From NCBI GenBank assembly GCA_017643395.1, contig JAEPNP010000001.1, forward strand, positions 1 to 64,000: a stretch of DNA of 64,000 bases. Reading direction: 5' to 3'. Every line of letters starts with the position of its first letter. Position 1 is the stretch's first letter. The position numbers were made by a program, and so were the translations under genes. Shown here one piece after another: positions 1 through 64,000 of the stretch. The DNA is from Rhodothermales bacterium. GTDB lineage: Bacteria; Bacteroidota; Rhodothermia; Rhodothermales; UBA10348. Below the pieces are notes generated by a model. That model did not search any database. It saw nothing but the letters and a program-made list of their open reading frames with translations, and was not told the DNA's origin.

Positions 1-684
1 GGGCGGAAGCAGCCGCTGGGCTTCATTGAGTCGACCACCGAGAACGCGATCGCCATCCAGGGCCTCTTCCGCGACCTGATCGGACGCGGCTTGCGGTTCG
101 AGGAGGGCCTGCTCTGCGTGATCGATGGGGCCAAGGGGCTCTACAAGGCCGTTCAGAAGACCTTCGGCGTCCATGCACAGGTTCAGCGCTGCCAGTGGCA
201 CAAGCGGGAGAACGTGGTCGGCTACTTGGCCAAAAAGGATCAAGACATCTACCGCCGCCGTCTGGGAGCGGCCTATCGCAAGACCGACTACCCGGCGGCC
301 AAAGAAGCCTTGATGGCCATCCATACCGAACTAGAGGGGCTCAACCGTTCGGCCGCCCGCAGCCTGATGGAAGGGCTGGAAGAGACGCTGACGCTCCATC
401 GCCTGGGAGTCTTCGCCGAGGTGGGCAAGAGCCTCAAGACCACCAACGGCATCGAGAATCTCAACAGCCAACTCACCAAGTACATCGGACGCGTCAAGAA
501 CTGGATGAGCTCGGATCAGCGTCAGCGGTGGGTGGCGATGGGCTTGCTGCAGGTAGAGAAAAAGATGAACCGAATCGAGGGCTGGCAAAGCCTCGACCTG
601 CTTAGAGCAGCCCTCCAACAACAGATCCCAAACTCAGAAACACCCGCCGAAAACGAGCCCCTCGCTGACGAAAGTTTCAACTAG
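1..684 (+). CDS. IS256-type (mutator) transposase, 5'-truncated by window edge
   Basis: The C-terminal part of a DDE transposase; the frame is open to base 1, so the N-terminus lies outside the window. Visible features match the IS256/mutator family: the second catalytic Asp in VIDGAKGLYKAV, the C-x2-H signature in QRCQWHKREN, and the catalytic Glu in TTNGIENLNSQL. It would act by cut-and-paste or copy-out transposition. The stop is at 682-684. I do not see a clear terminal inverted repeat just after it; the following DNA is a 52-bp repeat array. Whether the copy is intact cannot be judged from here. Confidence 0.85.
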   Translation, partial: GRKQPLGFIESTTENAIAIQGLFRDLIGRGLRFEEGLLCVIDGAKGLYKAVQKTFGVHAQVQRCQWHKRENVVGYLAKKDQDIYRRRLGAAYRKTDYPAAKEALMAIHTELEGLNRSAARSLMEGLEETLTLHRLGVFAEVGKSLKTTNGIENLNSQLTKYIGRVKNWMSSDQRQRWVAMGLLQVEKKMNRIEGWQSLDLLRAALQQQIPNSETPAENEPLADESFN

Positions 685-693
685 GATTGACTC

Positions 694-1285
694 TTCGCCG
701 CGCTGGGACCACGCGGAGTGGAATGGCACCCCCGGATTACACTACGGCGAGCGCTGGAGCCACGCCGACGTGGAATAGCACCCCCGGATTACACCACGCC
801 CGGCGCTGGGACCACCCCGACGTGGAATAGCACCCCCCAAATACACCTGGTCGAGCGCTGCGGCGCGTTCGGGGCCTGGCTGGGCGCTGGGGCGCGGCTG
901 CGCCATCGACACGGGCCGGCGCGGCGGGGCGCCGCTGTCCCCGAAAGTGGAATTGCGCCCCCGGATTACACCTGGCGGAGCGCTGAAATCGCCCCGCAGT
1001 GGAATAGCACCCCCGCATTACACTACGCCGAGCGCTGAAACCGCGCCGACGTGGAATAGCACCCCCCAATTACACCTACCGAGCGCTGGGGCGCGTTCTG
1101 GGCCTCGCGGGGCGCTGAGGCGGCGCGGCTGGGCGCGGCACCGGCGAGGCGGGGCGCGGCGAACGGGCGCGGCGCTGGGGCCATCGGGGCCTGCGACATC
1201 GGCCCGCGGGGCGCGATGGCGGCGGGCCGGCGCGCCGGCGCCAGGGCGAAATAGCACCCCCGCATCACACCACGCCAAGCGCCGC
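694..1285. repeat. Array of 52-bp repeats carrying the 25-bp GTGGAAT palindrome
   Basis: This gap of about 640 bases has no convincing gene. A 25-bp motif (GTGGAAT, 11 nt usually C-rich, ATTACAC or close to it) starts at 718, 770, 822, 947, 999 and 1051, with a degraded copy at about 1249. Neighbouring copies are exactly 52 bp apart inside two blocks of three. The 27-nt segments between them are also similar, built around GAGCGCTG and CGCCGAC. Each block is followed by a longer GC-rich spacer that contains GCGCGTTC and GGGCCT. Small frames across it are side effects of the composition. Confidence 0.85.
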
Positions 1286-1321
1286 GGAGCAGGTGCGCGT
1301 CGATTCCGCCCCGGCCCGAAC

Positions 1322-2224
1322 TCAGCGCCTGCCGAACTCCGTCGCCGGAAGCGAGCGCAGATACTCCCACATCGCGGTCTTTTCGAGGTCCGACATGCGG
1401 GCGTAGCCTTCGGTCGGCATGAAGGGGTCGATCTGACTGCCGTCGGGCCTCAGCCCGGTGTTCATGGCATGAACAAAGTCGTCGTAGGTCCAGGTGCCAA
1501 GTCCGGTATCATGGGGAGTGAGGTTGGTGGGCACAGCCATATCCGGCGGCGCGCCGGGAATCGGACCGCCAGCCAAACCCTGGCCATGGCACCCTTTGCA
1601 TGAAAGCGCCAGAAAGGCCCCGTACCGTGCCGTGGGCTCCGGATCGGGGGCAGTTCCCATATCCAGGTGCGCGGCCTGGGCTGCACTGCGCAATTCCATC
1701 ATGCCGAACTTCGTGATCAGTTTGCCGAGCGTGCCTACCTGAGAGGGCTCGCGCTGCGCGTCCACCGGTGGGAGACTGCGTACGTAGGAAACCACGGCCT
1801 GGAGGTCCGCATCGGACCACCACACGTGCTCTTCGGACGGCATGAACAACAGGGAATGACCGTCCTTGCGCACTCCGTACCGAATGGCGCGGGCCAATTC
1901 GGCATCTGAGTACTCACTCCCGACGCCACCCTGGCCGGTGGTCAGGTTGGAGGGAATCATCACACCGAGCGGTCCCATGTCCTCCACCATCCCGCCGGAC
2001 AGATCGGGCCCGTGGCAGCCGGCGCAGCCACCATACGAATTGGCAATGTGTGCGCCTCGCGCAAGGACTGCGGAATCCGCCACTGCCACAAGGTCCACCG
2101 CCGGTGCCTCAACCGGTGACTCCATGTAGCTGTTGAACGAGTAGATCTGGTAGCCGACGAAGGCCACCAGAATCACGACCAGACCGAGCACCGAGGCGCC
2201 GGCCCATTTGAGGAAGCGTTTCAT
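1322..2224 (-). CDS. Membrane-anchored di-haem cytochrome c
   Basis: A 300-residue protein with an uncleaved-looking N-terminal membrane anchor (about residues 8-28) followed by two cytochrome c domains. Haem-binding CxxCH motifs are CAGCH at residues 67-71 and CKGCH near residue 210. Candidate axial methionines lie downstream of each (for example GVMIPSNLT and MAVPTNLT). It should sit on the periplasmic face of the inner membrane and carry electrons, in the manner of cytochromes that serve dehydrogenases or terminal oxidases. It is divergent from the kinase gene at 2415 and has no obvious redox partner next to it, so the physiological donor is unknown. Confidence 0.85.
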   Translation of the reverse strand: MKRFLKWAGASVLGLVVILVAFVGYQIYSFNSYMESPVEAPAVDLVAVADSAVLARGAHIANSYGGCAGCHGPDLSGGMVEDMGPLGVMIPSNLTTGQGGVGSEYSDAELARAIRYGVRKDGHSLLFMPSEEHVWWSDADLQAVVSYVRSLPPVDAQREPSQVGTLGKLITKFGMMELRSAAQAAHLDMGTAPDPEPTARYGAFLALSCKGCHGQGLAGGPIPGAPPDMAVPTNLTPHDTGLGTWTYDDFVHAMNTGLRPDGSQIDPFMPTEGYARMSDLEKTAMWEYLRSLPATEFGRR

Positions 2225-2414
2225 GGTTCTGGGCTGTCAGGGGAACCCTCTATCTAGCACACGGCTGGTTTGGGGTCAATCCGCCCATCGCCCCTGCGGG
2301 GGATCGGAGAAGGCGGCTCTACGTGGTCGCTCGTCGGCGCGAGGAGGTCTTCAACAACCTTCCCTCCCTTCGACCCGCCTCAGGCCGTACTTTCGGGCGC
2401 CCTAACCCCAGCCC

Positions 2415-3059
2415 ATGTCCCCTCTGGAAAACACCAAGAAGTACGTCTCCGTCGCCGGAAACATCGGCGCCGGCAAAAGCAGCCTGACCCGGCTCCTGTC
2501 GGGCTATTTCAAGTGGGAGGCGATGTTCGAGCGGGTGGACGACAACCCATACCTGAGTGATTTCTACGAGGACATGCAGCGTTGGTCCTTCAATCTGCAG
2601 GTCTTCTTCCTCTCGAGCCGGTTCAACCATCAGCGGCGCATCGAGGGAGTTCCGCATTCGATTATTCAGGACCGCTCCATCTATGAGGACGCCGAAATCT
2701 TTGCGCGCAACCTGTATGAGATGGGGCTCATGGCCACGCGCGACTTCGAGAACTACACGGAGCTGTTCAAGATCATGACGTCGTACCTGAAGGCGCCGGA
2801 CCTGCTGGTCTACCTGCGCGCTTCGGTACCTACCCTGGTGCGACACATCCAGAGCCGCGGCCGGGCCTACGAGACGACCATCCGCATCGAATACCTCGAG
2901 CGGTTGAACAAGCACTACGAGAACTGGGTAGACCGCTACGACCTGGGTCCGAAGCTCATCATCGATGTGGATGAGCTGGATTTCGTCCATGTCGAAGAAG
3001 ACCAGCGCGAAATCATATCGCGGATCGAGAGCCGCCTGTTCGGTCTTTTCCCCGAGTAG
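2415..3059 (+). CDS. Deoxynucleoside kinase (dNK/dGK family)
   Basis: A 214-residue cytosolic enzyme that phosphorylates deoxynucleosides in nucleotide salvage. The P-loop is GNIGAGKSSL (residues 15-24). The DRS motif is in IIQDRSIYEDAEIF, and an Arg-rich lid is in IQSRGRAYETTI. Length and motif order match the bacterial deoxyadenosine/deoxyguanosine kinase group. Substrate preference cannot be read from the motifs alone. The ATG has no clear Shine-Dalgarno sequence. The next gene starts one base after the stop, so the two are probably co-transcribed. Confidence 0.88.
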   Translation: MSPLENTKKYVSVAGNIGAGKSSLTRLLSGYFKWEAMFERVDDNPYLSDFYEDMQRWSFNLQVFFLSSRFNHQRRIEGVPHSIIQDRSIYEDAEIFARNLYEMGLMATRDFENYTELFKIMTSYLKAPDLLVYLRASVPTLVRHIQSRGRAYETTIRIEYLERLNKHYENWVDRYDLGPKLIIDVDELDFVHVEEDQREIISRIESRLFGLFPE

Positions 3060-3060
3060 C

Positions 3061-4956
3061 GTGCGCGCGCTGCCGGCCCTCCTCATATGGATTCTGGCGA
3101 TGGGCCCCGCGCCCGTTTCCGCGCAACAGGCCGACTCCCTGGATCACGAGCCGATTACGCGGCCGCCCAGGTTGCCCTACCTAGACACTCCGGCACGCCT
3201 TGGCCTCGAGCGAGGTGCCTGGACCTATGATTTCGGGACCCCCGGATGGCCTGATGCCTGGAGTCCCTACGGACTGGACCCGATGCAGGTGGGACTCCAG
3301 CTGGGCAGCATCAGCTTCAACGACCCGGTGACCGGGCGCCCGCTGTACGAGCTGTTGCCCTACGACAAGCTGCTCTCGCTGGATCGAGAAGGCCTGGTCA
3401 TCGGTCGTCCGGAGGGCATGCGTGGCGCACTCGCGCCGTACCAGGAACTGCAGCCGATCACCGAAATGGTGTATCGCTCGACGAATACGGGCCTGCAACA
3501 GGTTTCCGTCGTACACGCCCAAACCCGGCGGGCAGGCACGGCGGGCCGGATTCAGTACCTCTTCGGCTACGCCGGCGCGGGCGCGCGTGGGGAGTACGAA
3601 GGCAGCAAGCTCAGCCGAAAACGACAAACGCTGTTCCGTGTCAAACGCGAGAGCGATCGCTTCCGCCTGGAGCTGGGCCAGATGTTCAATCGTCATCGGG
3701 TTGGTGCTCATGGTGGCGTCGTGCCCTTCGAGAGCTTCGGCTACCGGTCCATCTACGAGCGACTGGGCGCCTCCACGCGAAACTCCAATGACCAGCGTCA
3801 GCTCTCCCGCAACGACCTCTGGGCTGAGGCTGCGTTGCCGCGACTTGGTCTGACCCTGCGCCCGTATTGGACTGTCTCCACCCTCACATTCCGGGACCGC
3901 GCGAACGCCGACACCGCCGCGGTGCGTGTGTCCCGCTTTGGTGCCGAGATCTCGCAGAGCCTGTTCGGGCGCTTTGCCATTGGGGCCGCAGGGCACCTGG
4001 ACACGTATCCAAATCGCGAAGGCTGGCTGCGCCAACCCGACAGCCGCCTGGAAGTGATGAGCTCTCTTTCGGGACGTCATCGAATCGGAGCGGGCCGCCT
4101 GTCCTGGTCTGCGGGACTGCTCACGTTCGACACGGGGTGGCGCGACGGCAACCTGGAAGAAGGGGTGCGCGCAGAGCCGGTCTTTGCGGCCGACCTCCAG
4201 TGGCAATCGGGTGTGGTTCGGCCGTTCATCCACAGTCGCAACGGGGTCTCGCTGCATTCCGCCATGGACGTGCACGGATTCGGGGGCACCGTGACCCCCT
4301 TCGAGGCCTCGGTTTCGGGCCGTCAGGCGGTCGATGAGATCGGTGTTTCCCTACGCCCTGGTTGGCTCCACCTGATGGCATCCGTGGCAGCCACGCGCAA
4401 CACCGATGGCCTGCTGCGTATGGGCGATGCGCAAGCCGATACGATCACTGTCTTCAACTATTCAGGCCTGTACACCAGGACCAGCGCCACGGCCCGCCTG
4501 GGTCTGCGCGAGTTCACTCGGCGCGGATTCTATCTCTGGGCCGAGGCCACGGGCAGCACGTTCTCCGGAGTGGCGCCGACTGTCGATCCCCTGCTGGAGG
4601 AAGCTGTGCCCAAGTACTTTGCGAAGGCTGCCCTGGGCTTCAAAGGACTCTTCTTCCAGGGAGATCTGGACGGCGACTTCTTTATCCAGGGGCGCGGGTG
4701 GACCGAGCACACCGGCATGCGTCTGCACCCCGACACCGGCCTGCTGGTGCTGCCGCAGGCTGACTCCCGTGCCATCGAACAGTCCATGGTGCTGGACTTC
4801 GTAATCATTGCTCACATCCGCGAAGCAACCATCACTGTGTCCCTGGAGAACTTCATGAGCGGGACCGTGATCACGCCGGGCAACCAGTTTGTGCCGGACT
4901 ACCCGTACCCGGAGCAGCGACTGCGATTCTCGGTCTTCTGGCCCATTCTGAATTGA
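3061..4956 (+). CDS. Putative outer-membrane beta-barrel protein
   Basis: About 631 residues from a GTG at 3061, chosen because it gives a good signal peptide (RALPALLIWILAMGPAPVSA, cleaved before QQAD) and starts one base after the kinase stop. An upstream in-frame ATG would place the signal sequence inside the protein. The mature part is rich in alternating aromatic/polar strands and ends in LRFSVFWPI, which is compatible with an outer-membrane barrel. I do not recognise a specific family. Pairing with a nucleoside kinase makes a role in uptake of nucleosides possible, but this is only context. Confidence 0.6.
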   Translation: MRALPALLIWILAMGPAPVSAQQADSLDHEPITRPPRLPYLDTPARLGLERGAWTYDFGTPGWPDAWSPYGLDPMQVGLQLGSISFNDPVTGRPLYELLPYDKLLSLDREGLVIGRPEGMRGALAPYQELQPITEMVYRSTNTGLQQVSVVHAQTRRAGTAGRIQYLFGYAGAGARGEYEGSKLSRKRQTLFRVKRESDRFRLELGQMFNRHRVGAHGGVVPFESFGYRSIYERLGASTRNSNDQRQLSRNDLWAEAALPRLGLTLRPYWTVSTLTFRDRANADTAAVRVSRFGAEISQSLFGRFAIGAAGHLDTYPNREGWLRQPDSRLEVMSSLSGRHRIGAGRLSWSAGLLTFDTGWRDGNLEEGVRAEPVFAADLQWQSGVVRPFIHSRNGVSLHSAMDVHGFGGTVTPFEASVSGRQAVDEIGVSLRPGWLHLMASVAATRNTDGLLRMGDAQADTITVFNYSGLYTRTSATARLGLREFTRRGFYLWAEATGSTFSGVAPTVDPLLEEAVPKYFAKAALGFKGLFFQGDLDGDFFIQGRGWTEHTGMRLHPDTGLLVLPQADSRAIEQSMVLDFVIIAHIREATITVSLENFMSGTVITPGNQFVPDYPYPEQRLRFSVFWPILN

Positions 4957-4992
4957 GCACAACCTTCGGAGAAATGGTCGTATAAGGCGCCC

Positions 4993-5826
4993 ATGCAGCC
5001 TTCCGCATACGAACAACAGGTAGTCCGCGAGATCGCAGACTGGAAACAGCCCTCTACCGGATTCATGGCCAAGGTGCGCGGCCGGATGAGCGACGCGTGG
5101 AGCAGCGCGACGGATCTTGCCAAGAAGGTCCCCGGCGTCGAGTGGACCATCGACAACATTGTCACGGGACTGCTGGACCTCACCAATGAAATCAGCCACG
5201 ACTCCGTCTGGCAGGATGGCATTCTGAAGGAATATGCGCGCTATGGTACGCCGGTAGCGACCCTGAACGACATCAAGCAGCTGGACCTGGAAGCCGTGGA
5301 CTCGGCCACGAACGGGCTCAGGGCCAAGTATGTCTCCCTGGCTGGGGCGGAAGGTGCGGCCACCGGATTCGCCGGGTTCGCCGGAATTGTGCCGGACATC
5401 GTGGCGCTGGTCGCCCTGAATCTTCGCGCGGCCGGCGAGTATGCGACCTACTGCGGCTTCGACATCAAGACCCAGCAAGAGCGACTCTACGCACTTCAGA
5501 TCCTGGACTATGTGGCTTCGAGTTCCGACACGGCAAAAGAACTTGCCGTCGAGCCCGCTTATCGGGTCGTGAAAAAAGTCGCCACGTCAACCGGCGTCAG
5601 CGCCATCGAGCAGATGGGCTTCAATGAGGCTGTTGAGCGCATCGCCCGTGCCATTGGAATGAACCTCACGGGGCGCAAGCTGAGCCAGGTTGTGCCCGTG
5701 GCTGGAGCGGCTGTCGGGGCCGGCCTGAATGTGTTGTACACCCGAAAAGTGTGCGATGCGGCCTTCCACCTTTACCGCGAGCGGTTTCTGGTCGAGAAGT
5801 ACGGGCCGGAGGTGCTGGCGGCGTAG
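4993..5826 (+). CDS. EcsC family protein
   Basis: A 277-residue protein. The central Gly/Ala-rich stretch (AGAEGAATGFAGFAGIVPDIVAL) followed by NLRAAGEYATYCGFD and ERLYALQIL is typical of the EcsC family, named after the third gene of the Bacillus ecs ABC transporter locus. The biochemical role of the family is not established; the hydrophobic Gly-rich segments suggest membrane association. No ABC transporter gene is adjacent. It ends two bases before the stop of the convergent gene at 5829, with no room for a terminator. Confidence 0.8.
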   Translation: MQPSAYEQQVVREIADWKQPSTGFMAKVRGRMSDAWSSATDLAKKVPGVEWTIDNIVTGLLDLTNEISHDSVWQDGILKEYARYGTPVATLNDIKQLDLEAVDSATNGLRAKYVSLAGAEGAATGFAGFAGIVPDIVALVALNLRAAGEYATYCGFDIKTQQERLYALQILDYVASSSDTAKELAVEPAYRVVKKVATSTGVSAIEQMGFNEAVERIARAIGMNLTGRKLSQVVPVAGAAVGAGLNVLYTRKVCDAAFHLYRERFLVEKYGPEVLAA

Positions 5827-5828
5827 AC

Positions 5829-6521
5829 CTAGTCCAGGGTTGCACGGATCGCGTCCGCTTCAAACACCGCCGATCTTCCGTCGAGTGCCAGCCTGACCAG
5901 CGCCTCTCCAAGCTCCGGACCGGTCATGGAGGCGTAGCGATCGCGTGGTCCGGTCCATCCCAAGGCCGCCAGGCCACCCAACAAACTGTCCACCACCAGG
6001 GCTCCGATGCGTTCAGCCGGCCGATCCTCCGGCCTGTCCTCTCCCGTGATGAAGGAAGGACGGGCTATCAGCGCGTTCAGGGGACTGCGTGCCAAACGCT
6101 CCTCGACACGCGCTCTGGCCTGCAGGTAGTCGTTGAGACGATCCCCTCCGGCGCCGGCCGAACTCAGATACACAAACTGCGGTGCGTGATCGAGGGCCTC
6201 GCAGGCTTCGATCAGCATCACGGTGAGGCCATAGTCCACGGATTCGTAGGTGCTCCCATCCCGCTTGCCACGTTTGGACGTGGTGCCAAGCAATGCAAAC
6301 ACCAGATCCGGCTCCGCCTCGCCCAAGGCCGCTCGCATGGCCTCTGGACTCCATTCCGCGCGGGAGACCTGCGCGCCCGCCTCATCGAACTCGGGGAGCA
6401 GTTCCTCCGCGCTGCGCGATCCCGGCCGAACGTGGGCCACGGTGTGGACGTCGCGGTCGCGGAGAGACGCCACCACGTTTCGCCCCGTGTACCCTGTCGC
6501 CCCAGCTACGAACGCTTTCAT
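5829..6521 (-). CDS. NAD(P)-binding atypical SDR (HTATIP2/NmrA-like)
   Basis: A 230-residue Rossmann-fold protein. The N-terminal GATGYTGRNV is the dinucleotide-binding motif of extended/atypical SDRs, and the segment FVYLSSAGAGG followed by Y and R is the usual region around the atypical active site. It resembles HTATIP2/TIP30-like and NmrA-like oxidoreductases; the substrate is unknown. Its ATG overlaps the stop of the upstream methyltransferase (ATGA at 6518-6521), so the two genes are translationally coupled. Confidence 0.8.
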   Translation of the reverse strand: MKAFVAGATGYTGRNVVASLRDRDVHTVAHVRPGSRSAEELLPEFDEAGAQVSRAEWSPEAMRAALGEAEPDLVFALLGTTSKRGKRDGSTYESVDYGLTVMLIEACEALDHAPQFVYLSSAGAGGDRLNDYLQARARVEERLARSPLNALIARPSFITGEDRPEDRPAERIGALVVDSLLGGLAALGWTGPRDRYASMTGPELGEALVRLALDGRSAVFEADAIRATLD

Positions 6522-7135
6522 GTCGCGCGCTGGAAGAGACCGTAGACGTACGGTCGTGGATCCCCGTTCGGGTTGTAATAGGTGTGATGCCGGTAATCCA
6601 CCAACCTGAAGGTGGGGCCGAATCGAGACCCCATTTCATCGACGTCCCATCGGTAGACGGGTAGCCCGGCGCATCGAGTCGCGCCATCCCGAGCGAACTC
6701 CGCCAGCAGGACATGGCCGCCCGATCGCACCACCCTGCGCACGTTGTCGAAATACGCCTTGATGGCCGCCTGCTCGGTCAGGAAATGCAGCACCGCCCGA
6801 TCCGCCCAGAGGTCCACATCGACGATGTCATCAGGAAGGGGCTGGGCGATGTCCTGGTTCAACCAGCGGTGGGTCCCCAAGAGCACGTTGCGCAGCCGGT
6901 CCAGCGCAGATCCGCTGATGTCATTCAGAATCAGGCGCGCTCCTCGCGACTCCATCTCCTGCGCCAGTTGGCTCGTTCCGGCTCCGGGCAGCAGGACCGT
7001 AGCATCACCCAAGTCTCCGATCTGGTCCAGCATGGCCCACGTCGGCGACGTGTCCTCTTCGAACCAGCCGAGCCGAGTCGACTCCGTTTCGTCAAAGATG
7101 CGGTTCCAATGGGATTCCCGAGTGTCCTGCGTCAT
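6518..7135 (-). CDS. Class I SAM-dependent methyltransferase (TPMT-like)
   Basis: A 205-residue protein from the ATG at 7135, which gives MTQDTRESHWNRIFDE. Longer in-frame extensions have no family support. The SAM site is VLLPGAGTSQLAQEM, with an acidic segment ILNDISG. WADRAVLHFL is the motif IV region. The fold and the opening (HWNRIF..G...) resemble thiopurine methyltransferase-like enzymes of bacteria; the real substrate is unknown. It lies between the RNA methyltransferase gene and the SDR gene, on the same strand, and is coupled to the latter. Confidence 0.8.
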   Translation of the reverse strand: MTQDTRESHWNRIFDETESTRLGWFEEDTSPTWAMLDQIGDLGDATVLLPGAGTSQLAQEMESRGARLILNDISGSALDRLRNVLLGTHRWLNQDIAQPLPDDIVDVDLWADRAVLHFLTEQAAIKAYFDNVRRVVRSGGHVLLAEFARDGATRCAGLPVYRWDVDEMGSRFGPTFRLVDYRHHTYYNPNGDPRPYVYGLFQRAT

Positions 7136-7175
7136 GCTGGCACCACCCCGCTTGTGTCGACAGGTTCCTCGCCCC

Positions 7176-8114
7176 TCACCGCTTTCGCAGTCGGCAGACA
7201 AAGAACGCCTCATACACGCCGTCCGGCAGCACGCGCATCGCCCGACTGAGGGATCCGTCAAACTCGGCATCCTTCCAGCCGGGGAGTCCTGGAAGCCGAC
7301 CTGGGATGTCCAGGGCGATGGGCTCGATGGCAACCTCATCGCCGAAGCATTCGAGCACATGCTGCACCACCATCTCGTTCTCCTCGGGCGCAAACGAACA
7401 CGTACTGTAGACAATCACGCCACCAGGTCTCGCGCATCGCACCGCGGCCTCCAAGAGCCGGCGCTGCTTGCCGGCCATGGTGCGCACCTTTTTCTCGCTC
7501 CAATGGGCGAATGACGCGGGATCGTCGGGGCGCATTTGTGCTTCGGTCGAACACGGAGCGTCGATCAGCACGCGATCAAAATGGTCCGCGCGGTAACGCG
7601 GCACCGTGACGCCGTCCCGGTGAAACGTCTTTACCCAAGCCGCCCCCTGGGCCCTCAGGTTCCGTTTCAGCCTGTAGAATCGCGGCCGCGCGACTTCCAC
7701 CGCGGCGATATCGGCTCCGGGGCCCATCGCACATGCAATCTGCAGGGTCTTGGAGCCAGGCGCAGCTGCCAGGTCGAGCACCGACTCACCGGCCTCCGGC
7801 GCGAGGACCACGGGTGGGATCATGCTGGACGGATTCTGGATCCAGATCGCACCGGTGGCGAATGCGTCGCTGTCCAGCAAGGGCTGCCGGTGGCCCGCCG
7901 GCACGACAAACGCGCCCGGCAACCAGGGCAAGGGTTCGGCGTCTACAGGCAGGCCCGCCAGCACCTTGTCCACCGTGGCCTTAAGGCTGTTGACACGGAA
8001 GCCCACCGCCTGGGGGCCTGCCATTGCGGCCACGGTCCCTCGTAGAATCCCGGGGGGAAGGATGGTATCAAGGCGGCGCACGAAGGCCTCCGGAAACCCG
8101 GATTCAGGGGTCAT
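7176..8114 (-). CDS. RNA m5C methyltransferase, NOL1/NOP2/Sun (RsmB/RsmF) family
   Basis: 312 residues from the ATG at 8114 (MTPESGFPEAFVRRL). The family motifs are all present: SAM-binding VLDLAAAPGSKTLQIA, motif IV DAPCS with Cys188, and motif VI STCSFAPEENE with the catalytic Cys239. The enzyme transfers a methyl group to C5 of cytosine in rRNA or tRNA through a covalent Cys-RNA intermediate. It lacks the N-terminal NusB-like domain of RsmB and the long C-terminal extension of RsmF, so the target base is open. It is divergent from clpX. Confidence 0.88.
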   Translation of the reverse strand: MTPESGFPEAFVRRLDTILPPGILRGTVAAMAGPQAVGFRVNSLKATVDKVLAGLPVDAEPLPWLPGAFVVPAGHRQPLLDSDAFATGAIWIQNPSSMIPPVVLAPEAGESVLDLAAAPGSKTLQIACAMGPGADIAAVEVARPRFYRLKRNLRAQGAAWVKTFHRDGVTVPRYRADHFDRVLIDAPCSTEAQMRPDDPASFAHWSEKKVRTMAGKQRRLLEAAVRCARPGGVIVYSTCSFAPEENEMVVQHVLECFGDEVAIEPIALDIPGRLPGLPGWKDAEFDGSLSRAMRVLPDGVYEAFFVCRLRKR

Positions 8115-8311
8115 GCGATGAACTTTTTTACGGCTGTTTTGCCAGCAAAACCGCGATTCCAGCCCATGTTTCCGCCTCATTTTGAGACTATGGTTTTCAA
8201 GGGGGTCACCCGGTTAAGTGTTGTCCCTGAGGAACGATATATGTACCATGCTGGCTCTCATTCACACTGTGGGCCACGCGTTCTGGCAACCTTAACGTGT
8301 GAACTTTAACT

Positions 8312-9586
8312 ATGGCGAATCGACGCGGCGAAGACGTCATCCGCTGTTCCTTCTGCGGTCGCACAGCCCACGAGGTCACCTCTATGGTGGCGGGGCCGGA
8401 TGTTTACATCTGTGACCGTTGTATCAACGATGCCGCCGGCATCGTGCGGAGCGACCTCACTACCCACAAGCCTGCACCGTCTGCAGCGCCTGCTCGTAGG
8501 CCATCGGCTGGACGCCGACTCTCACCTCTCGAAATCAAGGAAGCGCTCGATGAGTACGTCATCGGTCAACAGCGCGCCAAGAAGGCCCTCTCCGTAGCGG
8601 TTTACAACCACTACAAACGTGTTGAGGGAGACGGGTTCTACCCCGACTTCGAAGATGTCGAACTGGAGAAGTCCAACATCCTGCTGATCGGACCCACCGG
8701 CACCGGCAAAACCCTGTTGGCGCGTACGCTGGCCCGCATTCTCGACGTTCCGTTCTCTATCTCAGACGCCACGGCCCTTACGGAGGCCGGCTACGTGGGG
8801 GAAGACGTGGAGAGTATTCTGGCCCACCTCCTGCACGCAGCCGACTTCAACGTCGAGCGAGCGGAGCGCGGCATCATCTATATCGACGAGATCGACAAGA
8901 TCGCCCGCAAGAGCGACAATGCTTCGATCACGCGCGACGTCTCAGGAGAGGGTGTTCAGCAGGCATTGCTGAAGATTCTCGAAGGCACGGTGGCCGGCGT
9001 CCCGCCCAAGGGCGGCCGCAAGCATCCGGAGCAGAGCCTCATCAACATCGACACCTCGAACATTCTGTTCATTGTCGGAGGCGCGTTCGATGGACTCGGA
9101 GAGATCGTCGCACATCGGATTTCCACCAGCACCATCGGCTTCATGGCCGAGGCTGGCAAGAAGTACGACAAGAATGATCCGAACATCTTCCAGTACGTCG
9201 AGCCAGACGATCTGCTGCGCTTTGGGATCATTCCCGAACTCGCCGGTCGGCTCCCCGTGGTGTCCGCACTGAATGCGCTCTCCGAGGAGGCGATGGTAGA
9301 CATCCTGCTGCGGCCCAAGAACGCCCTCATCAAGCAGTACCAGAAGCTCTTCGCCATGGATGGTGTGGACCTGGTGTTCGAGGACGATGCGGTCAAAGCC
9401 ATCGTGGCCAAGGCCAAAGCACTCGGCACGGGTGCCCGCGGTCTTCGCAGTGTGCTGGAGGACACGATGTTGGAGATCATGTTCGACATCCACTCCATGC
9501 AGGACGTCGCCGTGTGCCGAATCACGGAAGGCACCGTGCACAAGCAGGACGAGCCCGTCTTCGAGAAGCGCAAAGCTTCGGCCTGA
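8312..9586 (+). CDS. clpX: ATP-dependent Clp protease ATP-binding subunit ClpX
   Basis: A 424-residue AAA+ unfoldase that recognises tagged substrates and feeds them to ClpP. The zinc-binding domain has Cys12, Cys15, Cys34 and Cys37 (CSFC, CDRC). Walker A GPTGTGKT is at about 127-134, the pore loop GYVGEDVE follows, and Walker B is [11 protein letters not shown]. The sensor-2 Arg is in GTGARGLRS. Full length for the family. No clpP is adjacent, which is common outside enterobacteria. The start ATG at 8312 lacks a Shine-Dalgarno sequence. A strong terminator follows at 9613. Confidence 0.97.
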
Positions 9587-9612
9587 CCTGCTGTTGAGCT
9601 TTCAAGCCTGAA

Positions 9613-9647
9613 GGGCCCCGTCGGATTGCCGGCGGGGCCTTTTTTTT
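9613..9647 (+). terminator. Rho-independent terminator of clpX
   Basis: GGCCCCGTCGG, a short ATT loop, then CCGGCGGGGCC-type complement, followed by eight T residues (9640-9647). It starts 27 bases after the clpX stop. Confidence 0.92.
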
Positions 9648-10100
9648 GTGGGGGTGTGGCGTTGCGGCTCGGCGGGGGCGGCCGCGGCATCGTCCCGGCC
9701 GCCGCGGAGCCTGCAAATTCGGCCGCGAGTGTAATCGGGGGGCGGTATTCCACCTCGGAGGCCAAAAAGTGAACGCAAACATGTAAAACGGGACCGATTT
9801 CCCACTCCGCCGCCAGTTCGCTTCCGCCGCGATGTGGAATATGGGGGCGTTTTTCGTTGTCGGCCCCGGGCGTGAGACGACCCCATCGCCCGGCCAGTCG
9901 GACCGGGACGTGCTGCACCGCCCCGGGCGCCGCCGACCTCATCGCGGCCGGGGCGATCAGAAAGCCGCCCCCCCCCCCCGCGGGCGGGCAGAAACCCGCC
10001 AGCCCCACCACGAGAAACCGCTGCCACCCCCGTCGTATTCTCGGGGAGTTGCCGGATGCCCACGGACCAAGCCCGTCCTCCACCGCGTTTCCAGAGTTGA
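9648..10100. other. Non-coding gap with copies of the GTGGAAT palindrome
   Basis: A GC-rich interval of about 450 bases without a convincing gene. A minus-strand copy of the dispersed 25-bp palindrome lies at 9729-9753. Degenerate relatives are at about 9783-9803 and 9834-9850 (GTGGAAT followed by ATGGGGGCG). A long C run is at about 9968-9979. I see no clear promoter for the gene at 10101. Confidence 0.7.
9729..9753 (-). repeat. Dispersed 25-bp palindromic element, single copy
   Basis: On the minus strand it reads GTGGAAT, 11 nt (ACCGCCCCCCG), ATTACAC. This has the same arms and length as the copies at 718-1075, 9 kb away, and a similar C-rich core. Confidence 0.85.
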
Positions 10101-11048
10101 ATGGAGGGTCACAGCCTATATCTGCGCTACTATCTGACCGGTTTGGTCCGCGAACTGCGGGACAAGCCGGTTTTCCTGTGGGCGCAGGCCGTTGGCTTCA
10201 AGGTGTTGATCGCCCTGGTGCCCTTTCTCCTGCTCGGAACGGGCCTGGTCGGGCTCTTCCTGCAGGCGGACCGACCGTTCTTCTACATCGAGCGGGCGGT
10301 GCGCGACCTCTTCCCTTCCTACGGGGCCGATGAGCTGGTTGCTTTCCTGGCCACACTGGAAGAGTCCTCGGGCCGATTCACCATCATCGGCGGCATTGGC
10401 ATCGTCATCACATCCGTGACGCTGTTCACGACGCTCCGCGTTGTGCTCGACCACATCTTCAACGAGGACTGGCACGAGCAGCGATCCATCCTGCGCGGCT
10501 ATCTGTTTGACCTGCAGATGGCGCTGCAGACCGGATTCCTGCTGCTGGCTTCCGTGGCCGTCACCATCTTCGTGCAGACGGCCGGCAGGTCCGCCCCGGA
10601 CCAACTCGGCGTAGACGGCACGTTCATCGCCGAGCTTTGGGGGGCACTTGCCCAGGGCGCCCTGTACGCCCTGCCGGTGCTGCTCTCGGTGGCGATGTTC
10701 TTTCAGCTCTACTGGTTCATCCCGAAACCCCGCCCACCCAAACGGGCGGCGCTCGCCGGCGCAGTCACGGCAGCGCTACTCTGGGAAGCCGCCAAGACCG
10801 GAGTCACTGTCTATGCCGCGAACTTCGGCTTCGACGGCGGCTGGAGGGCGGCGCTGGACGACACCTTCCTGCTCATCATTCTCGTGGTCCTGTGGGCCTA
10901 TTATTCCGGGCTCGTGATGAGCCTCGGTGCTCTGGTTGCCCTGCTCTACGAGCGCCTGCACCGGGAAGGGCCTGAAGGACTCGCTGCCCCCGAAATCGTT
11001 GTAGAATCTGCCTCCTCCGAAATGGTCACCCATGCGCGGGATCTGTAA
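10101..11048 (+). CDS. YihY/BrkB family inner-membrane protein
   Basis: A 315-residue polytopic protein with about six membrane segments, in the arrangement of the YihY/BrkB (former 'RNase BN') family. Family hallmarks are the early WAQAVGFKVLIALVPFLLL and late KRAALAGAVTAALLWEAAKT, FLLIILVVLWAYYSGLVMSLGA. The biochemical role of the family is not firmly known; recent bacterial work links some members to envelope lipid transport. The last 17 bases overlap the start of the Omp85 gene, so this is the first gene of the envelope operon. Confidence 0.87.
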   Translation: MEGHSLYLRYYLTGLVRELRDKPVFLWAQAVGFKVLIALVPFLLLGTGLVGLFLQADRPFFYIERAVRDLFPSYGADELVAFLATLEESSGRFTIIGGIGIVITSVTLFTTLRVVLDHIFNEDWHEQRSILRGYLFDLQMALQTGFLLLASVAVTIFVQTAGRSAPDQLGVDGTFIAELWGALAQGALYALPVLLSVAMFFQLYWFIPKPRPPKRAALAGAVTAALLWEAAKTGVTVYAANFGFDGGWRAALDDTFLLIILVVLWAYYSGLVMSLGALVALLYERLHREGPEGLAAPEIVVESASSEMVTHARDL

Positions 11049-13176
11049 GCCGACGGGCACTGCACTACTGATCCTTGGTTTGTGGCTGACGCTGGGCACT
11101 CCGCAGGCAGCCCAGGCTCAGGACGCTTTGCGTCTGGTGGATCAGGACACCCGCGTCCGATCCGTGGACTTCCGATTCCTGGGGCGGCATGTCATGGATG
11201 AGGACCAGCTCGCGGCGCAAATCGTCACGCAGGGTCCCTCCTTCGGCGACAGGCTGAAGCGGCGGTTCTCCTTCCTCCCCTTCATCGAGCCCGACTTCCA
11301 CCGATTCGACCCTGTCGAACTGCAGCGGGACATGGCCCGCCTGCGCCGCTACTACGAGCGCAACGGCTTCCTCCGGCCCCGAATCGACTACCCGGCCTCG
11401 CAATTCCGGGATGAAACCAACCGGATCCGGGTCATCATCAACGTGGACGAGGGCCCACCGCTTGCCGTGGCGAGCAAGGACATTCGCACCTCGCACGACA
11501 TCGCCCGCACCGACTCCTCAGCATGGCAGAACCTCCTGGAGCGCGCACCCCTGCAAATCGGCGACCGCTTCACTGAATTCCAGCGCCTGCAGCTGGAGTC
11601 TCGCGTACGCTCGTTCTGGCGCAACCGTGGCTTTGCGTTTGCCGATGTGGCTACCGACTTGCAGGTGGACTCAACCGCCAGCCAGGTCAATCTCTCGTTG
11701 CGCGCGAATCTGGGGCCACCAACTGTCATCGATTCCATCCGGGTCGAGGGTATCGAGTCCGTGGACCGGCATGTAGTGACCCGGGAGCTGCCCTTTTCAC
11801 CAGGGGATACGTTCTCGGAGAATGATCTTGTGGCAGGACAGCGCAGCCTGTTCGGCCTCAATCTCTTCCGGGTTGCCCTGGTTGAGGTACCGGACCAGAC
11901 ACGTGACTCCACCGTCACGGTGCTGGTTCGACTGCGTGAGGCGCGTCCGCGGTACCTCGAGATCCAGACGGGCTACTCCCGTGAGGACGGTCTCGAGGCG
12001 GGTACAACGCTGCGCCACCGGAATTTCCTGGGCGATGCGCGGCAGTTCTCGATTTCGGGATCAGCACAGACGGGCCGACTGGCCACACCGCCGGCAGAGC
12101 GCATTCCCGTCGAAGAGTACACGGCCGGCGTATCGGTCAGTCAGCCCTTCTTCTTCCGGCGCAATCTGTCCCTGACGGTCGGTGTGGACGGCAGCGTGCT
12201 CGACGACCAGAACCAGGACACGCACTATCGCCGCGTGGGCGTCACTCCGTCACTCCTGTACACGGTGCTGCCGTTCCGGGCGGTAACGCTCCAGTACAGG
12301 ATTTCTCAGGCCGAGCCACTGGATCAGAACACATCGCTGGGCCGGTTGGGCATCTTCTCGCGCGATGTGGTTGCGACTTCCGTGACGGCCGGCAGACTCA
12401 ACAACTACCTGAATCCTCGGCGCGGCTGGATTGTGCGCCCATCCGCCGAACTGGCGGGCACGTTGTTGCCCAACGACATCGCCTACCATCGCGGATCGCT
12501 GGACGCATTCGGATACATCCCGATCACGCGCCGAAGCAGTATCGCGGTTACCCTGCGTGTCGGCAGGCTTGTACCGACCGGCCCCAGTCGCGACCAGAAC
12601 GACCCCGATACCGAGTTCCGGTTTGACGACATCCGCTATTACGCCGGCGGGGCGAACGACGTGCGGGGCTGGGGTCTCAACGCCATCGGTCCCCAAATAG
12701 CCCGTGCCGATACCGTCATCGCCAACGCGGACGGTACGTTCGATGTACAGAACGCCCGATTCGAGGCGGTCGGAGGTCTCGGCAAGCTTGCCGGCTCCAT
12801 CGAATTCATCTTCCCGGCTCCTCTGCTGGGCTCGAGTTGGCGGGCGGCAACCTTCGTGGATTTCGGCGGCCTTCCTTCACGCGTCGCCCGCGATGCGGAC
12901 GGTCGCATACTGCTGGATGCCAATCGCCAGCCGCTGGTACGCGACGGCGCCTTTCCGAGCCTGTCTGACCTGCGATGGGCGGCCGGCACAGGACTGCGAC
13001 TGCAGACCCCGGTCGGCGCCGTGCGGCTGGACCTCGCCTACAAGCTGAATCCGAACCAGACGGACCTGCAGAAGCCTGCCGACAGGGTGCTGTTCAATCG
13101 CGGCCTTGCCCCCGAACCGAATGAGCGGCAGTGGCGTCGTCTCAACGTGCACCTGTCCATCACCCGGGCGTTCTGA
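11032..13176 (+). CDS. Omp85-superfamily outer-membrane protein (TamA/BamA-like)
   Basis: 714 residues: signal peptide ending in QAAQAQ, POTRA repeats over roughly residues 40-310 (for example IDSIRVEGIESVDRHVVTRELPFSPGDTFSE), then a D15-type 16-strand barrel ending in LSITRAF. Such proteins insert or translocate outer-membrane proteins or lipids. Because tamB follows immediately (TGATG overlap at 13174-13178), a TamA-like role is more likely than that of the essential BamA, which usually sits near skp/lpxD. The number of POTRA domains needs alignment. Confidence 0.88.
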   Translation: MRGICKPTGTALLILGLWLTLGTPQAAQAQDALRLVDQDTRVRSVDFRFLGRHVMDEDQLAAQIVTQGPSFGDRLKRRFSFLPFIEPDFHRFDPVELQRDMARLRRYYERNGFLRPRIDYPASQFRDETNRIRVIINVDEGPPLAVASKDIRTSHDIARTDSSAWQNLLERAPLQIGDRFTEFQRLQLESRVRSFWRNRGFAFADVATDLQVDSTASQVNLSLRANLGPPTVIDSIRVEGIESVDRHVVTRELPFSPGDTFSENDLVAGQRSLFGLNLFRVALVEVPDQTRDSTVTVLVRLREARPRYLEIQTGYSREDGLEAGTTLRHRNFLGDARQFSISGSAQTGRLATPPAERIPVEEYTAGVSVSQPFFFRRNLSLTVGVDGSVLDDQNQDTHYRRVGVTPSLLYTVLPFRAVTLQYRISQAEPLDQNTSLGRLGIFSRDVVATSVTAGRLNNYLNPRRGWIVRPSAELAGTLLPNDIAYHRGSLDAFGYIPITRRSSIAVTLRVGRLVPTGPSRDQNDPDTEFRFDDIRYYAGGANDVRGWGLNAIGPQIARADTVIANADGTFDVQNARFEAVGGLGKLAGSIEFIFPAPLLGSSWRAATFVDFGGLPSRVARDADGRILLDANRQPLVRDGAFPSLSDLRWAAGTGLRLQTPVGAVRLDLAYKLNPNQTDLQKPADRVLFNRGLAPEPNERQWRRLNVHLSITRAF

Positions 13177-16100
13177 TGACGGAGCAACGCACACCGGGAA
13201 GAGCGCGGCGGTACGCCCGCCGGACGGCCAAGTGGAGCGGGCGTACCGTGGGTGCGGTCCTCCTGCTCATCCTGCTCGCGGTCGGCCTTGTCCAGGCTCC
13301 GCCCGTCAAGTCGTGGGTGGTCAAGAAAGTGCTCTCGGCAGTGAATCCGTACGAGGACGCCCAGCTCACGGTAGACGCCGTTCATGGATCCATCGTACGC
13401 ACGCTTGGCGTGACTGACCTGCGGCTGACGCGCCCCGATGGCAGCGTGCGGGTGAGCGCGGACAGCGTGCGGGTGACCTTTGGCCTGCTGCCGGCCCTGC
13501 TTGGCAAGATTCGCCTCTACGACCTGGATATTGCCGGCCTGTCTGCGACAGCGGCCACGGACACCACGGGAGCCATCGATCTCCTGGCTCCTTTTGCCGG
13601 GGGGGACACAACCAGCGCCGACGTACGGCTGGACCGACTGCGGCTGAGTCGAACCTCCATTGTGGTGGACGACAGCGTCGGGACCTGGGCGGCGGACAAC
13701 CTGTACCTGGACCTGCAGGCGCTGGGTACGCGTCCGGAGCTGCGCCTGCGCATCGACTCTCTGTCCGCCAGGCTGCGTGACCCGGTCTCCGGCGTGCCCG
13801 GCGAGCTCTGGGTGGAAGCCGCGATTGAAGGATCTCGGGTGCGCCTGGACACGCTCTTTCTCGGCACCAGCCGCTCGCTGGTGCGGGCTTCCGGCCGCAT
13901 TGGGGGTGACTCCTGGGCGCCCGACTCCTCCGCATTCACGCTCTTTGCCACACCACTGCACACGGACGACATCAGGCCGCTCTACCCCGCCCTGGCCGGT
14001 GGAGAACTGATCGAACTCGTTGCCCGACTGAACTCAAGGGGCCGGAGCCACAACCTGGTGCTGGATGGCAGCCTCGCGGGAGGGTCCATTCAGGCGGACG
14101 TGACCGCTTCCCTTCCCGAGCCGGGACCGGCCGCGCTCACGGGGTCGGCCGCCATCACGAACCTGGAGCTGGAAAGGCTCTTGCCCGCCGTGAACGATGC
14201 CGCCCCACTGGAACTGCGCGCGGAGGCCGACCTCGCCGGCGAGAACTGGTCTTCCCTAACCGGATCGGCGTCACTGGAGGCGCCGTCCTTCCGATGGGGC
14301 ACCGCGGTGCTGCAAGACCTGGATGTGGATCAGGTCTGGCGGAATGGGGTCGTGCGGCTAGACCTGACGGGCACCATCAATGGCGGCTACACGGAAGTTT
14401 CCGGCACCATGGAGCCCTTTGCTGAGGGGCTGCCGGCCCAACTTCGGGCGACCCTTTCGGGCTGGGATCCGGCCGCGTTCACGGACGATGGACTCTCCGG
14501 CCTGGTGAATGCGCGCGCTTCCCTGAACGGCCGACTCACGGGTGATTCGTGGACACTCGATGCGACCCTGGCCGACACACAATTGGGGCCTTGTGCAGTC
14601 TCCGGGGATGTGGACGCCGGCGCACTGGCGAACCGGCTGAATGCCCGAATTGAACTCAGCGCATGTGAGGGCGGCCTGACCGGGTCGGGACGCTACAACA
14701 CTGCTTCCGGGTCATGGACCCTCGAGCGACTCTCGATGACCGACCTGCCGCTCATGCGTGTCCTCGGAGACACCACCGAGAGCGTGGTGAACGGCACCGT
14801 TACCGCCCGCGGACAAGCGGCCCGGTACGCGGCGCAAGCCGCCCTGGGTGACACGCGGTACGACTCGTATCGGCTCGATTCGCTGGTCGCAGACGTGTCC
14901 GGCGAAGGGGCACGTTGGCAGGCAGTCGGCAGCCTCTGGAGCGGTGGCGGCAGCGCCCGGTTTGATCTCGCCGGAACGGGCGCCGAAGGCACGATCCGGC
15001 AGACAAGCTTCTCGAACCTGGATGCTTCGTACGCGGCGGACCTGGAGGCCCTGCGCACCAATGCCACGGGATCTGTCTCCGGCAGGTTTGGACCCGTCGA
15101 GACCGATCTGGCGGTGGCGCTCGACAGTTCGCGCGTCAACGACCAGTGGATCACTTCGGCCGACGCCGACCTTCGGCTCCGCGGCGACTCGCTTGCCACA
15201 ACGGGTGAGATCGGACTGGGAGACGGTGGCATCTCCTGGCGTGGATCGGGCGCTCCCGGGACCGGTACCGTTGCGTTGGACTCGCTGCAGTTCGCCGGCA
15301 TCAACCTGCAACGCCTGATTCCCGAGGCACCCATAACCAGCCTGTCCGGCAGTGCGCGGGGGACCCTGCGGGACTCCGCAATACAGGCCGAGCTCCTCCT
15401 CGGCGAAGGTTCCGTCAACGGGGTCCGGATTGGCGACGGCCGGGCGACCGTGCGGCACGGCCCGGATTCGTCCAGGGTTGACCTTCGACTCGGAGTGGGC
15501 ACGGGATCCATCACTGCCGCCGGCACCCTGGACGGCGCGGACGATCAGTTCACCGGGCGCCTGGACGTAGCCGACGTCGATGCTCTTCGACTGGCCGGCC
15601 TCGACTCCCTGACATCGAGCCTGTCGACATCGATGACGCTCGCCGGCACAAGGCTCACCTCGCCGTCCCGCAGCGTGAACGGCCAGATCACGTCCCTCGA
15701 GTGGGAGTATGACGATGTGCGGATCGATTCGGCCCGCGGCCAACTGCGTTGGCAGGACGGCGTGCTCGCGGTCGAAAACCTCAGGCTGCGGGGGACCCCG
15801 TTTCGCGCCACCATTGAAGGCCGACTACCCGTCGGAGCCGATGCGGCGGATGAGCGATACACGCTGCAGGCCACGGCCCGCGGCGGCGACGTATCCCCCA
15901 TCACAGCGCTGTTCGGCCAGCAGATCGCAACGGTTGGTGTCGACCTCTCGGTTCGTGGTTCCGGTCGCCCGGGGCAGTTCCAGGTTTCCGCTGAAGGGAC
16001 AGCTCGAGGCTTGCGGGTGGGCGAGCTGAACCTTTCCCGAACCCGCCTGGTGGGCTCCGCAGAGCTTGGCGCAGAACTGAAGCCGCAGGCCGCCAACGTT

Positions 16101-18140
16101 TCGGTCACCGCCAATCAGCTCTCTCTTCCGTCAATATCGGCGGAGACCGCATCGCTCGATCTGACCCTTGCCGACGATTCGTTGTCCCTGGCCGCAGGAC
16201 TCGGCCTGGATGCATCGCAGAGGCTGACCGTTCAGGCTGGGGCCAACACCTCCTTCGACCGCTTCCACATCGAAACGCTGCAGGCGGACCTGCCCGGCGC
16301 CTCCTGGAGCCTGGCTGCCCCTGCGGACGTCGTGTTGGAGGACGGGGTCGAGTTGTCCGGTCTTGTGGTGGAGGCCGACTCCCAGCGCATCGCCGTCGGG
16401 GGATATGCCGGCACGGAAAGCGGCGACGAGATGTACTTCACAGCCTCGAATGTCAGGCTCGACGCGATCGCCGAGCTGTTTGGGTATGCAGGCTTCGGGG
16501 GCGACCTGGACGCAACCCTGAGCCTCACTTCGCAGGGAGACGGCTCCCCGCGTTCGGTGAGCGGCACGATATCCGGCGGACTTCGCCATCGCAGCACGGA
16601 TGTGGGATCGATCGATGCGCGCATCGCCCTTCGCGACCGCATGCTGAACATAGACGGCCGGCTGGTTCACGTGACGGGCTCCGATGCGGTTGTCCGCGGA
16701 TTTGTGCCGTTCTCCCTCTCCGACATCGACCTGTCGGCCCAGCCCGTCAGCCTTCGCATCCAGGCAGAAGACCTGCCGATCGGCTGGTTGCAACCCTTCA
16801 TTGACCCGACGCTCGTGGATGATCTGGGCGGCCGCCTGACCGGCAACGTGCTCATTCGCGGCACCTTCGGGCAGCCCAGGCTGGCTGGAGGCGCGGCGCT
16901 CGAGGACGGCCGCGTCGGCATGCCCGCGCTGGGAACGCAGCGTAGCGGCCTCGTCTACGACAGAGCCAACGTCTACCTCAGTTTCCAGGACGATGCGGTC
17001 CAGGTGGATTCGGCCAGCGTGCGGTCCGGATCGGGCTTCGCGACGGCGTCCGGCACCGTGGCCCTCCAGGACCTCTCGCTTGGAGATTTCAATCTGGCCA
17101 TAGAAGCCGCGGAGTTCCTCGCCATCGAGTCCCCCGAGTATCGCGCCATCGTCGGGGCGGATCTCTCACTTCGAGGCAACACGCAGACCCCGGTGCTCGG
17201 CGGGCAGGTCCGTGTGGTTCAGGGCGAATTCCGACTCACGGATGAGACCTCTGCCGATGCCTTCGAACCGGTCACATTGACGACCGAGGACCTCCTCACC
17301 CTGGAGCAGCGATTCGGGATTCGGCTGAGCGCATCAGACACCACCCAGTTTGACTTCTACGAGGCCATGCGCATCCAGGACCTGCGCGTGGACCTCACCC
17401 GCAACACCTGGCTGCGTTCGTCGGCGAATCCCGCCATGGACATCCAATTCACCGGCAGCCTGGACGTGTCGAAGGCTCCCTTCAGCGACCCGCGGGTTTT
17501 CGGAACGATCGAGGTACTGCCGGAGCGCAGTCGCATCGAGCAGTTTGGCCGGCGGTTTGAAATCGAGAACGGCACGCTGACCTTCAACGGCCCGGCGGAC
17601 GAACCCGACATGAACCTGGCGGCCGTCTACAACGTGCGTTCCAGGGGCAGCAACAGCAATGAAGTGACGATTCGGCTGCAGGCTTCGGGCTCTCCGCAGG
17701 ACCTGACCGTGAGTTTCCAGTCCGATCCCCCCATGGAACTGTCGGATATTGTCTCCTACATCGCGACCGGCCGCCCCGCCAGTGAGAGTCTGCAATTCGG
17801 AGGCACCTCGTCCGAGAACTACCTTAGGTCGGCTGCGGGGCTTGCCGTCGGACCGATTACGGGTCTGGTGGAGAATCTCGCCGGCTCCAACCTTGGTCTG
17901 GATGTCGTTGAGATCGAGCAGGACGAATCTGCAGGGCTCATGCTGACGGCAGGCAAATATGTGTCTCCGCGCTTCTTTGTCTCGGTCAGTCAGCCCATCT
18001 CCCTCACATCCGGTACGGGATCCTCTTCCGACGCCACAGAAGTCACCCTGGAATACGAACTCGTTCGAAGCATACTCATCTCGCTGCTGAGCCGCGGCAC
18101 CGTACTCCGGGTCAATCTCCGGTGGGAGCGCGCATTCTGA
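13176..18140 (+). CDS. tamB: TamB-type (DUF490) inter-membrane bridge protein
   Basis: 1654 residues from the ATG at 13176, which overlaps the stop of the Omp85 gene. A single N-terminal membrane helix at about residues 25-42 is followed by more than 1500 residues of beta-rich AsmA/TamB-like repeats. The conserved C-terminal DUF490 domain includes FGTIEVLPERSRIEQFGRRFEIENG and SDIVSYIATGRP. TamB spans the periplasm as a hydrophobic groove linking the inner membrane to the outer-membrane Omp85 partner, and is implicated in phospholipid transport. Length is at the upper end of the family. Confidence 0.92.
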   Translation: MTEQRTPGRARRYARRTAKWSGRTVGAVLLLILLAVGLVQAPPVKSWVVKKVLSAVNPYEDAQLTVDAVHGSIVRTLGVTDLRLTRPDGSVRVSADSVRVTFGLLPALLGKIRLYDLDIAGLSATAATDTTGAIDLLAPFAGGDTTSADVRLDRLRLSRTSIVVDDSVGTWAADNLYLDLQALGTRPELRLRIDSLSARLRDPVSGVPGELWVEAAIEGSRVRLDTLFLGTSRSLVRASGRIGGDSWAPDSSAFTLFATPLHTDDIRPLYPALAGGELIELVARLNSRGRSHNLVLDGSLAGGSIQADVTASLPEPGPAALTGSAAITNLELERLLPAVNDAAPLELRAEADLAGENWSSLTGSASLEAPSFRWGTAVLQDLDVDQVWRNGVVRLDLTGTINGGYTEVSGTMEPFAEGLPAQLRATLSGWDPAAFTDDGLSGLVNARASLNGRLTGDSWTLDATLADTQLGPCAVSGDVDAGALANRLNARIELSACEGGLTGSGRYNTASGSWTLERLSMTDLPLMRVLGDTTESVVNGTVTARGQAARYAAQAALGDTRYDSYRLDSLVADVSGEGARWQAVGSLWSGGGSARFDLAGTGAEGTIRQTSFSNLDASYAADLEALRTNATGSVSGRFGPVETDLAVALDSSRVNDQWITSADADLRLRGDSLATTGEIGLGDGGISWRGSGAPGTGTVALDSLQFAGINLQRLIPEAPITSLSGSARGTLRDSAIQAELLLGEGSVNGVRIGDGRATVRHGPDSSRVDLRLGVGTGSITAAGTLDGADDQFTGRLDVADVDALRLAGLDSLTSSLSTSMTLAGTRLTSPSRSVNGQITSLEWEYDDVRIDSARGQLRWQDGVLAVENLRLRGTPFRATIEGRLPVGADAADERYTLQATARGGDVSPITALFGQQIATVGVDLSVRGSGRPGQFQVSAEGTARGLRVGELNLSRTRLVGSAELGAELKPQAANVSVTANQLSLPSISAETASLDLTLADDSLSLAAGLGLDASQRLTVQAGANTSFDRFHIETLQADLPGASWSLAAPADVVLEDGVELSGLVVEADSQRIAVGGYAGTESGDEMYFTASNVRLDAIAELFGYAGFGGDLDATLSLTSQGDGSPRSVSGTISGGLRHRSTDVGSIDARIALRDRMLNIDGRLVHVTGSDAVVRGFVPFSLSDIDLSAQPVSLRIQAEDLPIGWLQPFIDPTLVDDLGGRLTGNVLIRGTFGQPRLAGGAALEDGRVGMPALGTQRSGLVYDRANVYLSFQDDAVQVDSASVRSGSGFATASGTVALQDLSLGDFNLAIEAAEFLAIESPEYRAIVGADLSLRGNTQTPVLGGQVRVVQGEFRLTDETSADAFEPVTLTTEDLLTLEQRFGIRLSASDTTQFDFYEAMRIQDLRVDLTRNTWLRSSANPAMDIQFTGSLDVSKAPFSDPRVFGTIEVLPERSRIEQFGRRFEIENGTLTFNGPADEPDMNLAAVYNVRSRGSNSNEVTIRLQASGSPQDLTVSFQSDPPMELSDIVSYIATGRPASESLQFGGTSSENYLRSAAGLAVGPITGLVENLAGSNLGLDVVEIEQDESAGLMLTAGKYVSPRFFVSVSQPISLTSGTGSSSDATEVTLEYELVRSILISLLSRGTVLRVNLRWERAF

Positions 18141-18165
18141 TCATCCTCAAGACATTGCAGGCCTG

Positions 18166-18972
18166 ATGGCACTGCGTCTCACCATACGACCCCAGGACCG
18201 CCGGGAGCATCTGGCGCATTTCCTGGAACGCGTCGGCGAATTCGGTGCGTTTATCGGCACGTTTCTCAAGGACGGATTCCGCCGGCCCTGGGAAGTGCGT
18301 GAACTCCTCCGACAGATGGACGAGGTCGGCACGCGCTCCTTCCTGTTGACCGGTACGACGGGCCTGGCCATCGGGGCCGTGCTCGCCATGCAAAGCCGCG
18401 GCACGCTGGTCCAGTTTGGCGCTGAGGCCATGCTTCCCAACATGCTGGCCCTGTCTGTGATCAAGGAAATCGGGCCGGTGCTGACGTCCCTGGTTCTGGC
18501 GGGACGATTGGGCGCCGGAATCGGTGCGGAGATCGGATCCATGCGGGTCACTGAACAGATTGACGCCATCGAGGTGATGGCCCTCAGGCCCCTCAACTAT
18601 CTGGTCACCACCCGAGTCCTGGCGTGTGTGATCATGTTTCCGGTGCTCACCATCTGGACGGACGCACTGGCACTATTCGGGGGGTATATCGAGTCGCTCC
18701 TGGCTGCGGGCACGGACTGGCGCCTGTTCATAGACACCGCGTTCACGACCATTCGCTTTTCGGACCTGTTCGTGGACACCATGAAGACCTCCATTTTCGG
18801 CGGACTGGTGGGCCTGGTCTCGTGCTTCCTCGGCTTCCACGTTCGTGGTGGCACGCGCGCGGTGGGTCAGGCGGCCATGCAGGCGGTCGTGGCGTCGTCC
18901 GTACTGATCATCCTCGCGGATGTGATTGTGGTGCGCATCTCCCTCCTGCTTTTCGGGGACGTCGCTTCATGA
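18166..18972 (+). CDS. mlaE: MlaE-family ABC transporter permease
   Basis: A 268-residue inner-membrane permease. The MlaE/YrbE signature is clear: EIGPVLTSLVLAGRLGAG, then GAEIGSMRVTEQIDAIEVM. About five or six membrane helices. In the Mla system the permease dimer binds the MlaD ring and moves phospholipid between inner membrane and periplasm. The gene starts 25 bases after tamB and its stop overlaps the start of the ATPase gene (ATGA at 18969-18972). Confidence 0.93.
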   Translation: MALRLTIRPQDRREHLAHFLERVGEFGAFIGTFLKDGFRRPWEVRELLRQMDEVGTRSFLLTGTTGLAIGAVLAMQSRGTLVQFGAEAMLPNMLALSVIKEIGPVLTSLVLAGRLGAGIGAEIGSMRVTEQIDAIEVMALRPLNYLVTTRVLACVIMFPVLTIWTDALALFGGYIESLLAAGTDWRLFIDTAFTTIRFSDLFVDTMKTSIFGGLVGLVSCFLGFHVRGGTRAVGQAAMQAVVASSVLIILADVIVVRISLLLFGDVAS

Positions 18973-19709
18973 GCGCCGAGACCAACGGTCCCGTGGTGCG
19001 CATGATCGATGTGCACAAAGCCTTCGGTGAGAACGTGGTGCTGCGCGGCGTGACAATGGACGTGCCTCACGGACAGACGGTTGCCGTGATGGGCGGCTCC
19101 GGCACCGGCAAGAGCGTGCTCATCAAGCATATCGTGCAGCTTCTGAAGCCGGACCGTGGCGAGATCTGGGTGCGCGACAAACGCATGGATCTCCTGGACG
19201 GGGAAGAGCTCGATGAGGTGCGGCTATCCATCGGCTACCTGTTTCAGGGAGGGGCACTCTTTGACTCGATGTCAGTGGCGGAAAACTTCGACTTCGTGCT
19301 GGATCGGCACACGTCCATGACTCCCGCCGAGCGTGCGGACCGAATCGAAGAATTGCTCACCTGGGTCGGCCTCGTGGACAAGATGTATGCCTGGCCCGCA
19401 GACCTGTCCGGCGGCCAGAAGAAGCGCATCGCCCTCGCGCGCGCCATTGCCCTGAATCCGGACATCATGCTTTTCGATGAGCCCACGACCGGCCTGGACC
19501 CGATATCCGTGCGCATGGTGTCGGATCTGATCGTGCGACTCCGCGAGGAACTCGACATGACGAGCATCGCGATTACCCACGACCTCCTGTGCGCCGAAAT
19601 CGCTGCAGACTACGTCAATTTCCTGCATGAGGGTTCCATTCTGGAGCACGGCACACTGGATGAAGTGCGCCGCTCCGACAAGCCCGAACTCCGAACCTTT
19701 TTTGGATAG
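18969..19709 (+). CDS. mlaF: MlaF-family ABC transporter ATPase
   Basis: 246 residues from the ATG at 18969. Walker A is GGSGTGKS (42-49), the Q-loop is in YLFQGGALFDSMS, the signature is LSGGQKKRIALARAI, and Walker B is IMLFDEPTTGLDP. The YLFQGGALFDS segment is typical of the Mla/Ttg2A group. It powers lipid movement through the MlaE permease. It is translationally coupled to mlaE and precedes mlaD by 33 bases. Confidence 0.94.
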   Translation: MSAETNGPVVRMIDVHKAFGENVVLRGVTMDVPHGQTVAVMGGSGTGKSVLIKHIVQLLKPDRGEIWVRDKRMDLLDGEELDEVRLSIGYLFQGGALFDSMSVAENFDFVLDRHTSMTPAERADRIEELLTWVGLVDKMYAWPADLSGGQKKRIALARAIALNPDIMLFDEPTTGLDPISVRMVSDLIVRLREELDMTSIAITHDLLCAEIAADYVNFLHEGSILEHGTLDEVRRSDKPELRTFFG

Positions 19710-19742
19710 GACGGGTTTGTCCCGCACGCCCATTGACCCACC

Positions 19743-20816
19743 ATGACGCGTAACATCCGGCTCGGCACCTTCATTCTGGTTGGTGCCCTGATTCTGCTCC
19801 TGGCGATCTTCGCCATCGGCAACCGCACGTTCCTGTTCGCGGACACGATCAACGTCCGGGCTCGCTATTCGCGTGTAGCCGGACTACAGCCGGGCGCGAC
19901 GGTCGCTTACCAGGGCATCGCGGTTGGGCGTGTCTCGGCAGTGCAGCTGCCACCGGAGCCAGCACAGCCGATTGTGGTCACGATGGCGATCACGGATCGG
20001 GCTTCCCACCTCATCCGGACCACGACCCAGGCCCAGATCAAGTCCGATGGGCTGGTCGGCGACCAGATCATCGTGCTGGTCGCCTCGCCAGAGCCCGGCG
20101 AGACGGTGCGGGAAAACGACTTCCTGATCGGGGTCGACCCGTTTGATCTGTTCGAGATCAGCGACAAGGCCATCGCTTCAGTGCGCGGCTTCGAACAAGT
20201 GGCGCGGTCCTTTGAGCAAATCATGCTCGACATCCAGAAAGGCGAGGGCACGCTCGGAAAGATCGTGTACGACCCCAGCCTCTATGACGAGATGGTGGCG
20301 ACAGCCAACGAGACGCGGAATGCCATGAGCAGCCTGGCCGCGACGGGTGACGCCACCGCGAACCTGCTCGTGGATGTGGCGGACCGCGCGGCGCTTTCGC
20401 TCGAAGCAGTGCTGCAGAAAGTCGAGACCGGCGACGGCACCCTGGCGCGACTGCTGAACGACCCGGCCATCTACGACTCCTTCCTGGCTTCCGCCGATAC
20501 GCTTCAGGCCATTGCGGAAGAGCTGCAGACCATCTCCGAAATGGCCGAAAATGCTGCCAGCTGGGGGGCACTCGGGACGTACCGGTTTGCCGAGCTCATG
20601 GAAGCCGCCAAACACAACTGGTTGTTCAAGCGCTACTTCGAGGAGCGAGGCCACCTGGAACAGGCCCCCTTCGAGATCCGGGAACGCGCCATTTCCGAGA
20701 GTTATCGCCAGATCCAGGAGCGGGAACGGGAGCTCATGCTCTGGGAGGAGCGCCTGGAATCCCGCCAGAGTCGACTGGACTCGCTGTCGGCCGTCGGCGC
20801 TCAGGGAGGCCAGTGA
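19743..20816 (+). CDS. mlaD: MCE-domain lipid-binding protein (MlaD-like)
   Basis: 357 residues: one N-terminal membrane helix (about 8-26), an MCE domain (about 36-115, with GLQPGATVAYQGIAVGRV and SDGLVGDQIIVL), a long helical region, and a charged coiled coil near the C-terminus (about 318-348). MCE proteins form hexameric rings that carry lipids. The protein is longer than Escherichia coli MlaD, with a helical tail that could extend toward the outer membrane. Third gene of the mla set. I see no mlaB or mlaC homologue nearby. Confidence 0.9.
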   Translation: MTRNIRLGTFILVGALILLLAIFAIGNRTFLFADTINVRARYSRVAGLQPGATVAYQGIAVGRVSAVQLPPEPAQPIVVTMAITDRASHLIRTTTQAQIKSDGLVGDQIIVLVASPEPGETVRENDFLIGVDPFDLFEISDKAIASVRGFEQVARSFEQIMLDIQKGEGTLGKIVYDPSLYDEMVATANETRNAMSSLAATGDATANLLVDVADRAALSLEAVLQKVETGDGTLARLLNDPAIYDSFLASADTLQAIAEELQTISEMAENAASWGALGTYRFAELMEAAKHNWLFKRYFEERGHLEQAPFEIRERAISESYRQIQERERELMLWEERLESRQSRLDSLSAVGAQGGQ

Positions 20817-21397
20817 CGGACCGCTTCGACATTCCGGGCAGGTTCAACCCCCGGTACTCTTTGCTTGGACGCGCCGTTCGCGCCCGGGTGCATGATGCTT
20901 CGCGAGCCGAGGCTCTGTACTACGTCGCCGCGGTGGGGGCACTTGCCGTGTTTGTCGGCGTGGTGGCTGTTTCCTGGGCGTGGATCAACCTCGACGGCCC
21001 GCCCGAGGCCGCCGCGGCAGACCGCTTCTGGGTGCTGCAAAGCTGTGGATTTGCTGTCGTGCTGATGCTGATCGGGGCCGGCGTGCAACCGGCGCACCGG
21101 GTCACCCTGGACGACGGCGGCATGGAAGTACGGCGCAGAAACCGGCAGCTCGAGCGCATTGACTGGGCGCACGTGCAGCGCGCGGAGCGCATCGCCCGGG
21201 AAACATGGTGGTCCCACTACCGCCGCTTTGCGGGGACGACCAGCGTTGTATCCCGCCGCCATGCCCACGTCATTCTGCTCCGGCTCGAGGACGGCCGCGT
21301 AGTCATTCTGGGGATCCGTCCCGAAGAACAGCCGCTGTTCATGGAGCGCCTGGAAGCACGTGTCGCCACCGGCCGGCAGGCCCTTCAGGTGGCCTGA
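20813..21397 (+). CDS. Two-helix membrane protein with PH-like C-terminal domain
   Basis: 194 residues from a GTG that overlaps the mlaD stop (GTGA at 20813-20816). Two membrane helices (about residues 38-60 and 74-90) are followed by a soluble part, VTLDDGGMEVRRRNRQLERIDWAHV and HVILLRLEDGRVVILGI, that resembles bacterial PH-like (bPH) domains. No specific family is recognised. Its tight coupling to mlaD suggests a role in the same envelope process, or simply assembly into the operon. Confidence 0.65.
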   Translation: MTDRFDIPGRFNPRYSLLGRAVRARVHDASRAEALYYVAAVGALAVFVGVVAVSWAWINLDGPPEAAAADRFWVLQSCGFAVVLMLIGAGVQPAHRVTLDDGGMEVRRRNRQLERIDWAHVQRAERIARETWWSHYRRFAGTTSVVSRRHAHVILLRLEDGRVVILGIRPEEQPLFMERLEARVATGRQALQVA

Positions 21398-21398
21398 T

Positions 21399-22529
21399 AT
21401 GCGGTTTGTGCTTGAGCATGAGGATGCCGGTACGGGGGCACGTGCCGGTCGGCTGGAGACGGATCACGGGGTCATCGAGACGCCGGTGTTTATGCCCGTG
21501 GGCACCGTGGGATCGGTCAAGGGCGTTTCGCCCCGGGAGTTGGAACAGGATATCCAGGCGCAGATCATCCTTGGCAACACGTATCACCTTTACCTGCGTC
21601 CCGGCACGGACATCCTGCAACAGGCCGGCGGGCTTCATCGCTTCCAGAACTGGGACCGGCCGATCCTTACCGACTCGGGGGGATACCAGGTATTCTCGCT
21701 CTCGGACATCCGCAAGCTGACGGAAGAAGGGGTGCGATTCCAGAGCCATCTGGACGGCTCCTATCACATGTTCTCGCCCGAGGCCGTGATGGACATCCAG
21801 CGGGCGATTGGGGCGGACATCATCATGGTGCTCGACGAGTGCCCGCCTGGCGACGCCACGCATACCTATGCGGATGAGTCCAATGACCTGACCATCCGAT
21901 GGGCCCGGCGCTGCAAGGACCACTTTGAGGCACAGGAGCCGCTCTACGGGCACTCCCAGGCGCTTTTCGGCATCGTACAGGGCGTGGTCTATCCGGATCT
22001 GAGGCGCAAGTCGGCCGAGCAGCTGCTGGAAATCGGCTTCCCCGGGTATGCCATCGGCGGACTCTCCGTGGGCGAGCCCTCGGAACAGATGTACGACATG
22101 GTCGAGGTCGTCAACGAAGTGCTGCCGACTGGGAAGCCCCGCTACCTGATGGGGGTCGGCACGCCGGAGAACCTCATCGAAAATGTGGCACGCGGCGTCG
22201 ACATGTTCGACTGCGTCATGCCCACGCGAAACGGCCGGAACGGGAGCGTCTTCACCACGCGCGGCATCATGAACATGCGTAACGCCAAGTGGAAAGACTG
22301 CTTTGAGCCAGTCGATGCGGGCCTGGATCACTACGCATCACAGGCTTTCACAAAGGCCTACACGCGCCATCTCATCCAGAGCGGCGAGATCCTGGGCATT
22401 CGGATCACGACCATGCAGAATCTGGCGCTCTACCATTGGGTGATGCGGGAGGCCAGACAGGCCATCCTGGAGGATCGCTACGCGGCGTGGATGAACGACG
22501 TGCTGCCGGATCTGACGGCCCGCCTGTAG
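21399..22529 (+). CDS. tgt: tRNA-guanine(34) transglycosylase
   Basis: 376 residues from the ATG at 21399. It exchanges G34 of GUN-anticodon tRNAs for preQ1. Catalytic residues are visible: Asp92 in TDSGGYQVFSLS and the nucleophile Asp271 in MFDCVMPTRNGRNG. The structural zinc site is lost: positions aligned with the three Cys of CxCx2C are Leu309, His311 and Ser314, and the zinc His position is Gln340. The rest is full length and well conserved, so the protein is probably active. Its start is two bases after the preceding stop. Confidence 0.95.
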   Translation: MRFVLEHEDAGTGARAGRLETDHGVIETPVFMPVGTVGSVKGVSPRELEQDIQAQIILGNTYHLYLRPGTDILQQAGGLHRFQNWDRPILTDSGGYQVFSLSDIRKLTEEGVRFQSHLDGSYHMFSPEAVMDIQRAIGADIIMVLDECPPGDATHTYADESNDLTIRWARRCKDHFEAQEPLYGHSQALFGIVQGVVYPDLRRKSAEQLLEIGFPGYAIGGLSVGEPSEQMYDMVEVVNEVLPTGKPRYLMGVGTPENLIENVARGVDMFDCVMPTRNGRNGSVFTTRGIMNMRNAKWKDCFEPVDAGLDHYASQAFTKAYTRHLIQSGEILGIRITTMQNLALYHWVMREARQAILEDRYAAWMNDVLPDLTARL

Positions 22530-22541
22530 GTTGGATCTCCC

Positions 22542-23783
22542 ATGGCGAGAAGTTTTGACGTTCCGGAGTTCTATCGCTCCCCCATTGTCTCGGCGGTAAA
22601 GCAGGCCCGCCGGCTGGCGGACCCGCGGAAGCGGGATCTGGCGCCCAGCGTGCTGGACTTTGGCCCCGTGCGCATAAAACTGGCGCGGCACTTCGGCTTC
22701 TGCTATGGCGTCGAGAACGCCATAGAGATCGCGTACCGAGCGCTCAGCGAGAATCCCGGCAAGCGGATTTTTCTGCTCTCGGAGATGATCCACAACCCCC
22801 ACGTCAATGATGACCTGCGGTCTCGGGGGATCGAATTCCTGCGCTCGACAACCGGCGAGCAGCTGATCCCGTTTGACACCCTGGGCAGCCAGGATGTGGT
22901 CATTATCCCTGCCTTCGGTGCCTCCCTGGAGGTGAAGGCTGCGCTGGAAGCGCGCGGGGTGGATCTGGCCTCCTACGACACAACGTGTCCGTTTGTGGAG
23001 AAGGTTTGGAAGCGCTCCTCACAGATCGGACGCAAGGACTACTCCATTGTGGTGCACGGCAAACGCTACCATGAGGAGACTCGCGCCACGTTTTCACATG
23101 CCAAGGAGTCGGCGCCTGTGGTGGTGGTTCGCGACCTGAAGGAGGCGCAGACGCTGGCGGAATTCGTGCTCGGGGAACGAGATCCCGCAACGTTTTCCGA
23201 AGTGTTTCCGGAGCGCTACTCGGAAGGCTTCGACCCCCAACAGGACTTGAGGCGCATCGGTGTGGTCAACCAGACGACCATGTTGGCCACCGAAACTGCT
23301 GCGATCGCCGCGCTCCTTCGGGACGCCATGATCCGACGTTATGGAGAGGCCGCGCTGGCCGACCATTTCGCCGACACCAGCGATACGCTCTGCTACGCGA
23401 CCAACGAGAATCAGGACGCCACCAAAGCGCTCATTGCGGACGGTGCTGACGTCGCCGTGGTCGTGGGCGGGTTCAACTCGTCCAATACCAGCCATCTCGT
23501 CGAACTCTGCGAGCAGCGCATGCCCACCTACTTCGTGGGCGATGCGGACGCGCTGGATCGCGACCGGATCCGGCATTTCGACTACCCTGCCAAGCAACAC
23601 CTGGAAACCGCGGACTGGCTGCCCGACAAGCGACCGCTGGACGTGCTGGTCACCGCCGGAGCTTCGTGTCCGGACGTGCTGATTGACGGCATCATCCGGA
23701 AAATCGTCGGCTGGTACCCCGACTCCGTCACGACGGAGGAAGCGCTTGCGCCTCTGCTGGCAGAGCATAGCCCTGCTGCGTGA
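22542..23783 (+). CDS. ispH: 4-hydroxy-3-methylbut-2-enyl diphosphate reductase, long form
   Basis: A 413-residue [4Fe-4S] enzyme, the last step of the MEP pathway, making IPP and DMAPP. The three cluster ligands are Cys54 (FGFCYGVEN), Cys149 (DTTCPFV) and Cys376 (GASCPDV). The protein is about 100 residues longer than the E. coli enzyme, with an N-terminal extension and an insertion after KRYHEETRA, as in the long IspH forms of cyanobacteria, plants and some Bacteroidota. Its stop overlaps the start of the next gene. Confidence 0.95.
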   Translation: MARSFDVPEFYRSPIVSAVKQARRLADPRKRDLAPSVLDFGPVRIKLARHFGFCYGVENAIEIAYRALSENPGKRIFLLSEMIHNPHVNDDLRSRGIEFLRSTTGEQLIPFDTLGSQDVVIIPAFGASLEVKAALEARGVDLASYDTTCPFVEKVWKRSSQIGRKDYSIVVHGKRYHEETRATFSHAKESAPVVVVRDLKEAQTLAEFVLGERDPATFSEVFPERYSEGFDPQQDLRRIGVVNQTTMLATETAAIAALLRDAMIRRYGEAALADHFADTSDTLCYATNENQDATKALIADGADVAVVVGGFNSSNTSHLVELCEQRMPTYFVGDADALDRDRIRHFDYPAKQHLETADWLPDKRPLDVLVTAGASCPDVLIDGIIRKIVGWYPDSVTTEEALAPLLAEHSPAA

Positions 23784-24511
23784 TGGCCTGGTACGAGCAG
23801 TGGTTTGACACGGACGAGTACGAGCTGCTCTACCAGAACCGAAACGAGGATGAGGCGCGCCGACTGGTCAGCCTGATCATCGACCGCACAGGTGTGGAGG
23901 CCGGGTCCAGGGTATTGGACGTAGGCTGTGGTCGCGGAAGGCATGCGGTAGAATTCGCGCGGCGCGGATTTGAAGTGACCGGCCTGGATCTCTCAGAGCG
24001 CTCGCTGGAGAAAGCCGAGCAAAGGGCACAGGAGGCCGGCGTTCAGGTACGTTTCCTGAGAGGCGACATGCGCAAACCCGTGCCGGAGGCCTTCGACCTC
24101 GTCGTGAATCTGTTTACGGCGTTCGGCTACTTCGAGGATGATCGCGAGCACCAGGCCGCGATCGACGCCATGGCCGGCAGCCTGGATCGTGACGGCTGGC
24201 TGGTACAGGATTTCCTGAATGCTGAATACGTGCGCAGTCACCTGGTAGCAGCCGATGTGCGGACCGTCGGCCAGTGGGAAGTGCGTCAGTCCCGACGCAT
24301 TCAGGATGGGCGGATTCGCAAGCGCATCCAGTTCCAGACCGAGGAAGGTTCACACGCCTTTGAGGAGAGTGTGGCGCTCCTGGGTCGATCCGATTTTGAG
24401 CGCCTGTATGACGCTGCGGGACTGGAGGTCGTCGACGTGCTAGGAAACTATGACGGGGATCCGTTTGCACCGGGATTGCCCCGGTTGATCCATCTCGCGC
24501 AGCGGGCATGA
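23783..24511 (+). CDS. Class I SAM-dependent methyltransferase
   Basis: 243 residues from ATG 23783 (TGATG overlap with ispH; a GTG three bases earlier is also possible). The SAM-binding motif is VLDVGCGRGRHAVEFA, with acidic LDLSERSLEKA and motif IV DLVVNLFTAFGYF. The opening MAWYEQWFDTDEYELLYQNRNE is typical of a methyltransferase group common in Bacteroidota whose substrate is unknown. The stop overlaps the next start (ATGA at 24508). Confidence 0.85.
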   Translation: MAWYEQWFDTDEYELLYQNRNEDEARRLVSLIIDRTGVEAGSRVLDVGCGRGRHAVEFARRGFEVTGLDLSERSLEKAEQRAQEAGVQVRFLRGDMRKPVPEAFDLVVNLFTAFGYFEDDREHQAAIDAMAGSLDRDGWLVQDFLNAEYVRSHLVAADVRTVGQWEVRQSRRIQDGRIRKRIQFQTEEGSHAFEESVALLGRSDFERLYDAAGLEVVDVLGNYDGDPFAPGLPRLIHLAQRA

Positions 24512-25086
24512 TCGGGCTTGGGCGCGCATCCGGCCGGCTTGTGCTGCCGTTCCTGGTGCTACTGGCCGGGTGCAGCCTCTTCACGGCCCGGGAGCCTGAG
24601 GATCCGGAGACGCAGTCCGGCACGTTCAGTCAGCCCGACGCGCCGGAGCAGGTGATCGACAACCTGGTCAACGCCGTGGCGGAGCTGAACACGCTGAACT
24701 ACCGCCGGTCGCTGGCCACCGAGCTGGTGTACCGCCCGACGGCCACGGCTGAGGCGCGAGACGCCATCTGGACCGGTTGGGGGCGATCCCAGGAGGAGCA
24801 GTATTTCTCCACCCTGGTCGCAGCCGCGCAAGACAACGTGGGGCATGCCCTGGTGCTGAACGACCGCTCGCTCACGGTGGTGGACGTGACCACGTTTCAA
24901 CTGGACGCGACCTATGTATTGACGGCGAATCACCGGCGACCCGACGTACCCACTCGCCTTCAGGGTCGGCTGATCTGGATCATGCGGCAACGCGCGGACG
25001 GCCTCTGGGAGCTTGCTGAGTGGACCGATCAGGAGCTCGGTGCCTCCCCGACCTGGAGTGACCTCAAGGCGGAGTTTGTGAAATGA
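24508..25086 (+). CDS. Lipoprotein, NTF2-like size, unknown function
   Basis: 192 residues with a lipoprotein signal peptide; the lipobox is LLAGC with Cys22. The mature part (PEQVIDNLVNAVAELNTLNYRRSLATELVYRPT) and a C-terminal GRLIWIMRQRADGLWELAEW have the size and strand pattern of NTF2/SnoaL-like domains. It is similar in outline to the lipoprotein encoded directly after it, suggesting an old tandem duplication. Coupled at both ends by ATGA overlaps. Confidence 0.7.
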   Translation: MIGLGRASGRLVLPFLVLLAGCSLFTAREPEDPETQSGTFSQPDAPEQVIDNLVNAVAELNTLNYRRSLATELVYRPTATAEARDAIWTGWGRSQEEQYFSTLVAAAQDNVGHALVLNDRSLTVVDVTTFQLDATYVLTANHRRPDVPTRLQGRLIWIMRQRADGLWELAEWTDQELGASPTWSDLKAEFVK

Positions 25087-25727
25087 CGTGGTTGCGGCAT
25101 GCGATGGGCTCCCGGCCGCCTGGATCGCGACGATGTCGCCGGGGCCGGCGCTGTCCATCTCGACGCGCTGCAGCTGCCGGCCGGCGGCGCCGGTTCCGCG
25201 GGCATGCGAGCCCCGGGCCGCGTCCCGAGGCACGGGCGCTGCTCCCCCTTCTGCTAGTCCTGGCGGGCTGCAATCCGTTCGCACCCGCCCTCGAGGAAGG
25301 CTCGGCCTTTGGAGACCTCCTCGGCGATCCGACCACCGTAGACGGCTTCTTCACCAACTTCCAGAACGCATACGAACTACGGGATCTCTCCCTCTACGAA
25401 CCGCTGCTCGATTCGTCTTTCGTATTCGTATGGCGCGACTTCGACGCTCAGGTAGACCGGGAGTGGGGCTTTGTCGAGGACCTGGAGACCACCCGGCGCC
25501 TGTTTGCGAACGCGAGTCTGATTCGCCTGCAGTGGAATCAGATCCTCTCCAGGGATGTGTTCGATCCGGGTCGGCAGGAGCGCATCGTCCGTTCTTTCAA
25601 CCTGACCATTACCCTGGAGCAGGGTGATGTCTTTCGGGGCGACGGCAATGTCAACTTCCTGCTGGGCCGCGCGGACTCCACCGCGAATTGGAAGCTTTTG
25701 CGATGGCGGGACGAAAGCGAATTCTGA
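25083..25727 (+). CDS. Lipoprotein, paralogue of the preceding gene, with long N-region
   Basis: 214 residues. The lipobox LVLAGCNP has Cys63, far from the start because a 50-residue Arg/Pro-rich stretch precedes the hydrophobic core. Starts at 25083 (ATGA overlap) or ATG 25104 are possible; no ATG, GTG or TTG lies between there and the core. The mature domain (DGFFTNFQNAYELRDLSLYEPLL, WDRVFDPGRQE-like region, NWKLLRWRDE) resembles the preceding lipoprotein. The odd leader could be real, or could hide a sequence error. Confidence 0.65.
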   Translation: MTWLRHAMGSRPPGSRRCRRGRRCPSRRAAAAGRRRRFRGHASPGPRPEARALLPLLLVLAGCNPFAPALEEGSAFGDLLGDPTTVDGFFTNFQNAYELRDLSLYEPLLDSSFVFVWRDFDAQVDREWGFVEDLETTRRLFANASLIRLQWNQILSRDVFDPGRQERIVRSFNLTITLEQGDVFRGDGNVNFLLGRADSTANWKLLRWRDESEF

Positions 25728-25777
25728 CCCGGCGTGCCCCGTAGATTGCCGCCACGGCGCTCAATTGACTGCATTCT

Positions 25778-27148
25778 ATGGACAACGCCCTTGCCTACGC
25801 CCACGAAAACCAGGAGACCTTCGTGGGCGAGCTCCAGGAGCTTCTCCGGATCCCGTCCGTCAGCACGGATCCATCATTTAAAGGCGAAGTGCGCCGTGCC
25901 GCCGACTGGCTGGTCGCTCATTTCCACGCGCTCGGCGTGACTTCCGCGCGTACCGTGGAGACGGAAGGGCACCCAGTCGTCTTCGCCGAGCATATCAGCG
26001 ACCCGGGCCTGCCGACGGTGCTGGTCTACGGCCACTACGATGTACAGCCGGCCGACCCGCTTGAGTTGTGGGATTCTCCACCGTTTGAGCCGGTCATCAA
26101 GGACAATCTGATTTTCGGCAGAGGCACCTGTGACGACAAGGGCCAGCTGTTCATGCATCTCAAGGCGCTGGAGGCTTACGTGCGCACGGGCACACCACTT
26201 CCGGTGAATCTGAAGTACATGATCGAGGGCGAAGAGGAGAATGGATCCGCGAACCTGCCCGCGTTCATCAGCGCCCATCGCAAGGAATTGCAGGCCGACG
26301 TGGTGCTGGTATCGGACACGGCCCTGTTCGGACCGGGCGTGCCGTCGATCACCTATGGCCTGCGTGGGCTGGCCTATGTGGAGGTCACGCTCACCGGGCC
26401 CGATCGTGACCTGCACTCCGGCATCTACGGAGGCGCCGTCGAGAACCCCATCAACGCGCTGGCCTCAATGATTGACGGCCTGCACGACGAGAAGCACCGG
26501 GTTACGATCGACGGGTTCTACGACAACGTCATTCCCCTGACGGAGACCGAACGCGCTACCCTGGCATCGCTGCCCTTCGACGCGGACGCGTGGGCACACG
26601 AAGTCGGCGTCAGCACCATGCGCACGGAGGAGGGCTACTCCCCGCTTGAGGCCGCTACGGCTCGACCAACGCTGGACTGCAACGGCATCTGGGGGGGCTA
26701 CACCGCCGAGGGTGCCAAAACGGTGCTGCCCGCCCACGCCAGTGCCAAGATTTCGATGCGCCTGGTGCCAGGCCAGGAGCCGGGAGAGATCACCGACAAA
26801 ATCCGCCGGCACTTTGAGAAGCACGTTCCGCCTACCATGAAGCTGACCTTCCGCGATCTGCACGGCGGTCACGGTGTGCTTGTGGATACGGACAGCCCCG
26901 CCATGACGGCGGCCAAATCCGCCATGGAGGCGGTATACGGCCAGGAGCCCTTCCTGGTACGCGGAGGCGGCAGCATCCCGGTGGTAGCCGATTTCAAGAA
27001 GGAGCTCGGCCTGGATACCATTCTCATGGGTTTCGGCCTGGACACGGACGCGATTCACTCTCCGAACGAGTGCTTCGGACTGGACCGATTTCAGGAAGGC
27101 ATCCAGTCGATTATCCGTTTCATGAGCCTGTACGGAGGAGCGGCTTGA
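25778..27148 (+). CDS. M20-family metallopeptidase (dipeptidase)
   Basis: A 456-residue cytosolic di-zinc dipeptidase of the M20 group that includes carnosinase-like enzymes. Metal ligands and catalytic residues are visible: His in VYGHYDVQPAD (about 86), bridging Asp in GTCDDKGQ (about 118), Glu-Glu in IEGEEENGS (about 152), Asp in LVSDTALF, and the last His in AIHSPNECF (about 427). The lid/dimerisation domain with RDLHSGIYGG lies between. Full length. The SDR gene begins on its stop codon. Confidence 0.92.
   Translation: MDNALAYAHENQETFVGELQELLRIPSVSTDPSFKGEVRRAADWLVAHFHALGVTSARTVETEGHPVVFAEHISDPGLPTVLVYGHYDVQPADPLELWDSPPFEPVIKDNLIFGRGTCDDKGQLFMHLKALEAYVRTGTPLPVNLKYMIEGEEENGSANLPAFISAHRKELQADVVLVSDTALFGPGVPSITYGLRGLAYVEVTLTGPDRDLHSGIYGGAVENPINALASMIDGLHDEKHRVTIDGFYDNVIPLTETERATLASLPFDADAWAHEVGVSTMRTEEGYSPLEAATARPTLDCNGIWGGYTAEGAKTVLPAHASAKISMRLVPGQEPGEITDKIRRHFEKHVPPTMKLTFRDLHGGHGVLVDTDSPAMTAAKSAMEAVYGQEPFLVRGGGSIPVVADFKKELGLDTILMGFGLDTDAIHSPNECFGLDRFQEGIQSIIRFMSLYGGAA
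27134..27140 (+). promoter_or_regulatory. Ribosome-binding site deciding the TTG start at 27145
   Basis: GGAGGAG lies four bases upstream of TTG 27145, inside the end of the peptidase gene. Clear Shine-Dalgarno sequences are rare in this window, so it supports the TTG over the GTG at 27070. Confidence 0.6.
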
Positions 27149-27849
27149 AAACAGCGCTGATTACCGGGGGCAGTCGCGGTCTGGGTCGCCACGCGGCCCT
27201 GCAGTTTGCCGAAGCGGGGTACCAGGTGGCGGTCTGCGGCCGCACGGAAGGAGACCTCGACGAGGTGGTGCGCGACATTCACGACATCGGAGGCGTCGCC
27301 ACCCGGGGAGTGTTCGACATCCGGGACAGGAATGCCGTACACACGTTTGTCGCCGAGGTCGAGCACAACCTGGGGGCCATCGACGTCCTGATCAACAATG
27401 CAGGCTTCAGTTACTACAAGCCGTTTGTTGAGTGGACGGGCGATGAGCTCGACGACGTCCTGGACGTCAATCTGAAGGGTACGGTCTACGCATGCCACGC
27501 CGTCGCGCCGCTCATGATCGCCCGCAAGAGCGGGTACATCATCAATATTGCGTCCGACATCGGCCGGCGACCCATCGCCAACATGGCTGCCTACGTGGCG
27601 GCCAAACATGCCGTAGTCGGCTTCACCGGATCCCTGTATCGGGAGTTACGTGAGCACGACGTCAAGGTGTCCGTGGTGTTGCCGGGCATCATCGACACGC
27701 ACTTCGGCGGAACGTCACCGGGGAGTCGGGACCACCACTGGTCCATGAAGCCCGAAGATGTGGCCACGGTGCTGCTTCAGATGGTGCAGCAGCCGGGCAA
27801 TCTGGTGCTGGACGAGGTGCAGCTGCACCCCCTGGGGCAGGAGATCTGA
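27145..27849 (+). CDS. Short-chain dehydrogenase/reductase (classical SDR)
   Basis: 234 residues from TTG 27145, which overlaps the peptidase stop (TTGA) and puts the Rossmann motif at the N-terminus: KTALITGGSRGLG. Further classical SDR features are NNAG in VLINNAGFSYYK, a catalytic Ser region IINIASDIGRRP, and YVAAKHA with the catalytic Tyr and Lys (AYVAAKHAVVGF). Closest in outline to 3-oxoacyl-ACP reductase-like SDRs; the substrate is unknown. Confidence 0.87.
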   Translation: MKTALITGGSRGLGRHAALQFAEAGYQVAVCGRTEGDLDEVVRDIHDIGGVATRGVFDIRDRNAVHTFVAEVEHNLGAIDVLINNAGFSYYKPFVEWTGDELDDVLDVNLKGTVYACHAVAPLMIARKSGYIINIASDIGRRPIANMAAYVAAKHAVVGFTGSLYRELREHDVKVSVVLPGIIDTHFGGTSPGSRDHHWSMKPEDVATVLLQMVQQPGNLVLDEVQLHPLGQEI

Positions 27850-27901
27850 GTTTCCCGGGCTTTGACGGGGTGGGTTGGAACGCCGGGATGGCGGCCGGGC
27901 G

Positions 27902-28007
27902 CCCTGGGTTGCATCGCCGGGCTGGCGGCCGGGCACTTTGGGTTGCGGCCGCCGGGCGTCTCGGTCGGGCGCTTTGGGTTGCGGCCGCCGGGCGTCTCGG
28001 CCGGAGG
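27902..28007. repeat. 36-bp GC-rich tandem repeat between convergent genes
   Basis: Two near-identical 36-bp units (27936-27971 and 27972-28007, both CTTTGGGTTGCGGCCGCCGG onward), preceded by a degraded unit from about 27902. They fill the 160-base gap between the SDR stop and the stop of the hydrolase on the other strand. Confidence 0.75.
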
Positions 28008-28010
28008 GTG

Positions 28011-29192
28011 CTACGGCAACGGCGCTCCTACCTGGCCAATCGCCTGCAGCGTCACCTCCGGATAGCCGGCACCGGATTCCAGCAGCGCCCCGGCTCCGCC
28101 ACGCAGGTATCGGTCAAAGAACGCCAATGACCAGGCATTGATGATTTCGTTGTTGCGCGCGGGATCCAACGTGCCCGGTGGGCGCCTGCTTGCCTGCCGA
28201 TCCGCATCGGGCACGCCGGCCAGTTCCAGGAGAATGGGCAGGTCGGTAAAGCTGTAGTGATTCATCCCTGCAACTGAGGCTGAGTACCCCTGGGCCCTCA
28301 GTCGATCCGCAACCAGGGTGCCCGCGTAATCCGAAGGGTCAGCGAAGAACAGCAGGATGGGGTCGTCCACCCCCACGCCCTCGGCGGCGGCGCCGACCTG
28401 GGGCGCGTCGAGCGTGACCGCCGCGCTGAATCGGTCGTCGAAGGTCAGAACCTCGGCTGCGGCCGATCCGCCGGTGGAATGTCCGGTGGCCCCGACCCGC
28501 GTAAGGTCGATCCGGCCCGTGAGCAGACCGTCCGGGTCGTTGGCGTTGAGCGTCTCCAGATGGTCGAGGACTGAGGCCATGTCTTTCGCCCAGATGTTCA
28601 CCACCTCCGGAAAAGGAGGTGCGTTCGCGCCGGTCCGAATGCCCTGGATGGTGCCGTCCGGGAAGACCGTTGCAAATGCTCCGTAGGTGTGGTCGATACC
28701 AACCACCAGGAAGCCGTGGCTCGCCAGTTCGCCCGCGAAGGTGGTGTACAGCGTGTTGACTCCACCCAGGCCGTGAGACCAGAACACCACCGGCAGCTGG
28801 GCGATGGTCGATGTAATGGGTGCGCCAACCGTGGCACGTGTGGCTGCGCTGCCCAGCGCATCGATCATGTCCTCGGGCGGCATGTAGTCCTGCGTCACGG
28901 CGAGGAGCTCCACAACGGTCGGATGCATGTAGATCTCGGTGCCAAGGCCTTCCTGGTCGGCGGGATACCAGATCTTGACGTTGAGCTCGCGCATATCGGC
29001 CTCCGGCGTGTACTCGTCGTCCCGATCCGCGTCCACGACACTGAAGGACGAGGTGCCCACCCTGAACGCGCCGGTGTGAGCGGGGAGCTGAATCCCCTCC
29101 TCTACGATGGGCTCGTCGTCAATTCCGGAGGAGGTGATCTCGCAGGCCGACAGAATCAGCGCGGCGGTGAGCACCGACAGGGTGTGTCTCAT
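28011..29192 (-). CDS. Lipoprotein alpha/beta hydrolase (PAF acetylhydrolase-like)
   Basis: 393 residues with a lipoprotein signal; the lipobox is LSAC with Cys17. An alpha/beta-hydrolase fold follows: oxyanion region VVFWSHGLGG, nucleophile elbow GHSTGG with Ser239, a candidate acid in FFADPSDYA, and a catalytic His in GMNHYSFTD. The combination resembles platelet-activating-factor acetylhydrolase and dienelactone-hydrolase-like esterases. It is likely anchored in the envelope and acts on an ester or lipid; the substrate is unknown. Confidence 0.82.
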   Translation of the reverse strand: MRHTLSVLTAALILSACEITSSGIDDEPIVEEGIQLPAHTGAFRVGTSSFSVVDADRDDEYTPEADMRELNVKIWYPADQEGLGTEIYMHPTVVELLAVTQDYMPPEDMIDALGSAATRATVGAPITSTIAQLPVVFWSHGLGGVNTLYTTFAGELASHGFLVVGIDHTYGAFATVFPDGTIQGIRTGANAPPFPEVVNIWAKDMASVLDHLETLNANDPDGLLTGRIDLTRVGATGHSTGGSAAAEVLTFDDRFSAAVTLDAPQVGAAAEGVGVDDPILLFFADPSDYAGTLVADRLRAQGYSASVAGMNHYSFTDLPILLELAGVPDADRQASRRPPGTLDPARNNEIINAWSLAFFDRYLRGGAGALLESGAGYPEVTLQAIGQVGAPLP

Positions 29193-29275
29193 GGTGGGGG
29201 CGTTGAAGTGCGCTGGCCGTACCGACGGACCTTGTACGGGTTTCGTATTCTGCGCCGCTCCTCAAAGGCTTGGGC

Positions 29276-30226
29276 ATGGTTGTACTTGGTATCGATGGCG
29301 GCGGAAGCTCTACGCGGGCGGTGCTGGCTGGCCCGGACGGCGCGGTTCTGGGTCGTGGGGCGGCCGGACCTTCCAACCCGTTGTCGGTGGGCCGTGAACA
29401 GACCGCCACCGCCATCCATGCGGCCGTGACGGCCGCATGGATGACGGCACGCATGGACCGGAGGCAGGCCGGCGCTGCCGTGCTCGGCATCGCCGGCCTC
29501 CTGGGCGATGAATACCGTGGTATGATTCACGAGGTATCGCAGGAGCTCTCCCTGGCGGCGGAGGTGCGCGTCACACATGACCTGCACGTGGCCCATTGCG
29601 GCGGACTGGCCGGCCAACCGGGCGTGGTTCTCGTGGCCGGCACAGGAAGCGCCGCCTACGCCGGCGACGGGAAGCGGGAAGGTTCGATCGTAGGCGGAAA
29701 GGGTGCGCTGGCCGGGGACTCGGGAAGTGCCTACTGGGTGGCTCACCGCGCCTTGCGCATGGCCGTGCGGCAATTGGACGGTCGGGCCGACCGTACGGCT
29801 CTGTGCGATGTGGTCCTCGAGTTCCTCGGAGTGCGCGACGCGGAGGAACTTGTGGTGCGCCTGTACTCGGAGCAGCCGCGAGCGTTTGAACTCGCGCGGC
29901 TGTGTCCGCGGATCGTGCGGCTGGCCGCGGACGATGCGGCCGCCTCCGGCATCATAACGGCGGCCTGGCAGCGGCTTGCGGACATGGTGCGTGTCGCAGC
30001 CTCGCGATCTGCTCTGGCGGAGCCGGCCGTGGTGCTCAGCGGCGGACTGGCCAGAGCCGAAGGATTCCGGGCCGGATTGCAGGAGGCCATCGTCCGCGCA
30101 GTGCCGGGAGCGACGTTTCCCGAAAGGGTGCTCCCGCCAGTGGGAGGAGCTGTGCTGGATGCGCTCCGGCTCTCCGGGGTGACGGTGACACCGGAGATCA
30201 TGAGCCGGCTGTCGCGCGAATTCTGA
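29276..30226 (+). CDS. BadF/BadG/BcrA-type ATPase, N-acetylglucosamine-kinase-like
   Basis: 316 residues from ATG 29276 (VVLGIDGGGSSTRAVL); a TTG two codons upstream is less likely. It has the ASKHA-fold phosphate motifs: GIDGGGSSTR at the N-terminus, VVLVAGTGSAAY, GKGALAGDSGSAYW, and VLSGGLARAEGF. This pattern fits the eukaryotic-type N-acetylglucosamine kinase/BadF group, which phosphorylates amino sugars, often from cell-wall recycling. The substrate is inferred. The coding sequence contains a perfect 14-bp inverted repeat at 29413-29443. Confidence 0.85.
   Translation: MVVLGIDGGGSSTRAVLAGPDGAVLGRGAAGPSNPLSVGREQTATAIHAAVTAAWMTARMDRRQAGAAVLGIAGLLGDEYRGMIHEVSQELSLAAEVRVTHDLHVAHCGGLAGQPGVVLVAGTGSAAYAGDGKREGSIVGGKGALAGDSGSAYWVAHRALRMAVRQLDGRADRTALCDVVLEFLGVRDAEELVVRLYSEQPRAFELARLCPRIVRLAADDAAASGIITAAWQRLADMVRVAASRSALAEPAVVLSGGLARAEGFRAGLQEAIVRAVPGATFPERVLPPVGGAVLDALRLSGVTVTPEIMSRLSREF
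29413..29443. repeat. Perfect 14-bp inverted repeat inside the kinase gene
   Basis: CATCCATGCGGCCG, three bases (TGA), then CGGCCGCATGGATG. It encodes the HAAVTAAW region of the kinase and would form a very stable hairpin in the mRNA. Confidence 0.85.
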
Positions 30227-30473
30227 ATGGGCTGCGCGGGGCGGGGGTCCGGGGGCCGCGCGGGGCAGGGCTCCGGGGCCGCGCGCTGGCATCAGGCTGG
30301 GCTCTGAGCTCCGCGCTCCGGCTGCAGGCTGCCGGCCCCGGCTACGCCCGCCAGCTGGAGGCCTCCGCCCGGCTCGGTGCGCCGGGAAAAGACCCGTCTG
30401 GCCGATCTCCTACACCATGTCCCGCCACGCTCCTACGCCCCGCTGTAGGACCCCTCTGACAGAACATGGAGGA
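30227..30473. other. Non-coding gap upstream of the OmpA-like gene
   Basis: About 250 bases with no convincing gene. The first part is strongly G-rich with imperfect repeats of GGGGCCGCGCGGGGC; the last 60 bases are A-richer and likely hold the promoter of the OmpA-like gene, but I see no clear consensus. Confidence 0.5.
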
Positions 30474-30590
30474 ATGATGAAACACGCGATTTTCGGCCAC
30501 TATGGCCGGAACAGACCACCCTCACTCAGCAATGAAAGCATCAGATTTGCCGGCAGAAATGCTGATTCACTAATCAAATACTGGTCATGA
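30474..30590 (+). CDS. Possible 38-residue leader peptide coupled to the OmpA-like gene
   Basis: A small frame (MMKHAIFGHYGRNRPPS, then LSNESIRFAGRNADSLIKYWS) whose TGA overlaps the ATG of the OmpA-like gene (ATGA at 30587-30590). GGAGGA lies directly before the first ATG and three bases before the second, which is close for a ribosome site. A hairpin (TTCGGCCA, CTA, TGGCCGGAA) lies near its 5' end. It may be a leader that couples translation, or just an untranslated leader. No homologue is recognised. Confidence 0.3.
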   Translation: MMKHAIFGHYGRNRPPSLSNESIRFAGRNADSLIKYWS

Positions 30591-31246
30591 AAAAGATTCT
30601 TGTAGCGCTTGTCGCGCTAACACTTACAGGCTGTTCGAGCCTGAATAACGCCGAAAAAGGCGGCGCCATCGGAGCCGCCGCAGGGGCGGCCATCGGAGGT
30701 CTCATCGGCAAGAAATCCGCCGACAAGCCGGTGACGGGCGTCATCGTCGGAGCAGCAGCCGGCGGCACCGTCGGAGCCATCATCGGGGCCCAGATGGACA
30801 AGCAGGCCGAGGAACTCGAAGAAGACCTGGAGGGCGCCAGCGTTGAGCGCGTGGGAGAAGGCATTCTCGTGACGTTCGACTCCGCCATCCTCTTCGCCGT
30901 GGACTCCGATGACCTGTCGGCCCAGTCCCGGGTGAACCTTGCCGACCTCGCAAACAGCCTGAACGAGTATGAAGGCACCGAGGTCGTCATTGCCGGCCAC
31001 ACCGATTCCACCGGCCCGGAGGCATACAACCTCGACCTGTCCGAGGACCGCGCCCAGAGCGCCGCGCTGTTTCTGGCGGAGCAGGGCGTCGATGCGGCAC
31101 GCATCTCAATCTCTGCTTATGGAGAAACCCAGCCCATCGCATCCAACGAGACCGTTGAGGGTCGGGCTCAGAACCGTCGTGTGGAAGTAGCGATCTACGC
31201 CACTGACGAATACAAGGAGCAGCTCGCTTCGCAGTCCGGCTCCTAG
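30587..31246 (+). CDS. OmpA-family lipoprotein with glycine-zipper segment
   Basis: 219 residues. Lipoprotein signal with lipobox LTGC (Cys16). Residues about 25-70 form two Gly/Ala-rich zipper helices (GGAIGAAAGAAIGGLIG and GVIVGAAAGGTVGAIIG) that can insert in the membrane. The C-terminal OmpA-like peptidoglycan-binding domain has the usual GHTDSTG, LSEDRAQSA and NRRVEV motifs. It anchors the outer membrane to the cell wall. It is similar to the Gly-zipper/OmpA lipoproteins of the YiaD type. Followed by a strong terminator. Confidence 0.92.
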   Translation: MKKILVALVALTLTGCSSLNNAEKGGAIGAAAGAAIGGLIGKKSADKPVTGVIVGAAAGGTVGAIIGAQMDKQAEELEEDLEGASVERVGEGILVTFDSAILFAVDSDDLSAQSRVNLADLANSLNEYEGTEVVIAGHTDSTGPEAYNLDLSEDRAQSAALFLAEQGVDAARISISAYGETQPIASNETVEGRAQNRRVEVAIYATDEYKEQLASQSGS

Positions 31247-31290
31247 TGGTCCGGCCTGACCGAAGCTCAGACACTCACGTCTGACCAGGG

Positions 31291-31333
31291 CACGCGTCCC
31301 GTCGGCATCTGCCGGCGGGGCGCGTGTTTGTTT
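31291..31333 (+). terminator. Rho-independent terminator after the OmpA-like gene
   Basis: A long stem: CACGCGTCCCGTCGGC, loop ATCT, GCCGGCGGGGCGCGTG, then TTTGTTT. It starts 44 bases after the stop. The inner stem (CCCGTCGG/CCGGCGGG) is almost the same as that of the clpX terminator. Confidence 0.9.
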
Positions 31334-31552
31334 GGCGCAAGTTCCAGTGCCGATCGGTGCCAGGCCCGGGGCGCTACATGGAATTCCGCGGCCCGTTTCC
31401 ACCTCGCCTACCCGCTCTCGCGGCGCCAAGTCGAATACGAAGGCGTATTACACTTGAGGGCGCCGCGACTGGCCGGGCTGGTGGAATACGGGGGCCGAAT
31501 TCCACGTCCGGGACCGGCGGCGCGGCCGTCGTCGCGTGACCGCCGGCGGCCG
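31309..31552. repeat. Copy 1 of a 244-bp direct duplication
   Basis: Matches 31590-31833 with only scattered substitutions and a constant offset of 281 bases. It begins inside the loop/3' arm of the terminator at 31291 and includes two forms of the dispersed palindrome (31430-31453 and 31481-31505). No gene is visible in the whole interval 31247-31980; its 3' part (31834-31980) is C-rich low-complexity DNA. Confidence 0.93.
31481..31505. repeat. Dispersed 25-bp palindromic element, perfect-arm form
   Basis: GTGGAAT, 11 nt, ATTCCAC: the arms are perfect inverted repeats. It is repeated at 31762-31786 in the second copy of the duplication. A related 24-bp element (GTCGAAT to ATTACAC) lies at 31430-31453. 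Confidence 0.85.
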
Positions 31553-31589
31553 TAGCGGCGTTACCGCCGGCGGCCGCGGCCAGCACACT

Positions 31590-31833
31590 CTGCCGGCGGG
31601 GCGCGTGTTTGTTTGGCGCAAGTTCCAGTGCCGATCGGCGCCAGGCCCGGGGAGCTACATGGAATTCCGCGGCCCGTTTCCACCCCGCCTACCCGCTCTC
31701 GCGGCGCCAAGTCGAATACGAAGGCGTATTACACTTGAGGGCCCCGCGACTGGTCGGGCTCGTGGAATACGGGGGCCGAATTCCACGTCCGGGACCGGCG
31801 GGGCGGCCGTTGCGGCGTGACCGCCGGCGGCCG
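31590..31833. repeat. Copy 2 of the 244-bp direct duplication
   Basis: Second copy, offset 281 from the first. It has the 3' arm of the terminator stem and its TTTGTTT tail but not the 5' arm, so this copy cannot form the terminator hairpin. The 37 bases between the copies are GC-rich CCGCCGGCGG-like sequence. Confidence 0.93.
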
Positions 31834-31980
31834 CGGCCAACGCACCCCGCCGGCGGCCGCCCACACCGCACCCCGCAAGCAGCCGCGCCCACGCGCCCCG
31901 CCGGCAGCCCAAGCCCCCCCAAAGGTCCTTTCCTCCTACCCTGCCCGCGCCTCGGCACGGCCTTTGTCCACCGCCCGGGC

Positions 31981-34900
31981 ATGGCTTTCTTCCCCCAAAC
32001 TCCCGGCAGACTTGGACTGGCGGCGGGATTTCTTTCCGCCCTGCTGACCGTCGCGCCGGCTGCCGCGCAGCAGTCGCACTGGCAGCTCTACGGCGCCAAC
32101 GAAGGGCTGTCCCAGCAGACCGCCCAGGCGTTCTTTCAGGACTCCCGGGGCTACTTGTGGGTGGGGACGCGCGCCGGCCTCAATCGCTTCGACGGTGCGG
32201 ACTTCACGGTCTTCGGCGTGCGCCAGGGACTGGAGAACGATTGGATAAACGACATCACGGAAGACGAGTACGGGGTCATCTGGGTCGGTACCAACAACGG
32301 TCTGAGTCGCTGGACCGAGAAGGACGGCTTCAGCCACGTGGGCGTGGAGCAGGGACTGCCGGAAAAAGTCGTAACGAACGTCGCGTCGGACGGCAAGGGC
32401 GGACTTTGGGTCGCCACGGCCGCTGGCCTCTCTCGCTGGGACGGGGATACCTGGACCACGTTTGGCGACAATTCCGAACTCGCCGCAGCGGGGGCCGTCG
32501 TCTCCTTTGCCCGCGCCCCCGACGGACTGCTCTACATCGGCACGACAAATGGAGTATGGGTCCATGACGGATCCCGATTTCTGCCGGTCGCCGAAGATCG
32601 TGCAGGAGGGCGAGCCGTTCTCGGCCTTGATGCAGGAGTTGATGGCACGGTCTGGTTCAGCACGGGTCGCACAATCCACGCCGTGCAGGAGGGCCGCCCC
32701 ACACATCAGATCGATGCCCCTGCCGGGCTAACAATCCTGAATGTGGCCGCCTGCGATGACGGAACGGCCTGGGTACGCACCAACCGCGGCGTGGCCCATG
32801 TGCGCCCGAACGGTCTGACCGAGTACAGTGTGCAGTCGGGAGTGCCCATTCTCACGGTGATTTCCGTCTTCCAGGATCGCGAGGGACTGCTCTGGGTCGG
32901 GGGCATCGGCGGCATTGCCAAGTTCATCGGACGTGCCTTTACCAACTACACGCAGACGGAGGGGTTGGGCAGCAACACGGTCTGGCAAATCAGCCGTGGC
33001 CCCGAGGGAGACCTTTGGGTCGGCACCACGTCCGGTCTCAGCCGCTTCGACGGGGATGAGTGGCGCACCTACACGTCAGTCGACGGGCTCGCCGGCGCTT
33101 TCGTTCGCACGGTCATGGTGGACCGCGCAGGCACCATGTGGGTGGGGTCCATCGGCGGCCTGGCCAAGCGTACCGGCGACCATACTTTCGAGGTCCTCCC
33201 GCAGATTCAGCCCTTCGGCGAAGTCTTCTGGATTGTGGAGGATCAGGATGACCGACTTTGGATCTCCACCCGGACAGGAGGACTGCTGCGCGAATCGGCG
33301 GAGGAGGCCGACGTCTTTGAGCGAGTCAATGTGCCGGGACAGCGTTTTTCGAACTCCCGCATGCTTGTCTCGGCGACCGGAGAGTTGTGGGCCTCCGGGG
33401 ACAATGGAATGTCCCGCTGGGACGGAAACGCCTGGCACACCTATACCCAGGCCGACGGCATGCCCGCCAACGAGCCCTACTTCCTGGCGGAGGACCACGA
33501 CGGGTCGATCTGGTTTGGCTACCACTCTTCCCGCGGGGTAACCCGCTTTGACGGGGTCAACTTCACCACCTATACCTCAGCCGATGGACTCTCGAGCGAT
33601 GCGGTCTACTCGGTGGGCGTGGACCACAGAAACCACGTCTGGGTCGGTACTTCTGCGGGCGTCGATCGCTGGGACGGCGAGCGCTTCGTATCGCTGACTC
33701 AAGAGGACGGGTTTGTCGGCTCGGAAGCAAACGCAGGATCCTTCCTCGCGGATGCCGATGGCACGCTCTGGCTGGGCGCCATCGGTGGCCTGAGCCACTA
33801 CAACCCCCGCTGGGATCCCTCCCGCGGCAGTGCTCCTACCGTGGAGCTCGGTGCCTTGCGCAACGAGCAAGGTGATCCGGTGACCGGCTCACTGTCAGCG
33901 ACGGGTAACCAGGGACAGATTCATCTGCCTGTGCACGTACTCAGCCAGGTCAACAGGGCCCAGATCGACGTACGCTTTCGCCTCACGGCGCGGGCCAACA
34001 ACGTCCTGCCCTCGTTCTTTGCCGCTACCCCGCCTCCGGCCCCCTGGCGCTCGCTCACAGCACCCGAACTCACGTTCAACAACCTGAATCCAGGCTCTTA
34101 CGAAGTCGAAGTCCAGGCCCGCAAATATCGCGGCGAGTGGTCCGAACCAGCCTCCCTCTTTCTCAGTGTGGCGCCGCCCTACTGGCAACGCTGGTGGTTC
34201 ATCCTGATGGCCGCGGCGTTCCTCGCCTTCGTGGCCCGCGGTGTGCTGCAGTGGAAACTCGGCCGGGTTCGTGCACAGAATGAGTGGCTGGAGAACCACA
34301 TCCGCGAACTCGAAGAAGCCGATCGCATCAAGAACGAGTTTCTCTCCAACATGAGTCACGAGATCCGGACTCCGATCGCCGGCATCCTCGGGTTCACCTC
34401 GGTATTGAGAGAAGAACTGGAAGGCCCGCACCTCGAGTTCATCGATCACATCGGTGCGAGCGCATCGCGTCTGCAGCGCACGCTCAACTCTGTCCTGGAA
34501 CTGGCCCAGCTTAAGAATGACCGACTGCGCATTGACCTGAGCCCGGTCGTAGTGGGCGATGAGGTCCGCGCCGCCATCGACGCCATGCAGTCGGCAGCGC
34601 TGGAAAAATCACTTGCGCTTACCTACACCGATCAATCGGGGGGTGCACAGGCTTATTCCCATCCCGACCACCTGGCTCGCATTCTGGATATCCTGGTGTA
34701 CAACGCGGTCAAGTTCACCGAGGACGGCGAGGTCAGTGTGCGCATCGAGAATGACGAGCAGTACGTGATGTTGACCGTGCGCGACACCGGCATCGGGATC
34801 TCGGAAGAATTTCTTCCACAGCTGTTCGAGCCCTTCCAGCAAGCCTCGACGGGCGCAAACCGCACCCACGAAGGCAACGGCCTCGGCCTGTCCATCACTC

Positions 34901-35079
34901 GTCGGCTGGTGGACCTGATGGGGGGTACCATTGAAGTCGAAAGCACGCTGGGAGAAGGCAGCCAGTTCACCGTGCGCCTGGCACGGGTGATCGAACAGCC
35001 GCTGGCGCCGCCCGCCGGACCCCGTCCACCGAAGTCGGCCCGTCCCGGCCGTAGCACCCTGAAGCGCGAAACGCGATAG
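31981..35079 (+). CDS. Two-component-propeller sensor histidine kinase
   Basis: 1032 residues from ATG 31981, giving a signal peptide ending in APAAAQ. A periplasmic beta-propeller of two-component-regulator-propeller repeats spans about residues 35-600 (recurring GxLWVGTxxGLSRxDG), then a Y_Y_Y-like domain (about 640-720), a membrane helix (about 737-758), HisKA with His793 (NMSHEIRTP), and HATPase with VYNAVKF, DTGIGIS and GNGLGLSI. Unlike hybrid HTCS proteins of Bacteroidota it ends after the ATPase domain, with no receiver or AraC domain. No response regulator gene is adjacent, so the partner is unknown. The signal sensed is probably a carbohydrate or envelope cue. Confidence 0.92.
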   Translation: MAFFPQTPGRLGLAAGFLSALLTVAPAAAQQSHWQLYGANEGLSQQTAQAFFQDSRGYLWVGTRAGLNRFDGADFTVFGVRQGLENDWINDITEDEYGVIWVGTNNGLSRWTEKDGFSHVGVEQGLPEKVVTNVASDGKGGLWVATAAGLSRWDGDTWTTFGDNSELAAAGAVVSFARAPDGLLYIGTTNGVWVHDGSRFLPVAEDRAGGRAVLGLDAGVDGTVWFSTGRTIHAVQEGRPTHQIDAPAGLTILNVAACDDGTAWVRTNRGVAHVRPNGLTEYSVQSGVPILTVISVFQDREGLLWVGGIGGIAKFIGRAFTNYTQTEGLGSNTVWQISRGPEGDLWVGTTSGLSRFDGDEWRTYTSVDGLAGAFVRTVMVDRAGTMWVGSIGGLAKRTGDHTFEVLPQIQPFGEVFWIVEDQDDRLWISTRTGGLLRESAEEADVFERVNVPGQRFSNSRMLVSATGELWASGDNGMSRWDGNAWHTYTQADGMPANEPYFLAEDHDGSIWFGYHSSRGVTRFDGVNFTTYTSADGLSSDAVYSVGVDHRNHVWVGTSAGVDRWDGERFVSLTQEDGFVGSEANAGSFLADADGTLWLGAIGGLSHYNPRWDPSRGSAPTVELGALRNEQGDPVTGSLSATGNQGQIHLPVHVLSQVNRAQIDVRFRLTARANNVLPSFFAATPPPAPWRSLTAPELTFNNLNPGSYEVEVQARKYRGEWSEPASLFLSVAPPYWQRWWFILMAAAFLAFVARGVLQWKLGRVRAQNEWLENHIRELEEADRIKNEFLSNMSHEIRTPIAGILGFTSVLREELEGPHLEFIDHIGASASRLQRTLNSVLELAQLKNDRLRIDLSPVVVGDEVRAAIDAMQSAALEKSLALTYTDQSGGAQAYSHPDHLARILDILVYNAVKFTEDGEVSVRIENDEQYVMLTVRDTGIGISEEFLPQLFEPFQQASTGANRTHEGNGLGLSITRRLVDLMGGTIEVESTLGEGSQFTVRLARVIEQPLAPPAGPRPPKSARPGRSTLKRETR

Positions 35080-35092
35080 CCCAGGGCCGTCG

Positions 35093-36610
35093 TCAGTCCC
35101 CTGCTGGCGGCCCGACGCCGGGCGCATCAGATTCCTCGTCTCGCGACAGACGGAGGATGGGCGTAAAGTGACGCACGGCCGCCACGGTCGAGAATTCCCG
35201 GAGTTCGCGCCCGATCGCGGACGCCAGCTCGTAGATCACGACTTTCTCCTCGACGGTGCCTTGCTCGCGCACAAACGAAAGCCGGTGCAGGGAATACAGC
35301 CCGGCTACGAACGAGGCCAGAAACACAAAATCCCACTGACGCAGATTCAGCACATCGCCCGACACCGCCTCCCCGGCCCGTGTCCAGGTGACGGCCCAGG
35401 AGAGCTGCTGATCCACAAAAAAGTCTGCCATTAGGCCACCGATCAACGGGGCCAGTCCGGCCGCGACAGCCACCACAAAGTTGGAGACCGCCAGATAGTT
35501 GGTCCCCTCTCCCTTTGGTGCCAGTTTCAGGCTGATGTTGCCGGTGGCCAGCGTAATTCCCGCCATCGCGATGCCCATCAACACGTGCAGCAGGACGAGC
35601 AGCGGGAAGGTGAACGCGTGCGTATCCGGAAGCGTGGTGAAGGTCCATCCGAGAATGCAGATCAGGCAGAGCGGGGCTGCGACGGACAATACCGACTTGT
35701 GGGACAGGGCATCCGAAAAACTGCCCCAGAGCCTCAGAAAGACAATGTTTACGATGCGGCCCAGCACGACCAGGCCGATCACCCACGACAACTCCATCTC
35801 AAGGCGTGTGAGCATGTAGGCTGAGAAAAAGGGCGTCGCCAGATAGAGCGCGAAACTCCAGGCCGCCAGGAAGCGCACCAGGTTGCGGAAATTGGTGTCC
35901 CGGAACGGAGCCCTGATCAGATCGGCCAGGGACTCATCGCCAGCCCGCAGCCGCGGCTCCGGGATGCGGGCGACAAACAGGACGCCCAGCAGCCCGCACA
36001 CAAAGCCTACCCCGAATGTGACCGAGTAGCCGTACCGCGGGTCCGCGAATAGATCAGGCGCCACGTTGTCGATAAACCAGGCGGCCACCAGGCTCACCAC
36101 CACACCCGTCGCGGCGGCCAGGCTGAAGCGCTTTCCGAAGAACGTGCCCAGTTGGTCCGAGGGCACCAGCTCATGAATCCACGAGTTCCAGCCGGTATTG
36201 GATATCGCGCCCATCACACTGGCCAGCAGCAGACCCAGGGTCAGCACCACGAGCGTGGCGTCCGCCGGCAGCACCAGCGGAAACAGGGCGATGGCCAACC
36301 ATGAAAAGCGACCAACGGCCGACGCTATCACGGAAATCGCCCGCCGGTTTCCGACTCGGCGCACAAGCAGTATGGCAGGCAGCTGCGCCAGCTGCGAAAG
36401 GTGCGGGAGCGCAGCAAGAAGCCCGATCAGGGCGTTCGACGCACCAAACTGCAGCGCGTAGGCCACCAGAAAGGTGCTCCCGGTGAAGCTGGCGAGCGCC
36501 TGGCTGGCCATACCGTCCCGCACCACGTTCCGCAATCCGCGCTGCACCTGGTCGCCAGTGAGCGGAACGTCCGAGGGCGGCCATCTCCTTGCGAGGGAAC
36601 GAAGTAGCAA
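35093..36610 (-). CDS. MFS transporter
   Basis: About 505 residues with 12 predicted membrane helices, for example FLVAYALQFGASNALIGLLAALPHL at the first pair, and a long internal loop after IPEPRLRAGDES. The TTG at 36610 is the longest start; the conserved-looking GLRNVVRDGMASQ lies before helix 1, so an internal start at MASQ is less likely. Substrate unknown. It converges with the histidine kinase gene 13 bases away and is divergent from the dikinase-like gene. Confidence 0.8.
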   Translation of the reverse strand: MLLRSLARRWPPSDVPLTGDQVQRGLRNVVRDGMASQALASFTGSTFLVAYALQFGASNALIGLLAALPHLSQLAQLPAILLVRRVGNRRAISVIASAVGRFSWLAIALFPLVLPADATLVVLTLGLLLASVMGAISNTGWNSWIHELVPSDQLGTFFGKRFSLAAATGVVVSLVAAWFIDNVAPDLFADPRYGYSVTFGVGFVCGLLGVLFVARIPEPRLRAGDESLADLIRAPFRDTNFRNLVRFLAAWSFALYLATPFFSAYMLTRLEMELSWVIGLVVLGRIVNIVFLRLWGSFSDALSHKSVLSVAAPLCLICILGWTFTTLPDTHAFTFPLLVLLHVLMGIAMAGITLATGNISLKLAPKGEGTNYLAVSNFVVAVAAGLAPLIGGLMADFFVDQQLSWAVTWTRAGEAVSGDVLNLRQWDFVFLASFVAGLYSLHRLSFVREQGTVEEKVVIYELASAIGRELREFSTVAAVRHFTPILRLSRDEESDAPGVGPPAGD

Positions 36611-36682
36611 GACGGTGTTAGAGAAGGTGGGCAGGCGCCGCCCAAACTAGGCCGCTCCCAGCTAACCGCCACCGTATCTCAC

Positions 36683-39580
36683 GTGACGAAATCCTCCTGC
36701 GCCGCCGCGTTCGCGGCGGCCCTACTGGGACTGGCGCCGATGGCCGCCGTTGCCCAGCCCTACTCGGCCGACGAGCTCCGCTCCGCCATCACCTCCATGC
36801 GAGCTGCAGAGCGGGGCCCCTTCGCGGGTATCCGCTGGTTCTGCCCTGACGGCAGAGTCATACCGGCCCAGCAGCGCTGCGGCCAGCCAGGCGGCATCCA
36901 GCACGCCATCCACAGCGAGCAAGCGCTTCAGATTCGAGCGAGAAACGGTATCTGGCTGGCTCAGATTCTCGCGGGCACCGAGCATGACGACTTCCTGGAC
37001 GCCGCGAACGGTTTCAGCAGGGCCCGTCAGTACGAACTCGAGCGCTTCCTCCAGCTGAATGACAACGGCTGGATTCTGGAGCGGGCCAGGTTTTACCGGG
37101 GCGCCATCCAGGCCGAGGATGAGGAGGCCTGGGGCCGCGACTACCTGACGTCTGTCCTTGCGGCCGACTCCCTGGTCGACCGGCACTTCTTCTGGCTTCG
37201 ACGACAGGTTCGCACTATCCCACATGCGGCCGGGGAAAGAGTGGTCGATCGGGTCCGGGCCCTGGCAAAGACCCTGAGCGACGCCTACCCGGCGTTTCTG
37301 AACCTTCGCATCAAGATTCACGGACAGCCCGACGCCTCCGATCTTCCTGCTGTGCAGGCGTTCCTCGCGGACCATGAGGCCCGAATGGGCGCCGGCAATG
37401 TTGCCGAGGCGCGCCGACTCATCGCTGACCTTACCACGTTGTACGGCACCACTCCCTCCGAGGCCGTGCGCAGCTTGTCGTCGCGAGTCGCGGCCTCATC
37501 GCCCGTCAAAGCGGGACTCGAGAGCTTCGCCGCAAGTCTGGATGCCGGCAACTGGGAGGCGTCCACAGAACAGGGCGCAGCTCTCCTTGTGGCGATTCGG
37601 GAACGCACCCACGCGGTCTCAAGCGGGGCCTCGAGGCTGCTCCTGCTCGATCTTTCGCTGGCCGTGGAAGACGCCCTGTTCTGGGTGGTCTCCAATGACC
37701 CGGTAAGCGGCACGGACGCGCAGGCCCGGCGCGCGCTTTTGCTCTCCAGGGCGGCATACGGTGCCGGCTACGTGGAATCCTGGGAGTGGGCGGAGCTTGA
37801 GCCGCGGTTTGCGGAGGATGCGACTGATGCAGAGGCTTTGAAGGCCACGCTGGACGCCGCACGCAGCACCGTCGAGTGGAGCATCGGACTTGCCATGGCC
37901 ACATACGGCAGCACCATGCGCCTCTACGCCCCGTTTGAGCCGCTGGCCAACGCCTTTGTGGACGATGTCCTGCGTGCCTCAATCATGCTCCCGCTCGGCT
38001 CCACGGTCAGCCAACTGGCCGATGTCCACGCCCGCATGACGGGCTCCAATACGCGCATCATGGGGCTGGCCGGGGGCGGCGGCGTGCGCGGGCTCAACCC
38101 CGGTTTTGCCCATGCGGTACTGGAGGTGGTGTCTGGAGATGCAGAGCACATCGACCTCGTGGCCGACCGCATCTATGTGATGGACCGCCCGCCTGCCGAG
38201 ATGAAGCCGGTTGCCGGCATCGCGACCGTTTCCGAGGGCAACGCGGTGTCGCACGTGCAGCTGCTGGCGCGCAACCTGGGCATTCCGAACGCCGTCGTCA
38301 CTCCGGAGGTGGTCACGCTGCTCAAAGCCCACCACGGAGAGCGTGTGTTCTACGCCGTGTCTCCAGGCGGCTCGGTGCTGATCAAGCCGGGCGAGGAAAT
38401 GACGCAGGAAGAGCGCGACCTCGTCGAGACCAAGGAGCGGTCCGACGAACGGGTGCGCGTGCCGACAGCCCGGCTGGACCTGGATCACATGGAGCTCACA
38501 GACCTGTTTGCACTCCGCGCTTCGGACTCTGGACGCCTTTGCGGGCCCAAGGCCGCCAATCTCGGTCAGCTGTCCGACATGTTTCCCGGCCATGTTGCTC
38601 CGGGCTTCATTGTACCGTTCGGCGTGTTCCGAGCACATATGGCCCAGCCCATGCCCGACACCGACGGATCGTACTGGGAGTATCTGCGCGCCGCCTTCGC
38701 GGAGGCGGACGCAGGCATCCGGCAGGGCCAATCGGTGGCGGCAGTTGAGGACGTGCTGCTCGACAAACTCACCGTGCTGCGTGCCGCGATTGAGTCCATG
38801 CCTTTCCTGCCCGGCTTCAGAGACCAGGTTGACGCCGCGTATCGCAGGTCGTTCAGCTCCCCACTCGGCACCCTTGCGACCTTCATTCGCAGCGACACCA
38901 ACATGGAGGACCTGGCCGACTTCTCGGGCGCGGGCCTCAACCTGACGGTGCCCAACGTGATCCGGGAAGAAGATGTGCTGCAGGGCATCCGCCGCGTCTG
39001 GGCCAGCCCGTACCGCGAGCGCAGTTACCGATGGCGTCAGAAATACCTGCTGAATCCGGAAGATGTCTACCCGTCCATCCTGATTCTGCAAAGCGTGCCC
39101 GTTGACCGGTCCGGGGTCATGATCACGACCGGAATCTCGTCCGGCCGCTCGGAGGACGTCACACTCGCGTTCAGCCGGGGGGTCGGAGGCGCGGTCGATG
39201 GGCAGGCCGCCGAGACCTGGCTGATGGCGCCACAGCAGGTGACTCTCCTCTCTCCCGCCCGCGAACCGGCATTCCGGGCTCTTCCTGCGACAGGCGGCAC
39301 GGTGCAGCGCCGCACATCGTACGAGCGCCGCATTCTCTCAGAGCGCGACCTCGCCGAACTGCGCCGCCTGTCCACCGAGGTGCGCACCAGGTTGCCTGAG
39401 ATGCCCGGCATGCAGTCGGCGGGGCCGTGGGATGTGGAACTCGGATTTCTGGGCGATGCGCTCTGGCTGTTCCAGATGCGCCCGTTCGTGGAAAACCGGG
39501 CTGCCGGCTCCACCACCTATCTCCAGAACATGGACGGACCGGCCAGGCAGCCGAACCGTCGACGCCCGAACGCCCGATGA
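36683..39580 (+). CDS. Exported PEP/pyruvate-binding (dikinase-like) protein
   Basis: 965 residues from a GTG at 36683, with a clear signal peptide (AAAFAAALLGLAPMAAVAQ). After an unassigned helical region with a Cys pair near residues 53-66, a PEP-utilising mobile domain appears with the phospho-His in EGNAVSHVQLLARNLGIP (about 524). Then comes a PPDK-type ATP-binding domain from about residue 620 (CGPKAANLGQL, FIRSDTNMEDL) to LFQMRPF near 930. This order, His domain before ATP domain, is like glucan water dikinases rather than PEP synthase. Export is odd, since ATP is scarce in the periplasm. It overlaps the next gene (ATGA). Confidence 0.82.
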   Translation: MTKSSCAAAFAAALLGLAPMAAVAQPYSADELRSAITSMRAAERGPFAGIRWFCPDGRVIPAQQRCGQPGGIQHAIHSEQALQIRARNGIWLAQILAGTEHDDFLDAANGFSRARQYELERFLQLNDNGWILERARFYRGAIQAEDEEAWGRDYLTSVLAADSLVDRHFFWLRRQVRTIPHAAGERVVDRVRALAKTLSDAYPAFLNLRIKIHGQPDASDLPAVQAFLADHEARMGAGNVAEARRLIADLTTLYGTTPSEAVRSLSSRVAASSPVKAGLESFAASLDAGNWEASTEQGAALLVAIRERTHAVSSGASRLLLLDLSLAVEDALFWVVSNDPVSGTDAQARRALLLSRAAYGAGYVESWEWAELEPRFAEDATDAEALKATLDAARSTVEWSIGLAMATYGSTMRLYAPFEPLANAFVDDVLRASIMLPLGSTVSQLADVHARMTGSNTRIMGLAGGGGVRGLNPGFAHAVLEVVSGDAEHIDLVADRIYVMDRPPAEMKPVAGIATVSEGNAVSHVQLLARNLGIPNAVVTPEVVTLLKAHHGERVFYAVSPGGSVLIKPGEEMTQEERDLVETKERSDERVRVPTARLDLDHMELTDLFALRASDSGRLCGPKAANLGQLSDMFPGHVAPGFIVPFGVFRAHMAQPMPDTDGSYWEYLRAAFAEADAGIRQGQSVAAVEDVLLDKLTVLRAAIESMPFLPGFRDQVDAAYRRSFSSPLGTLATFIRSDTNMEDLADFSGAGLNLTVPNVIREEDVLQGIRRVWASPYRERSYRWRQKYLLNPEDVYPSILILQSVPVDRSGVMITTGISSGRSEDVTLAFSRGVGGAVDGQAAETWLMAPQQVTLLSPAREPAFRALPATGGTVQRRTSYERRILSERDLAELRRLSTEVRTRLPEMPGMQSAGPWDVELGFLGDALWLFQMRPFVENRAAGSTTYLQNMDGPARQPNRRRPNAR

Positions 39581-40812
39581 GAGTTTTCTTCGTTCTGCTG
39601 ATCCTCCTGGGCAGCGCGCCCTACCCTATCGACGGGTATGAGTACTCCGGCATCCGACGTCTGGAGCGGCTTCGCCTGATTGCTGCGGGTGAGATGCCGG
39701 GCACGCCGCCGCCTCCTGGTGCGCGTAAGGCATGGGGGGATATCGAGTTGCATCGGGTAGGCGATGCTGTCGGCGAATTGCCGCCACCGGATCCGGAGCT
39801 GCAGCGCCAGATCACGGCCCTGTTTGCGGGCCTTGATCCGTCGTACGGGCTGGCGCTTCTGGACGTGACGCCTGGAAGAGAACCGAGGCTCGCTGTCAAC
39901 AAGGCGGCCGCGCCGTACCAGCCAGGCAGCGTGGGTAAACTGGCCATTATGGCCGGGCTCTTCGCCGAGTTGGAGCGCATCTACCCCACCGACTACGAGG
40001 CCCGACGGCGGGTTCTGCGGGATCGCAGCCTTTCAGGTGACTTCTGGGTCATCCCGAACTCCCACGCCGTGCCCATCTTCAATCTGGAAACGAGGGCTTA
40101 CCAGAGTCGGGCTGTGGTACCGACGGACGAGTTCACCCTGTTCGAATGGGTGGACCACGCCATATCGGCCAGTAGCAATGCTGCGGCGTCGGTGATCTGG
40201 AAGGAGGCTATGCTGATGCGGGCCTTCGGCGCAGACTACCCTCCGTCTCCGACCGATGAAGCGGCGTTCTGGAAGGACACGTCGGCCGCGGAGAAGACTG
40301 CCATGGCCGTTTCCGTGGTCAATGACCCGCTGCGGACAGCCGGCATATCGGAGGAAGAGTGGCGGCTCGGCACCATGTTCACCAGCGGCGCCCGAAGGGT
40401 AGTTCCGGGCACCAGGAGCACGGGCTCCGCAATCGGCCTCATGAAGTTTCTCCTCCGCATCGAGGAGGGCACCATGGTGGACGAGTGGTCCTCTCTGGAG
40501 ATGAAGCGGCTGATGTACCAGACGCAGCGACGAATCCGATATGCCTCGGCGCCGGGACTGTCCAGCGCCGCGGTGTACTTCAAGTCAGGATCTCTGTACC
40601 GGTGTCAGTCGGAAGAGGGCTATTCCTGCGGCAAGTACCTGGGCAACGTGAACAACTACATGAACTCGGTCGCGACCGTGGAAACCACGGATGGGCGGGT
40701 GTACCTGGTCGCACTTATGTCCAACGTGTTGCGCAAAAACTCCGCTGCGGATCATCAGGCACTCGCCGAGCGCATCGAACGCATCATGGCACGTCCGGCG
40801 CAGCAGGGCTAG
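39577..40812 (+). CDS. Serine hydrolase of class A beta-lactamase fold
   Basis: 411 residues from ATG 39577, overlapping the dikinase-like gene's stop. Short hydrophobic N-terminus (MRVFFVLLILLGSAP) acts as signal or anchor. The three motifs of the penicillin-recognising serine enzymes are present: SVGK (Ser118, Lys121), SSN (199-201), and KSG (336-338). The spacing between the second and third motifs is longer than in typical beta-lactamases and no class A omega-loop ExxLN is evident, so a role in cell-wall or other ester/amide hydrolysis is as likely as beta-lactam cleavage. Confidence 0.75.
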   Translation: MRVFFVLLILLGSAPYPIDGYEYSGIRRLERLRLIAAGEMPGTPPPPGARKAWGDIELHRVGDAVGELPPPDPELQRQITALFAGLDPSYGLALLDVTPGREPRLAVNKAAAPYQPGSVGKLAIMAGLFAELERIYPTDYEARRRVLRDRSLSGDFWVIPNSHAVPIFNLETRAYQSRAVVPTDEFTLFEWVDHAISASSNAAASVIWKEAMLMRAFGADYPPSPTDEAAFWKDTSAAEKTAMAVSVVNDPLRTAGISEEEWRLGTMFTSGARRVVPGTRSTGSAIGLMKFLLRIEEGTMVDEWSSLEMKRLMYQTQRRIRYASAPGLSSAAVYFKSGSLYRCQSEEGYSCGKYLGNVNNYMNSVATVETTDGRVYLVALMSNVLRKNSAADHQALAERIERIMARPAQQG

Positions 40813-40834
40813 GGACCACAACGCCCGCGGACTT

Positions 40835-41749
40835 CTAGCGCGCCGATGTAGGCTCCGGCTTCAGCACGCGCTCGACCACCGGAACGAGATCCCGAAGGAT
40901 CTTTTCTCCGTTGGCATCCTCGACCAGACTGACGAGGATGTACCGGCGCCAGCCGTCACCCCACACCAGGATCGAGTCGGCGTGCCAGTTGCGCCAGGTA
41001 CCGGACTTACGAAACATTCTGGCCCGGGGAGCGCGATCGCTTACCGCGTAGACAAACTTGTGGTTGATGCCGGGATCCACCAGCACGTCCAGCATGTGGC
41101 GGGAGCGCTGCGGGGATACCAGTCGCCCGGTTGCGGCCAAGTAGTAGAAGCGGCTGACCTGACTCACCGTCGCGCCATGCGACAGGCCGGCGATGGGGTC
41201 CGGAATGCGCTCACCGGACTTGGCGTAGGCCTTGCCCACCCACAAGCCGCCACCGTATTCAGGATCGTAGAGCATGTACCGGTCGTCCGACAGCACCTGC
41301 TCGATGTACTCCAGACCTACGCGATCAATCATGGCCGTTGCGGCGGTGTTGCTGGAGCGCCGGATCATGGCATGCATGTCCTGGTCCACCTCCGGCGTCA
41401 ATTCGATGAGTCCGTCTTCGATGGCCTGCTCGGCGGCTAGCAGAATGGCGATCTTGGGCAGGCTGGCTGCATAGATCATCGAATTGCCGTTCACACGGGC
41501 AAACCGGGGGTTTGCCGGATCGGTGATGTCGACCAGACCGACGGCCATGCGCTCATTGTTGATGAGGTTCGTCCAGCGACGGTTGCGCTGGAGCGCGGCC
41601 TCAAGTCGGCCCTGAAGGACGGGATCGACAGATTCGCGCAACGGGTGCCATGCCTCGTCGTCGACGACGACAGGAAGCCTCGGCTGAGCCGAAGCAGGTA
41701 GTGCCGCGATCAGAAGTGCGGCGAAGAAGATGCCTTTGAGAAGGCGCAT
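40835..41749 (-). CDS. Serine hydrolase of class A beta-lactamase fold
   Basis: 304 residues from ATG 41749, with signal peptide MRLLKGIFFAALLIAALPASAQ. Motifs: SLPK (Ser97, Lys100), SSN (132-134) and KSG (248-250), with the size expected of a class A-type enzyme. It lacks a recognisable ExxLN in the omega loop region, so it may not be a true beta-lactamase. It is convergent with a second, distantly similar hydrolase at 39577, 22 bases away. Confidence 0.8.
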   Translation of the reverse strand: MRLLKGIFFAALLIAALPASAQPRLPVVVDDEAWHPLRESVDPVLQGRLEAALQRNRRWTNLINNERMAVGLVDITDPANPRFARVNGNSMIYAASLPKIAILLAAEQAIEDGLIELTPEVDQDMHAMIRRSSNTAATAMIDRVGLEYIEQVLSDDRYMLYDPEYGGGLWVGKAYAKSGERIPDPIAGLSHGATVSQVSRFYYLAATGRLVSPQRSRHMLDVLVDPGINHKFVYAVSDRAPRARMFRKSGTWRNWHADSILVWGDGWRRYILVSLVEDANGEKILRDLVPVVERVLKPEPTSAR

Positions 41750-41866
41750 AGGGGTGAGCGCCGAAGCGCAAGCGATTAACCGGCCGTAAACGCACGATCC
41801 CGGTTCGGATCCACAATTTCGAGGCGCGTCAAAAATATTCCCCACCGGACGCGAAGTCTATGCGGC

Positions 41867-42895
41867 CTATCGCGTTACAGCCAGGATCCGAGCTACCCGA
41901 CGCCCATCCGCAGCCACGCTGACCACGTAGAGACCGGCGGGAAGGCTGCGCACATCCAGTGAGAGATCAACCGTGCCTGCTGCCTGGGAGCCCATCGCCC
42001 GTTCGAGCACCAATCTCCCTGCGAGGTCGAACACCTGCACGGAGACCGCGGCAGCGCTTTGCATTTCGACCTGCACGTCGACATGATGCGTGGCGGGGTT
42101 CGGGTAGATCTCCTTCAGGGCAAGCGGGCCAGGCGTCTCGACAGCGTCCACGCCGGTGCCTGACCCCAGCATGGGGGACCAGTCCAGACCGAGACCGTCC
42201 AGATAGGCTATCCGGTTCGGAATCGCGGACTCGATCTGCTGCCTCACCAGATCCGTGATGCGATCAGACCGGTACCTGTATGCGAAGTAGGGAAGGATCG
42301 ATTCGGCAATGTCCTCGCGAATCGAATTGTCGCGAGCATACGTGGAGATGAAGTCTCCATCGGCTGCCTGAGCCGCGAGCCATGCTTCCGCCTGGGCGTG
42401 TTCGGCATCCATGGAGGTGTGCCCGGCCTCGTGAATCAGTACCTCCTCAATAAAGCCGTTCCTTAGCGTGCGCTGCCCGTATTCGGTGTGTATGAGGATG
42501 GAATTGTTGCCGCCGCCAAAAGCCGCATCACCTCCGTTGATCCACACCTCCCGCATATCCTTCCTGAGGTAGGTGGACAGACGGCCGATGGGGGGTGCGT
42601 AGGCATCCACGTGCACGCGCGCCGCGGACTCGCTGCCAAACTCCGGGTTGACGATGAACTCCGCCGTAGTCCCATCCGAAAACGCAACCTCAAACAGGTA
42701 CGCGTTGACCTGAATCCAGGCGGCGGGTCGACGATCGTAAATCGTGCGCATGCCCCGGCCTGAGTAGCTCACCGACTCAAAGGCCGTGGGGTCGGCGGCA
42801 GTCACAATGTCGGGGTCTACCCAGACGGTGCCCGAAAACGGCGGATCGCCGTGTCCGGAGATTGCCAACGCCAGCAGCAGTAACAAAACGCGCAT
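41867..42895 (-). CDS. T9SS-sorted protein with HExxH metalloprotease-like motif
   Basis: 342 residues. N-terminal signal peptide (MRVLLLLLALAISGHG), a middle domain with LIHEAGHTSMDAEHA, whose HExxH could bind zinc, and a C-terminal type A T9SS sorting domain from about residue 262 (IYPNPATHHVDV, VQVFDLAGRLV, LPAGLYVVSV). It should be secreted across the outer membrane and attached to the surface. The catalytic family is not identified; a third zinc ligand was not assigned. Confidence 0.75.
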   Translation of the reverse strand: MRVLLLLLALAISGHGDPPFSGTVWVDPDIVTAADPTAFESVSYSGRGMRTIYDRRPAAWIQVNAYLFEVAFSDGTTAEFIVNPEFGSESAARVHVDAYAPPIGRLSTYLRKDMREVWINGGDAAFGGGNNSILIHTEYGQRTLRNGFIEEVLIHEAGHTSMDAEHAQAEAWLAAQAADGDFISTYARDNSIREDIAESILPYFAYRYRSDRITDLVRQQIESAIPNRIAYLDGLGLDWSPMLGSGTGVDAVETPGPLALKEIYPNPATHHVDVQVEMQSAAAVSVQVFDLAGRLVLERAMGSQAAGTVDLSLDVRSLPAGLYVVSVAADGRRVARILAVTR

Positions 42896-42958
42896 GAAGA
42901 CACCAACGCTTCGCGGCGCGTGTGTTTCCTGCGGGTCGCGGGCCTCGACCCGGCCGAT

Positions 42959-42971
42959 GGCACAATGTGCC
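42959..42971. promoter_or_regulatory. 13-bp palindrome in the divergent promoter region, candidate operator
   Basis: GGCACA-A-TGTGCC, a perfect inverted repeat in the 130-base gap between the divergent genes at 42895 and 43027. It is placed about 55 bases before the signalling operon. No regulator is known for it. Confidence 0.3.
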
Positions 42972-43026
42972 GCTACCCGGCCGGTCAGTGGCGAGATCCG
43001 GTTGTCGTGAACGTGTATTCTGTTGC

Positions 43027-44667
43027 ATGAGCAAACCTCTCATCGTGGTCGTTGATGACGACCCCCAGGTGCTCTCTGCCATCGTTCGTGATGTGCGCAG
43101 CGAGTACGGCGAACACTTCCGCATCAGGCGGGCCTCCTCCGGCCCGGAGGGTCTGGAACTGCTCGACGCGTTGCAGCAGGCCGGTGAGCACGTGGCCCTG
43201 ATCATATCCGACCAGCGCATGCCCGGCATGGACGGCGTCGCGTTTCTGGAAAAGGCGAAGACGCTGTATCCGCAAGCCAAACGCACCCTGTTGACGGCTT
43301 ACAGCGACACCGAGGCGGCCATCGATGCGATCAACCTGGTTAATCTGGACCACTACTTTGTGAAGCCGTGGGATCCGCCGGAGGACAAACTCTATCCGGT
43401 GGTCGATGGACTCCTGCGCGACTGGAGACACCTGTGGCGACCCGGATTTGACGGACTGCGGGTCGTGGCGGATCGCTGGTCGGCACGGAGCCACCAGATT
43501 CGGGACTACCTGGCGCGCAACCTGATCCCGTATTCCTTCCTGGACGTGGAAGCCTCCGACGAAGCGCGCAGCCTGCGCCGGGAGGCCGAACTACCCCTGG
43601 TCATCTTCGAGGGCGGCGACAGGGTGAGCAACCCGTCCGAACGCGAGATTGCCGAGCGCCTCGGCAAGCGTACCAGCGCCCAGGGCGAATTCTACGACCT
43701 CGCCGTGGTGGGTGGCGGACCTGCCGGGCTGGCCACCGCCGTGTACGGGGGTTCGGAGGGACTTACCACCGTCCTGATTGAGCAGTCGGCTCCCGGCGGG
43801 CAGGCCGGCACGAGCAGTCTGATCGAGAACTATCTCGGCTTTCCGAATGGACTTTCGGGCAGCGAACTGACCGGCCGCGCGGTGGCGCAGGCCGAGAAGT
43901 TCAACGTGGAGATCCTCAGCCCGCGCACCGTCTCGGCGCTCACGGTGGACGGCCCCTATCGCCACCTGGAGATGGAAGACGGGTCCCGACTCTCGTGCCA
44001 TGCCCTGCTGCTGGCGATGGGCGTTTCCTGGCGTCGATTGCCGGCCGATGGAGCCGATGCACTCACAGACCGGGGCGTGTACTACGGCGCAGCACTGACG
44101 GAGGTAGACAACTGCGCCAACCAGGTAGTGTACACCGTCGGAGCCGGCAACTCGGCCGGGCAGGCCGCCATGCGCTTTGCCGAGAAGGCTGCCCGCGTGG
44201 TCATGCTGGTGCGCGGCGACTCACTCGAGGCAAAGATGAGTCAGTACCTCGTGGACCGCATCCATTCCACCGACAACATCGAGGTTCGGCTGCACACCTC
44301 GGTCATCGGCTGCGAAGGTGACCACCACCTGGAACGCCTTCGCATGCAGAACAGCGAGACTGGCGAAGCCCGCACCGAGGACGCCTCGTACCTCTTCGTA
44401 TTTATTGGCGCGCGTCCTCACACGGAATGGTTGGGCGACGTCATCGCGTGTGATGACCACGGCTTTATCCTCACCGGGCCGGATCTACGCGAAGAGCACC
44501 TGCAGGACTGGCCGCTGGAGCGGGATCCCTATCTGCTGGAAACCAACGTGCCGGGCGTCTTTGCGGCCGGCGACGTGCGCCATGAATCCGTCAAACGCGT
44601 TGCCAGTGCCGTAGGCGAAGGCTCCGTGTCCGTGCATTTCGTTCATCGCCACCTGGCCGCCCTCTGA
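43027..44667 (+). CDS. Response regulator / glutaredoxin-like / thioredoxin-reductase-like fusion
   Basis: 546 residues from ATG 43027. Receiver domain 1-125 has the acidic pocket DDD (10-12), phospho-acceptor Asp62 (SDQRMPG) and Lys113. Residues about 145-215 resemble a cysteine-less glutaredoxin-like domain (LARNLIPYSFLDVE). From 223 a thioredoxin-reductase-like FAD/NADP protein follows: FAD motif VVGGGPAGLAT, SAPGGQAG, NADP motif GAGNSAG (372-378), and FAAGDV near the end. The redox CxxC is replaced by GAAL (354-357), so it cannot reduce thioredoxin normally. First gene of an overlapping three-gene unit; its partner kinase is probably the third gene. Confidence 0.9.
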   Translation: MSKPLIVVVDDDPQVLSAIVRDVRSEYGEHFRIRRASSGPEGLELLDALQQAGEHVALIISDQRMPGMDGVAFLEKAKTLYPQAKRTLLTAYSDTEAAIDAINLVNLDHYFVKPWDPPEDKLYPVVDGLLRDWRHLWRPGFDGLRVVADRWSARSHQIRDYLARNLIPYSFLDVEASDEARSLRREAELPLVIFEGGDRVSNPSEREIAERLGKRTSAQGEFYDLAVVGGGPAGLATAVYGGSEGLTTVLIEQSAPGGQAGTSSLIENYLGFPNGLSGSELTGRAVAQAEKFNVEILSPRTVSALTVDGPYRHLEMEDGSRLSCHALLLAMGVSWRRLPADGADALTDRGVYYGAALTEVDNCANQVVYTVGAGNSAGQAAMRFAEKAARVVMLVRGDSLEAKMSQYLVDRIHSTDNIEVRLHTSVIGCEGDHHLERLRMQNSETGEARTEDASYLFVFIGARPHTEWLGDVIACDDHGFILTGPDLREEHLQDWPLERDPYLLETNVPGVFAAGDVRHESVKRVASAVGEGSVSVHFVHRHLAAL

Positions 44668-46700
44668 TGAAGTTCATCCTCGCCGCGGGGGCCGCCCCGC
44701 CCTTCTTCGTGGAAGTCGCGCTGCTCATCCTCTGCAGCGCCGGAATTGCCTACGTGTGCTACCGCCTGGGCATTGTGCCCATCGTGGGCTTCCTCATCAC
44801 GGGCGTTGTGATTGGTCCCATGGCGCTTGGACTTGTCCAGGACCAGGAGGTCGTGGATGCCGCCGCAGAGGTAGGCGTGCTGCTGCTGCTCTTCACCATC
44901 GGCATCGAGTTCAGCCTGGAAAAGCTGGCCCGCATCCAGCGACTGATCTTCGCCGGCGGTGGCCTGCAGGTGGGCCTTGCTGCCGGCATTACGACCGGTC
45001 TGCTGATGGCTTTCGGCGTCTCCTGGCAGGCCGGATTGTTTACGGGGTTTCTGGTCGCGCTGTCGTCGACCGCCATCGTGCTCAAGTTGCTTGGTGACTC
45101 GGGTGAGATTGATACCGAGCACGGTCAGGTTGGTCTGGGCCTGCTGATTTTTCAGGACCTAGCGATCATCCTGATGGTCCTGCTGGTGCCACTGCTCTCA
45201 GGCACCGGGGGCTCCACCCTTCAGATCCTCGGCGCGCTCGGCAAGGCCATCGGCATCATCGTGCTCGTGCTGCTCGTCGCACGTCGGGTCATGCCACTGT
45301 TCCTGGAGGCCGTCGCACGCACATGCTCGCCGGAGCTGTTTCTGTTGACGGTGATCGGCATCTGCTTTGGCACGGCCTATTTGACCAGCCTGGCCGGCGT
45401 GAGTCTGTCGCTGGGTGCCTTCCTGGCGGGTCTGGTGGTCAGTGAAAGCAAGTTCAGCGAGCATGCCATGGGCGAGATCATGCCGCTGCAGATCCTGTTC
45501 AGCGCCACGTTCTTTGTATCGGTCGGCATGCTGCTGGATCTGTCCTTCCTGATTGCCAACCTGCCGCTGGTGCTTGGCGTGGTGATGGCGGTGCTCATCA
45601 TCAAGATCATCACCACCGGCATCGCCGTGCGCTCGCTTGGGTACTCGCTTCCAGTGGTCGCAGGCGCATCGCTCATGCTGGCTCAGATCGGGGAATTTTC
45701 GTTCGTGCTTGAACGCTCGGGGCGGGAGGCCGGACTCTTTCCTGCCGGGATGGAAGGCACGGGCTCGCAGACCTTTATCGCCGCCACCGTGCTGGTCATG
45801 ATTGCCACGCCCGCGCTCAACTCGCTCGGCGCGCGGATCCGGAAGCGCCTGGAGGCACCCGACGGGGATTCCCCGCAGGAGATGGACGAGGTGCATCAGC
45901 ATGGGCCACTCCCAGAGTTGGACGGCCATGTCATCATTGCGGGATTCGGAAACGGTGCCCGCAAGCTGGTTCGCAGCCTGGACCAGCAGGAGGTGCCCTT
46001 CGTGGTACTGACGCTGAGTCCGGAAGGTGCCAACGAGGCGGAGTCGATGGGCGTGCCGGTTCTCCGAGGCGACTACGCCCGGCAGCACACACTCGAACTG
46101 GCCGGGATAGAAAAGGCGCGCACGCTGATCATTGCCGACGACCATCCGGCGATGGCGCACCGGGTGGCGATGGTGGCCCGAACGATTGGCGGAGAGGATC
46201 TTCACATCGTGGTGCGCACCCGCCACGTTTCGGAAATCCCGGGTTTGCATGCCGATGGGGTGGACTGCGTCATCGCCGACGAATTGGAGAGCATTGTGCA
46301 GCTCATGTGCCAACTCCTGAAGGACCGCGGTCTCCCGGCAGACGAAATTGATCGGCGCGCAGAGGATATCCGGGGCAAGGATTACGCCGGCCTGCTGGCA
46401 GACAACAAGCCGAGCGATGTCGTCGTGCTGAACGTGAAGGGCGTGGCCTGTGATCACGCTGATCATCCGCTGGCCGTCGTGCCCAACAGTCCGGGCGTGT
46501 GCACCGAGTGTCAGCGTATGGGCGACACCTGGGTGCATCTCCGGGTCTGCATGACCTGCGGCCATGTCGGGTGCTGCGACTCATCCAAAAACAAGCACGC
46601 TTCGGCCCACTTCCATGAGACCGGCCACCCGGTCATGCGCTCGATGGAGCCCGGCGAGAAGTGGGGCTGGTGCTTCGAGCACGGACTGTTGCTGAAATGA
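44667..46700 (+). CDS. CPA2 monovalent cation:proton antiporter with TrkA-N and UBP zinc finger
   Basis: 677 residues. Residues 1 to about 395 form a Kef-type CPA2 exchanger (GVVIGPMALGLV, LLFTIGIEFSLEKL, VALSSTAIVLKLL). A TrkA-N NAD-binding domain follows (about 413-530: VIIAGFGNGARKLVRSL). The C-terminus (about 594-677) is a UBP-type zinc finger: VACDHADH, CTECQRMGD, VCMTCGHVGCCDSSKNKHASAHF, WGWCFEHG. The exchanger would release or take up K+/Na+ for H+ under control of the NAD domain. It overlaps the preceding stop (TGATG) and the next start (ATGA). Confidence 0.92.
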   Translation: MKFILAAGAAPPFFVEVALLILCSAGIAYVCYRLGIVPIVGFLITGVVIGPMALGLVQDQEVVDAAAEVGVLLLLFTIGIEFSLEKLARIQRLIFAGGGLQVGLAAGITTGLLMAFGVSWQAGLFTGFLVALSSTAIVLKLLGDSGEIDTEHGQVGLGLLIFQDLAIILMVLLVPLLSGTGGSTLQILGALGKAIGIIVLVLLVARRVMPLFLEAVARTCSPELFLLTVIGICFGTAYLTSLAGVSLSLGAFLAGLVVSESKFSEHAMGEIMPLQILFSATFFVSVGMLLDLSFLIANLPLVLGVVMAVLIIKIITTGIAVRSLGYSLPVVAGASLMLAQIGEFSFVLERSGREAGLFPAGMEGTGSQTFIAATVLVMIATPALNSLGARIRKRLEAPDGDSPQEMDEVHQHGPLPELDGHVIIAGFGNGARKLVRSLDQQEVPFVVLTLSPEGANEAESMGVPVLRGDYARQHTLELAGIEKARTLIIADDHPAMAHRVAMVARTIGGEDLHIVVRTRHVSEIPGLHADGVDCVIADELESIVQLMCQLLKDRGLPADEIDRRAEDIRGKDYAGLLADNKPSDVVVLNVKGVACDHADHPLAVVPNSPGVCTECQRMGDTWVHLRVCMTCGHVGCCDSSKNKHASAHFHETGHPVMRSMEPGEKWGWCFEHGLLLK

Positions 46701-48076
46701 TCTCCGCAGAAGAACTGAAGGTCGTTGAGGTCTTCGAAGACCTCTCGCACGAGGATCTGGAATGGCTGGCTGAGCACTTCGAGCTCATGGAGCTGCAGGC
46801 GGAAGAGCAGCCTTTCGAACCGGGCGACCCCGCCGAGCACATGATGGTCATCCTCTCGGGCGGGATGCAGATATCCATCAAACGGGGCGGCAGCTGGCGA
46901 CTCTTCGACACATTTGGCCCCGGTAGCGTGAGCGGCATCCTGCCCTACTCCCGTATGAAGACGTTTGAGGGGCGCGGACTGGCGACCATGCCCACGCGCA
47001 TGGGCCTGCTCCACAAGGATCACTTCCCCGAAATGCTGTACCGCATCCCCGTGCTGGGGCAGCGTCTCATTGGGGTGATGTCGGACCGCGTGCGCGTCTC
47101 CGCCCGGGCGGATCAGGAACGCGAGAAAATGCTGGCGCTCGGCAAGCTCTCGGCTGGACTCGCGCATGAGCTCAACAACCCCGCAGCCGCTGCACGAAGA
47201 GCCGCAGACGACCTCCGTGTCCGATTGGACCGTCTGCCCAGTGTGGTTGCGCGTCTGGCACGACACGGCCTGGACCCCAACAAAGTGGATCCGGAGAGCG
47301 GCTATTGCAGCCTGCACGTGGAGCGCCACCTTTCCGCGCTGGAGCTGGGGGATCGCGAAGACGAATTGCTGGACTGGCTGGAGGATCGTGACATCCCGGA
47401 AGCCTGGAAGCTGGCACCTACCCTGGCCGAAGCCGGCATGACGGTTCCGGACATGGACCGGGCCGTGGCCGACGTGCCCGGTGCGGCCTTGCAGGACGTC
47501 ATCGCCTGGATTGAACACAGTCTGGCCGCGGCCAAGCTGCTCCAGGAGATCCATGCCTCAGCCGAACGCATCTCGGAGCTGGTCTCTTCAGTGAAGTCCT
47601 ATTCGCACATGGACCGTTCCCTGGACGCCGAGCCGGTGCGTCTGCAGGACGGCGTGCGCAACACACTGACCATGCTGGGGCACCGCATCCGAAAGCAGGA
47701 AGTCATTGTCGAAGACCGGCTGGGTGATCTGCCCGCCGTGCCCGCCTACCCCGGCGAAATGAATCAGGTTTGGACGAACCTCATCGACAACGCCCTGGAC
47801 GCGATGGGGCAGGGCGGTACGCTGACCCTGGAAGGGCGGCGATTTGGCGGCTTCGTGGAAGTGCGCATCACCGACAACGGATCCGGCATCCCGGATGATG
47901 TGCTGCCACGCATCTTCGACCCCTTCTATACGACCAAGGCGGTCGGCGAGGGTACGGGACTCGGGCTCGAGATCTCCCACCGCATTGTGACCAAGCAGCA
48001 CAGGGGGCAGATCAACGTAGAGTCGGAGCCGGGGCGAACCTCGTTCGCGGTGGTGCTGCCGGAAAGCGCGGGCTGA
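46697..48076 (+). CDS. Cyclic-nucleotide-binding sensor histidine kinase
   Basis: 459 residues from ATG 46697. An N-terminal cNMP-binding (CRP-like) domain spans about residues 10-125 (FEPGDPAEHMMVILSG). It is followed by a HisKA-like segment with His157 (SAGLAHELNNPA), a helical region, and HATPase with TNLIDNALDAM (about 361), DNGSGIP and GTGLGLEI. No membrane segment, so a cytosolic kinase. No receiver of its own, so the receiver of the fusion protein at 43027 is the likely target. The stop abuts, with no gap, the stop of the convergent photolyase gene. Confidence 0.9.
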   Translation: MISAEELKVVEVFEDLSHEDLEWLAEHFELMELQAEEQPFEPGDPAEHMMVILSGGMQISIKRGGSWRLFDTFGPGSVSGILPYSRMKTFEGRGLATMPTRMGLLHKDHFPEMLYRIPVLGQRLIGVMSDRVRVSARADQEREKMLALGKLSAGLAHELNNPAAAARRAADDLRVRLDRLPSVVARLARHGLDPNKVDPESGYCSLHVERHLSALELGDREDELLDWLEDRDIPEAWKLAPTLAEAGMTVPDMDRAVADVPGAALQDVIAWIEHSLAAAKLLQEIHASAERISELVSSVKSYSHMDRSLDAEPVRLQDGVRNTLTMLGHRIRKQEVIVEDRLGDLPAVPAYPGEMNQVWTNLIDNALDAMGQGGTLTLEGRRFGGFVEVRITDNGSGIPDDVLPRIFDPFYTTKAVGEGTGLGLEISHRIVTKQHRGQINVESEPGRTSFAVVLPESAG

Positions 48077-49567
48077 CTAGCGCCTCGCGACTGGCCTCCG
48101 CCGACTGCCGTGCCGCTCGTATACCCGCTGCGACTCTTCCCGGACCTCCGGTTTCGCTTTCCAGCCCCATACCCGTGTGCGGGCCTCCCGGTACGCCGGA
48201 CCGTGCTCCACGATCGGCGCGGGATAGTCCCGTCCGATCACGCACCCGGCCTCCTGCTGCACCAGCGGCGGCATCGTCCAGGGTTCGGCGATCCAGCCGG
48301 TGGGCACCTTGCGCAGCTCCGGCACCCACTCTCTGATGAATAGGCCTTCCGGGTCCTGATCCTTGGCCTGTTTGGTCGGAGAGTAAATGCGCACGGTGTT
48401 GATGCCGGTGGTGCCCGACTGCATCTGGAACTGGCTGAAGTGAATGCCCGGCTCGAAATCCAGGAAGTGCTGCGCCAGGAAGACCGAGGTGGGTCTCCAG
48501 TGGAGCCAAAGGTGATTGGATGCAAAGCTTACCAGCATCGCTCGCATGCGGAAGTTGATCCACCCGGTGGCGAGCAGCGCACGCATGCAGGCATCCACCA
48601 TCGGATAGCCTGTCCGTCCGGCGCACCAGGCTGCAAACCAGTCGTCCCGGAATTCGTCCTCCCGCATGCCGTCGAAGCTCCGGTTCATGTTCTCGAACTC
48701 GATGGCGGGCTCGTCCTCCAACTTCTGTATGAAGTGGCAATGCCAGCGCAGTCGCTTCTCGAAGCTGGAGAGACTCGAAAGCCATCGCGAATCCCTTTCG
48801 GGATCGTCCTTCAGCTCCAGTACCCTGCCACGCGTCTGCTGAAACACGTCGCGCACTGAAATGGCACCCCACGCCAGATACGGGCTGACTCGGCTACACC
48901 CGGTCCAGCCCTCCACCGGACTGGACATATCCTTCCGGTAGTTCACACCCCGGCGTCTCAGGAAATCATGAAGGGTCTCCTGGGCGAGGGACTCTCCGCC
49001 CTTCTGCACGGTGTGCTTGGTGGATGCGGGAAGACCGAGCGCGGGTGGGCCAAGGATACCTGCGCTGCGAATCGCCGGGCTCGCTGGAAGGACGGTCGGC
49101 GTGGCCGTGATCGGCTGGTTCATGCGCTTTCTCCAGCGGGCGGCCCAACCGTCGCGAGTCTTCAGGGGCCGAAAGACGCCGTGATTGGGAATCTCCCGGA
49201 ATTGAACGCCTTCCGTCCGCGCCCAGGCTGCCACACCCAGATCGCGATCATATGTCACGCGGTTGCCCGTTTCTTCGTGGCTCCAGATGGTATGGATGCC
49301 GACCTGTGCGTGGAGTGCGGGCAGCACCTCCGACATCTCTCCCACGGTCGTGACCAGGCGATTCCCCAGATTGTTCAGCCTTGCCGCCAGCTGCTGTAGG
49401 CACTCGTTGATAAAGACCAGATGGCTGGGGTCGAACCCGTCTGATCGCAGCACGCCGGGCTCGTAGACATATAGGCACAGCAACGGGCGCCCGGAGGCTG
49501 CCGCCTCAACGAGTGGCCGGTGGTCCCGCACGCGCAGGTCTCGCTTGAACCAGACGATGTCGATCAT
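48077..49567 (-). CDS. Deoxyribodipyrimidine photolyase/cryptochrome family protein
   Basis: 496 residues from ATG 49567 (MIDIVWFKRDLRVRDH). N-terminal alpha/beta antenna domain (LLCLYVYEPG), then the helical FAD domain: SRVSPYLAWGAISVRDV, WCAGRTGYPMVDACMRAL, TGWINFRMRAMLVSF. The FAD is reduced by light to split cyclobutane dimers, or to signal in cryptochromes. The ARTGY-to-NFRMR block is the photolyase core, but a distinct HWRPTSVFLAQHF segment points to a separate bacterial group. The exact function is open. Confidence 0.9.
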   Translation of the reverse strand: MIDIVWFKRDLRVRDHRPLVEAAASGRPLLCLYVYEPGVLRSDGFDPSHLVFINECLQQLAARLNNLGNRLVTTVGEMSEVLPALHAQVGIHTIWSHEETGNRVTYDRDLGVAAWARTEGVQFREIPNHGVFRPLKTRDGWAARWRKRMNQPITATPTVLPASPAIRSAGILGPPALGLPASTKHTVQKGGESLAQETLHDFLRRRGVNYRKDMSSPVEGWTGCSRVSPYLAWGAISVRDVFQQTRGRVLELKDDPERDSRWLSSLSSFEKRLRWHCHFIQKLEDEPAIEFENMNRSFDGMREDEFRDDWFAAWCAGRTGYPMVDACMRALLATGWINFRMRAMLVSFASNHLWLHWRPTSVFLAQHFLDFEPGIHFSQFQMQSGTTGINTVRIYSPTKQAKDQDPEGLFIREWVPELRKVPTGWIAEPWTMPPLVQQEAGCVIGRDYPAPIVEHGPAYREARTRVWGWKAKPEVREESQRVYERHGSRRRPVARR

Positions 49568-49715
49568 GCCGGAGGGTAGTGGGGCCCGGCAGCGCTGTCG
49601 ATACCCCATCGACAGCGCGCGTTACGGAGCGACGAGCGAAAAAATCGGGGGAGCCTGTGGTGTTTGGGATGCGCGCAGCGTGTCCCCTGCAAACCAACCG
49701 AACAGACTCGCATCC

Positions 49716-50639
49716 ATGAACCGACTCTTGCACTGTATACCCCTGCTGGCAGCCCTTGTACTTCTTGCTGGCTGCGACAGCGATTCCCTCTCCTCCGATG
49801 ACCGCTCCTCCGGCAGTGGTACGTTCGAAGCCCAGCTGTCCGGTGCGCTCTCGGCCCGCCTTTCGGGCTCCGTGGTCAGTGGCTCCGGGGACTGGGGCGG
49901 ATCCGCCTTCCTGGCGTCGCTCGGCTGCGATGAGGGCATGTTCGAGGACGACGACGATGACATGGACGATGACGACGGCGGCTACCTGGAAGACTGCATG
50001 TCCGACGATGACGGACAGATCCTGCTTCTCGAACTCATCCCCGACGGCGTTGTGGGCGATTCCACCAAACCCGAGGAGGCCGTCATCCTTGCCATCGAGG
50101 GCATCTCGGGCAACCCAGCACTGGGCACCTATGCCATCAGCGAGTTTGAATTCGGCGACGACGACGGCGATTCCGATGGCAGCGGTGATTCCAACGATGG
50201 GGACGATTCCGATGACGGAGACGACTCCGACGATGGCCTCATCGAGGCCTGGGCCGACTACTTCCGCGAAACCGGCGACGGCGGCTTCGAGGAGTACGGA
50301 ATCTCCACCGGTTCGCTGACGCTTACCTCACTCGAAAATGGAGTGCTTTCGGGCACCTTTCAGCTGGGTGCAAGCAAATGCCTGTGCATGACCGCAGCCC
50401 AGATGGCCGAACTGGAGGCCGCACTCGACGCCGTAATTGTTGAAGAACTGGCCATGACTCCGGAGGAAGTGAAGGCACTGCTTGAGGAGCGCGATGATGA
50501 TTGGGAAGAGGCGCTCGAAGAAATCTGGGAGCGTCTGGAGATGAAGTTCGACGAACTGACCGGGCAGTACGTGGTCGATCGGCAGCTGACAATCGATGGG
50601 GCGTTTGTCAATGTGTCGCTGGAGACGTGGGAGGACTGA
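49716..50639 (+). CDS. Asp-rich lipoprotein of unknown function
   Basis: 307 residues from ATG 49716; longer in-frame extensions lack a signal sequence. Lipobox LLAGC with Cys20. Two acidic stretches stand out: FEDDDDDMDDDDGGYLED (about residues 75-92) and a GDDSDDGDDSDDG run near 165, like calcium-binding acidic repeats. Strand-forming segments GSLTLTSLENGVLSGTFQL and the C-terminal VDRQLTIDGAFVNVSLE resemble surface/adhesive lipoproteins of Bacteroidota. No family recognised. Confidence 0.7.
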   Translation: MNRLLHCIPLLAALVLLAGCDSDSLSSDDRSSGSGTFEAQLSGALSARLSGSVVSGSGDWGGSAFLASLGCDEGMFEDDDDDMDDDDGGYLEDCMSDDDGQILLLELIPDGVVGDSTKPEEAVILAIEGISGNPALGTYAISEFEFGDDDGDSDGSGDSNDGDDSDDGDDSDDGLIEAWADYFRETGDGGFEEYGISTGSLTLTSLENGVLSGTFQLGASKCLCMTAAQMAELEAALDAVIVEELAMTPEEVKALLEERDDDWEEALEEIWERLEMKFDELTGQYVVDRQLTIDGAFVNVSLETWED

Positions 50640-50662
50640 CTCCGACTGCCAGGTGTCGACCA

Positions 50663-50694
50663 GGAAGGGAGGGGCGAATCCGCCCCTCCCTTCC
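50663..50694 (+). terminator. Perfect 14-bp stem-loop after the Asp-rich lipoprotein gene
   Basis: GGAAGGGAGGGGCG, loop AATC, CGCCCCTCCCTTCC, placed 24 bases after the stop and 26 bases before the TonB receptor start. There is no T run on the plus strand, so it may be a weak terminator, an RNA stability element or an attenuator. Confidence 0.55.
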
Positions 50695-50719
50695 GTCGTT
50701 GGGTCTGCAGCCCCCTGGA

Positions 50720-53569
50720 ATGATGAGACTCGCCACCGTTCTGCTGCTCCTGGCCCTGGTCCGGCCCACGCCGGCCCAGGGCCAGGAGCAGCGGTACAGC
50801 TTCCGGCTGACCGCCGTGCCGCTGGAAGAAGCACTCAGCCAGGTAGCCGCGACCTCCGGGATCGACCTGGCGTTCACCTCAGACCTTGTCGCAGGGAAGC
50901 GGGTGTCCTGCGGAATCCTTGACGCTCTGGTAGGCGAAGTCCTGCAGTGCGTGCTGCGAGGCACCGGTCTGGACTTCATTGTGCTCTCGTCCGGCACCTA
51001 CGTGCTGATCAAGGCGGCCCAGCTCCCGGATGCGCTCGGCACGCTGGTGGGCATTGTGGTTGATGCCGATTCCGGGGCGCCCCTTCCGTACGCTCATGTG
51101 TTTCTGTCCGGGCCCGACATCGGGGCCGTCAGCAACGAGAGCGGGCGGTTCGTCTTCGGAGACGTGCTCGACGGCGACTATCGGGTGTCTGCCTCCTACG
51201 TGGGGTACGAGGACCGTGCCATGCTCGTGTCGGTGCGCAAGGCGGAGCGCGCCGAGGCCGCGCTCCGCCTGAACCCGGCACCGGTCCGGATTGAGCCGGT
51301 GGTGGTGGACGGGATGCGGCGACGCATCCCGTTTGGTACCGAGTCCGGACTGAATGAGGAGCCGATCCCGCAGGTTGACCCGCTCGAACGAGTAGGGCTG
51401 CTCGCCGGCGTACGTACCGGGGATGCGCTGGTCGGCGTGCACCTTCAGGGCGGAGATTCCGGAGAGCACCAATTCCGCCTCGACGGTGCGACGGTATTTG
51501 TGCCGCTGAAGCTGGGAGGCCTGATCAGCCCGTTCAGTCCCCTGGCGCTGGACCGCATCGTTATTCGAAGGGCCGGGTTCGGGGTCGACGGTGGCAGCCA
51601 TCTTTCCGGTGTGCTGGAGGCTTCCCATGAGGCCGCCCCCTCGGACGAGGTCCTTCATGTTCAATGGGATCCGGTGGCGTTTTCCGGTCGGGTCAGCCAG
51701 AATGTGCGCTGGAAGGGGCGCGACCTGGCACTCATGGCGTCCGGCCGCCGGAGCCTGCTGCAGCGCTGGTCTCCGGCGGTGTTTCTGGACCAGATCGAGG
51801 TCTGGAGTCAGCCCGACGACTTCCTGTTCGAGGCACCCTTCCTGCAGTTCTGGGAGCAGGATTTCGAGGATCTGCTGGCAGAGTTCGAGGAAGAGGGCGA
51901 TTCGGAAGACAAGGAATTGTTCGAAGTGAAATCCGAATCTTTCGACATCGGATTCAGCGATTTCCATGCCTCCGTCCGCATGCGCCCATCGCCCGTCTCC
52001 AGTCTCCACGTGTCCGGGTATCGCGGTCGATCGGACATGGGCCGCAGCCTGGAGTTCGGAGGCGAAACGGACCTCCTCCCCGTTGATTTCAGCGAACTGG
52101 GCGACTCGTTCGGCAGAGAGGCCTACCGGTGGAACAACGACGTACTGCAGTCCCGATTCGAGTCGGTGCTGGGCTCGCGCGCCCTGTTCTCGATCCAGGG
52201 CTGGTGGAGTCGCTACCTGCTTGAGCATCCCATTGACTACGAGCTCGCCCTCATTGACCTCACCGATGAGGAGGTATTGAGCGAGGACGAGTCTGCCGAC
52301 GACGTGCTGGACTGGCTTTCGGACCTCGAGACGGAAGATCGCAACCGCATGGAGGAGCGCGGAGCCGCCGCGCGATTCGACCTCGCGGCGGGCGCCCGGC
52401 AGACGCTGGCTGGAGGCGTAGAAATTGTGCAGACCGTAAGCGAATTCCAGGTCACCTTGCCCCGATTTGCGGAGGGATGGGACCTGCAGCAGCTGTTCCT
52501 TGCCAGCGATCCCGCCATGCGGGCAGCGGCGTTCGTTACCCACCGGATCGAACTTGGCAGGCGCACGGTGGTCGAGACCGGCGCCCGATTGACCGCACTG
52601 GCCCACTATGACGACATCTTCGTTGAACCGCGCATCAGTGTGCGGCACGACGCTCGCCTTCGGGGGAGCCGGCAGCTTGCCGTACAGGTGGGCGGTGGAC
52701 TCTACCGCCAGTTCTCGCAGCAGCTGGACGTCGGAACGTACCAGTTCAATGCGCTGGTACCAGGGTATCGGGTGTGGCTGCCACTTCGGGGCGAGAACCG
52801 CCCCCCCAAAGCCTGGCATTTGGTCGGAGACATCCTGTTCAGACCAGGCCCGGCTCTGTCCCTGGGCATCGAGGCCTACCACAAGGCCATCCCCCACACC
52901 CTGGTCGTGGACTACGCGTCCATAATTCAGGGCGAGGACAGTGATCCCGAGGCGGCGTCGGGCTTTCTGCGCTCCGCGAACGGCGCCGCGTCCGGCGTGT
53001 CGATTCGCGCATCCCTGGACCGAGCCCGCACCCGGCTGGATGCGCGCTACGACCACGCACGCAGCCTCCGCCGTATTGCCGGACGTTTTGAGGGCGCCCT
53101 GATCGCGACACCATGGAACGTACCGCACCGCTTTGTGCTTTTTGGGCAGCAGGTGCTATCAGGCGCCTGGTCACTGTCTGCGAAGCTAGTTGTCGAGGAG
53201 GGACGCAGTTGGGGGTACCGGCGCGCCTACTACGACTTCTTTGGCGTGCACCCCGACCTGGCTGAGGTGGCGGGCATCAACTTCAGGCGTCCTGATACCC
53301 ATCGCCTGCCTACGCTTGCCCAACTCGACCTGGGGGTCGGTTTCAGAAAAGGACTCGACCGCGGCTCGCTGTCTGTGCACCTCCAGCTGGTCAACGCCCT
53401 CGGGCGGGAGAACATCTCCGGCTGGTCACTGGCCGATGACACCGACTGGTCCGAGGAGAACCTGGAGTCCTGGCGATCCGGCACGCAGCCGTTTCAGCTG
53501 CAAACCGCGAGAAAAGCCCGCACCATGATCCCGCGGCAGCCTCTGCTCACTGTCACTTTTTCCTGGTAG
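50720..53569 (+). CDS. TonB-dependent receptor with STN and carboxypeptidase-like domains
   Basis: 949 residues from ATG 50720 (MMRLATV; 50723 also possible). Signal peptide to about 21, STN domain (about 25-95: LEEALSQVAATSGIDLAFTS), carboxypeptidase-like regulatory domain (about 108-175: GIVVDADSGAPLPYAHVFLSG), plug (LLAGVRTGDALVGVHLQGG, FRLDGATVF), and a barrel ending in LTVTFSW with the terminal aromatic residue. The STN domain marks a receptor that signals to FecR, and the sigma/FecR genes follow. Ligand unknown. Confidence 0.9.
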   Translation: MMRLATVLLLLALVRPTPAQGQEQRYSFRLTAVPLEEALSQVAATSGIDLAFTSDLVAGKRVSCGILDALVGEVLQCVLRGTGLDFIVLSSGTYVLIKAAQLPDALGTLVGIVVDADSGAPLPYAHVFLSGPDIGAVSNESGRFVFGDVLDGDYRVSASYVGYEDRAMLVSVRKAERAEAALRLNPAPVRIEPVVVDGMRRRIPFGTESGLNEEPIPQVDPLERVGLLAGVRTGDALVGVHLQGGDSGEHQFRLDGATVFVPLKLGGLISPFSPLALDRIVIRRAGFGVDGGSHLSGVLEASHEAAPSDEVLHVQWDPVAFSGRVSQNVRWKGRDLALMASGRRSLLQRWSPAVFLDQIEVWSQPDDFLFEAPFLQFWEQDFEDLLAEFEEEGDSEDKELFEVKSESFDIGFSDFHASVRMRPSPVSSLHVSGYRGRSDMGRSLEFGGETDLLPVDFSELGDSFGREAYRWNNDVLQSRFESVLGSRALFSIQGWWSRYLLEHPIDYELALIDLTDEEVLSEDESADDVLDWLSDLETEDRNRMEERGAAARFDLAAGARQTLAGGVEIVQTVSEFQVTLPRFAEGWDLQQLFLASDPAMRAAAFVTHRIELGRRTVVETGARLTALAHYDDIFVEPRISVRHDARLRGSRQLAVQVGGGLYRQFSQQLDVGTYQFNALVPGYRVWLPLRGENRPPKAWHLVGDILFRPGPALSLGIEAYHKAIPHTLVVDYASIIQGEDSDPEAASGFLRSANGAASGVSIRASLDRARTRLDARYDHARSLRRIAGRFEGALIATPWNVPHRFVLFGQQVLSGAWSLSAKLVVEEGRSWGYRRAYYDFFGVHPDLAEVAGINFRRPDTHRLPTLAQLDLGVGFRKGLDRGSLSVHLQLVNALGRENISGWSLADDTDWSEENLESWRSGTQPFQLQTARKARTMIPRQPLLTVTFSW

Positions 53570-53605
53570 CAGTGTGGTGTGTGCAACGGCTCCTGCGTGT
53601 TGGTC

Positions 53606-54169
53606 ATGAACACGCCTGAATCCATGATCTCCGATTCGGACTCCAACCAGCTACTGCAGGCCGTCTCCCGAGGAGACCGCGATGCCTTCGAAACACTGTT
53701 TCGCCGGTACCAGGCCAAGCTGACCGGATATGCCACATCGATGTGCGGAGATCGGAGCCTCGCGCTCGATGTGCTGCAGGACGTCTTCATGAAACTGTGG
53801 GACACCCGTCGTCGGCTCCGGTCCACCGGCTCGGCCGAGGCGCTCCTTTACACCATGGTCCGCAACCGCACCATCAGCCTGATTCGGCGCCGCAGGCCGT
53901 CCGCCGAACTGACCGTCGTCGCAGAGTCGGCGGCGCCAGTGTTCGACCCCGCGCAGGGCCGGGAAATGCAGCAGTTCTTCCAGCGCTGGATGGATGAGCT
54001 GCCTCCCAGACGAAAGGAGGCCTTTCTGCTGAGTCGGGACCATGGCCTGACCCACCGCCAGATTGCACGGGTGCTGGGAGTGACGGAAAAGACCGTGGAC
54101 GCCCACATCCTGCGCACCCTTCAATTCCTCAGAGAGCGGCTGACGAACTACCGCCAGGAGGCCACATGA
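53606..54169 (+). CDS. ECF sigma factor (FecI/SigI-like)
   Basis: 187 residues from ATG 53606. Region 2: FETLFRRYQAKLTGYATS and DVLQDVFMKLWDTR; region 4: PPRRKEAFLLSRDHGLTHRQIARVLGVTEKTVDAHI, an HTH. It should direct RNA polymerase to a small regulon, probably including the receptor gene upstream, once released by the FecR partner. Its stop overlaps the FecR start (ATGA at 54166). Confidence 0.92.
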   Translation: MNTPESMISDSDSNQLLQAVSRGDRDAFETLFRRYQAKLTGYATSMCGDRSLALDVLQDVFMKLWDTRRRLRSTGSAEALLYTMVRNRTISLIRRRRPSAELTVVAESAAPVFDPAQGREMQQFFQRWMDELPPRRKEAFLLSRDHGLTHRQIARVLGVTEKTVDAHILRTLQFLRERLTNYRQEAT

Positions 54170-55053
54170 CACCAGAAAACAATCATCCGAACCTGGATCG
54201 CGTACTGTCGCAGGTACCTGCCCAAGACCGTGAGGCTCTGCGTGAAGTCTGGGACATGGCCACGCTGGGCACCGCCGGAGAAGGCGAGCATGGCGAGGAC
54301 GTGTGGCGAGCGCTGGAGGCCCACACTCGTCGCGGACCCCGGATGCGGCTGGTTTGGGCAGGCAGTGCGACTGCTGCCCTGGCGCTGGCCGCTACGCTCC
54401 TCTTCTTTTTTGTCCCGGTCTCCGTGACCGCACCCGCAGCTGAAATGCGCACGGTGGAGCTCGCGGACGGATCGACCGTGCTGCTCAACAGCGGGTCCAC
54501 CCTCCGCCACAACCGCGTCTTCCTCGGTACCCGAACCGTACGTCTCAGCGGCGAAGCGTTCTTCTCGGTCACCTCCTCCAACGCCCGGTTCATCGTGCGA
54601 ACCCACGACGCCGAAGTTGAGGTGCTCGGTACGGAATTCTCCGTGCGTGCCTGGGGCGATGAGCGGGACGGCGGCACGACCGTCTCGCTGGTTGAGGGCC
54701 GAGTGGCCTTCCGGGCACTCGATAGCCCGGAAACGCTGGAATTGGCGCCTGGAGAGGCCTCCAGGATCACCGATTCCGGGCCGACTCCCCTTCCGGTCCA
54801 GGCCGCCCTGGACGCTCCGGCATGGAGGAATGGGGACTTTCGATACCGGGATGTCTGGGTAAGCACCATTCTGGCAGACCTGGAGCGGCGGTTTGGAATC
54901 CGCGTCCAGATCCCAGTCGCCGTGTCGGACCGTCGCATGACATTGCTGCTCACGGCCCCCGCCAGTCCCGAGGCCGTCCTGGATGACCTCACGGTTGCCC
55001 TCGGAGTACAGTACGAAGCCGTGGCCGGCGGATACAGACTTGTCCTACCCTGA
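54166..55053 (+). CDS. FecR-family anti-sigma factor
   Basis: 295 residues. Cytoplasmic N-terminus, one membrane helix (about 61-83), periplasmic FecR domain (VELADGSTVLLNSGSTLRH, RLSGEAFFSV, LGTEFSVRAW, LVEGRVAF) and a C-terminal STN-like DUF4974 domain (ILADLERRFGIRVQIP). It holds the sigma factor and passes on the state of the TonB receptor. Order receptor-sigma-FecR, with the receptor first, is less usual than sigma-FecR-receptor. Confidence 0.92.
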   Translation: MTPENNHPNLDRVLSQVPAQDREALREVWDMATLGTAGEGEHGEDVWRALEAHTRRGPRMRLVWAGSATAALALAATLLFFFVPVSVTAPAAEMRTVELADGSTVLLNSGSTLRHNRVFLGTRTVRLSGEAFFSVTSSNARFIVRTHDAEVEVLGTEFSVRAWGDERDGGTTVSLVEGRVAFRALDSPETLELAPGEASRITDSGPTPLPVQAALDAPAWRNGDFRYRDVWVSTILADLERRFGIRVQIPVAVSDRRMTLLLTAPASPEAVLDDLTVALGVQYEAVAGGYRLVLP

Positions 55054-55054
55054 C

Positions 55055-56719
55055 ATGAAGCGACCTTCCCTGCCCGCCCGCAAGCGCTCGGTACCATCAC
55101 CGGCGGACCTGCATGCGCGATTTCGCACCCGCAGAGCGGCCCCGCCGCGAGGCCCATCGCCCGTAAACGGAGCATTCCCCGCTAGAGAGACCCGAGGTCG
55201 GGGAGCCGGCTTGAGCCGCCGCCTTGCCCCGCTGACGGAAGCAGAAGCCCGCCACTTGCTGAGACGCGCCGGCTTCGGAGCCAGACTGGCGGACGTGCGG
55301 CGCTTTACCGGCCTTCCTGCCGCGGAGGCGGCGCAGATCCTGGTGCAGGAAGCGAGCTCAGCGGCGCCGTTGCCCGAACCAGCGTGGGTGGGCACTCTTC
55401 CCCCACCGGAGTCGGCATCGGATGCCGAGTTCGAGGCCTACTTTGAACTGAACGAGCAGTGGCTTCTCGACGGCCTCGGGCCGCAAATTGCTGTGTCCAT
55501 GGCCGAGGGTGGCCTCCGGCAGCGCTTGACGCTTGCTTGGCACAACCACTTTGTCACGAGCTTCGAATCCTACGGCCTGGCCGAGTTCGGCTGGCGCAAC
55601 TGGAATCTGCTTGAGCGGCACGCCCTGGGCAACTTCCGCACGCTGGTCAACGAAGTCGGACTGGATCCGGCCATGCTGATCTACCTCGACGGCGCGCTGA
55701 ATGAGAACGAGGCGCCGAATGAGAACTATGCCCGGGAGCTGATGGAGCTGTTCACCATGGGTGCCCGGGACGCCTCGGGCCAGGCCAACTACACCGAAAA
55801 CGACGTGGCGGAGTTGGCCCGTGCCCTGACGGGGTGGACCGTGGATTGGGATACCCTGGAGGTGGTGTACGAGCCGGAGCTCCACGACGCCGGAACGAAG
55901 ACGATCCTTGGACGCACGGGGACCTTCGACTACGCGGGTGCCGTCGACCTGCTGTTTCAGGAGAGGCCCCGGGAGATTGCACGGTTTGTAGCAGACAAGC
56001 TCTACCGGGATGTGGTCTTTGAAGTACCGAACCCGGTCGTCGTCCAGGAACTGAGCGCATTGCTGCAGGCCTCGGAGTGGGATATCCGCCCGGTCCTGGA
56101 GACGCTCCTGAGCAGTGAGCATTTCTTTTCGCCGGACCTCATCGGGGCCCGCATCAAGGACCCCATCACCCTCATGGCGGGGTTCGTCTCGGAGTTCGGG
56201 CTCGTTATGGACGACGAGCTCGCGCCAGAGCTGTATTGGGTGCCGGTGGAACTGGACCAGTGGATCCTTTCTCCTCCCAATGTCGCCGGATGGCCCGGGC
56301 AGCGGGCCTGGATAGATACAACCACCCTGCCTGGTCGCTGGGAAGTGACCGGCTACCTGGCCTACCACGGGGAAGAGGAACACGATGACCTGGTGGTAGC
56401 GCTGGCCACCGAGCTTGCGGACGTGAATGACCCGCTGGCTGCATTCCGGCTACCGCTGGAACTCACCAGACACCTGCTCCCCGTCTCGCCCGAGGAACTC
56501 TCCGTGGATGACGGCGGCCATGCGTTCGGAGGCAATCTAGCTCAGTTTCCCATCCCGCCGGAAGTACTGCAGTGGAGTGCGCCGGAGCAGGCCCTGGTCC
56601 GGCGATTCCTTGCCGGCTTGCCCTGGTACGAGTGGACCCCCCATCGCCAGGAAGCCCCGTACGTCATGCGCGACTTCGTGGCCTATCTCACCCGGCTTCC
56701 GGAATTCCAGTTGACCTGA
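55055..56719 (+). CDS. DUF1800 family protein
   Basis: 554 residues from ATG 55055, one base after the FecR stop. Family hallmarks: AEARHLLRRAGFG near the start, LTLAWHNHFVTS, ENYARELMELFTMG, FVADKLYRDVVF, and SPPNVAGWPGQRAWID. The Arg/Pro-rich first 50 residues may be extra; a later start before LSRRLAPL cannot be excluded. DUF1800 proteins typically pair with a DUF1501 protein, as here. Function of the pair is unknown. Confidence 0.88.
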   Translation: MKRPSLPARKRSVPSPADLHARFRTRRAAPPRGPSPVNGAFPARETRGRGAGLSRRLAPLTEAEARHLLRRAGFGARLADVRRFTGLPAAEAAQILVQEASSAAPLPEPAWVGTLPPPESASDAEFEAYFELNEQWLLDGLGPQIAVSMAEGGLRQRLTLAWHNHFVTSFESYGLAEFGWRNWNLLERHALGNFRTLVNEVGLDPAMLIYLDGALNENEAPNENYARELMELFTMGARDASGQANYTENDVAELARALTGWTVDWDTLEVVYEPELHDAGTKTILGRTGTFDYAGAVDLLFQERPREIARFVADKLYRDVVFEVPNPVVVQELSALLQASEWDIRPVLETLLSSEHFFSPDLIGARIKDPITLMAGFVSEFGLVMDDELAPELYWVPVELDQWILSPPNVAGWPGQRAWIDTTTLPGRWEVTGYLAYHGEEEHDDLVVALATELADVNDPLAAFRLPLELTRHLLPVSPEELSVDDGGHAFGGNLAQFPIPPEVLQWSAPEQALVRRFLAGLPWYEWTPHRQEAPYVMRDFVAYLTRLPEFQLT

Positions 56720-56720
56720 T

Positions 56721-58325
56721 ATGTGCCGTTCAGACGATCACAGCAGACTCGGCAGCCGCGTTCAGCACGGTGCCGCCCATGCCGCCGACCATGAGGCCTG
56801 GACTCGTCGTCGATTCCTGTCGACGCTCGGCATTGCCACTGCGGGAGGCACCCTGGTGTCCGGATCACTGCCCATGAGGGCGATGGGTCACACGCCGTTT
56901 CTTCAAGCCCTGGCGGGTTCGAACACCGACCGCATCCTCGTGCTGGTGCAGCTCGAGGGTGGCAATGATGGCCTGAATACCGTCGTGCCGTTCAGGGACG
57001 ACGCCTATCATCGCGCAAGGCCGGGCTTGCGGATGCGCGATTCTGATGTCCTTCGGATTGCGGACGATGTCGGCCTGCATCCGGCCATGAGCAAACTGGC
57101 CTCCCGGTTTCAGAATGGCGATCTGGCCATCGTCCGTGGAGTGGGATATCCCGAGCCTGACCTGTCCCACTTCCGCTCGACGGACATTTGGGTCTCCGCG
57201 AGCGATTCCAGCGAGTACGACCGTTCGGGATGGGGCGGCCGGGCCATGGAAACCCTGCATCCGGACTTTGTCCAGGCGTTGCCACAATCTCCTGTGGCTG
57301 TGCAACTGGGCGGCGCGGCCATGATGTTTCGTGGCCGGGAGGCGAACCTGGGCATGCGCATAGCGGGCGTGGAAGGGCTGGATCAATTCTCCGGGGGCAA
57401 CCCGTTTGACGTGACGACGCTACCCGGCACCACGTACGGCGAGGAGATGGCGTTTCTGCGCACAGTCGCCAACAGCTCGTTTCGCTATGCCGATGCGATT
57501 CGCGCGGCTGGCCAGGCGGGGAGCAATCGCGAAACGTTTCAGGACGATGAGCTGAGCGAACAACTGGCCGCGGTGGCGCGCCTGATTCGAGGAGGCCTGG
57601 ACAGTCGTGTGTACCACGTGTCGCTGGATGGCTTCGACACCCATTCCGAACAGGCCGAAGCACATGCGTATCTGCTGGGAGTCATCTCGGAAGCGATCGA
57701 CACCTTCCTGACCGACCTGGCCCAGGACGGCCTGGACGAACGAGTGGTCGTCATGACCTTCTCCGAGTTCGGGCGCACCATTGTCGAAAACGGCTCCGCC
57801 GGCACCGATCACGCGACGACTGCGCCGCATTTTCTGGCCGGCCCGGCCGTTTCCGGGGGGCTCCTGGGGGCGGCCCCTGACTTCTCGACGCTGAACGACA
57901 ATGGCGACCTGCTGCACGCTGTCGACTTCAGAAGTCTCTATGCGTCAGTTCTGGAGCAGTGGTTCGGCCTGGAGCAGCACGAACTCGTGCTAGGCAGCCG
58001 CTTTCCCGTGTTGCCCCTGATTGGAGCTGCCACACAGACCGGCGTCTCCCCGGAAGTGCCCGATCGATTCGCTTCGCTCGAGGCCTTCCCCAATCCGGTA
58101 CGAGGGACCGCGTCCGTGGAACTGGAAGTTGCGAAGTCCGACCGCGTCGCCGTGACTCTCTTCGATGTCACCGGTCGTGCGGTGAGAAACGTGTTCGCGG
58201 GTCTCGTGCAGCCGGGAGTCGAGCGCCTGCGGCTGCAGACAGCCGACTTGCCGGCCGGTGTCTATGTGCTGGCCGCGCGAGGAATCACTGTTTCCGCGTC
58301 GCGCACGATTACGGTGCTGCGGTAG
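56721..58325 (+). CDS. DUF1501 family protein with Tat-like signal and T9SS sorting domain
   Basis: 534 residues. A twin-Arg motif RRRFLSTLG at 29-37 and a hydrophobic stretch suggest Tat export. The DUF1501 core has VLVQLEGGNDGLNTVVP, HPAMSKLA, HFRSTDIWVSA, and VVVMTFSEFGRT, which belongs to the alkaline-phosphatase/sulfatase-like superfamily. The C-terminus from about 455 is a T9SS type A domain (FPNPVRGTASVEL, VTLFDVTGRAV, LPAGVYVLAARG). It starts one base after DUF1800's stop. Confidence 0.9.
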   Translation: MCRSDDHSRLGSRVQHGAAHAADHEAWTRRRFLSTLGIATAGGTLVSGSLPMRAMGHTPFLQALAGSNTDRILVLVQLEGGNDGLNTVVPFRDDAYHRARPGLRMRDSDVLRIADDVGLHPAMSKLASRFQNGDLAIVRGVGYPEPDLSHFRSTDIWVSASDSSEYDRSGWGGRAMETLHPDFVQALPQSPVAVQLGGAAMMFRGREANLGMRIAGVEGLDQFSGGNPFDVTTLPGTTYGEEMAFLRTVANSSFRYADAIRAAGQAGSNRETFQDDELSEQLAAVARLIRGGLDSRVYHVSLDGFDTHSEQAEAHAYLLGVISEAIDTFLTDLAQDGLDERVVVMTFSEFGRTIVENGSAGTDHATTAPHFLAGPAVSGGLLGAAPDFSTLNDNGDLLHAVDFRSLYASVLEQWFGLEQHELVLGSRFPVLPLIGAATQTGVSPEVPDRFASLEAFPNPVRGTASVELEVAKSDRVAVTLFDVTGRAVRNVFAGLVQPGVERLRLQTADLPAGVYVLAARGITVSASRTITVLR

Positions 58326-58331
58326 GCCGGC

Positions 58332-58658
58332 TCAGCAAATCACGCCAGGCACCAGCCTGCCCTCCGGCAGATCGATTCCCAGGTAACACATGTGTGCGCC
58401 GTTCGGCTCCAGTGAACACTGCACCGAGCCGGACATCTTGGTAAGGGTGCCGTCTCCGACGCAGTCGTCTTCAACCGCATCGACCGGAAGCCGGGTGTAC
58501 AGGGCCTCGGCCGCATCGCCCTCCAGCCACATGTAGAAGTGGGTCTTTGCGGAGCCGGAATCCTCATCGCCCAGCAATCCACCCGTGAACCAGGTGCCCT
58601 CCAGGTCCCCGGTTCCAGGCGTTAGAAACAGTGCGAGAATCAGCGGGAATGCACGCAT
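58332..58658 (-). CDS. Small exported protein, unknown
   Basis: 108 residues with signal peptide MRAFPLILALFLTPGTG. The mature part (LEGTWFTGGLLGDEDSG, HFYMWLEGDAAEALY) has three or four Cys residues (DDCVGDGT, VQCSLEP, HMCYLGI, GVIC) that could form two disulfides in the periplasm. No family recognised. It is divergent from the DoxX-like gene, 62 bases away. Confidence 0.6.
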   Translation of the reverse strand: MRAFPLILALFLTPGTGDLEGTWFTGGLLGDEDSGSAKTHFYMWLEGDAAEALYTRLPVDAVEDDCVGDGTLTKMSGSVQCSLEPNGAHMCYLGIDLPEGRLVPGVIC

Positions 58659-58720
58659 GGTGGGCGTTCGGATGGATTCAAAGCGCTAACATACCGCTCC
58701 CCTACTGAGCCGAATCCCCC

Positions 58721-59113
58721 ATGAAGCTGCCGAAATCCCGAATCCGGGCGCTTGCCCTTCTCGCCCTGGCCGCCTTCTGGGTCGCCGCCGGCGCGAATCA
58801 CTTCATTAATCCCGAGTTCTACCTGCAACTCATGCCGCCCTGGATTCCGGCTCATGAGGCGATGGTGTTCTGGAGTGGTGTCGCCGAGGTGGCAGGCGGC
58901 ATTGCGGTCCTCATACCGGCTTGGCGCGCCCGGGCGGGGGTGTTCCTGATTCTCGTTCTGATCGGCGTGACTCCGGCCAACCTGCACATGGCGTTGAACC
59001 CGGGTGATTTTGCCGAACTGGGCCCCGCGTGGGTGTTCTGGGTCCGCCTTCCGATCCAGGTGCTGTTTGGCCTGTGGGCCTGGTGGGCTACCCGTCCTGA
59101 TCCGTCAGCGTAG
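58721..59113 (+). CDS. DoxX-like small membrane protein
   Basis: 130 residues with four membrane helices: ALALLALAAFWVAAGANHF, MVFWSGVAEVAGGIAVLIPA, GVFLILVLIGVTPANLHMAL and LPIQVLFGLWAWW. FWSGVAEVAGGI and the NP-rich loop resemble DoxX/MauE-like membrane proteins. The physiological role is unknown. Its last nine bases overlap the end of the convergent dehydrogenase gene. Confidence 0.75.
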   Translation: MKLPKSRIRALALLALAAFWVAAGANHFINPEFYLQLMPPWIPAHEAMVFWSGVAEVAGGIAVLIPAWRARAGVFLILVLIGVTPANLHMALNPGDFAELGPAWVFWVRLPIQVLFGLWAWWATRPDPSA

Positions 59114-60733
59114 GAGAAGCGGCCGGGCCGTCACTGTGCGACCGGTCTGCACTCGCACGAAGTAGACACCGCGTGACAGACTTCCTGTCTCGAGACTGAT
59201 AGATCGGCCGTGCACCGACTGCCGCAGCACGCTGCGACCCAGCACATCGACGACTTCAACGGTCGCCGCGGCCGCGGAATTCCAATTCACCTGGACCCGG
59301 TCCCAGGCCGGATTTGGGTAGACGTCCAGGTGGAATCCACCTACGGGCGTGTCTTCACTGGCCAGATCCGTCGCGATCGTAACGGCCTGCACCGCCCGAC
59401 TGCCTCCCGGCGCCCACGGCTCCCCGTACTCGAGCACGTAGATGGTATTGGCCACCATGACCGCATCAATCGGATGGTCGAACCCATGCGCTACCCGCTC
59501 CGCCGACATCGTATACGTGTCGCCGGACTTCTCGAGGTCCAGATACAGCAGATCCTCCCCCGTACCACCCAAGCGGGCGAGCAACTGATCTTCGGCCGTG
59601 TTCCAGCTCACCAGGAATGCCCCGCCCCGCATCGGCCAATCCAGGAGGCTGTCCGCGTCGAACACCAGGCCAAGGGGCGAGCGATGCGGCGTCAGCGAAC
59701 CCACCGTGGTCCCCATGTCACTGGCGTCCCGGGGCTCGCCAGTTTGGGTGTCGCGATACAGATCGGCAAACGGTCCCCGATTGGCGATGGGGTCCGTAAA
59801 GGTCACACCCGCCGGCGGCGCGGGGTAGGTGGGATCGTTGCTGAAGTACCAGCCGGTGTCCGCGACGTTGTTCGTATTGCGATCCGGCTGCACGAACGGA
59901 TCTGCGGACGGGTCATAGCCCGCGTGCTGCTGCGGCGTCTCGCTGGTGCCGATCCGCCACGGAAAGCCGTAATGGTGGCCTTCGCGAATCCAGTTGAACT
60001 CCTCCGCGTCATCCCGATCGCCTGCATTGTCGGCCGCCATCAGGTCCCCGTTGGGGGCGAATTCCAGATCGAAGGAGTTGCGGATGCCCTCGGCGAATAC
60101 GAATCCGCCGGTCTTCAGAGTCTCCCGGTCGTTGGGCAGGACGAGGTCTGTGGCGTCCGCCGGGATCTTGAGCACGATGGCGGTAAGACCCTCCTCGCGC
60201 ACCCCGCCGTACATCTCGCCATGGTCCGTGCGCGCACCTGAATTGATCAGCAACGACTGGCCGTCCGGGGTGAGCGTCATGCCGTTTGCCTTGTGGTCGA
60301 ACCACGTGCGGCTCAGCAGATAGGGTTCCGAGGTCGCGACGGTGTTCCAGCCCGTGCCGTCGACCTGTCCTCGCCGCACCACGAAGCGCGTGCGATCGGA
60401 GTCGACATTTTCATTGCCGATCAGATACAGCGTGCCGTCCGCTCCGAAATCCATGCCGACCGCGCTGGGCACGGCGTGATCCGCCTGAGTGAGCACTTCT
60501 TCGGGCGTCCAACCGAAACGCAGCTCGGTCAGCACATAGAGCCGACCGCTTGTCGCCAGCACATACAGCTTGCCGTCGGCGGGGTTGTGCTCGATTCGGA
60601 TGGGGTTCTGCCCATCGGTATCCGGGATGTCGGTCACCTTGCTGATGGACACCCCGGGCAGGTCGGCGACAGGCTGCGCCGTGGCAGAAATCGTTAGCGT
60701 CAGGGCCGCCAGGACGGCCGGGATTCGCAGCAT
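59105..60733 (-). CDS. PQQ-dependent sugar dehydrogenase family protein with T9SS sorting domain
   Basis: 542 residues from ATG 60733, giving signal peptide MLRIPAVLAALTLTISATAQ. The six-bladed glucose/sorbosone dehydrogenase fold is recognisable: PIRIEHNPADGKLYVL, LLSRTWFDHKANGMTLTPDG, GIRNSFDLEFAPNGDL, NWIREGHHYGFPWR, and SPLGLVFDADSLL. The C-terminus (about 470-542) is a T9SS type A domain (YPNPAWDRVQVNW, VEVVDVLGRSV, LSRGVYFVRV). It oxidises a sugar or alcohol at the cell surface if PQQ is bound; cofactor and substrate are inferred. Confidence 0.87.
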   Translation of the reverse strand: MLRIPAVLAALTLTISATAQPVADLPGVSISKVTDIPDTDGQNPIRIEHNPADGKLYVLATSGRLYVLTELRFGWTPEEVLTQADHAVPSAVGMDFGADGTLYLIGNENVDSDRTRFVVRRGQVDGTGWNTVATSEPYLLSRTWFDHKANGMTLTPDGQSLLINSGARTDHGEMYGGVREEGLTAIVLKIPADATDLVLPNDRETLKTGGFVFAEGIRNSFDLEFAPNGDLMAADNAGDRDDAEEFNWIREGHHYGFPWRIGTSETPQQHAGYDPSADPFVQPDRNTNNVADTGWYFSNDPTYPAPPAGVTFTDPIANRGPFADLYRDTQTGEPRDASDMGTTVGSLTPHRSPLGLVFDADSLLDWPMRGGAFLVSWNTAEDQLLARLGGTGEDLLYLDLEKSGDTYTMSAERVAHGFDHPIDAVMVANTIYVLEYGEPWAPGGSRAVQAVTIATDLASEDTPVGGFHLDVYPNPAWDRVQVNWNSAAAATVEVVDVLGRSVLRQSVHGRSISLETGSLSRGVYFVRVQTGRTVTARPLLLR

Positions 60734-60860
60734 AATTCGGGCGATGGATTCGATGCCCGGATGGTAGCGCAGCGGCGGCTCGGTTGCTGTGAAAGTGTGC
60801 CGAGCGGCCCGGCAGAATAGGTTGCCCGCCGACGCGGGGCGCGCGTAGGTTGCGCAGTTC

Positions 60861-61691
60861 ATGAACACGCGGAGGCATTTTCTGAAGGCCGGGGCTACGC
60901 TGGCCGCCGGCGCCCTGCTGGGTGGGTGGCGTCCTTCGGCCGGAGGCGCCCTGGAGCACGTGCGGCTGGGAGTCGCATCCTACTCGCTGCGCGAACTGTC
61001 CCGACGCGAGGCCATCGCCGGTATCAAGGCCTGCGGCGCGCAGTACGTCAACATCAAGTCGTTCCACCTGGACTATGGCGCATCGGCTCAGGAGATCGCT
61101 GAGGCGCGCCGGCAGTTTGCCGACGCAGGCATCGAGATTGTCGGGGGCGGCCTGATTCCGTTCTACGAAAACGATGACGACACCATGCGGGCGTCCTTCG
61201 AGTACGCGCGTGCAGCCGGCTTTCCGGTGATTGTCGCCGGTCCCAACCACGCCGTGCTGCCCCGTCTGGAGCGGTTCGCTGTGGAGTACGACATCAAGGT
61301 GGCCATCCACAACCACGGCCCGGAAGACAACTACTTTCCGGCTCCCAGTGACGCGCTTGCGCTGATCGAGGGCATGGACCTGCGCATGGGCGTCTGCGTG
61401 GACGTGGGGCACACCGCCCGGACCGGCAGGGACGTGGTGGCGGAGATTGCGGCGGCAGGTGACCGCTTGCATGACGTGCACATGAAAGACCTGGCCGACT
61501 TCAGCAGTCGGGACAGTCAGTGCGTGGTGGGCGATGGGCTGATGCCGGTCCCGGCAATTTTCCGGCAACTGGAAGCCATGCGATACCCCGGCTACGTCAA
61601 CCTGGAGTATGAAATTGAGGCCGCCAACCCCGTGCCCGGCATGCAGCGCTCGTTTGCATACATGCGGGGTGTGCTGGCAGGGATGGAGTAG
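60861..61691 (+). CDS. Sugar phosphate isomerase/epimerase-like TIM barrel, Tat-exported
   Basis: 276 residues. N-terminal Tat signal MNTRRHFLKAGATLAAGALLGG, then a xylose-isomerase-like TIM barrel with metal-ligand regions IHNHGPEDNY, VCVDVGHTART, VHMKDLADF and VNLEYEI. This family binds a divalent metal and isomerises or epimerises sugars. The exported form is common near PQQ-type sugar dehydrogenases in Bacteroidota. It is divergent from the dehydrogenase gene (127 bases). Confidence 0.88.
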   Translation: MNTRRHFLKAGATLAAGALLGGWRPSAGGALEHVRLGVASYSLRELSRREAIAGIKACGAQYVNIKSFHLDYGASAQEIAEARRQFADAGIEIVGGGLIPFYENDDDTMRASFEYARAAGFPVIVAGPNHAVLPRLERFAVEYDIKVAIHNHGPEDNYFPAPSDALALIEGMDLRMGVCVDVGHTARTGRDVVAEIAAAGDRLHDVHMKDLADFSSRDSQCVVGDGLMPVPAIFRQLEAMRYPGYVNLEYEIEAANPVPGMQRSFAYMRGVLAGME

Positions 61692-61745
61692 GCGTTTTTC
61701 TGTTCGAGCGTCCGGGCGGATGGCTCGGTCAAACGGAGCTCGGGA

Positions 61746-62297
61746 TCAGGACAACAGCCCATCCGAAAGAACAACCAGTGTCACGACGAGCGAAGCCATG
61801 AGAAAGGCGAGGGCGTTCTCTTTCCACCCGGCGCCGAGTCGCCGACTGCCTGACACCGTCAGGGACAGCAGGAACAGGACGAAAACGACCGGCAAGACCC
61901 ACATCGGGAGCTCTAGGGCCAGACTCGCCGCAGCCTCATCGTTTGGCCTGGAGATATAGCTGATGCCCATGGCACACGCCCTCATAAAGAAGGCCAGAAA
62001 GAGAAAGGGGTAGTAGCGGACGTGAGACGTCCTGCGAATCAAGACCAAGGCTGCGATTCCCTGAAACCATGTAACCAGGGGGCCGGCAAGTGCCACCGCT
62101 ACGAGGTGGATTGTGGAGTTGTACGTCCCCTCCACCAATCCGACGTGATTGAACGTCATCCACATATCGTAGCCCAGCACAGTGCCCATCGCCCAGTGCG
62201 CCGATTCGTGGAGCGGCCAGGTAAGAATGACAGCCGGGAAAAACCAGAGTGCCAGAGCCCGGTAGTCCGATCTGGTCCAAAGAGGTCGGTTACTCAT
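61746..62297 (-). CDS. Membrane protein with HExxH motif (M50-like?)
   Basis: 183 residues, about five membrane helices. HESAHWAMG in the first helix has the HExxH zinc-binding pattern of M50-type intramembrane proteases. The second conserved site of that family (LDG/NxxPxxxLDG) was not found, so this may be a degenerate or unrelated protein. Membrane topology and the motif are visible; function is not. Confidence 0.6.
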   Translation of the reverse strand: MSNRPLWTRSDYRALALWFFPAVILTWPLHESAHWAMGTVLGYDMWMTFNHVGLVEGTYNSTIHLVAVALAGPLVTWFQGIAALVLIRRTSHVRYYPFLFLAFFMRACAMGISYISRPNDEAAASLALELPMWVLPVVFVLFLLSLTVSGSRRLGAGWKENALAFLMASLVVTLVVLSDGLLS

Positions 62298-62449
62298 GGC
62301 TCATTGTACGGCCCCGCGGAAAAAAGCTGCGCGTGGCTCCTGGGGCGGCCGGTTGTGGGCTCGGCCGGTTCGCGGGGCGGTTTCAGTCGATTCTCAACAT
62401 CCGGCCGGCCAACTCCCCCGCCGCCTGCCGTAAACTCCGGCTTCCACCT

Positions 62450-62532
62450 GCCCCGGTGGCGGAATTGGTAGACGCATGCGACTCAAAATCGTATGTCCTT
62501 TGGACGTGTGGGTTCGAGTCCCACCCGGGGTA
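62450..62532 (+). tRNA. tRNA-Leu (anticodon CAA)
   Basis: A class II tRNA. The acceptor stem GCCCCGG pairs with CCGGGGT (one G.T), with discriminator A at 62532. The anticodon loop CTCAAAA gives CAA, which reads UUG. Long variable arm GTCC-TTT-GGAC, T arm GTGGG/CCCAC with TTCGAGT. CCA is not encoded; the next bases are CAG. Located directly before a gene-poor stretch. Confidence 0.96.
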
Positions 62533-63189
62533 CAGCGGGCGAATGGCATATCGCTGCCGGGCATGTGATTATGCCTCCGATCGGCGCCGAGATCAGAGGT
62601 GCTATTAAAGATTAGTGTCGGCTAGTTCCGACGAGAACGTGTATCGTGATCACACCCTAGGATCTGGGAGATCGCGCCATGCCCTACTCGGCATTTGATG
62701 CTGCCGGACATGGCGACCGTCCAGGGGACAGCGCTGGCCAGGTACGCCTAGATTGAGTACGGAGCCACGAGGATGACGGTGGCTCGGCCGACGGGAGTCA
62801 CCTACTCGTCGATCCGCGCGCCTCGAAGCTCACGATTCGCGAGTGCCACGACCGCGAGAATAACCTTGGACTGGATCGTGGAGGGCAGTAACCAGGTCGC
62901 TGCGAAGGGCCGGATTTGATTGCCGATCAGTTCTTTGCCATCGCCGACTTCATTGCAGGTGCAATTAAACTCGACTTCTCGCCAGACATATTATGTGAGT
63001 GCTCCGGCGAACGCTCAGAGACCTGTTCTCCTCGGCCTGATCAACGATCTGTCCGAAAGAAGATCGATTCCGGCCGTTTCGAGGTCAGGCCACGCCGCAG
63101 ACCATTGCGGCCCGATGCGAAGTGCTCGAACGCGGACCTCCAGGCACTTCCTAGAGGTTGCCCTCCTCAGCCAGACGAGAAGGGGCCAG
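62533..63189. other. Gene-poor stretch after tRNA-Leu
   Basis: About 650 bases of seemingly lower GC than the rest. Frames that span parts of it have no recognisable domain and no good start. I see no repeat of the tRNA 3' end in the window, no terminal inverted repeat and no transposase. It may be the left edge of an island or a decayed gene. Confidence 0.45.
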
Positions 63190-64000
63190 TCAGTCCCAGT
63201 TGTGCCGGTGAACCTTGGTTTCGTCCCCTGGCGTTACAGGCGGCATGAACGGCGACTCGTCGATTTGTGGTGGCGCGCCGGAGCTTTGAGGGCAGACCTT
63301 CAGGCGCAGGCCTGCTTGGTTGTAGTCGATGTCCCACAGCACGTGTCTGGAGATGGCGAGCCCTGCGAGAAATTCGGCGAACAGCCCGTCGGCAAGGCCG
63401 TCCAGGTCCAGTTCGGCAAGACGCCGGCGCATTTCGGCTGTCGCGCCAGCAATCAGTGCGCTCGCCTCCTGACGCTTCCACGGCGGTAGCGCCGGCGGCA
63501 TTTCGATTATTATGGTCCGGGGAATCTGGTGTTCGACTTCGCCGGCAGAGGCCCAGGAACGAATCCAGACATCAATCCGCCCGTCCGAGTCGAACCAGTC
63601 CTCGACGTGAACCCGGAAGGACGCATTAATATGTATTCCGTTGAATGGGTTCGTGCTGATCGAGAGTGGGCGCACCTCCCTCACTCGAGGATGGCTCTGC
63701 AGATCCTCGAGAAGTGGCACCAAGGCTTCCCGGAGTCGGTGCTCCAACACTTGCAGCGGCGCGTTGTGCCACACGCAGCGCTCTGGTTCTTCGATACCTA
63801 CGAAAGTGGGCTCAGCAAGCCGACGTTCGCCGTTCTGGAACGTCGCCCAAAACGTCACGTCCGTGGGATCATCCGTTGCAATCCGGAACGTGACCTGGTG
63901 GCTCCCTGACTGGTAGCGATGGGCGAACCGGACTCTCCGGCCCTCGCGAACTTCAACCAGTGGGACTGGGGTGTTGGCATCGATGACTCTCACGGCGAAT
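63190..64000 (-). CDS. Unrecognised protein, open at the right edge
   Basis: At least 269 residues on the minus strand; the frame runs to the end of the window, with a GTG at 63993 as a possible start. The visible parts include VEVREGRRVRFAHRY, VTFWATFQNGE, RVHVEDWFDSDGRIDVWI and a helical Arg/Leu-rich segment (ATAEMRRRLAELDLDG). No signal peptide or membrane helix. No family recognised. Base composition differs from the neighbours, in keeping with recent acquisition. Confidence 0.55.
   Translation of the reverse strand, partial: FAVRVIDANTPVPLVEVREGRRVRFAHRYQSGSHQVTFRIATDDPTDVTFWATFQNGERRLAEPTFVGIEEPERCVWHNAPLQVLEHRLREALVPLLEDLQSHPRVREVRPLSISTNPFNGIHINASFRVHVEDWFDSDGRIDVWIRSWASAGEVEHQIPRTIIIEMPPALPPWKRQEASALIAGATAEMRRRLAELDLDGLADGLFAEFLAGLAISRHVLWDIDYNQAGLRLKVCPQSSGAPPQIDESPFMPPVTPGDETKVHRHNWD

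Follow-up and report, generated by a model that had tools for sequence, protein, structure and literature searches.

In E. coli, the KefFC and KefGB systems, which carry out glutathione-gated K+ efflux, have a flavoprotein gene that lies upstream of, and overlaps, the gene of a TrkA-N/RCK-containing CPA2 antiporter, and KefF is a quinone-reductase-like FMN protein. Response regulators with a TrxB-type output have also been described, as a regulator and histidine kinase pair in Streptomyces coelicolor (SCO7298/SCO7297; PMC9739842), in a single case from one cyanobacterium (PMC9953108) and in archaeal bins (PMC5847659). As far as the accessible portions of these three sources go, such regulators are listed in censuses without an assigned function, and no loss of CxxC, glutaredoxin-like domain, UBP finger or antiporter is noted for them. 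The locus analysed here joins features of both: a response regulator with a flavoprotein output (F), a KefC-like antiporter (A) and a soluble histidine kinase (K) are encoded in that order in the window, that is, the whole stretch of 64,000 nucleotides under study (Table 1). As in kefF-kefC, where the overlap spans 8 bases, F precedes and overlaps A. With the TrxB-type regulators, as those sources present them, F shares a receiver and a TrxR-like output adjoining a kinase, and from Streptomyces loci such as L171 we infer that SCO7298 is orthologous to F.

Table 1. Features of the three-gene locus, in window positions, with the basis of each assignment
Feature	Positions	Strand	Description	Basis
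F	43027..44667	+	546 aa; response regulator with flavoprotein output	
F parts			receiver ~1-125; cysteine-less glutaredoxin-like ~138-212; TrxR-like FAD/NAD(P)H ~219-546	Pfam, alignments, residues, AlphaFold, Foldseek
F Asp62 codon	43210..43212	+	predicted phospho-acceptor of the receiver	Asp in 65/65 aligned F
F Ser152 codon	43480..43482	+	occupies the position of the active-site cysteine of glutaredoxins	aligns with Cys of antiporter Grx domains
F/A overlap TGATG	44665..44669	+	stop TGA 44665-44667, start ATG 44667-44669	sequence
A	44667..46700	+	677 aa; KefC-like CPA2 cation/proton antiporter with TrkA-N (RCK) and C-terminal UBP zinc finger	Pfam; KefC PDB sequence match; tree; QD motif
UBP zinc finger of A	46500..46679	+		sole zf-UBP match in the genome
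A/K overlap ATGA	46697..46700	+	start 46697, stop TGA 46698-46700	sequence
K	46697..48076	+	459 aa; soluble histidine kinase, N-terminal cNMP-like domain, helical insert at the DHp hairpin	Pfam, alignment, AlphaFold model, Foldseek
K His157 codon	47165..47167	+	predicted phosphorylated histidine	invariant column, 64-row alignment

The preliminary description of this DNA had noted the two stop/start overlaps and the domain content of the three proteins. The overlaps are read directly in the sequence, and Pfam matches for the receiver, the exchanger, TrkA_N, zf-UBP and HATPase_c bear out the domains. The locus differs from KefFC and KefGB in having a dedicated kinase and a UBP or glutaredoxin tail on the antiporter. 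F also differs from KefF in its FAD-binding TrxR fold and in having a receiver; it matches TrxR-type FAD proteins, and its likeness to KefF lies in gene position only. An assembly or chance artefact was rejected, since other genomes show the set again and in different gene orders. A scan for promoters and terminators gave no signal exceeding that of shuffled sequences.

F and K constitute a real module. We examined 80 organism-named F loci world-wide, kept from at least 574 confirmed F relatives among which receiver-less ones are possibly included, and at 70 of them no more than 3 kb separates K from F (67 on the same strand). The receiver-less relatives, here called f (17 rows, representing 16 genes), include proteins annotated as 'Cyclic nucleotide-binding domain-containing thioredoxin-disulfide reductase', which have glutaredoxin-like and TrxR-like parts as F does, at ~46-49% identity over 71-74% of F. 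In place of the receiver they carry a cNMP domain or nothing: a domain scan of seven f proteins found the cNMP domain in five and no Pfam domain there in the other two. A kinase stands beside f in 0/17 rows. Presence of K thus goes with presence of the receiver, an argument for the receiver as its site of action. The plasmid collection taken alone gives the same picture (K near 10/10 F vs 0/12 f). Among 100 related genomes, the window's own included, full-length F occurs in 17, and all 17 have K, vs 1 of the 83 without F (Fisher p 2.7e-18, a value overstated because these genomes share ancestry). In three of the 17 (G056, G062, G074) the two genes are unlinked, either far apart or on different contigs. 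Homologues of F and K are thus mostly found together, in line with the coupling proposed beforehand for this pair. Besides UBP, no dominant third partner recurred around F-K among the commonest 25 families of the 282 of 298 neighbour proteins scanned, the remaining 16 having been left out for exceeding 900 aa. Against viral contigs, the receiver part gave a single weak match.

The sequence of F points to a phosphorylatable receiver joined to an output that keeps the thioredoxin reductase fold and lacks its chemistry. Response_reg and Pyr_redox_2 score above the Pfam cut-off (Pyr_redox_2 at E 6.7e-34), and the acidic pocket, phospho-acceptor and lysine of the receiver are conserved in the alignment (D10 in 64/65, D11 in 63/65, D62 and K113 in 65/65). 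No DNA-binding part is present in F, whose output is an FAD/NAD(P)H flavoprotein. With thioredoxin reductase and AhpF it shares the fold (7jyp and 4o5q are among the best Foldseek hits) and both dinucleotide-binding parts, the Rossmann parts for FAD and NAD(P)H being found by Pfam, model and fold search alike, and the AlphaFold mean pLDDT is 89.6. The redox-active CxxC of those enzymes is absent from F, and occurs nowhere in 65/65 aligned F; NCBIfam TRX_reduct reaches 197 bits vs a cut-off of 343. The middle domain lacks the active-site cysteine of glutaredoxins, since position 152 is Ser in 59 sequences, Asn in 4, Ala in 1 and Asp in 1, and never Cys. This domain had no Pfam match at E 0.001; its glutaredoxin-like fold is backed by the AlphaFold model and by hhalign against the glutaredoxin domain of sister antiporters (probability 96.7%, E 4e-10, with a shallow template). 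F is no thioredoxin reductase by sequence, and it is unlikely to carry out thiol redox chemistry. An AhpF-like thiol relay through F was rejected, with neither CxxC nor glutaredoxin cysteine at hand. The labels 'TrxR-like' and 'Grx-like' used previously thus stand for the fold and fall for the redox chemistry, because the redox cysteines are gone.

In K, HATPase_c lies above the Pfam cut-off (E 3e-25), and two domains score below theirs: cNMP_binding at 24.7 bits (27.5) and HisKA at 21.9 bits (26.9), the latter probably because of the insert in the hairpin. The phospho-accepting histidine and the ATP-binding boxes are in place, with H157, N365, D393, G395, G397, G421 and G423 invariant in the 64-row alignment, and the AlphaFold mean pLDDT is 90.6. 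Asp62 of F and His157 of K, singled out as key residues in the preliminary description, are therefore kept in all aligned rows (65/65 and 64, respectively). At the columns that we take to be the Glu and Arg of the cNMP phosphate-binding cassette, K of the window has I81 and L95, in a part where the alignment is loose; with the same looseness, the Glu is found in 24/64 and the Arg in 35/64 K rows. Since these residues are missing and the domain is under the Pfam cut-off, cyclic-nucleotide binding by K of the window is not supported. The cNMP domain exceeds the cut-off in three other K proteins scanned (28.6 to 60.9 bits).

Regarding A, Na_H_Exchanger, TrkA_N and zf-UBP all score above the Pfam cut-off, and its nearest match in the PDB by sequence is KefC (E 2.5e-62). 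The QD motif, which marks the K+ type in the part of PMC11150392 available, accompanies the CPA2 membrane part and the RCK domain in A and is present in 5/5 A-type antiporters and 3/3 of the other-clade antiporters checked. On this sequence basis A is predicted to be a K+/H+ exchanger. The glutathione site of KefC comprises R409, Q412, R416, R498 and R516 (PMC11150392), to which D499 and N551 are also assigned (PMC10224563), according to the available parts of both sources. Of these, A keeps R416 and R498 and deviates at the rest (R409N, Q412R, D499H, R516A, N551D). KefB, which is glutathione-gated too, itself deviates at 499 and 551, so R409, Q412 and R516, none kept in A, carry the argument. 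As several of these residues are not kept, the Kef analogy stops short of the ligand, and KefC-style glutathione gating of A finds no residue support. Glutaredoxin or DsbA-like partners adjoin the antiporter at some loci.

The closest solved relative of the UBP finger of A is bacterial (2ida, E 2.3e-27), a 102-residue chain named 'hypothetical protein', whereas the finger of A is fused to an antiporter. The finger of A reads CDSS where the aligned USP49 and USP5 read CGRY or CGRRY, a eukaryotic stretch whose Arg contacts the ubiquitin tail; because of this replacement, binding of ubiquitin tails in the known manner is unlikely. Where the flavoprotein occurs, with or without receiver, the UBP finger tends to occur as well: in the phylum, the flavoprotein occurs in 27 of 30 UBP-bearing genomes vs 17 of 266 others. 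At closer range, no more than 13/80 F loci and 5/16 f genes have a UBP gene within 6 kb, counts from which some UBP genes are missing because gene calls were taken as the longest ORF. No fusion of UBP to flavoprotein or kinase was seen among the ORFs checked, and at 5 of 26 further UBP loci both flavoprotein and antiporter are absent from the region. The literature searched, which covered few subscription papers, yielded no paper on a set of UBP, flavoprotein and antiporter. A 2011 study of prokaryotic binuclear treble clefs by Burroughs, Iyer and Aravind may already note UBP gene neighbourhoods, so the UBP linkage may partly be in print.

The link of the antiporter to this pair varies with lineage. 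A CPA2 gene lies within 6 kb of F in 2/80 loci world-wide, vs 10 of the 17 F genomes among relatives; of the three-gene coupling put forward earlier, the F-K pair stands and the antiporter link is real but confined to certain lineages. A universal antiporter target was rejected on the first of these counts, and the exchanger cannot be the sole target because an antiporter is missing from the surroundings of most F-K pairs world-wide. A-type antiporters with a UBP tail also exist without F or K, including in the same genus (G001) and the same family (G004). At 14 of the 26 further UBP loci the gene row is CPA2-UBP-K-F, all 14 of them in one family (f18), whose antiporter clade is distant from that of A in the tree. 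In this sense, two distant CPA2 clades in such sets imply that two kinds of antiporter joined them.

We propose, with about even confidence, that the three proteins work as a single post-translational signalling module in which K would phosphorylate F and F would regulate the exchanger as KefF does KefC. The cytosolic K, with its cNMP-like sensor domain, would autophosphorylate on His157 and pass the phosphate to Asp62 of the F receiver, a likely transfer, suggested by gene linkage and conserved residues. Whether F acts on the cytosolic portion of A, made up of TrkA-N and the UBP finger, would then depend on whether F is phosphorylated and on its NAD(P)H-dependent state, and this action would switch K+/H+ exchange much as KefF activates KefC; direct gating of A by F we infer by analogy. 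A bolder version, which we regard as less likely than not, is that K phosphorylates a cysteine-less, TrxR-like, NAD(P)H-reading F that docks on the antiporter via an interchangeable UBP/Grx tail, so that signal, redox charge and ion exchange would meet in one complex without transcription and the UBP finger would be a docking module for the flavoprotein family.

It is also possible, though we rather doubt it, that F-K is a complete signalling pair directed at a soluble reaction, redox or metabolic, which F would perform as a phosphorylation-switched NAD(P)H-dependent reductase. The antiporter would then be merely co-expressed in some lineages, with no direct contact, as both would be of use against one and the same stress, be it electrophiles, acid or osmotic shock. 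F-K without antiporter is indeed the world-wide rule, A-type antiporters occur without F and K, and KefF is a quinone reductase acting beside its transporter, according to the part of PMC10224563 available. However, sets with UBP, K and F contain antiporters of two distant clades, and the fusion of the UBP finger to A, together with the high incidence of the flavoprotein in UBP-bearing genomes of the phylum, hints at a link that is physical and not just regulatory.

Considerably less probable is the mechanism of the preliminary description, in which a cyclic nucleotide bound to K sets its activity and the thiol redox state of F is the signal to the antiporter. The genome holds one class III cyclase match, the cNMP domain passes the cut-off in other K and in most f scanned, and the glutaredoxin or DsbA-like partners near some antiporters would suit thiol signalling. 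Cyclic-nucleotide control of K of the window is nevertheless a weak candidate given Ile and Leu at the loosely aligned cassette columns and a sub-cut-off domain, and the thiol signal fails for want of CxxC and of a cysteine at the glutaredoxin site. Equally improbable is an F acting mainly on other proteins via the UBP finger (binding a C-terminal peptide or other tag) with the antiporter as membrane anchor, since, for all that the finger tracks the flavoprotein with or without receiver, CDSS replaces the ubiquitin-contacting stretch.

If the proposed F-A-K module is wired as described, ion exchange would come under direct two-component control, and a Kef-like flavoprotein control would operate without the KefC glutathione site. 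The recurrence of the parts in other bacteria suggests that F phosphorylation may control ion exchange or some stress response connected with it. The locus also offers the TrxB-output response regulators a candidate target, a Kef-like exchanger, and is a lead for the role of the bacterial UBP finger. A natural control is at hand in the relatives with a cNMP domain instead of receiver and kinase, one-component forms in which that domain is joined directly to the flavoprotein, with no kinase found adjacent. The antiporter tail itself varies between a UBP finger and a monothiol glutaredoxin, the latter at five loci, where it takes the place of the finger in these sister systems. In other lineages the finger has its own gene within the row, and two loci (L045, L047) have a free-standing UBP gene between A and K.

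Three genes of the window follow each other with stop/start codon overlaps at F/A and A/K, exactly as the preliminary description had read them: a flavoprotein gene with receiver, glutaredoxin (Grx)-like and thioredoxin reductase (TrxR)-like parts (F), a KefC-like CPA2 antiporter gene with TrkA-N and a C-terminal UBP zinc finger (A), and a histidine kinase gene with an N-terminal cNMP-like domain (K). F-A-K constitutes a stand-alone unit, because a divergent gene lies upstream and a convergent photolyase gene downstream. A Beta-lactamase2-family gene is also found upstream, at 40835-41845. The UBP finger is the only one in the window's genome, which contains three Na_H_Exchanger matches. A TrxB-type response regulator with a partner kinase is already known, SCO7298/SCO7297 being listed in PMC9739842, and other TrxB-type response regulators appear in PMC9953108 and PMC5847659. 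In the literature searched, of partial coverage, we found no paper tying such regulators to a UBP finger or an antiporter.

Features of the F-A-K locus and its flanks
Feature	Position	Strand or orientation	Domains (Pfam) and remarks
F	43027-44667	+	receiver, Pyr_redox_2
A	44667-46700	+	Na_H_Exchanger, TrkA_N, zf-UBP
K	46697-48076	+	HATPase_c; cNMP domain and HisKA both under cut-offs
Por secretion tail gene	41867-42895	divergent, upstream of F	
Photolyase gene	48077-49609	convergent, downstream	abuts K stop

We found that F and K belong together. Among 100 related genomes, the window's own included, full-length F is present in 17 and K including the N-terminal part in 18; these counts leave out two further partial matches of F and two core-only matches of K. 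All 17 F genomes carry K, and K occurs without F just once (genome G085). The two genes lie within 3 kb in 11 of the 17 (the window plus 4 of 6 and 6 of 10 loci), about 3.4 to 4 kb apart in three (loci L042, L047 and L097), and unlinked in three (genomes G056, G062 and G074). In an organism-named collection at least 574 relatives of F were confirmed, and the best 80 of these, from Cyanobacteria, Actinomycetota, Acidobacteriota, Chloroflexota, Bacteroidota, Balneolota, Pseudomonadota and others according to their record titles, all bear the receiver. K, called by a kinase part at E <1e-40 or a cNMP part at E <1e-8, sits no more than 3 kb from F at 70 of these 80 loci, 67 times on the same strand; neighbours were called with the window proteins as queries and distant K may be missed. 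The ten loci that lack it include L116, a 3-kb contig, and L135, where a weaker kinase match adjoins F. For the window's phylum, 30 of 45 flavoprotein matches were obtained as loci, 28 with F and two with receiver-less relatives (f), and K is in the short flanks of 26 of the 28; in the ten plasmid-collection records every F has K no more than 3 kb away. The genome sets overlap partly (G260 and L179, for instance, are apparently one genome) and their counts are not summed; shared ancestry also means that p values are overstated. At three cyanobacterial plasmid loci, F sits beside glgX and an AGE epimerase gene (L020, L021 and L026), with an LtrA gene too in the last two.

The receiver-less relatives behave differently. 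No K was found beside f in 17 rows, which represent 16 different genes (L233 and L240 are one gene; the flanks in L240 and L247 reach only 1.5 kb), and 12 of these rows come from the same plasmid collection in which all ten F have K. Seven f proteins scanned with Pfam have a cNMP domain at the receiver's place in five cases and no Pfam match there in two. One flavoprotein would thus be fed in either of two ways, by a receiver with a cNMP-bearing kinase or by a cNMP domain alone, giving one design a two-component and a one-component form. The contrast is the best evidence, though indirect, for K signalling to F.

F is a thioredoxin reductase relative without redox cysteines. In an alignment of 65 proteins (the window's and 64 from the 80 genome loci), no CxxC was found across the whole length of any; the TrxR CxxC place reads YGAA or a close variant, and the glutaredoxin cysteine place, Ser152 in the window, carries Ser in 59 proteins, Asn in four, and Ala and Asp in one each. 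Receiver Asp62, the predicted phospho-acceptor, and Lys113 are kept in 65/65. The AlphaFold model (mean pLDDT 89.6, pTM 0.73) shows the receiver, Grx-like and TrxR-like parts, and thioredoxin reductases and AhpF top its Foldseek listing. An hhalign profile comparison aligns the Grx-like part with the Grx domain found in sister antiporters (probability 96.7%, E 4e-10), and Ser152 falls at the cysteine position.

As a kinase, K is soluble. In its model (mean pLDDT 90.6) some 70 residues of helical structure (about 190-261), with some conserved columns in the alignment, are inserted between helices 118-189 and 262-307 at the DHp hairpin tip; this insert is probably why HisKA scores under its cut-off. 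The preliminary description had cyclic nucleotide binding set the kinase activity, which fares poorly. At what we take to be the cassette Glu and Arg positions, in a loosely aligned region, Glu occurs in 24 and Arg in 35 of 64 alignment rows, and the window's K has Ile and Leu; its cNMP domain is also under the Pfam cut-off. Cyclic nucleotides may exist in the cell, since its genome has one class III cyclase match. The domain is a poor candidate for binding them, and cyclic-nucleotide sensing by this K is unlikely. Two or three K genes surround a single F at L109, L105, L115, L157, L108 and L141; at L109 three follow F in a row, as if multiple kinases served one flavoprotein.

The UBP finger follows the flavoprotein. 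Across 296 genomes of the phylum, where F or f was called at E up to 1e-60 with four candidates per genome scored, the finger is over its cut-off in 30 and F or f is present in 44; the flavoprotein occurs in 27 of the 30 UBP genomes versus 17 of the 266 others. The three exceptions (G004, G136 and G353) have an antiporter beside or fused to the finger (L040, L214 and L211). Similarly, 13 of the 17 F genomes among the 100 relatives have the finger, versus 5 of the other 83. It lies within 6 kb of F at 13 of the 80 best-scoring loci and near f at 6 of 17 rows, which represent 5 genes. A further 26 UBP loci from the phylum include 16 with F and 17 with an antiporter in the region; five show no flavoprotein and no antiporter there. 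At L040 (8102-9471), two ORFs after the UBP-tailed A-type antiporter resemble by eye a small protease-like protein and a RimK-type ATP-grasp enzyme.

The order F-A-K occurs in 8 of the 17 related F genomes, with a separate UBP gene present or absent, and in 10 of them an A-type antiporter lies no more than 6 kb from F. Fourteen of the 26 further UBP loci, all in family f18, show the row CPA2-UBP-K-F, whose genes overlap by 1 to 4 bases at L220. The antiporters of these rows form their own clade, split from A at 100/100 in a tree with long branches and a midpoint root, and share 22.7 to 34.2% identity with A over 141 to 572 columns by BLAST; E. coli KefC, KefB and YbaL and the same genomes' other KefC-like genes group on the A side. 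The plain reading is separate recruitment of two antiporter kinds to the F/K sets; alternatively, one kind may have replaced the other. Both kinds keep the QD motif (5/5 A-type and 3/3 other-type checked), a K+/H+ exchanger motif according to PMC11150392.

Tails also vary: 15 of the 20 A-type antiporters listed end in a UBP finger and five (L045, L047, L091, L092 and L093) in a monothiol glutaredoxin-like domain, whose one cysteine lies in C[PAL]LT. In the two of these run through Pfam a TrkA_C domain precedes Grx, in one just under the cut-off; L045 and L047 have a separate UBP gene after the antiporter. In the CPA2-UBP-K-F row of L210, antiporter and UBP are separated by a DsbA/Thioredoxin_4 gene (6705-7229); nearby loci have gaps of similar size. 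In a genome of the window's genus that yielded neither F nor K, a 1033-aa Reg_prop-HisKA-HATPase kinase takes K's place after a UBP-tailed A-type antiporter (L043, 5008-8106).

Alongside the observed gene linkage, conserved residues and domain swaps, we propose that K would phosphorylate F, which would act on the TrkA-N/UBP part of A through its receiver and NAD(P)H/FAD state. Phosphotransfer is very probable, and F is probably linked in function to UBP and the antiporter; direct gating is a tentative suggestion. The likeness to Kef is in gene layout, kefF preceding kefC with an 8-base overlap. PMC10224563 and PMC11150392 describe the flavoprotein KefF as required for full KefC activity and as a possible competitor for the RCK surface that holds the membrane part. 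A keeps two KefC glutathione residues, R416 and R498, and differs by R409N, Q412R, F441M, D499H, R516A and N551D; R409, Q412 and R516 carry the glutathione-site argument, because KefB itself is unlike KefC at 441, 499 and 551.
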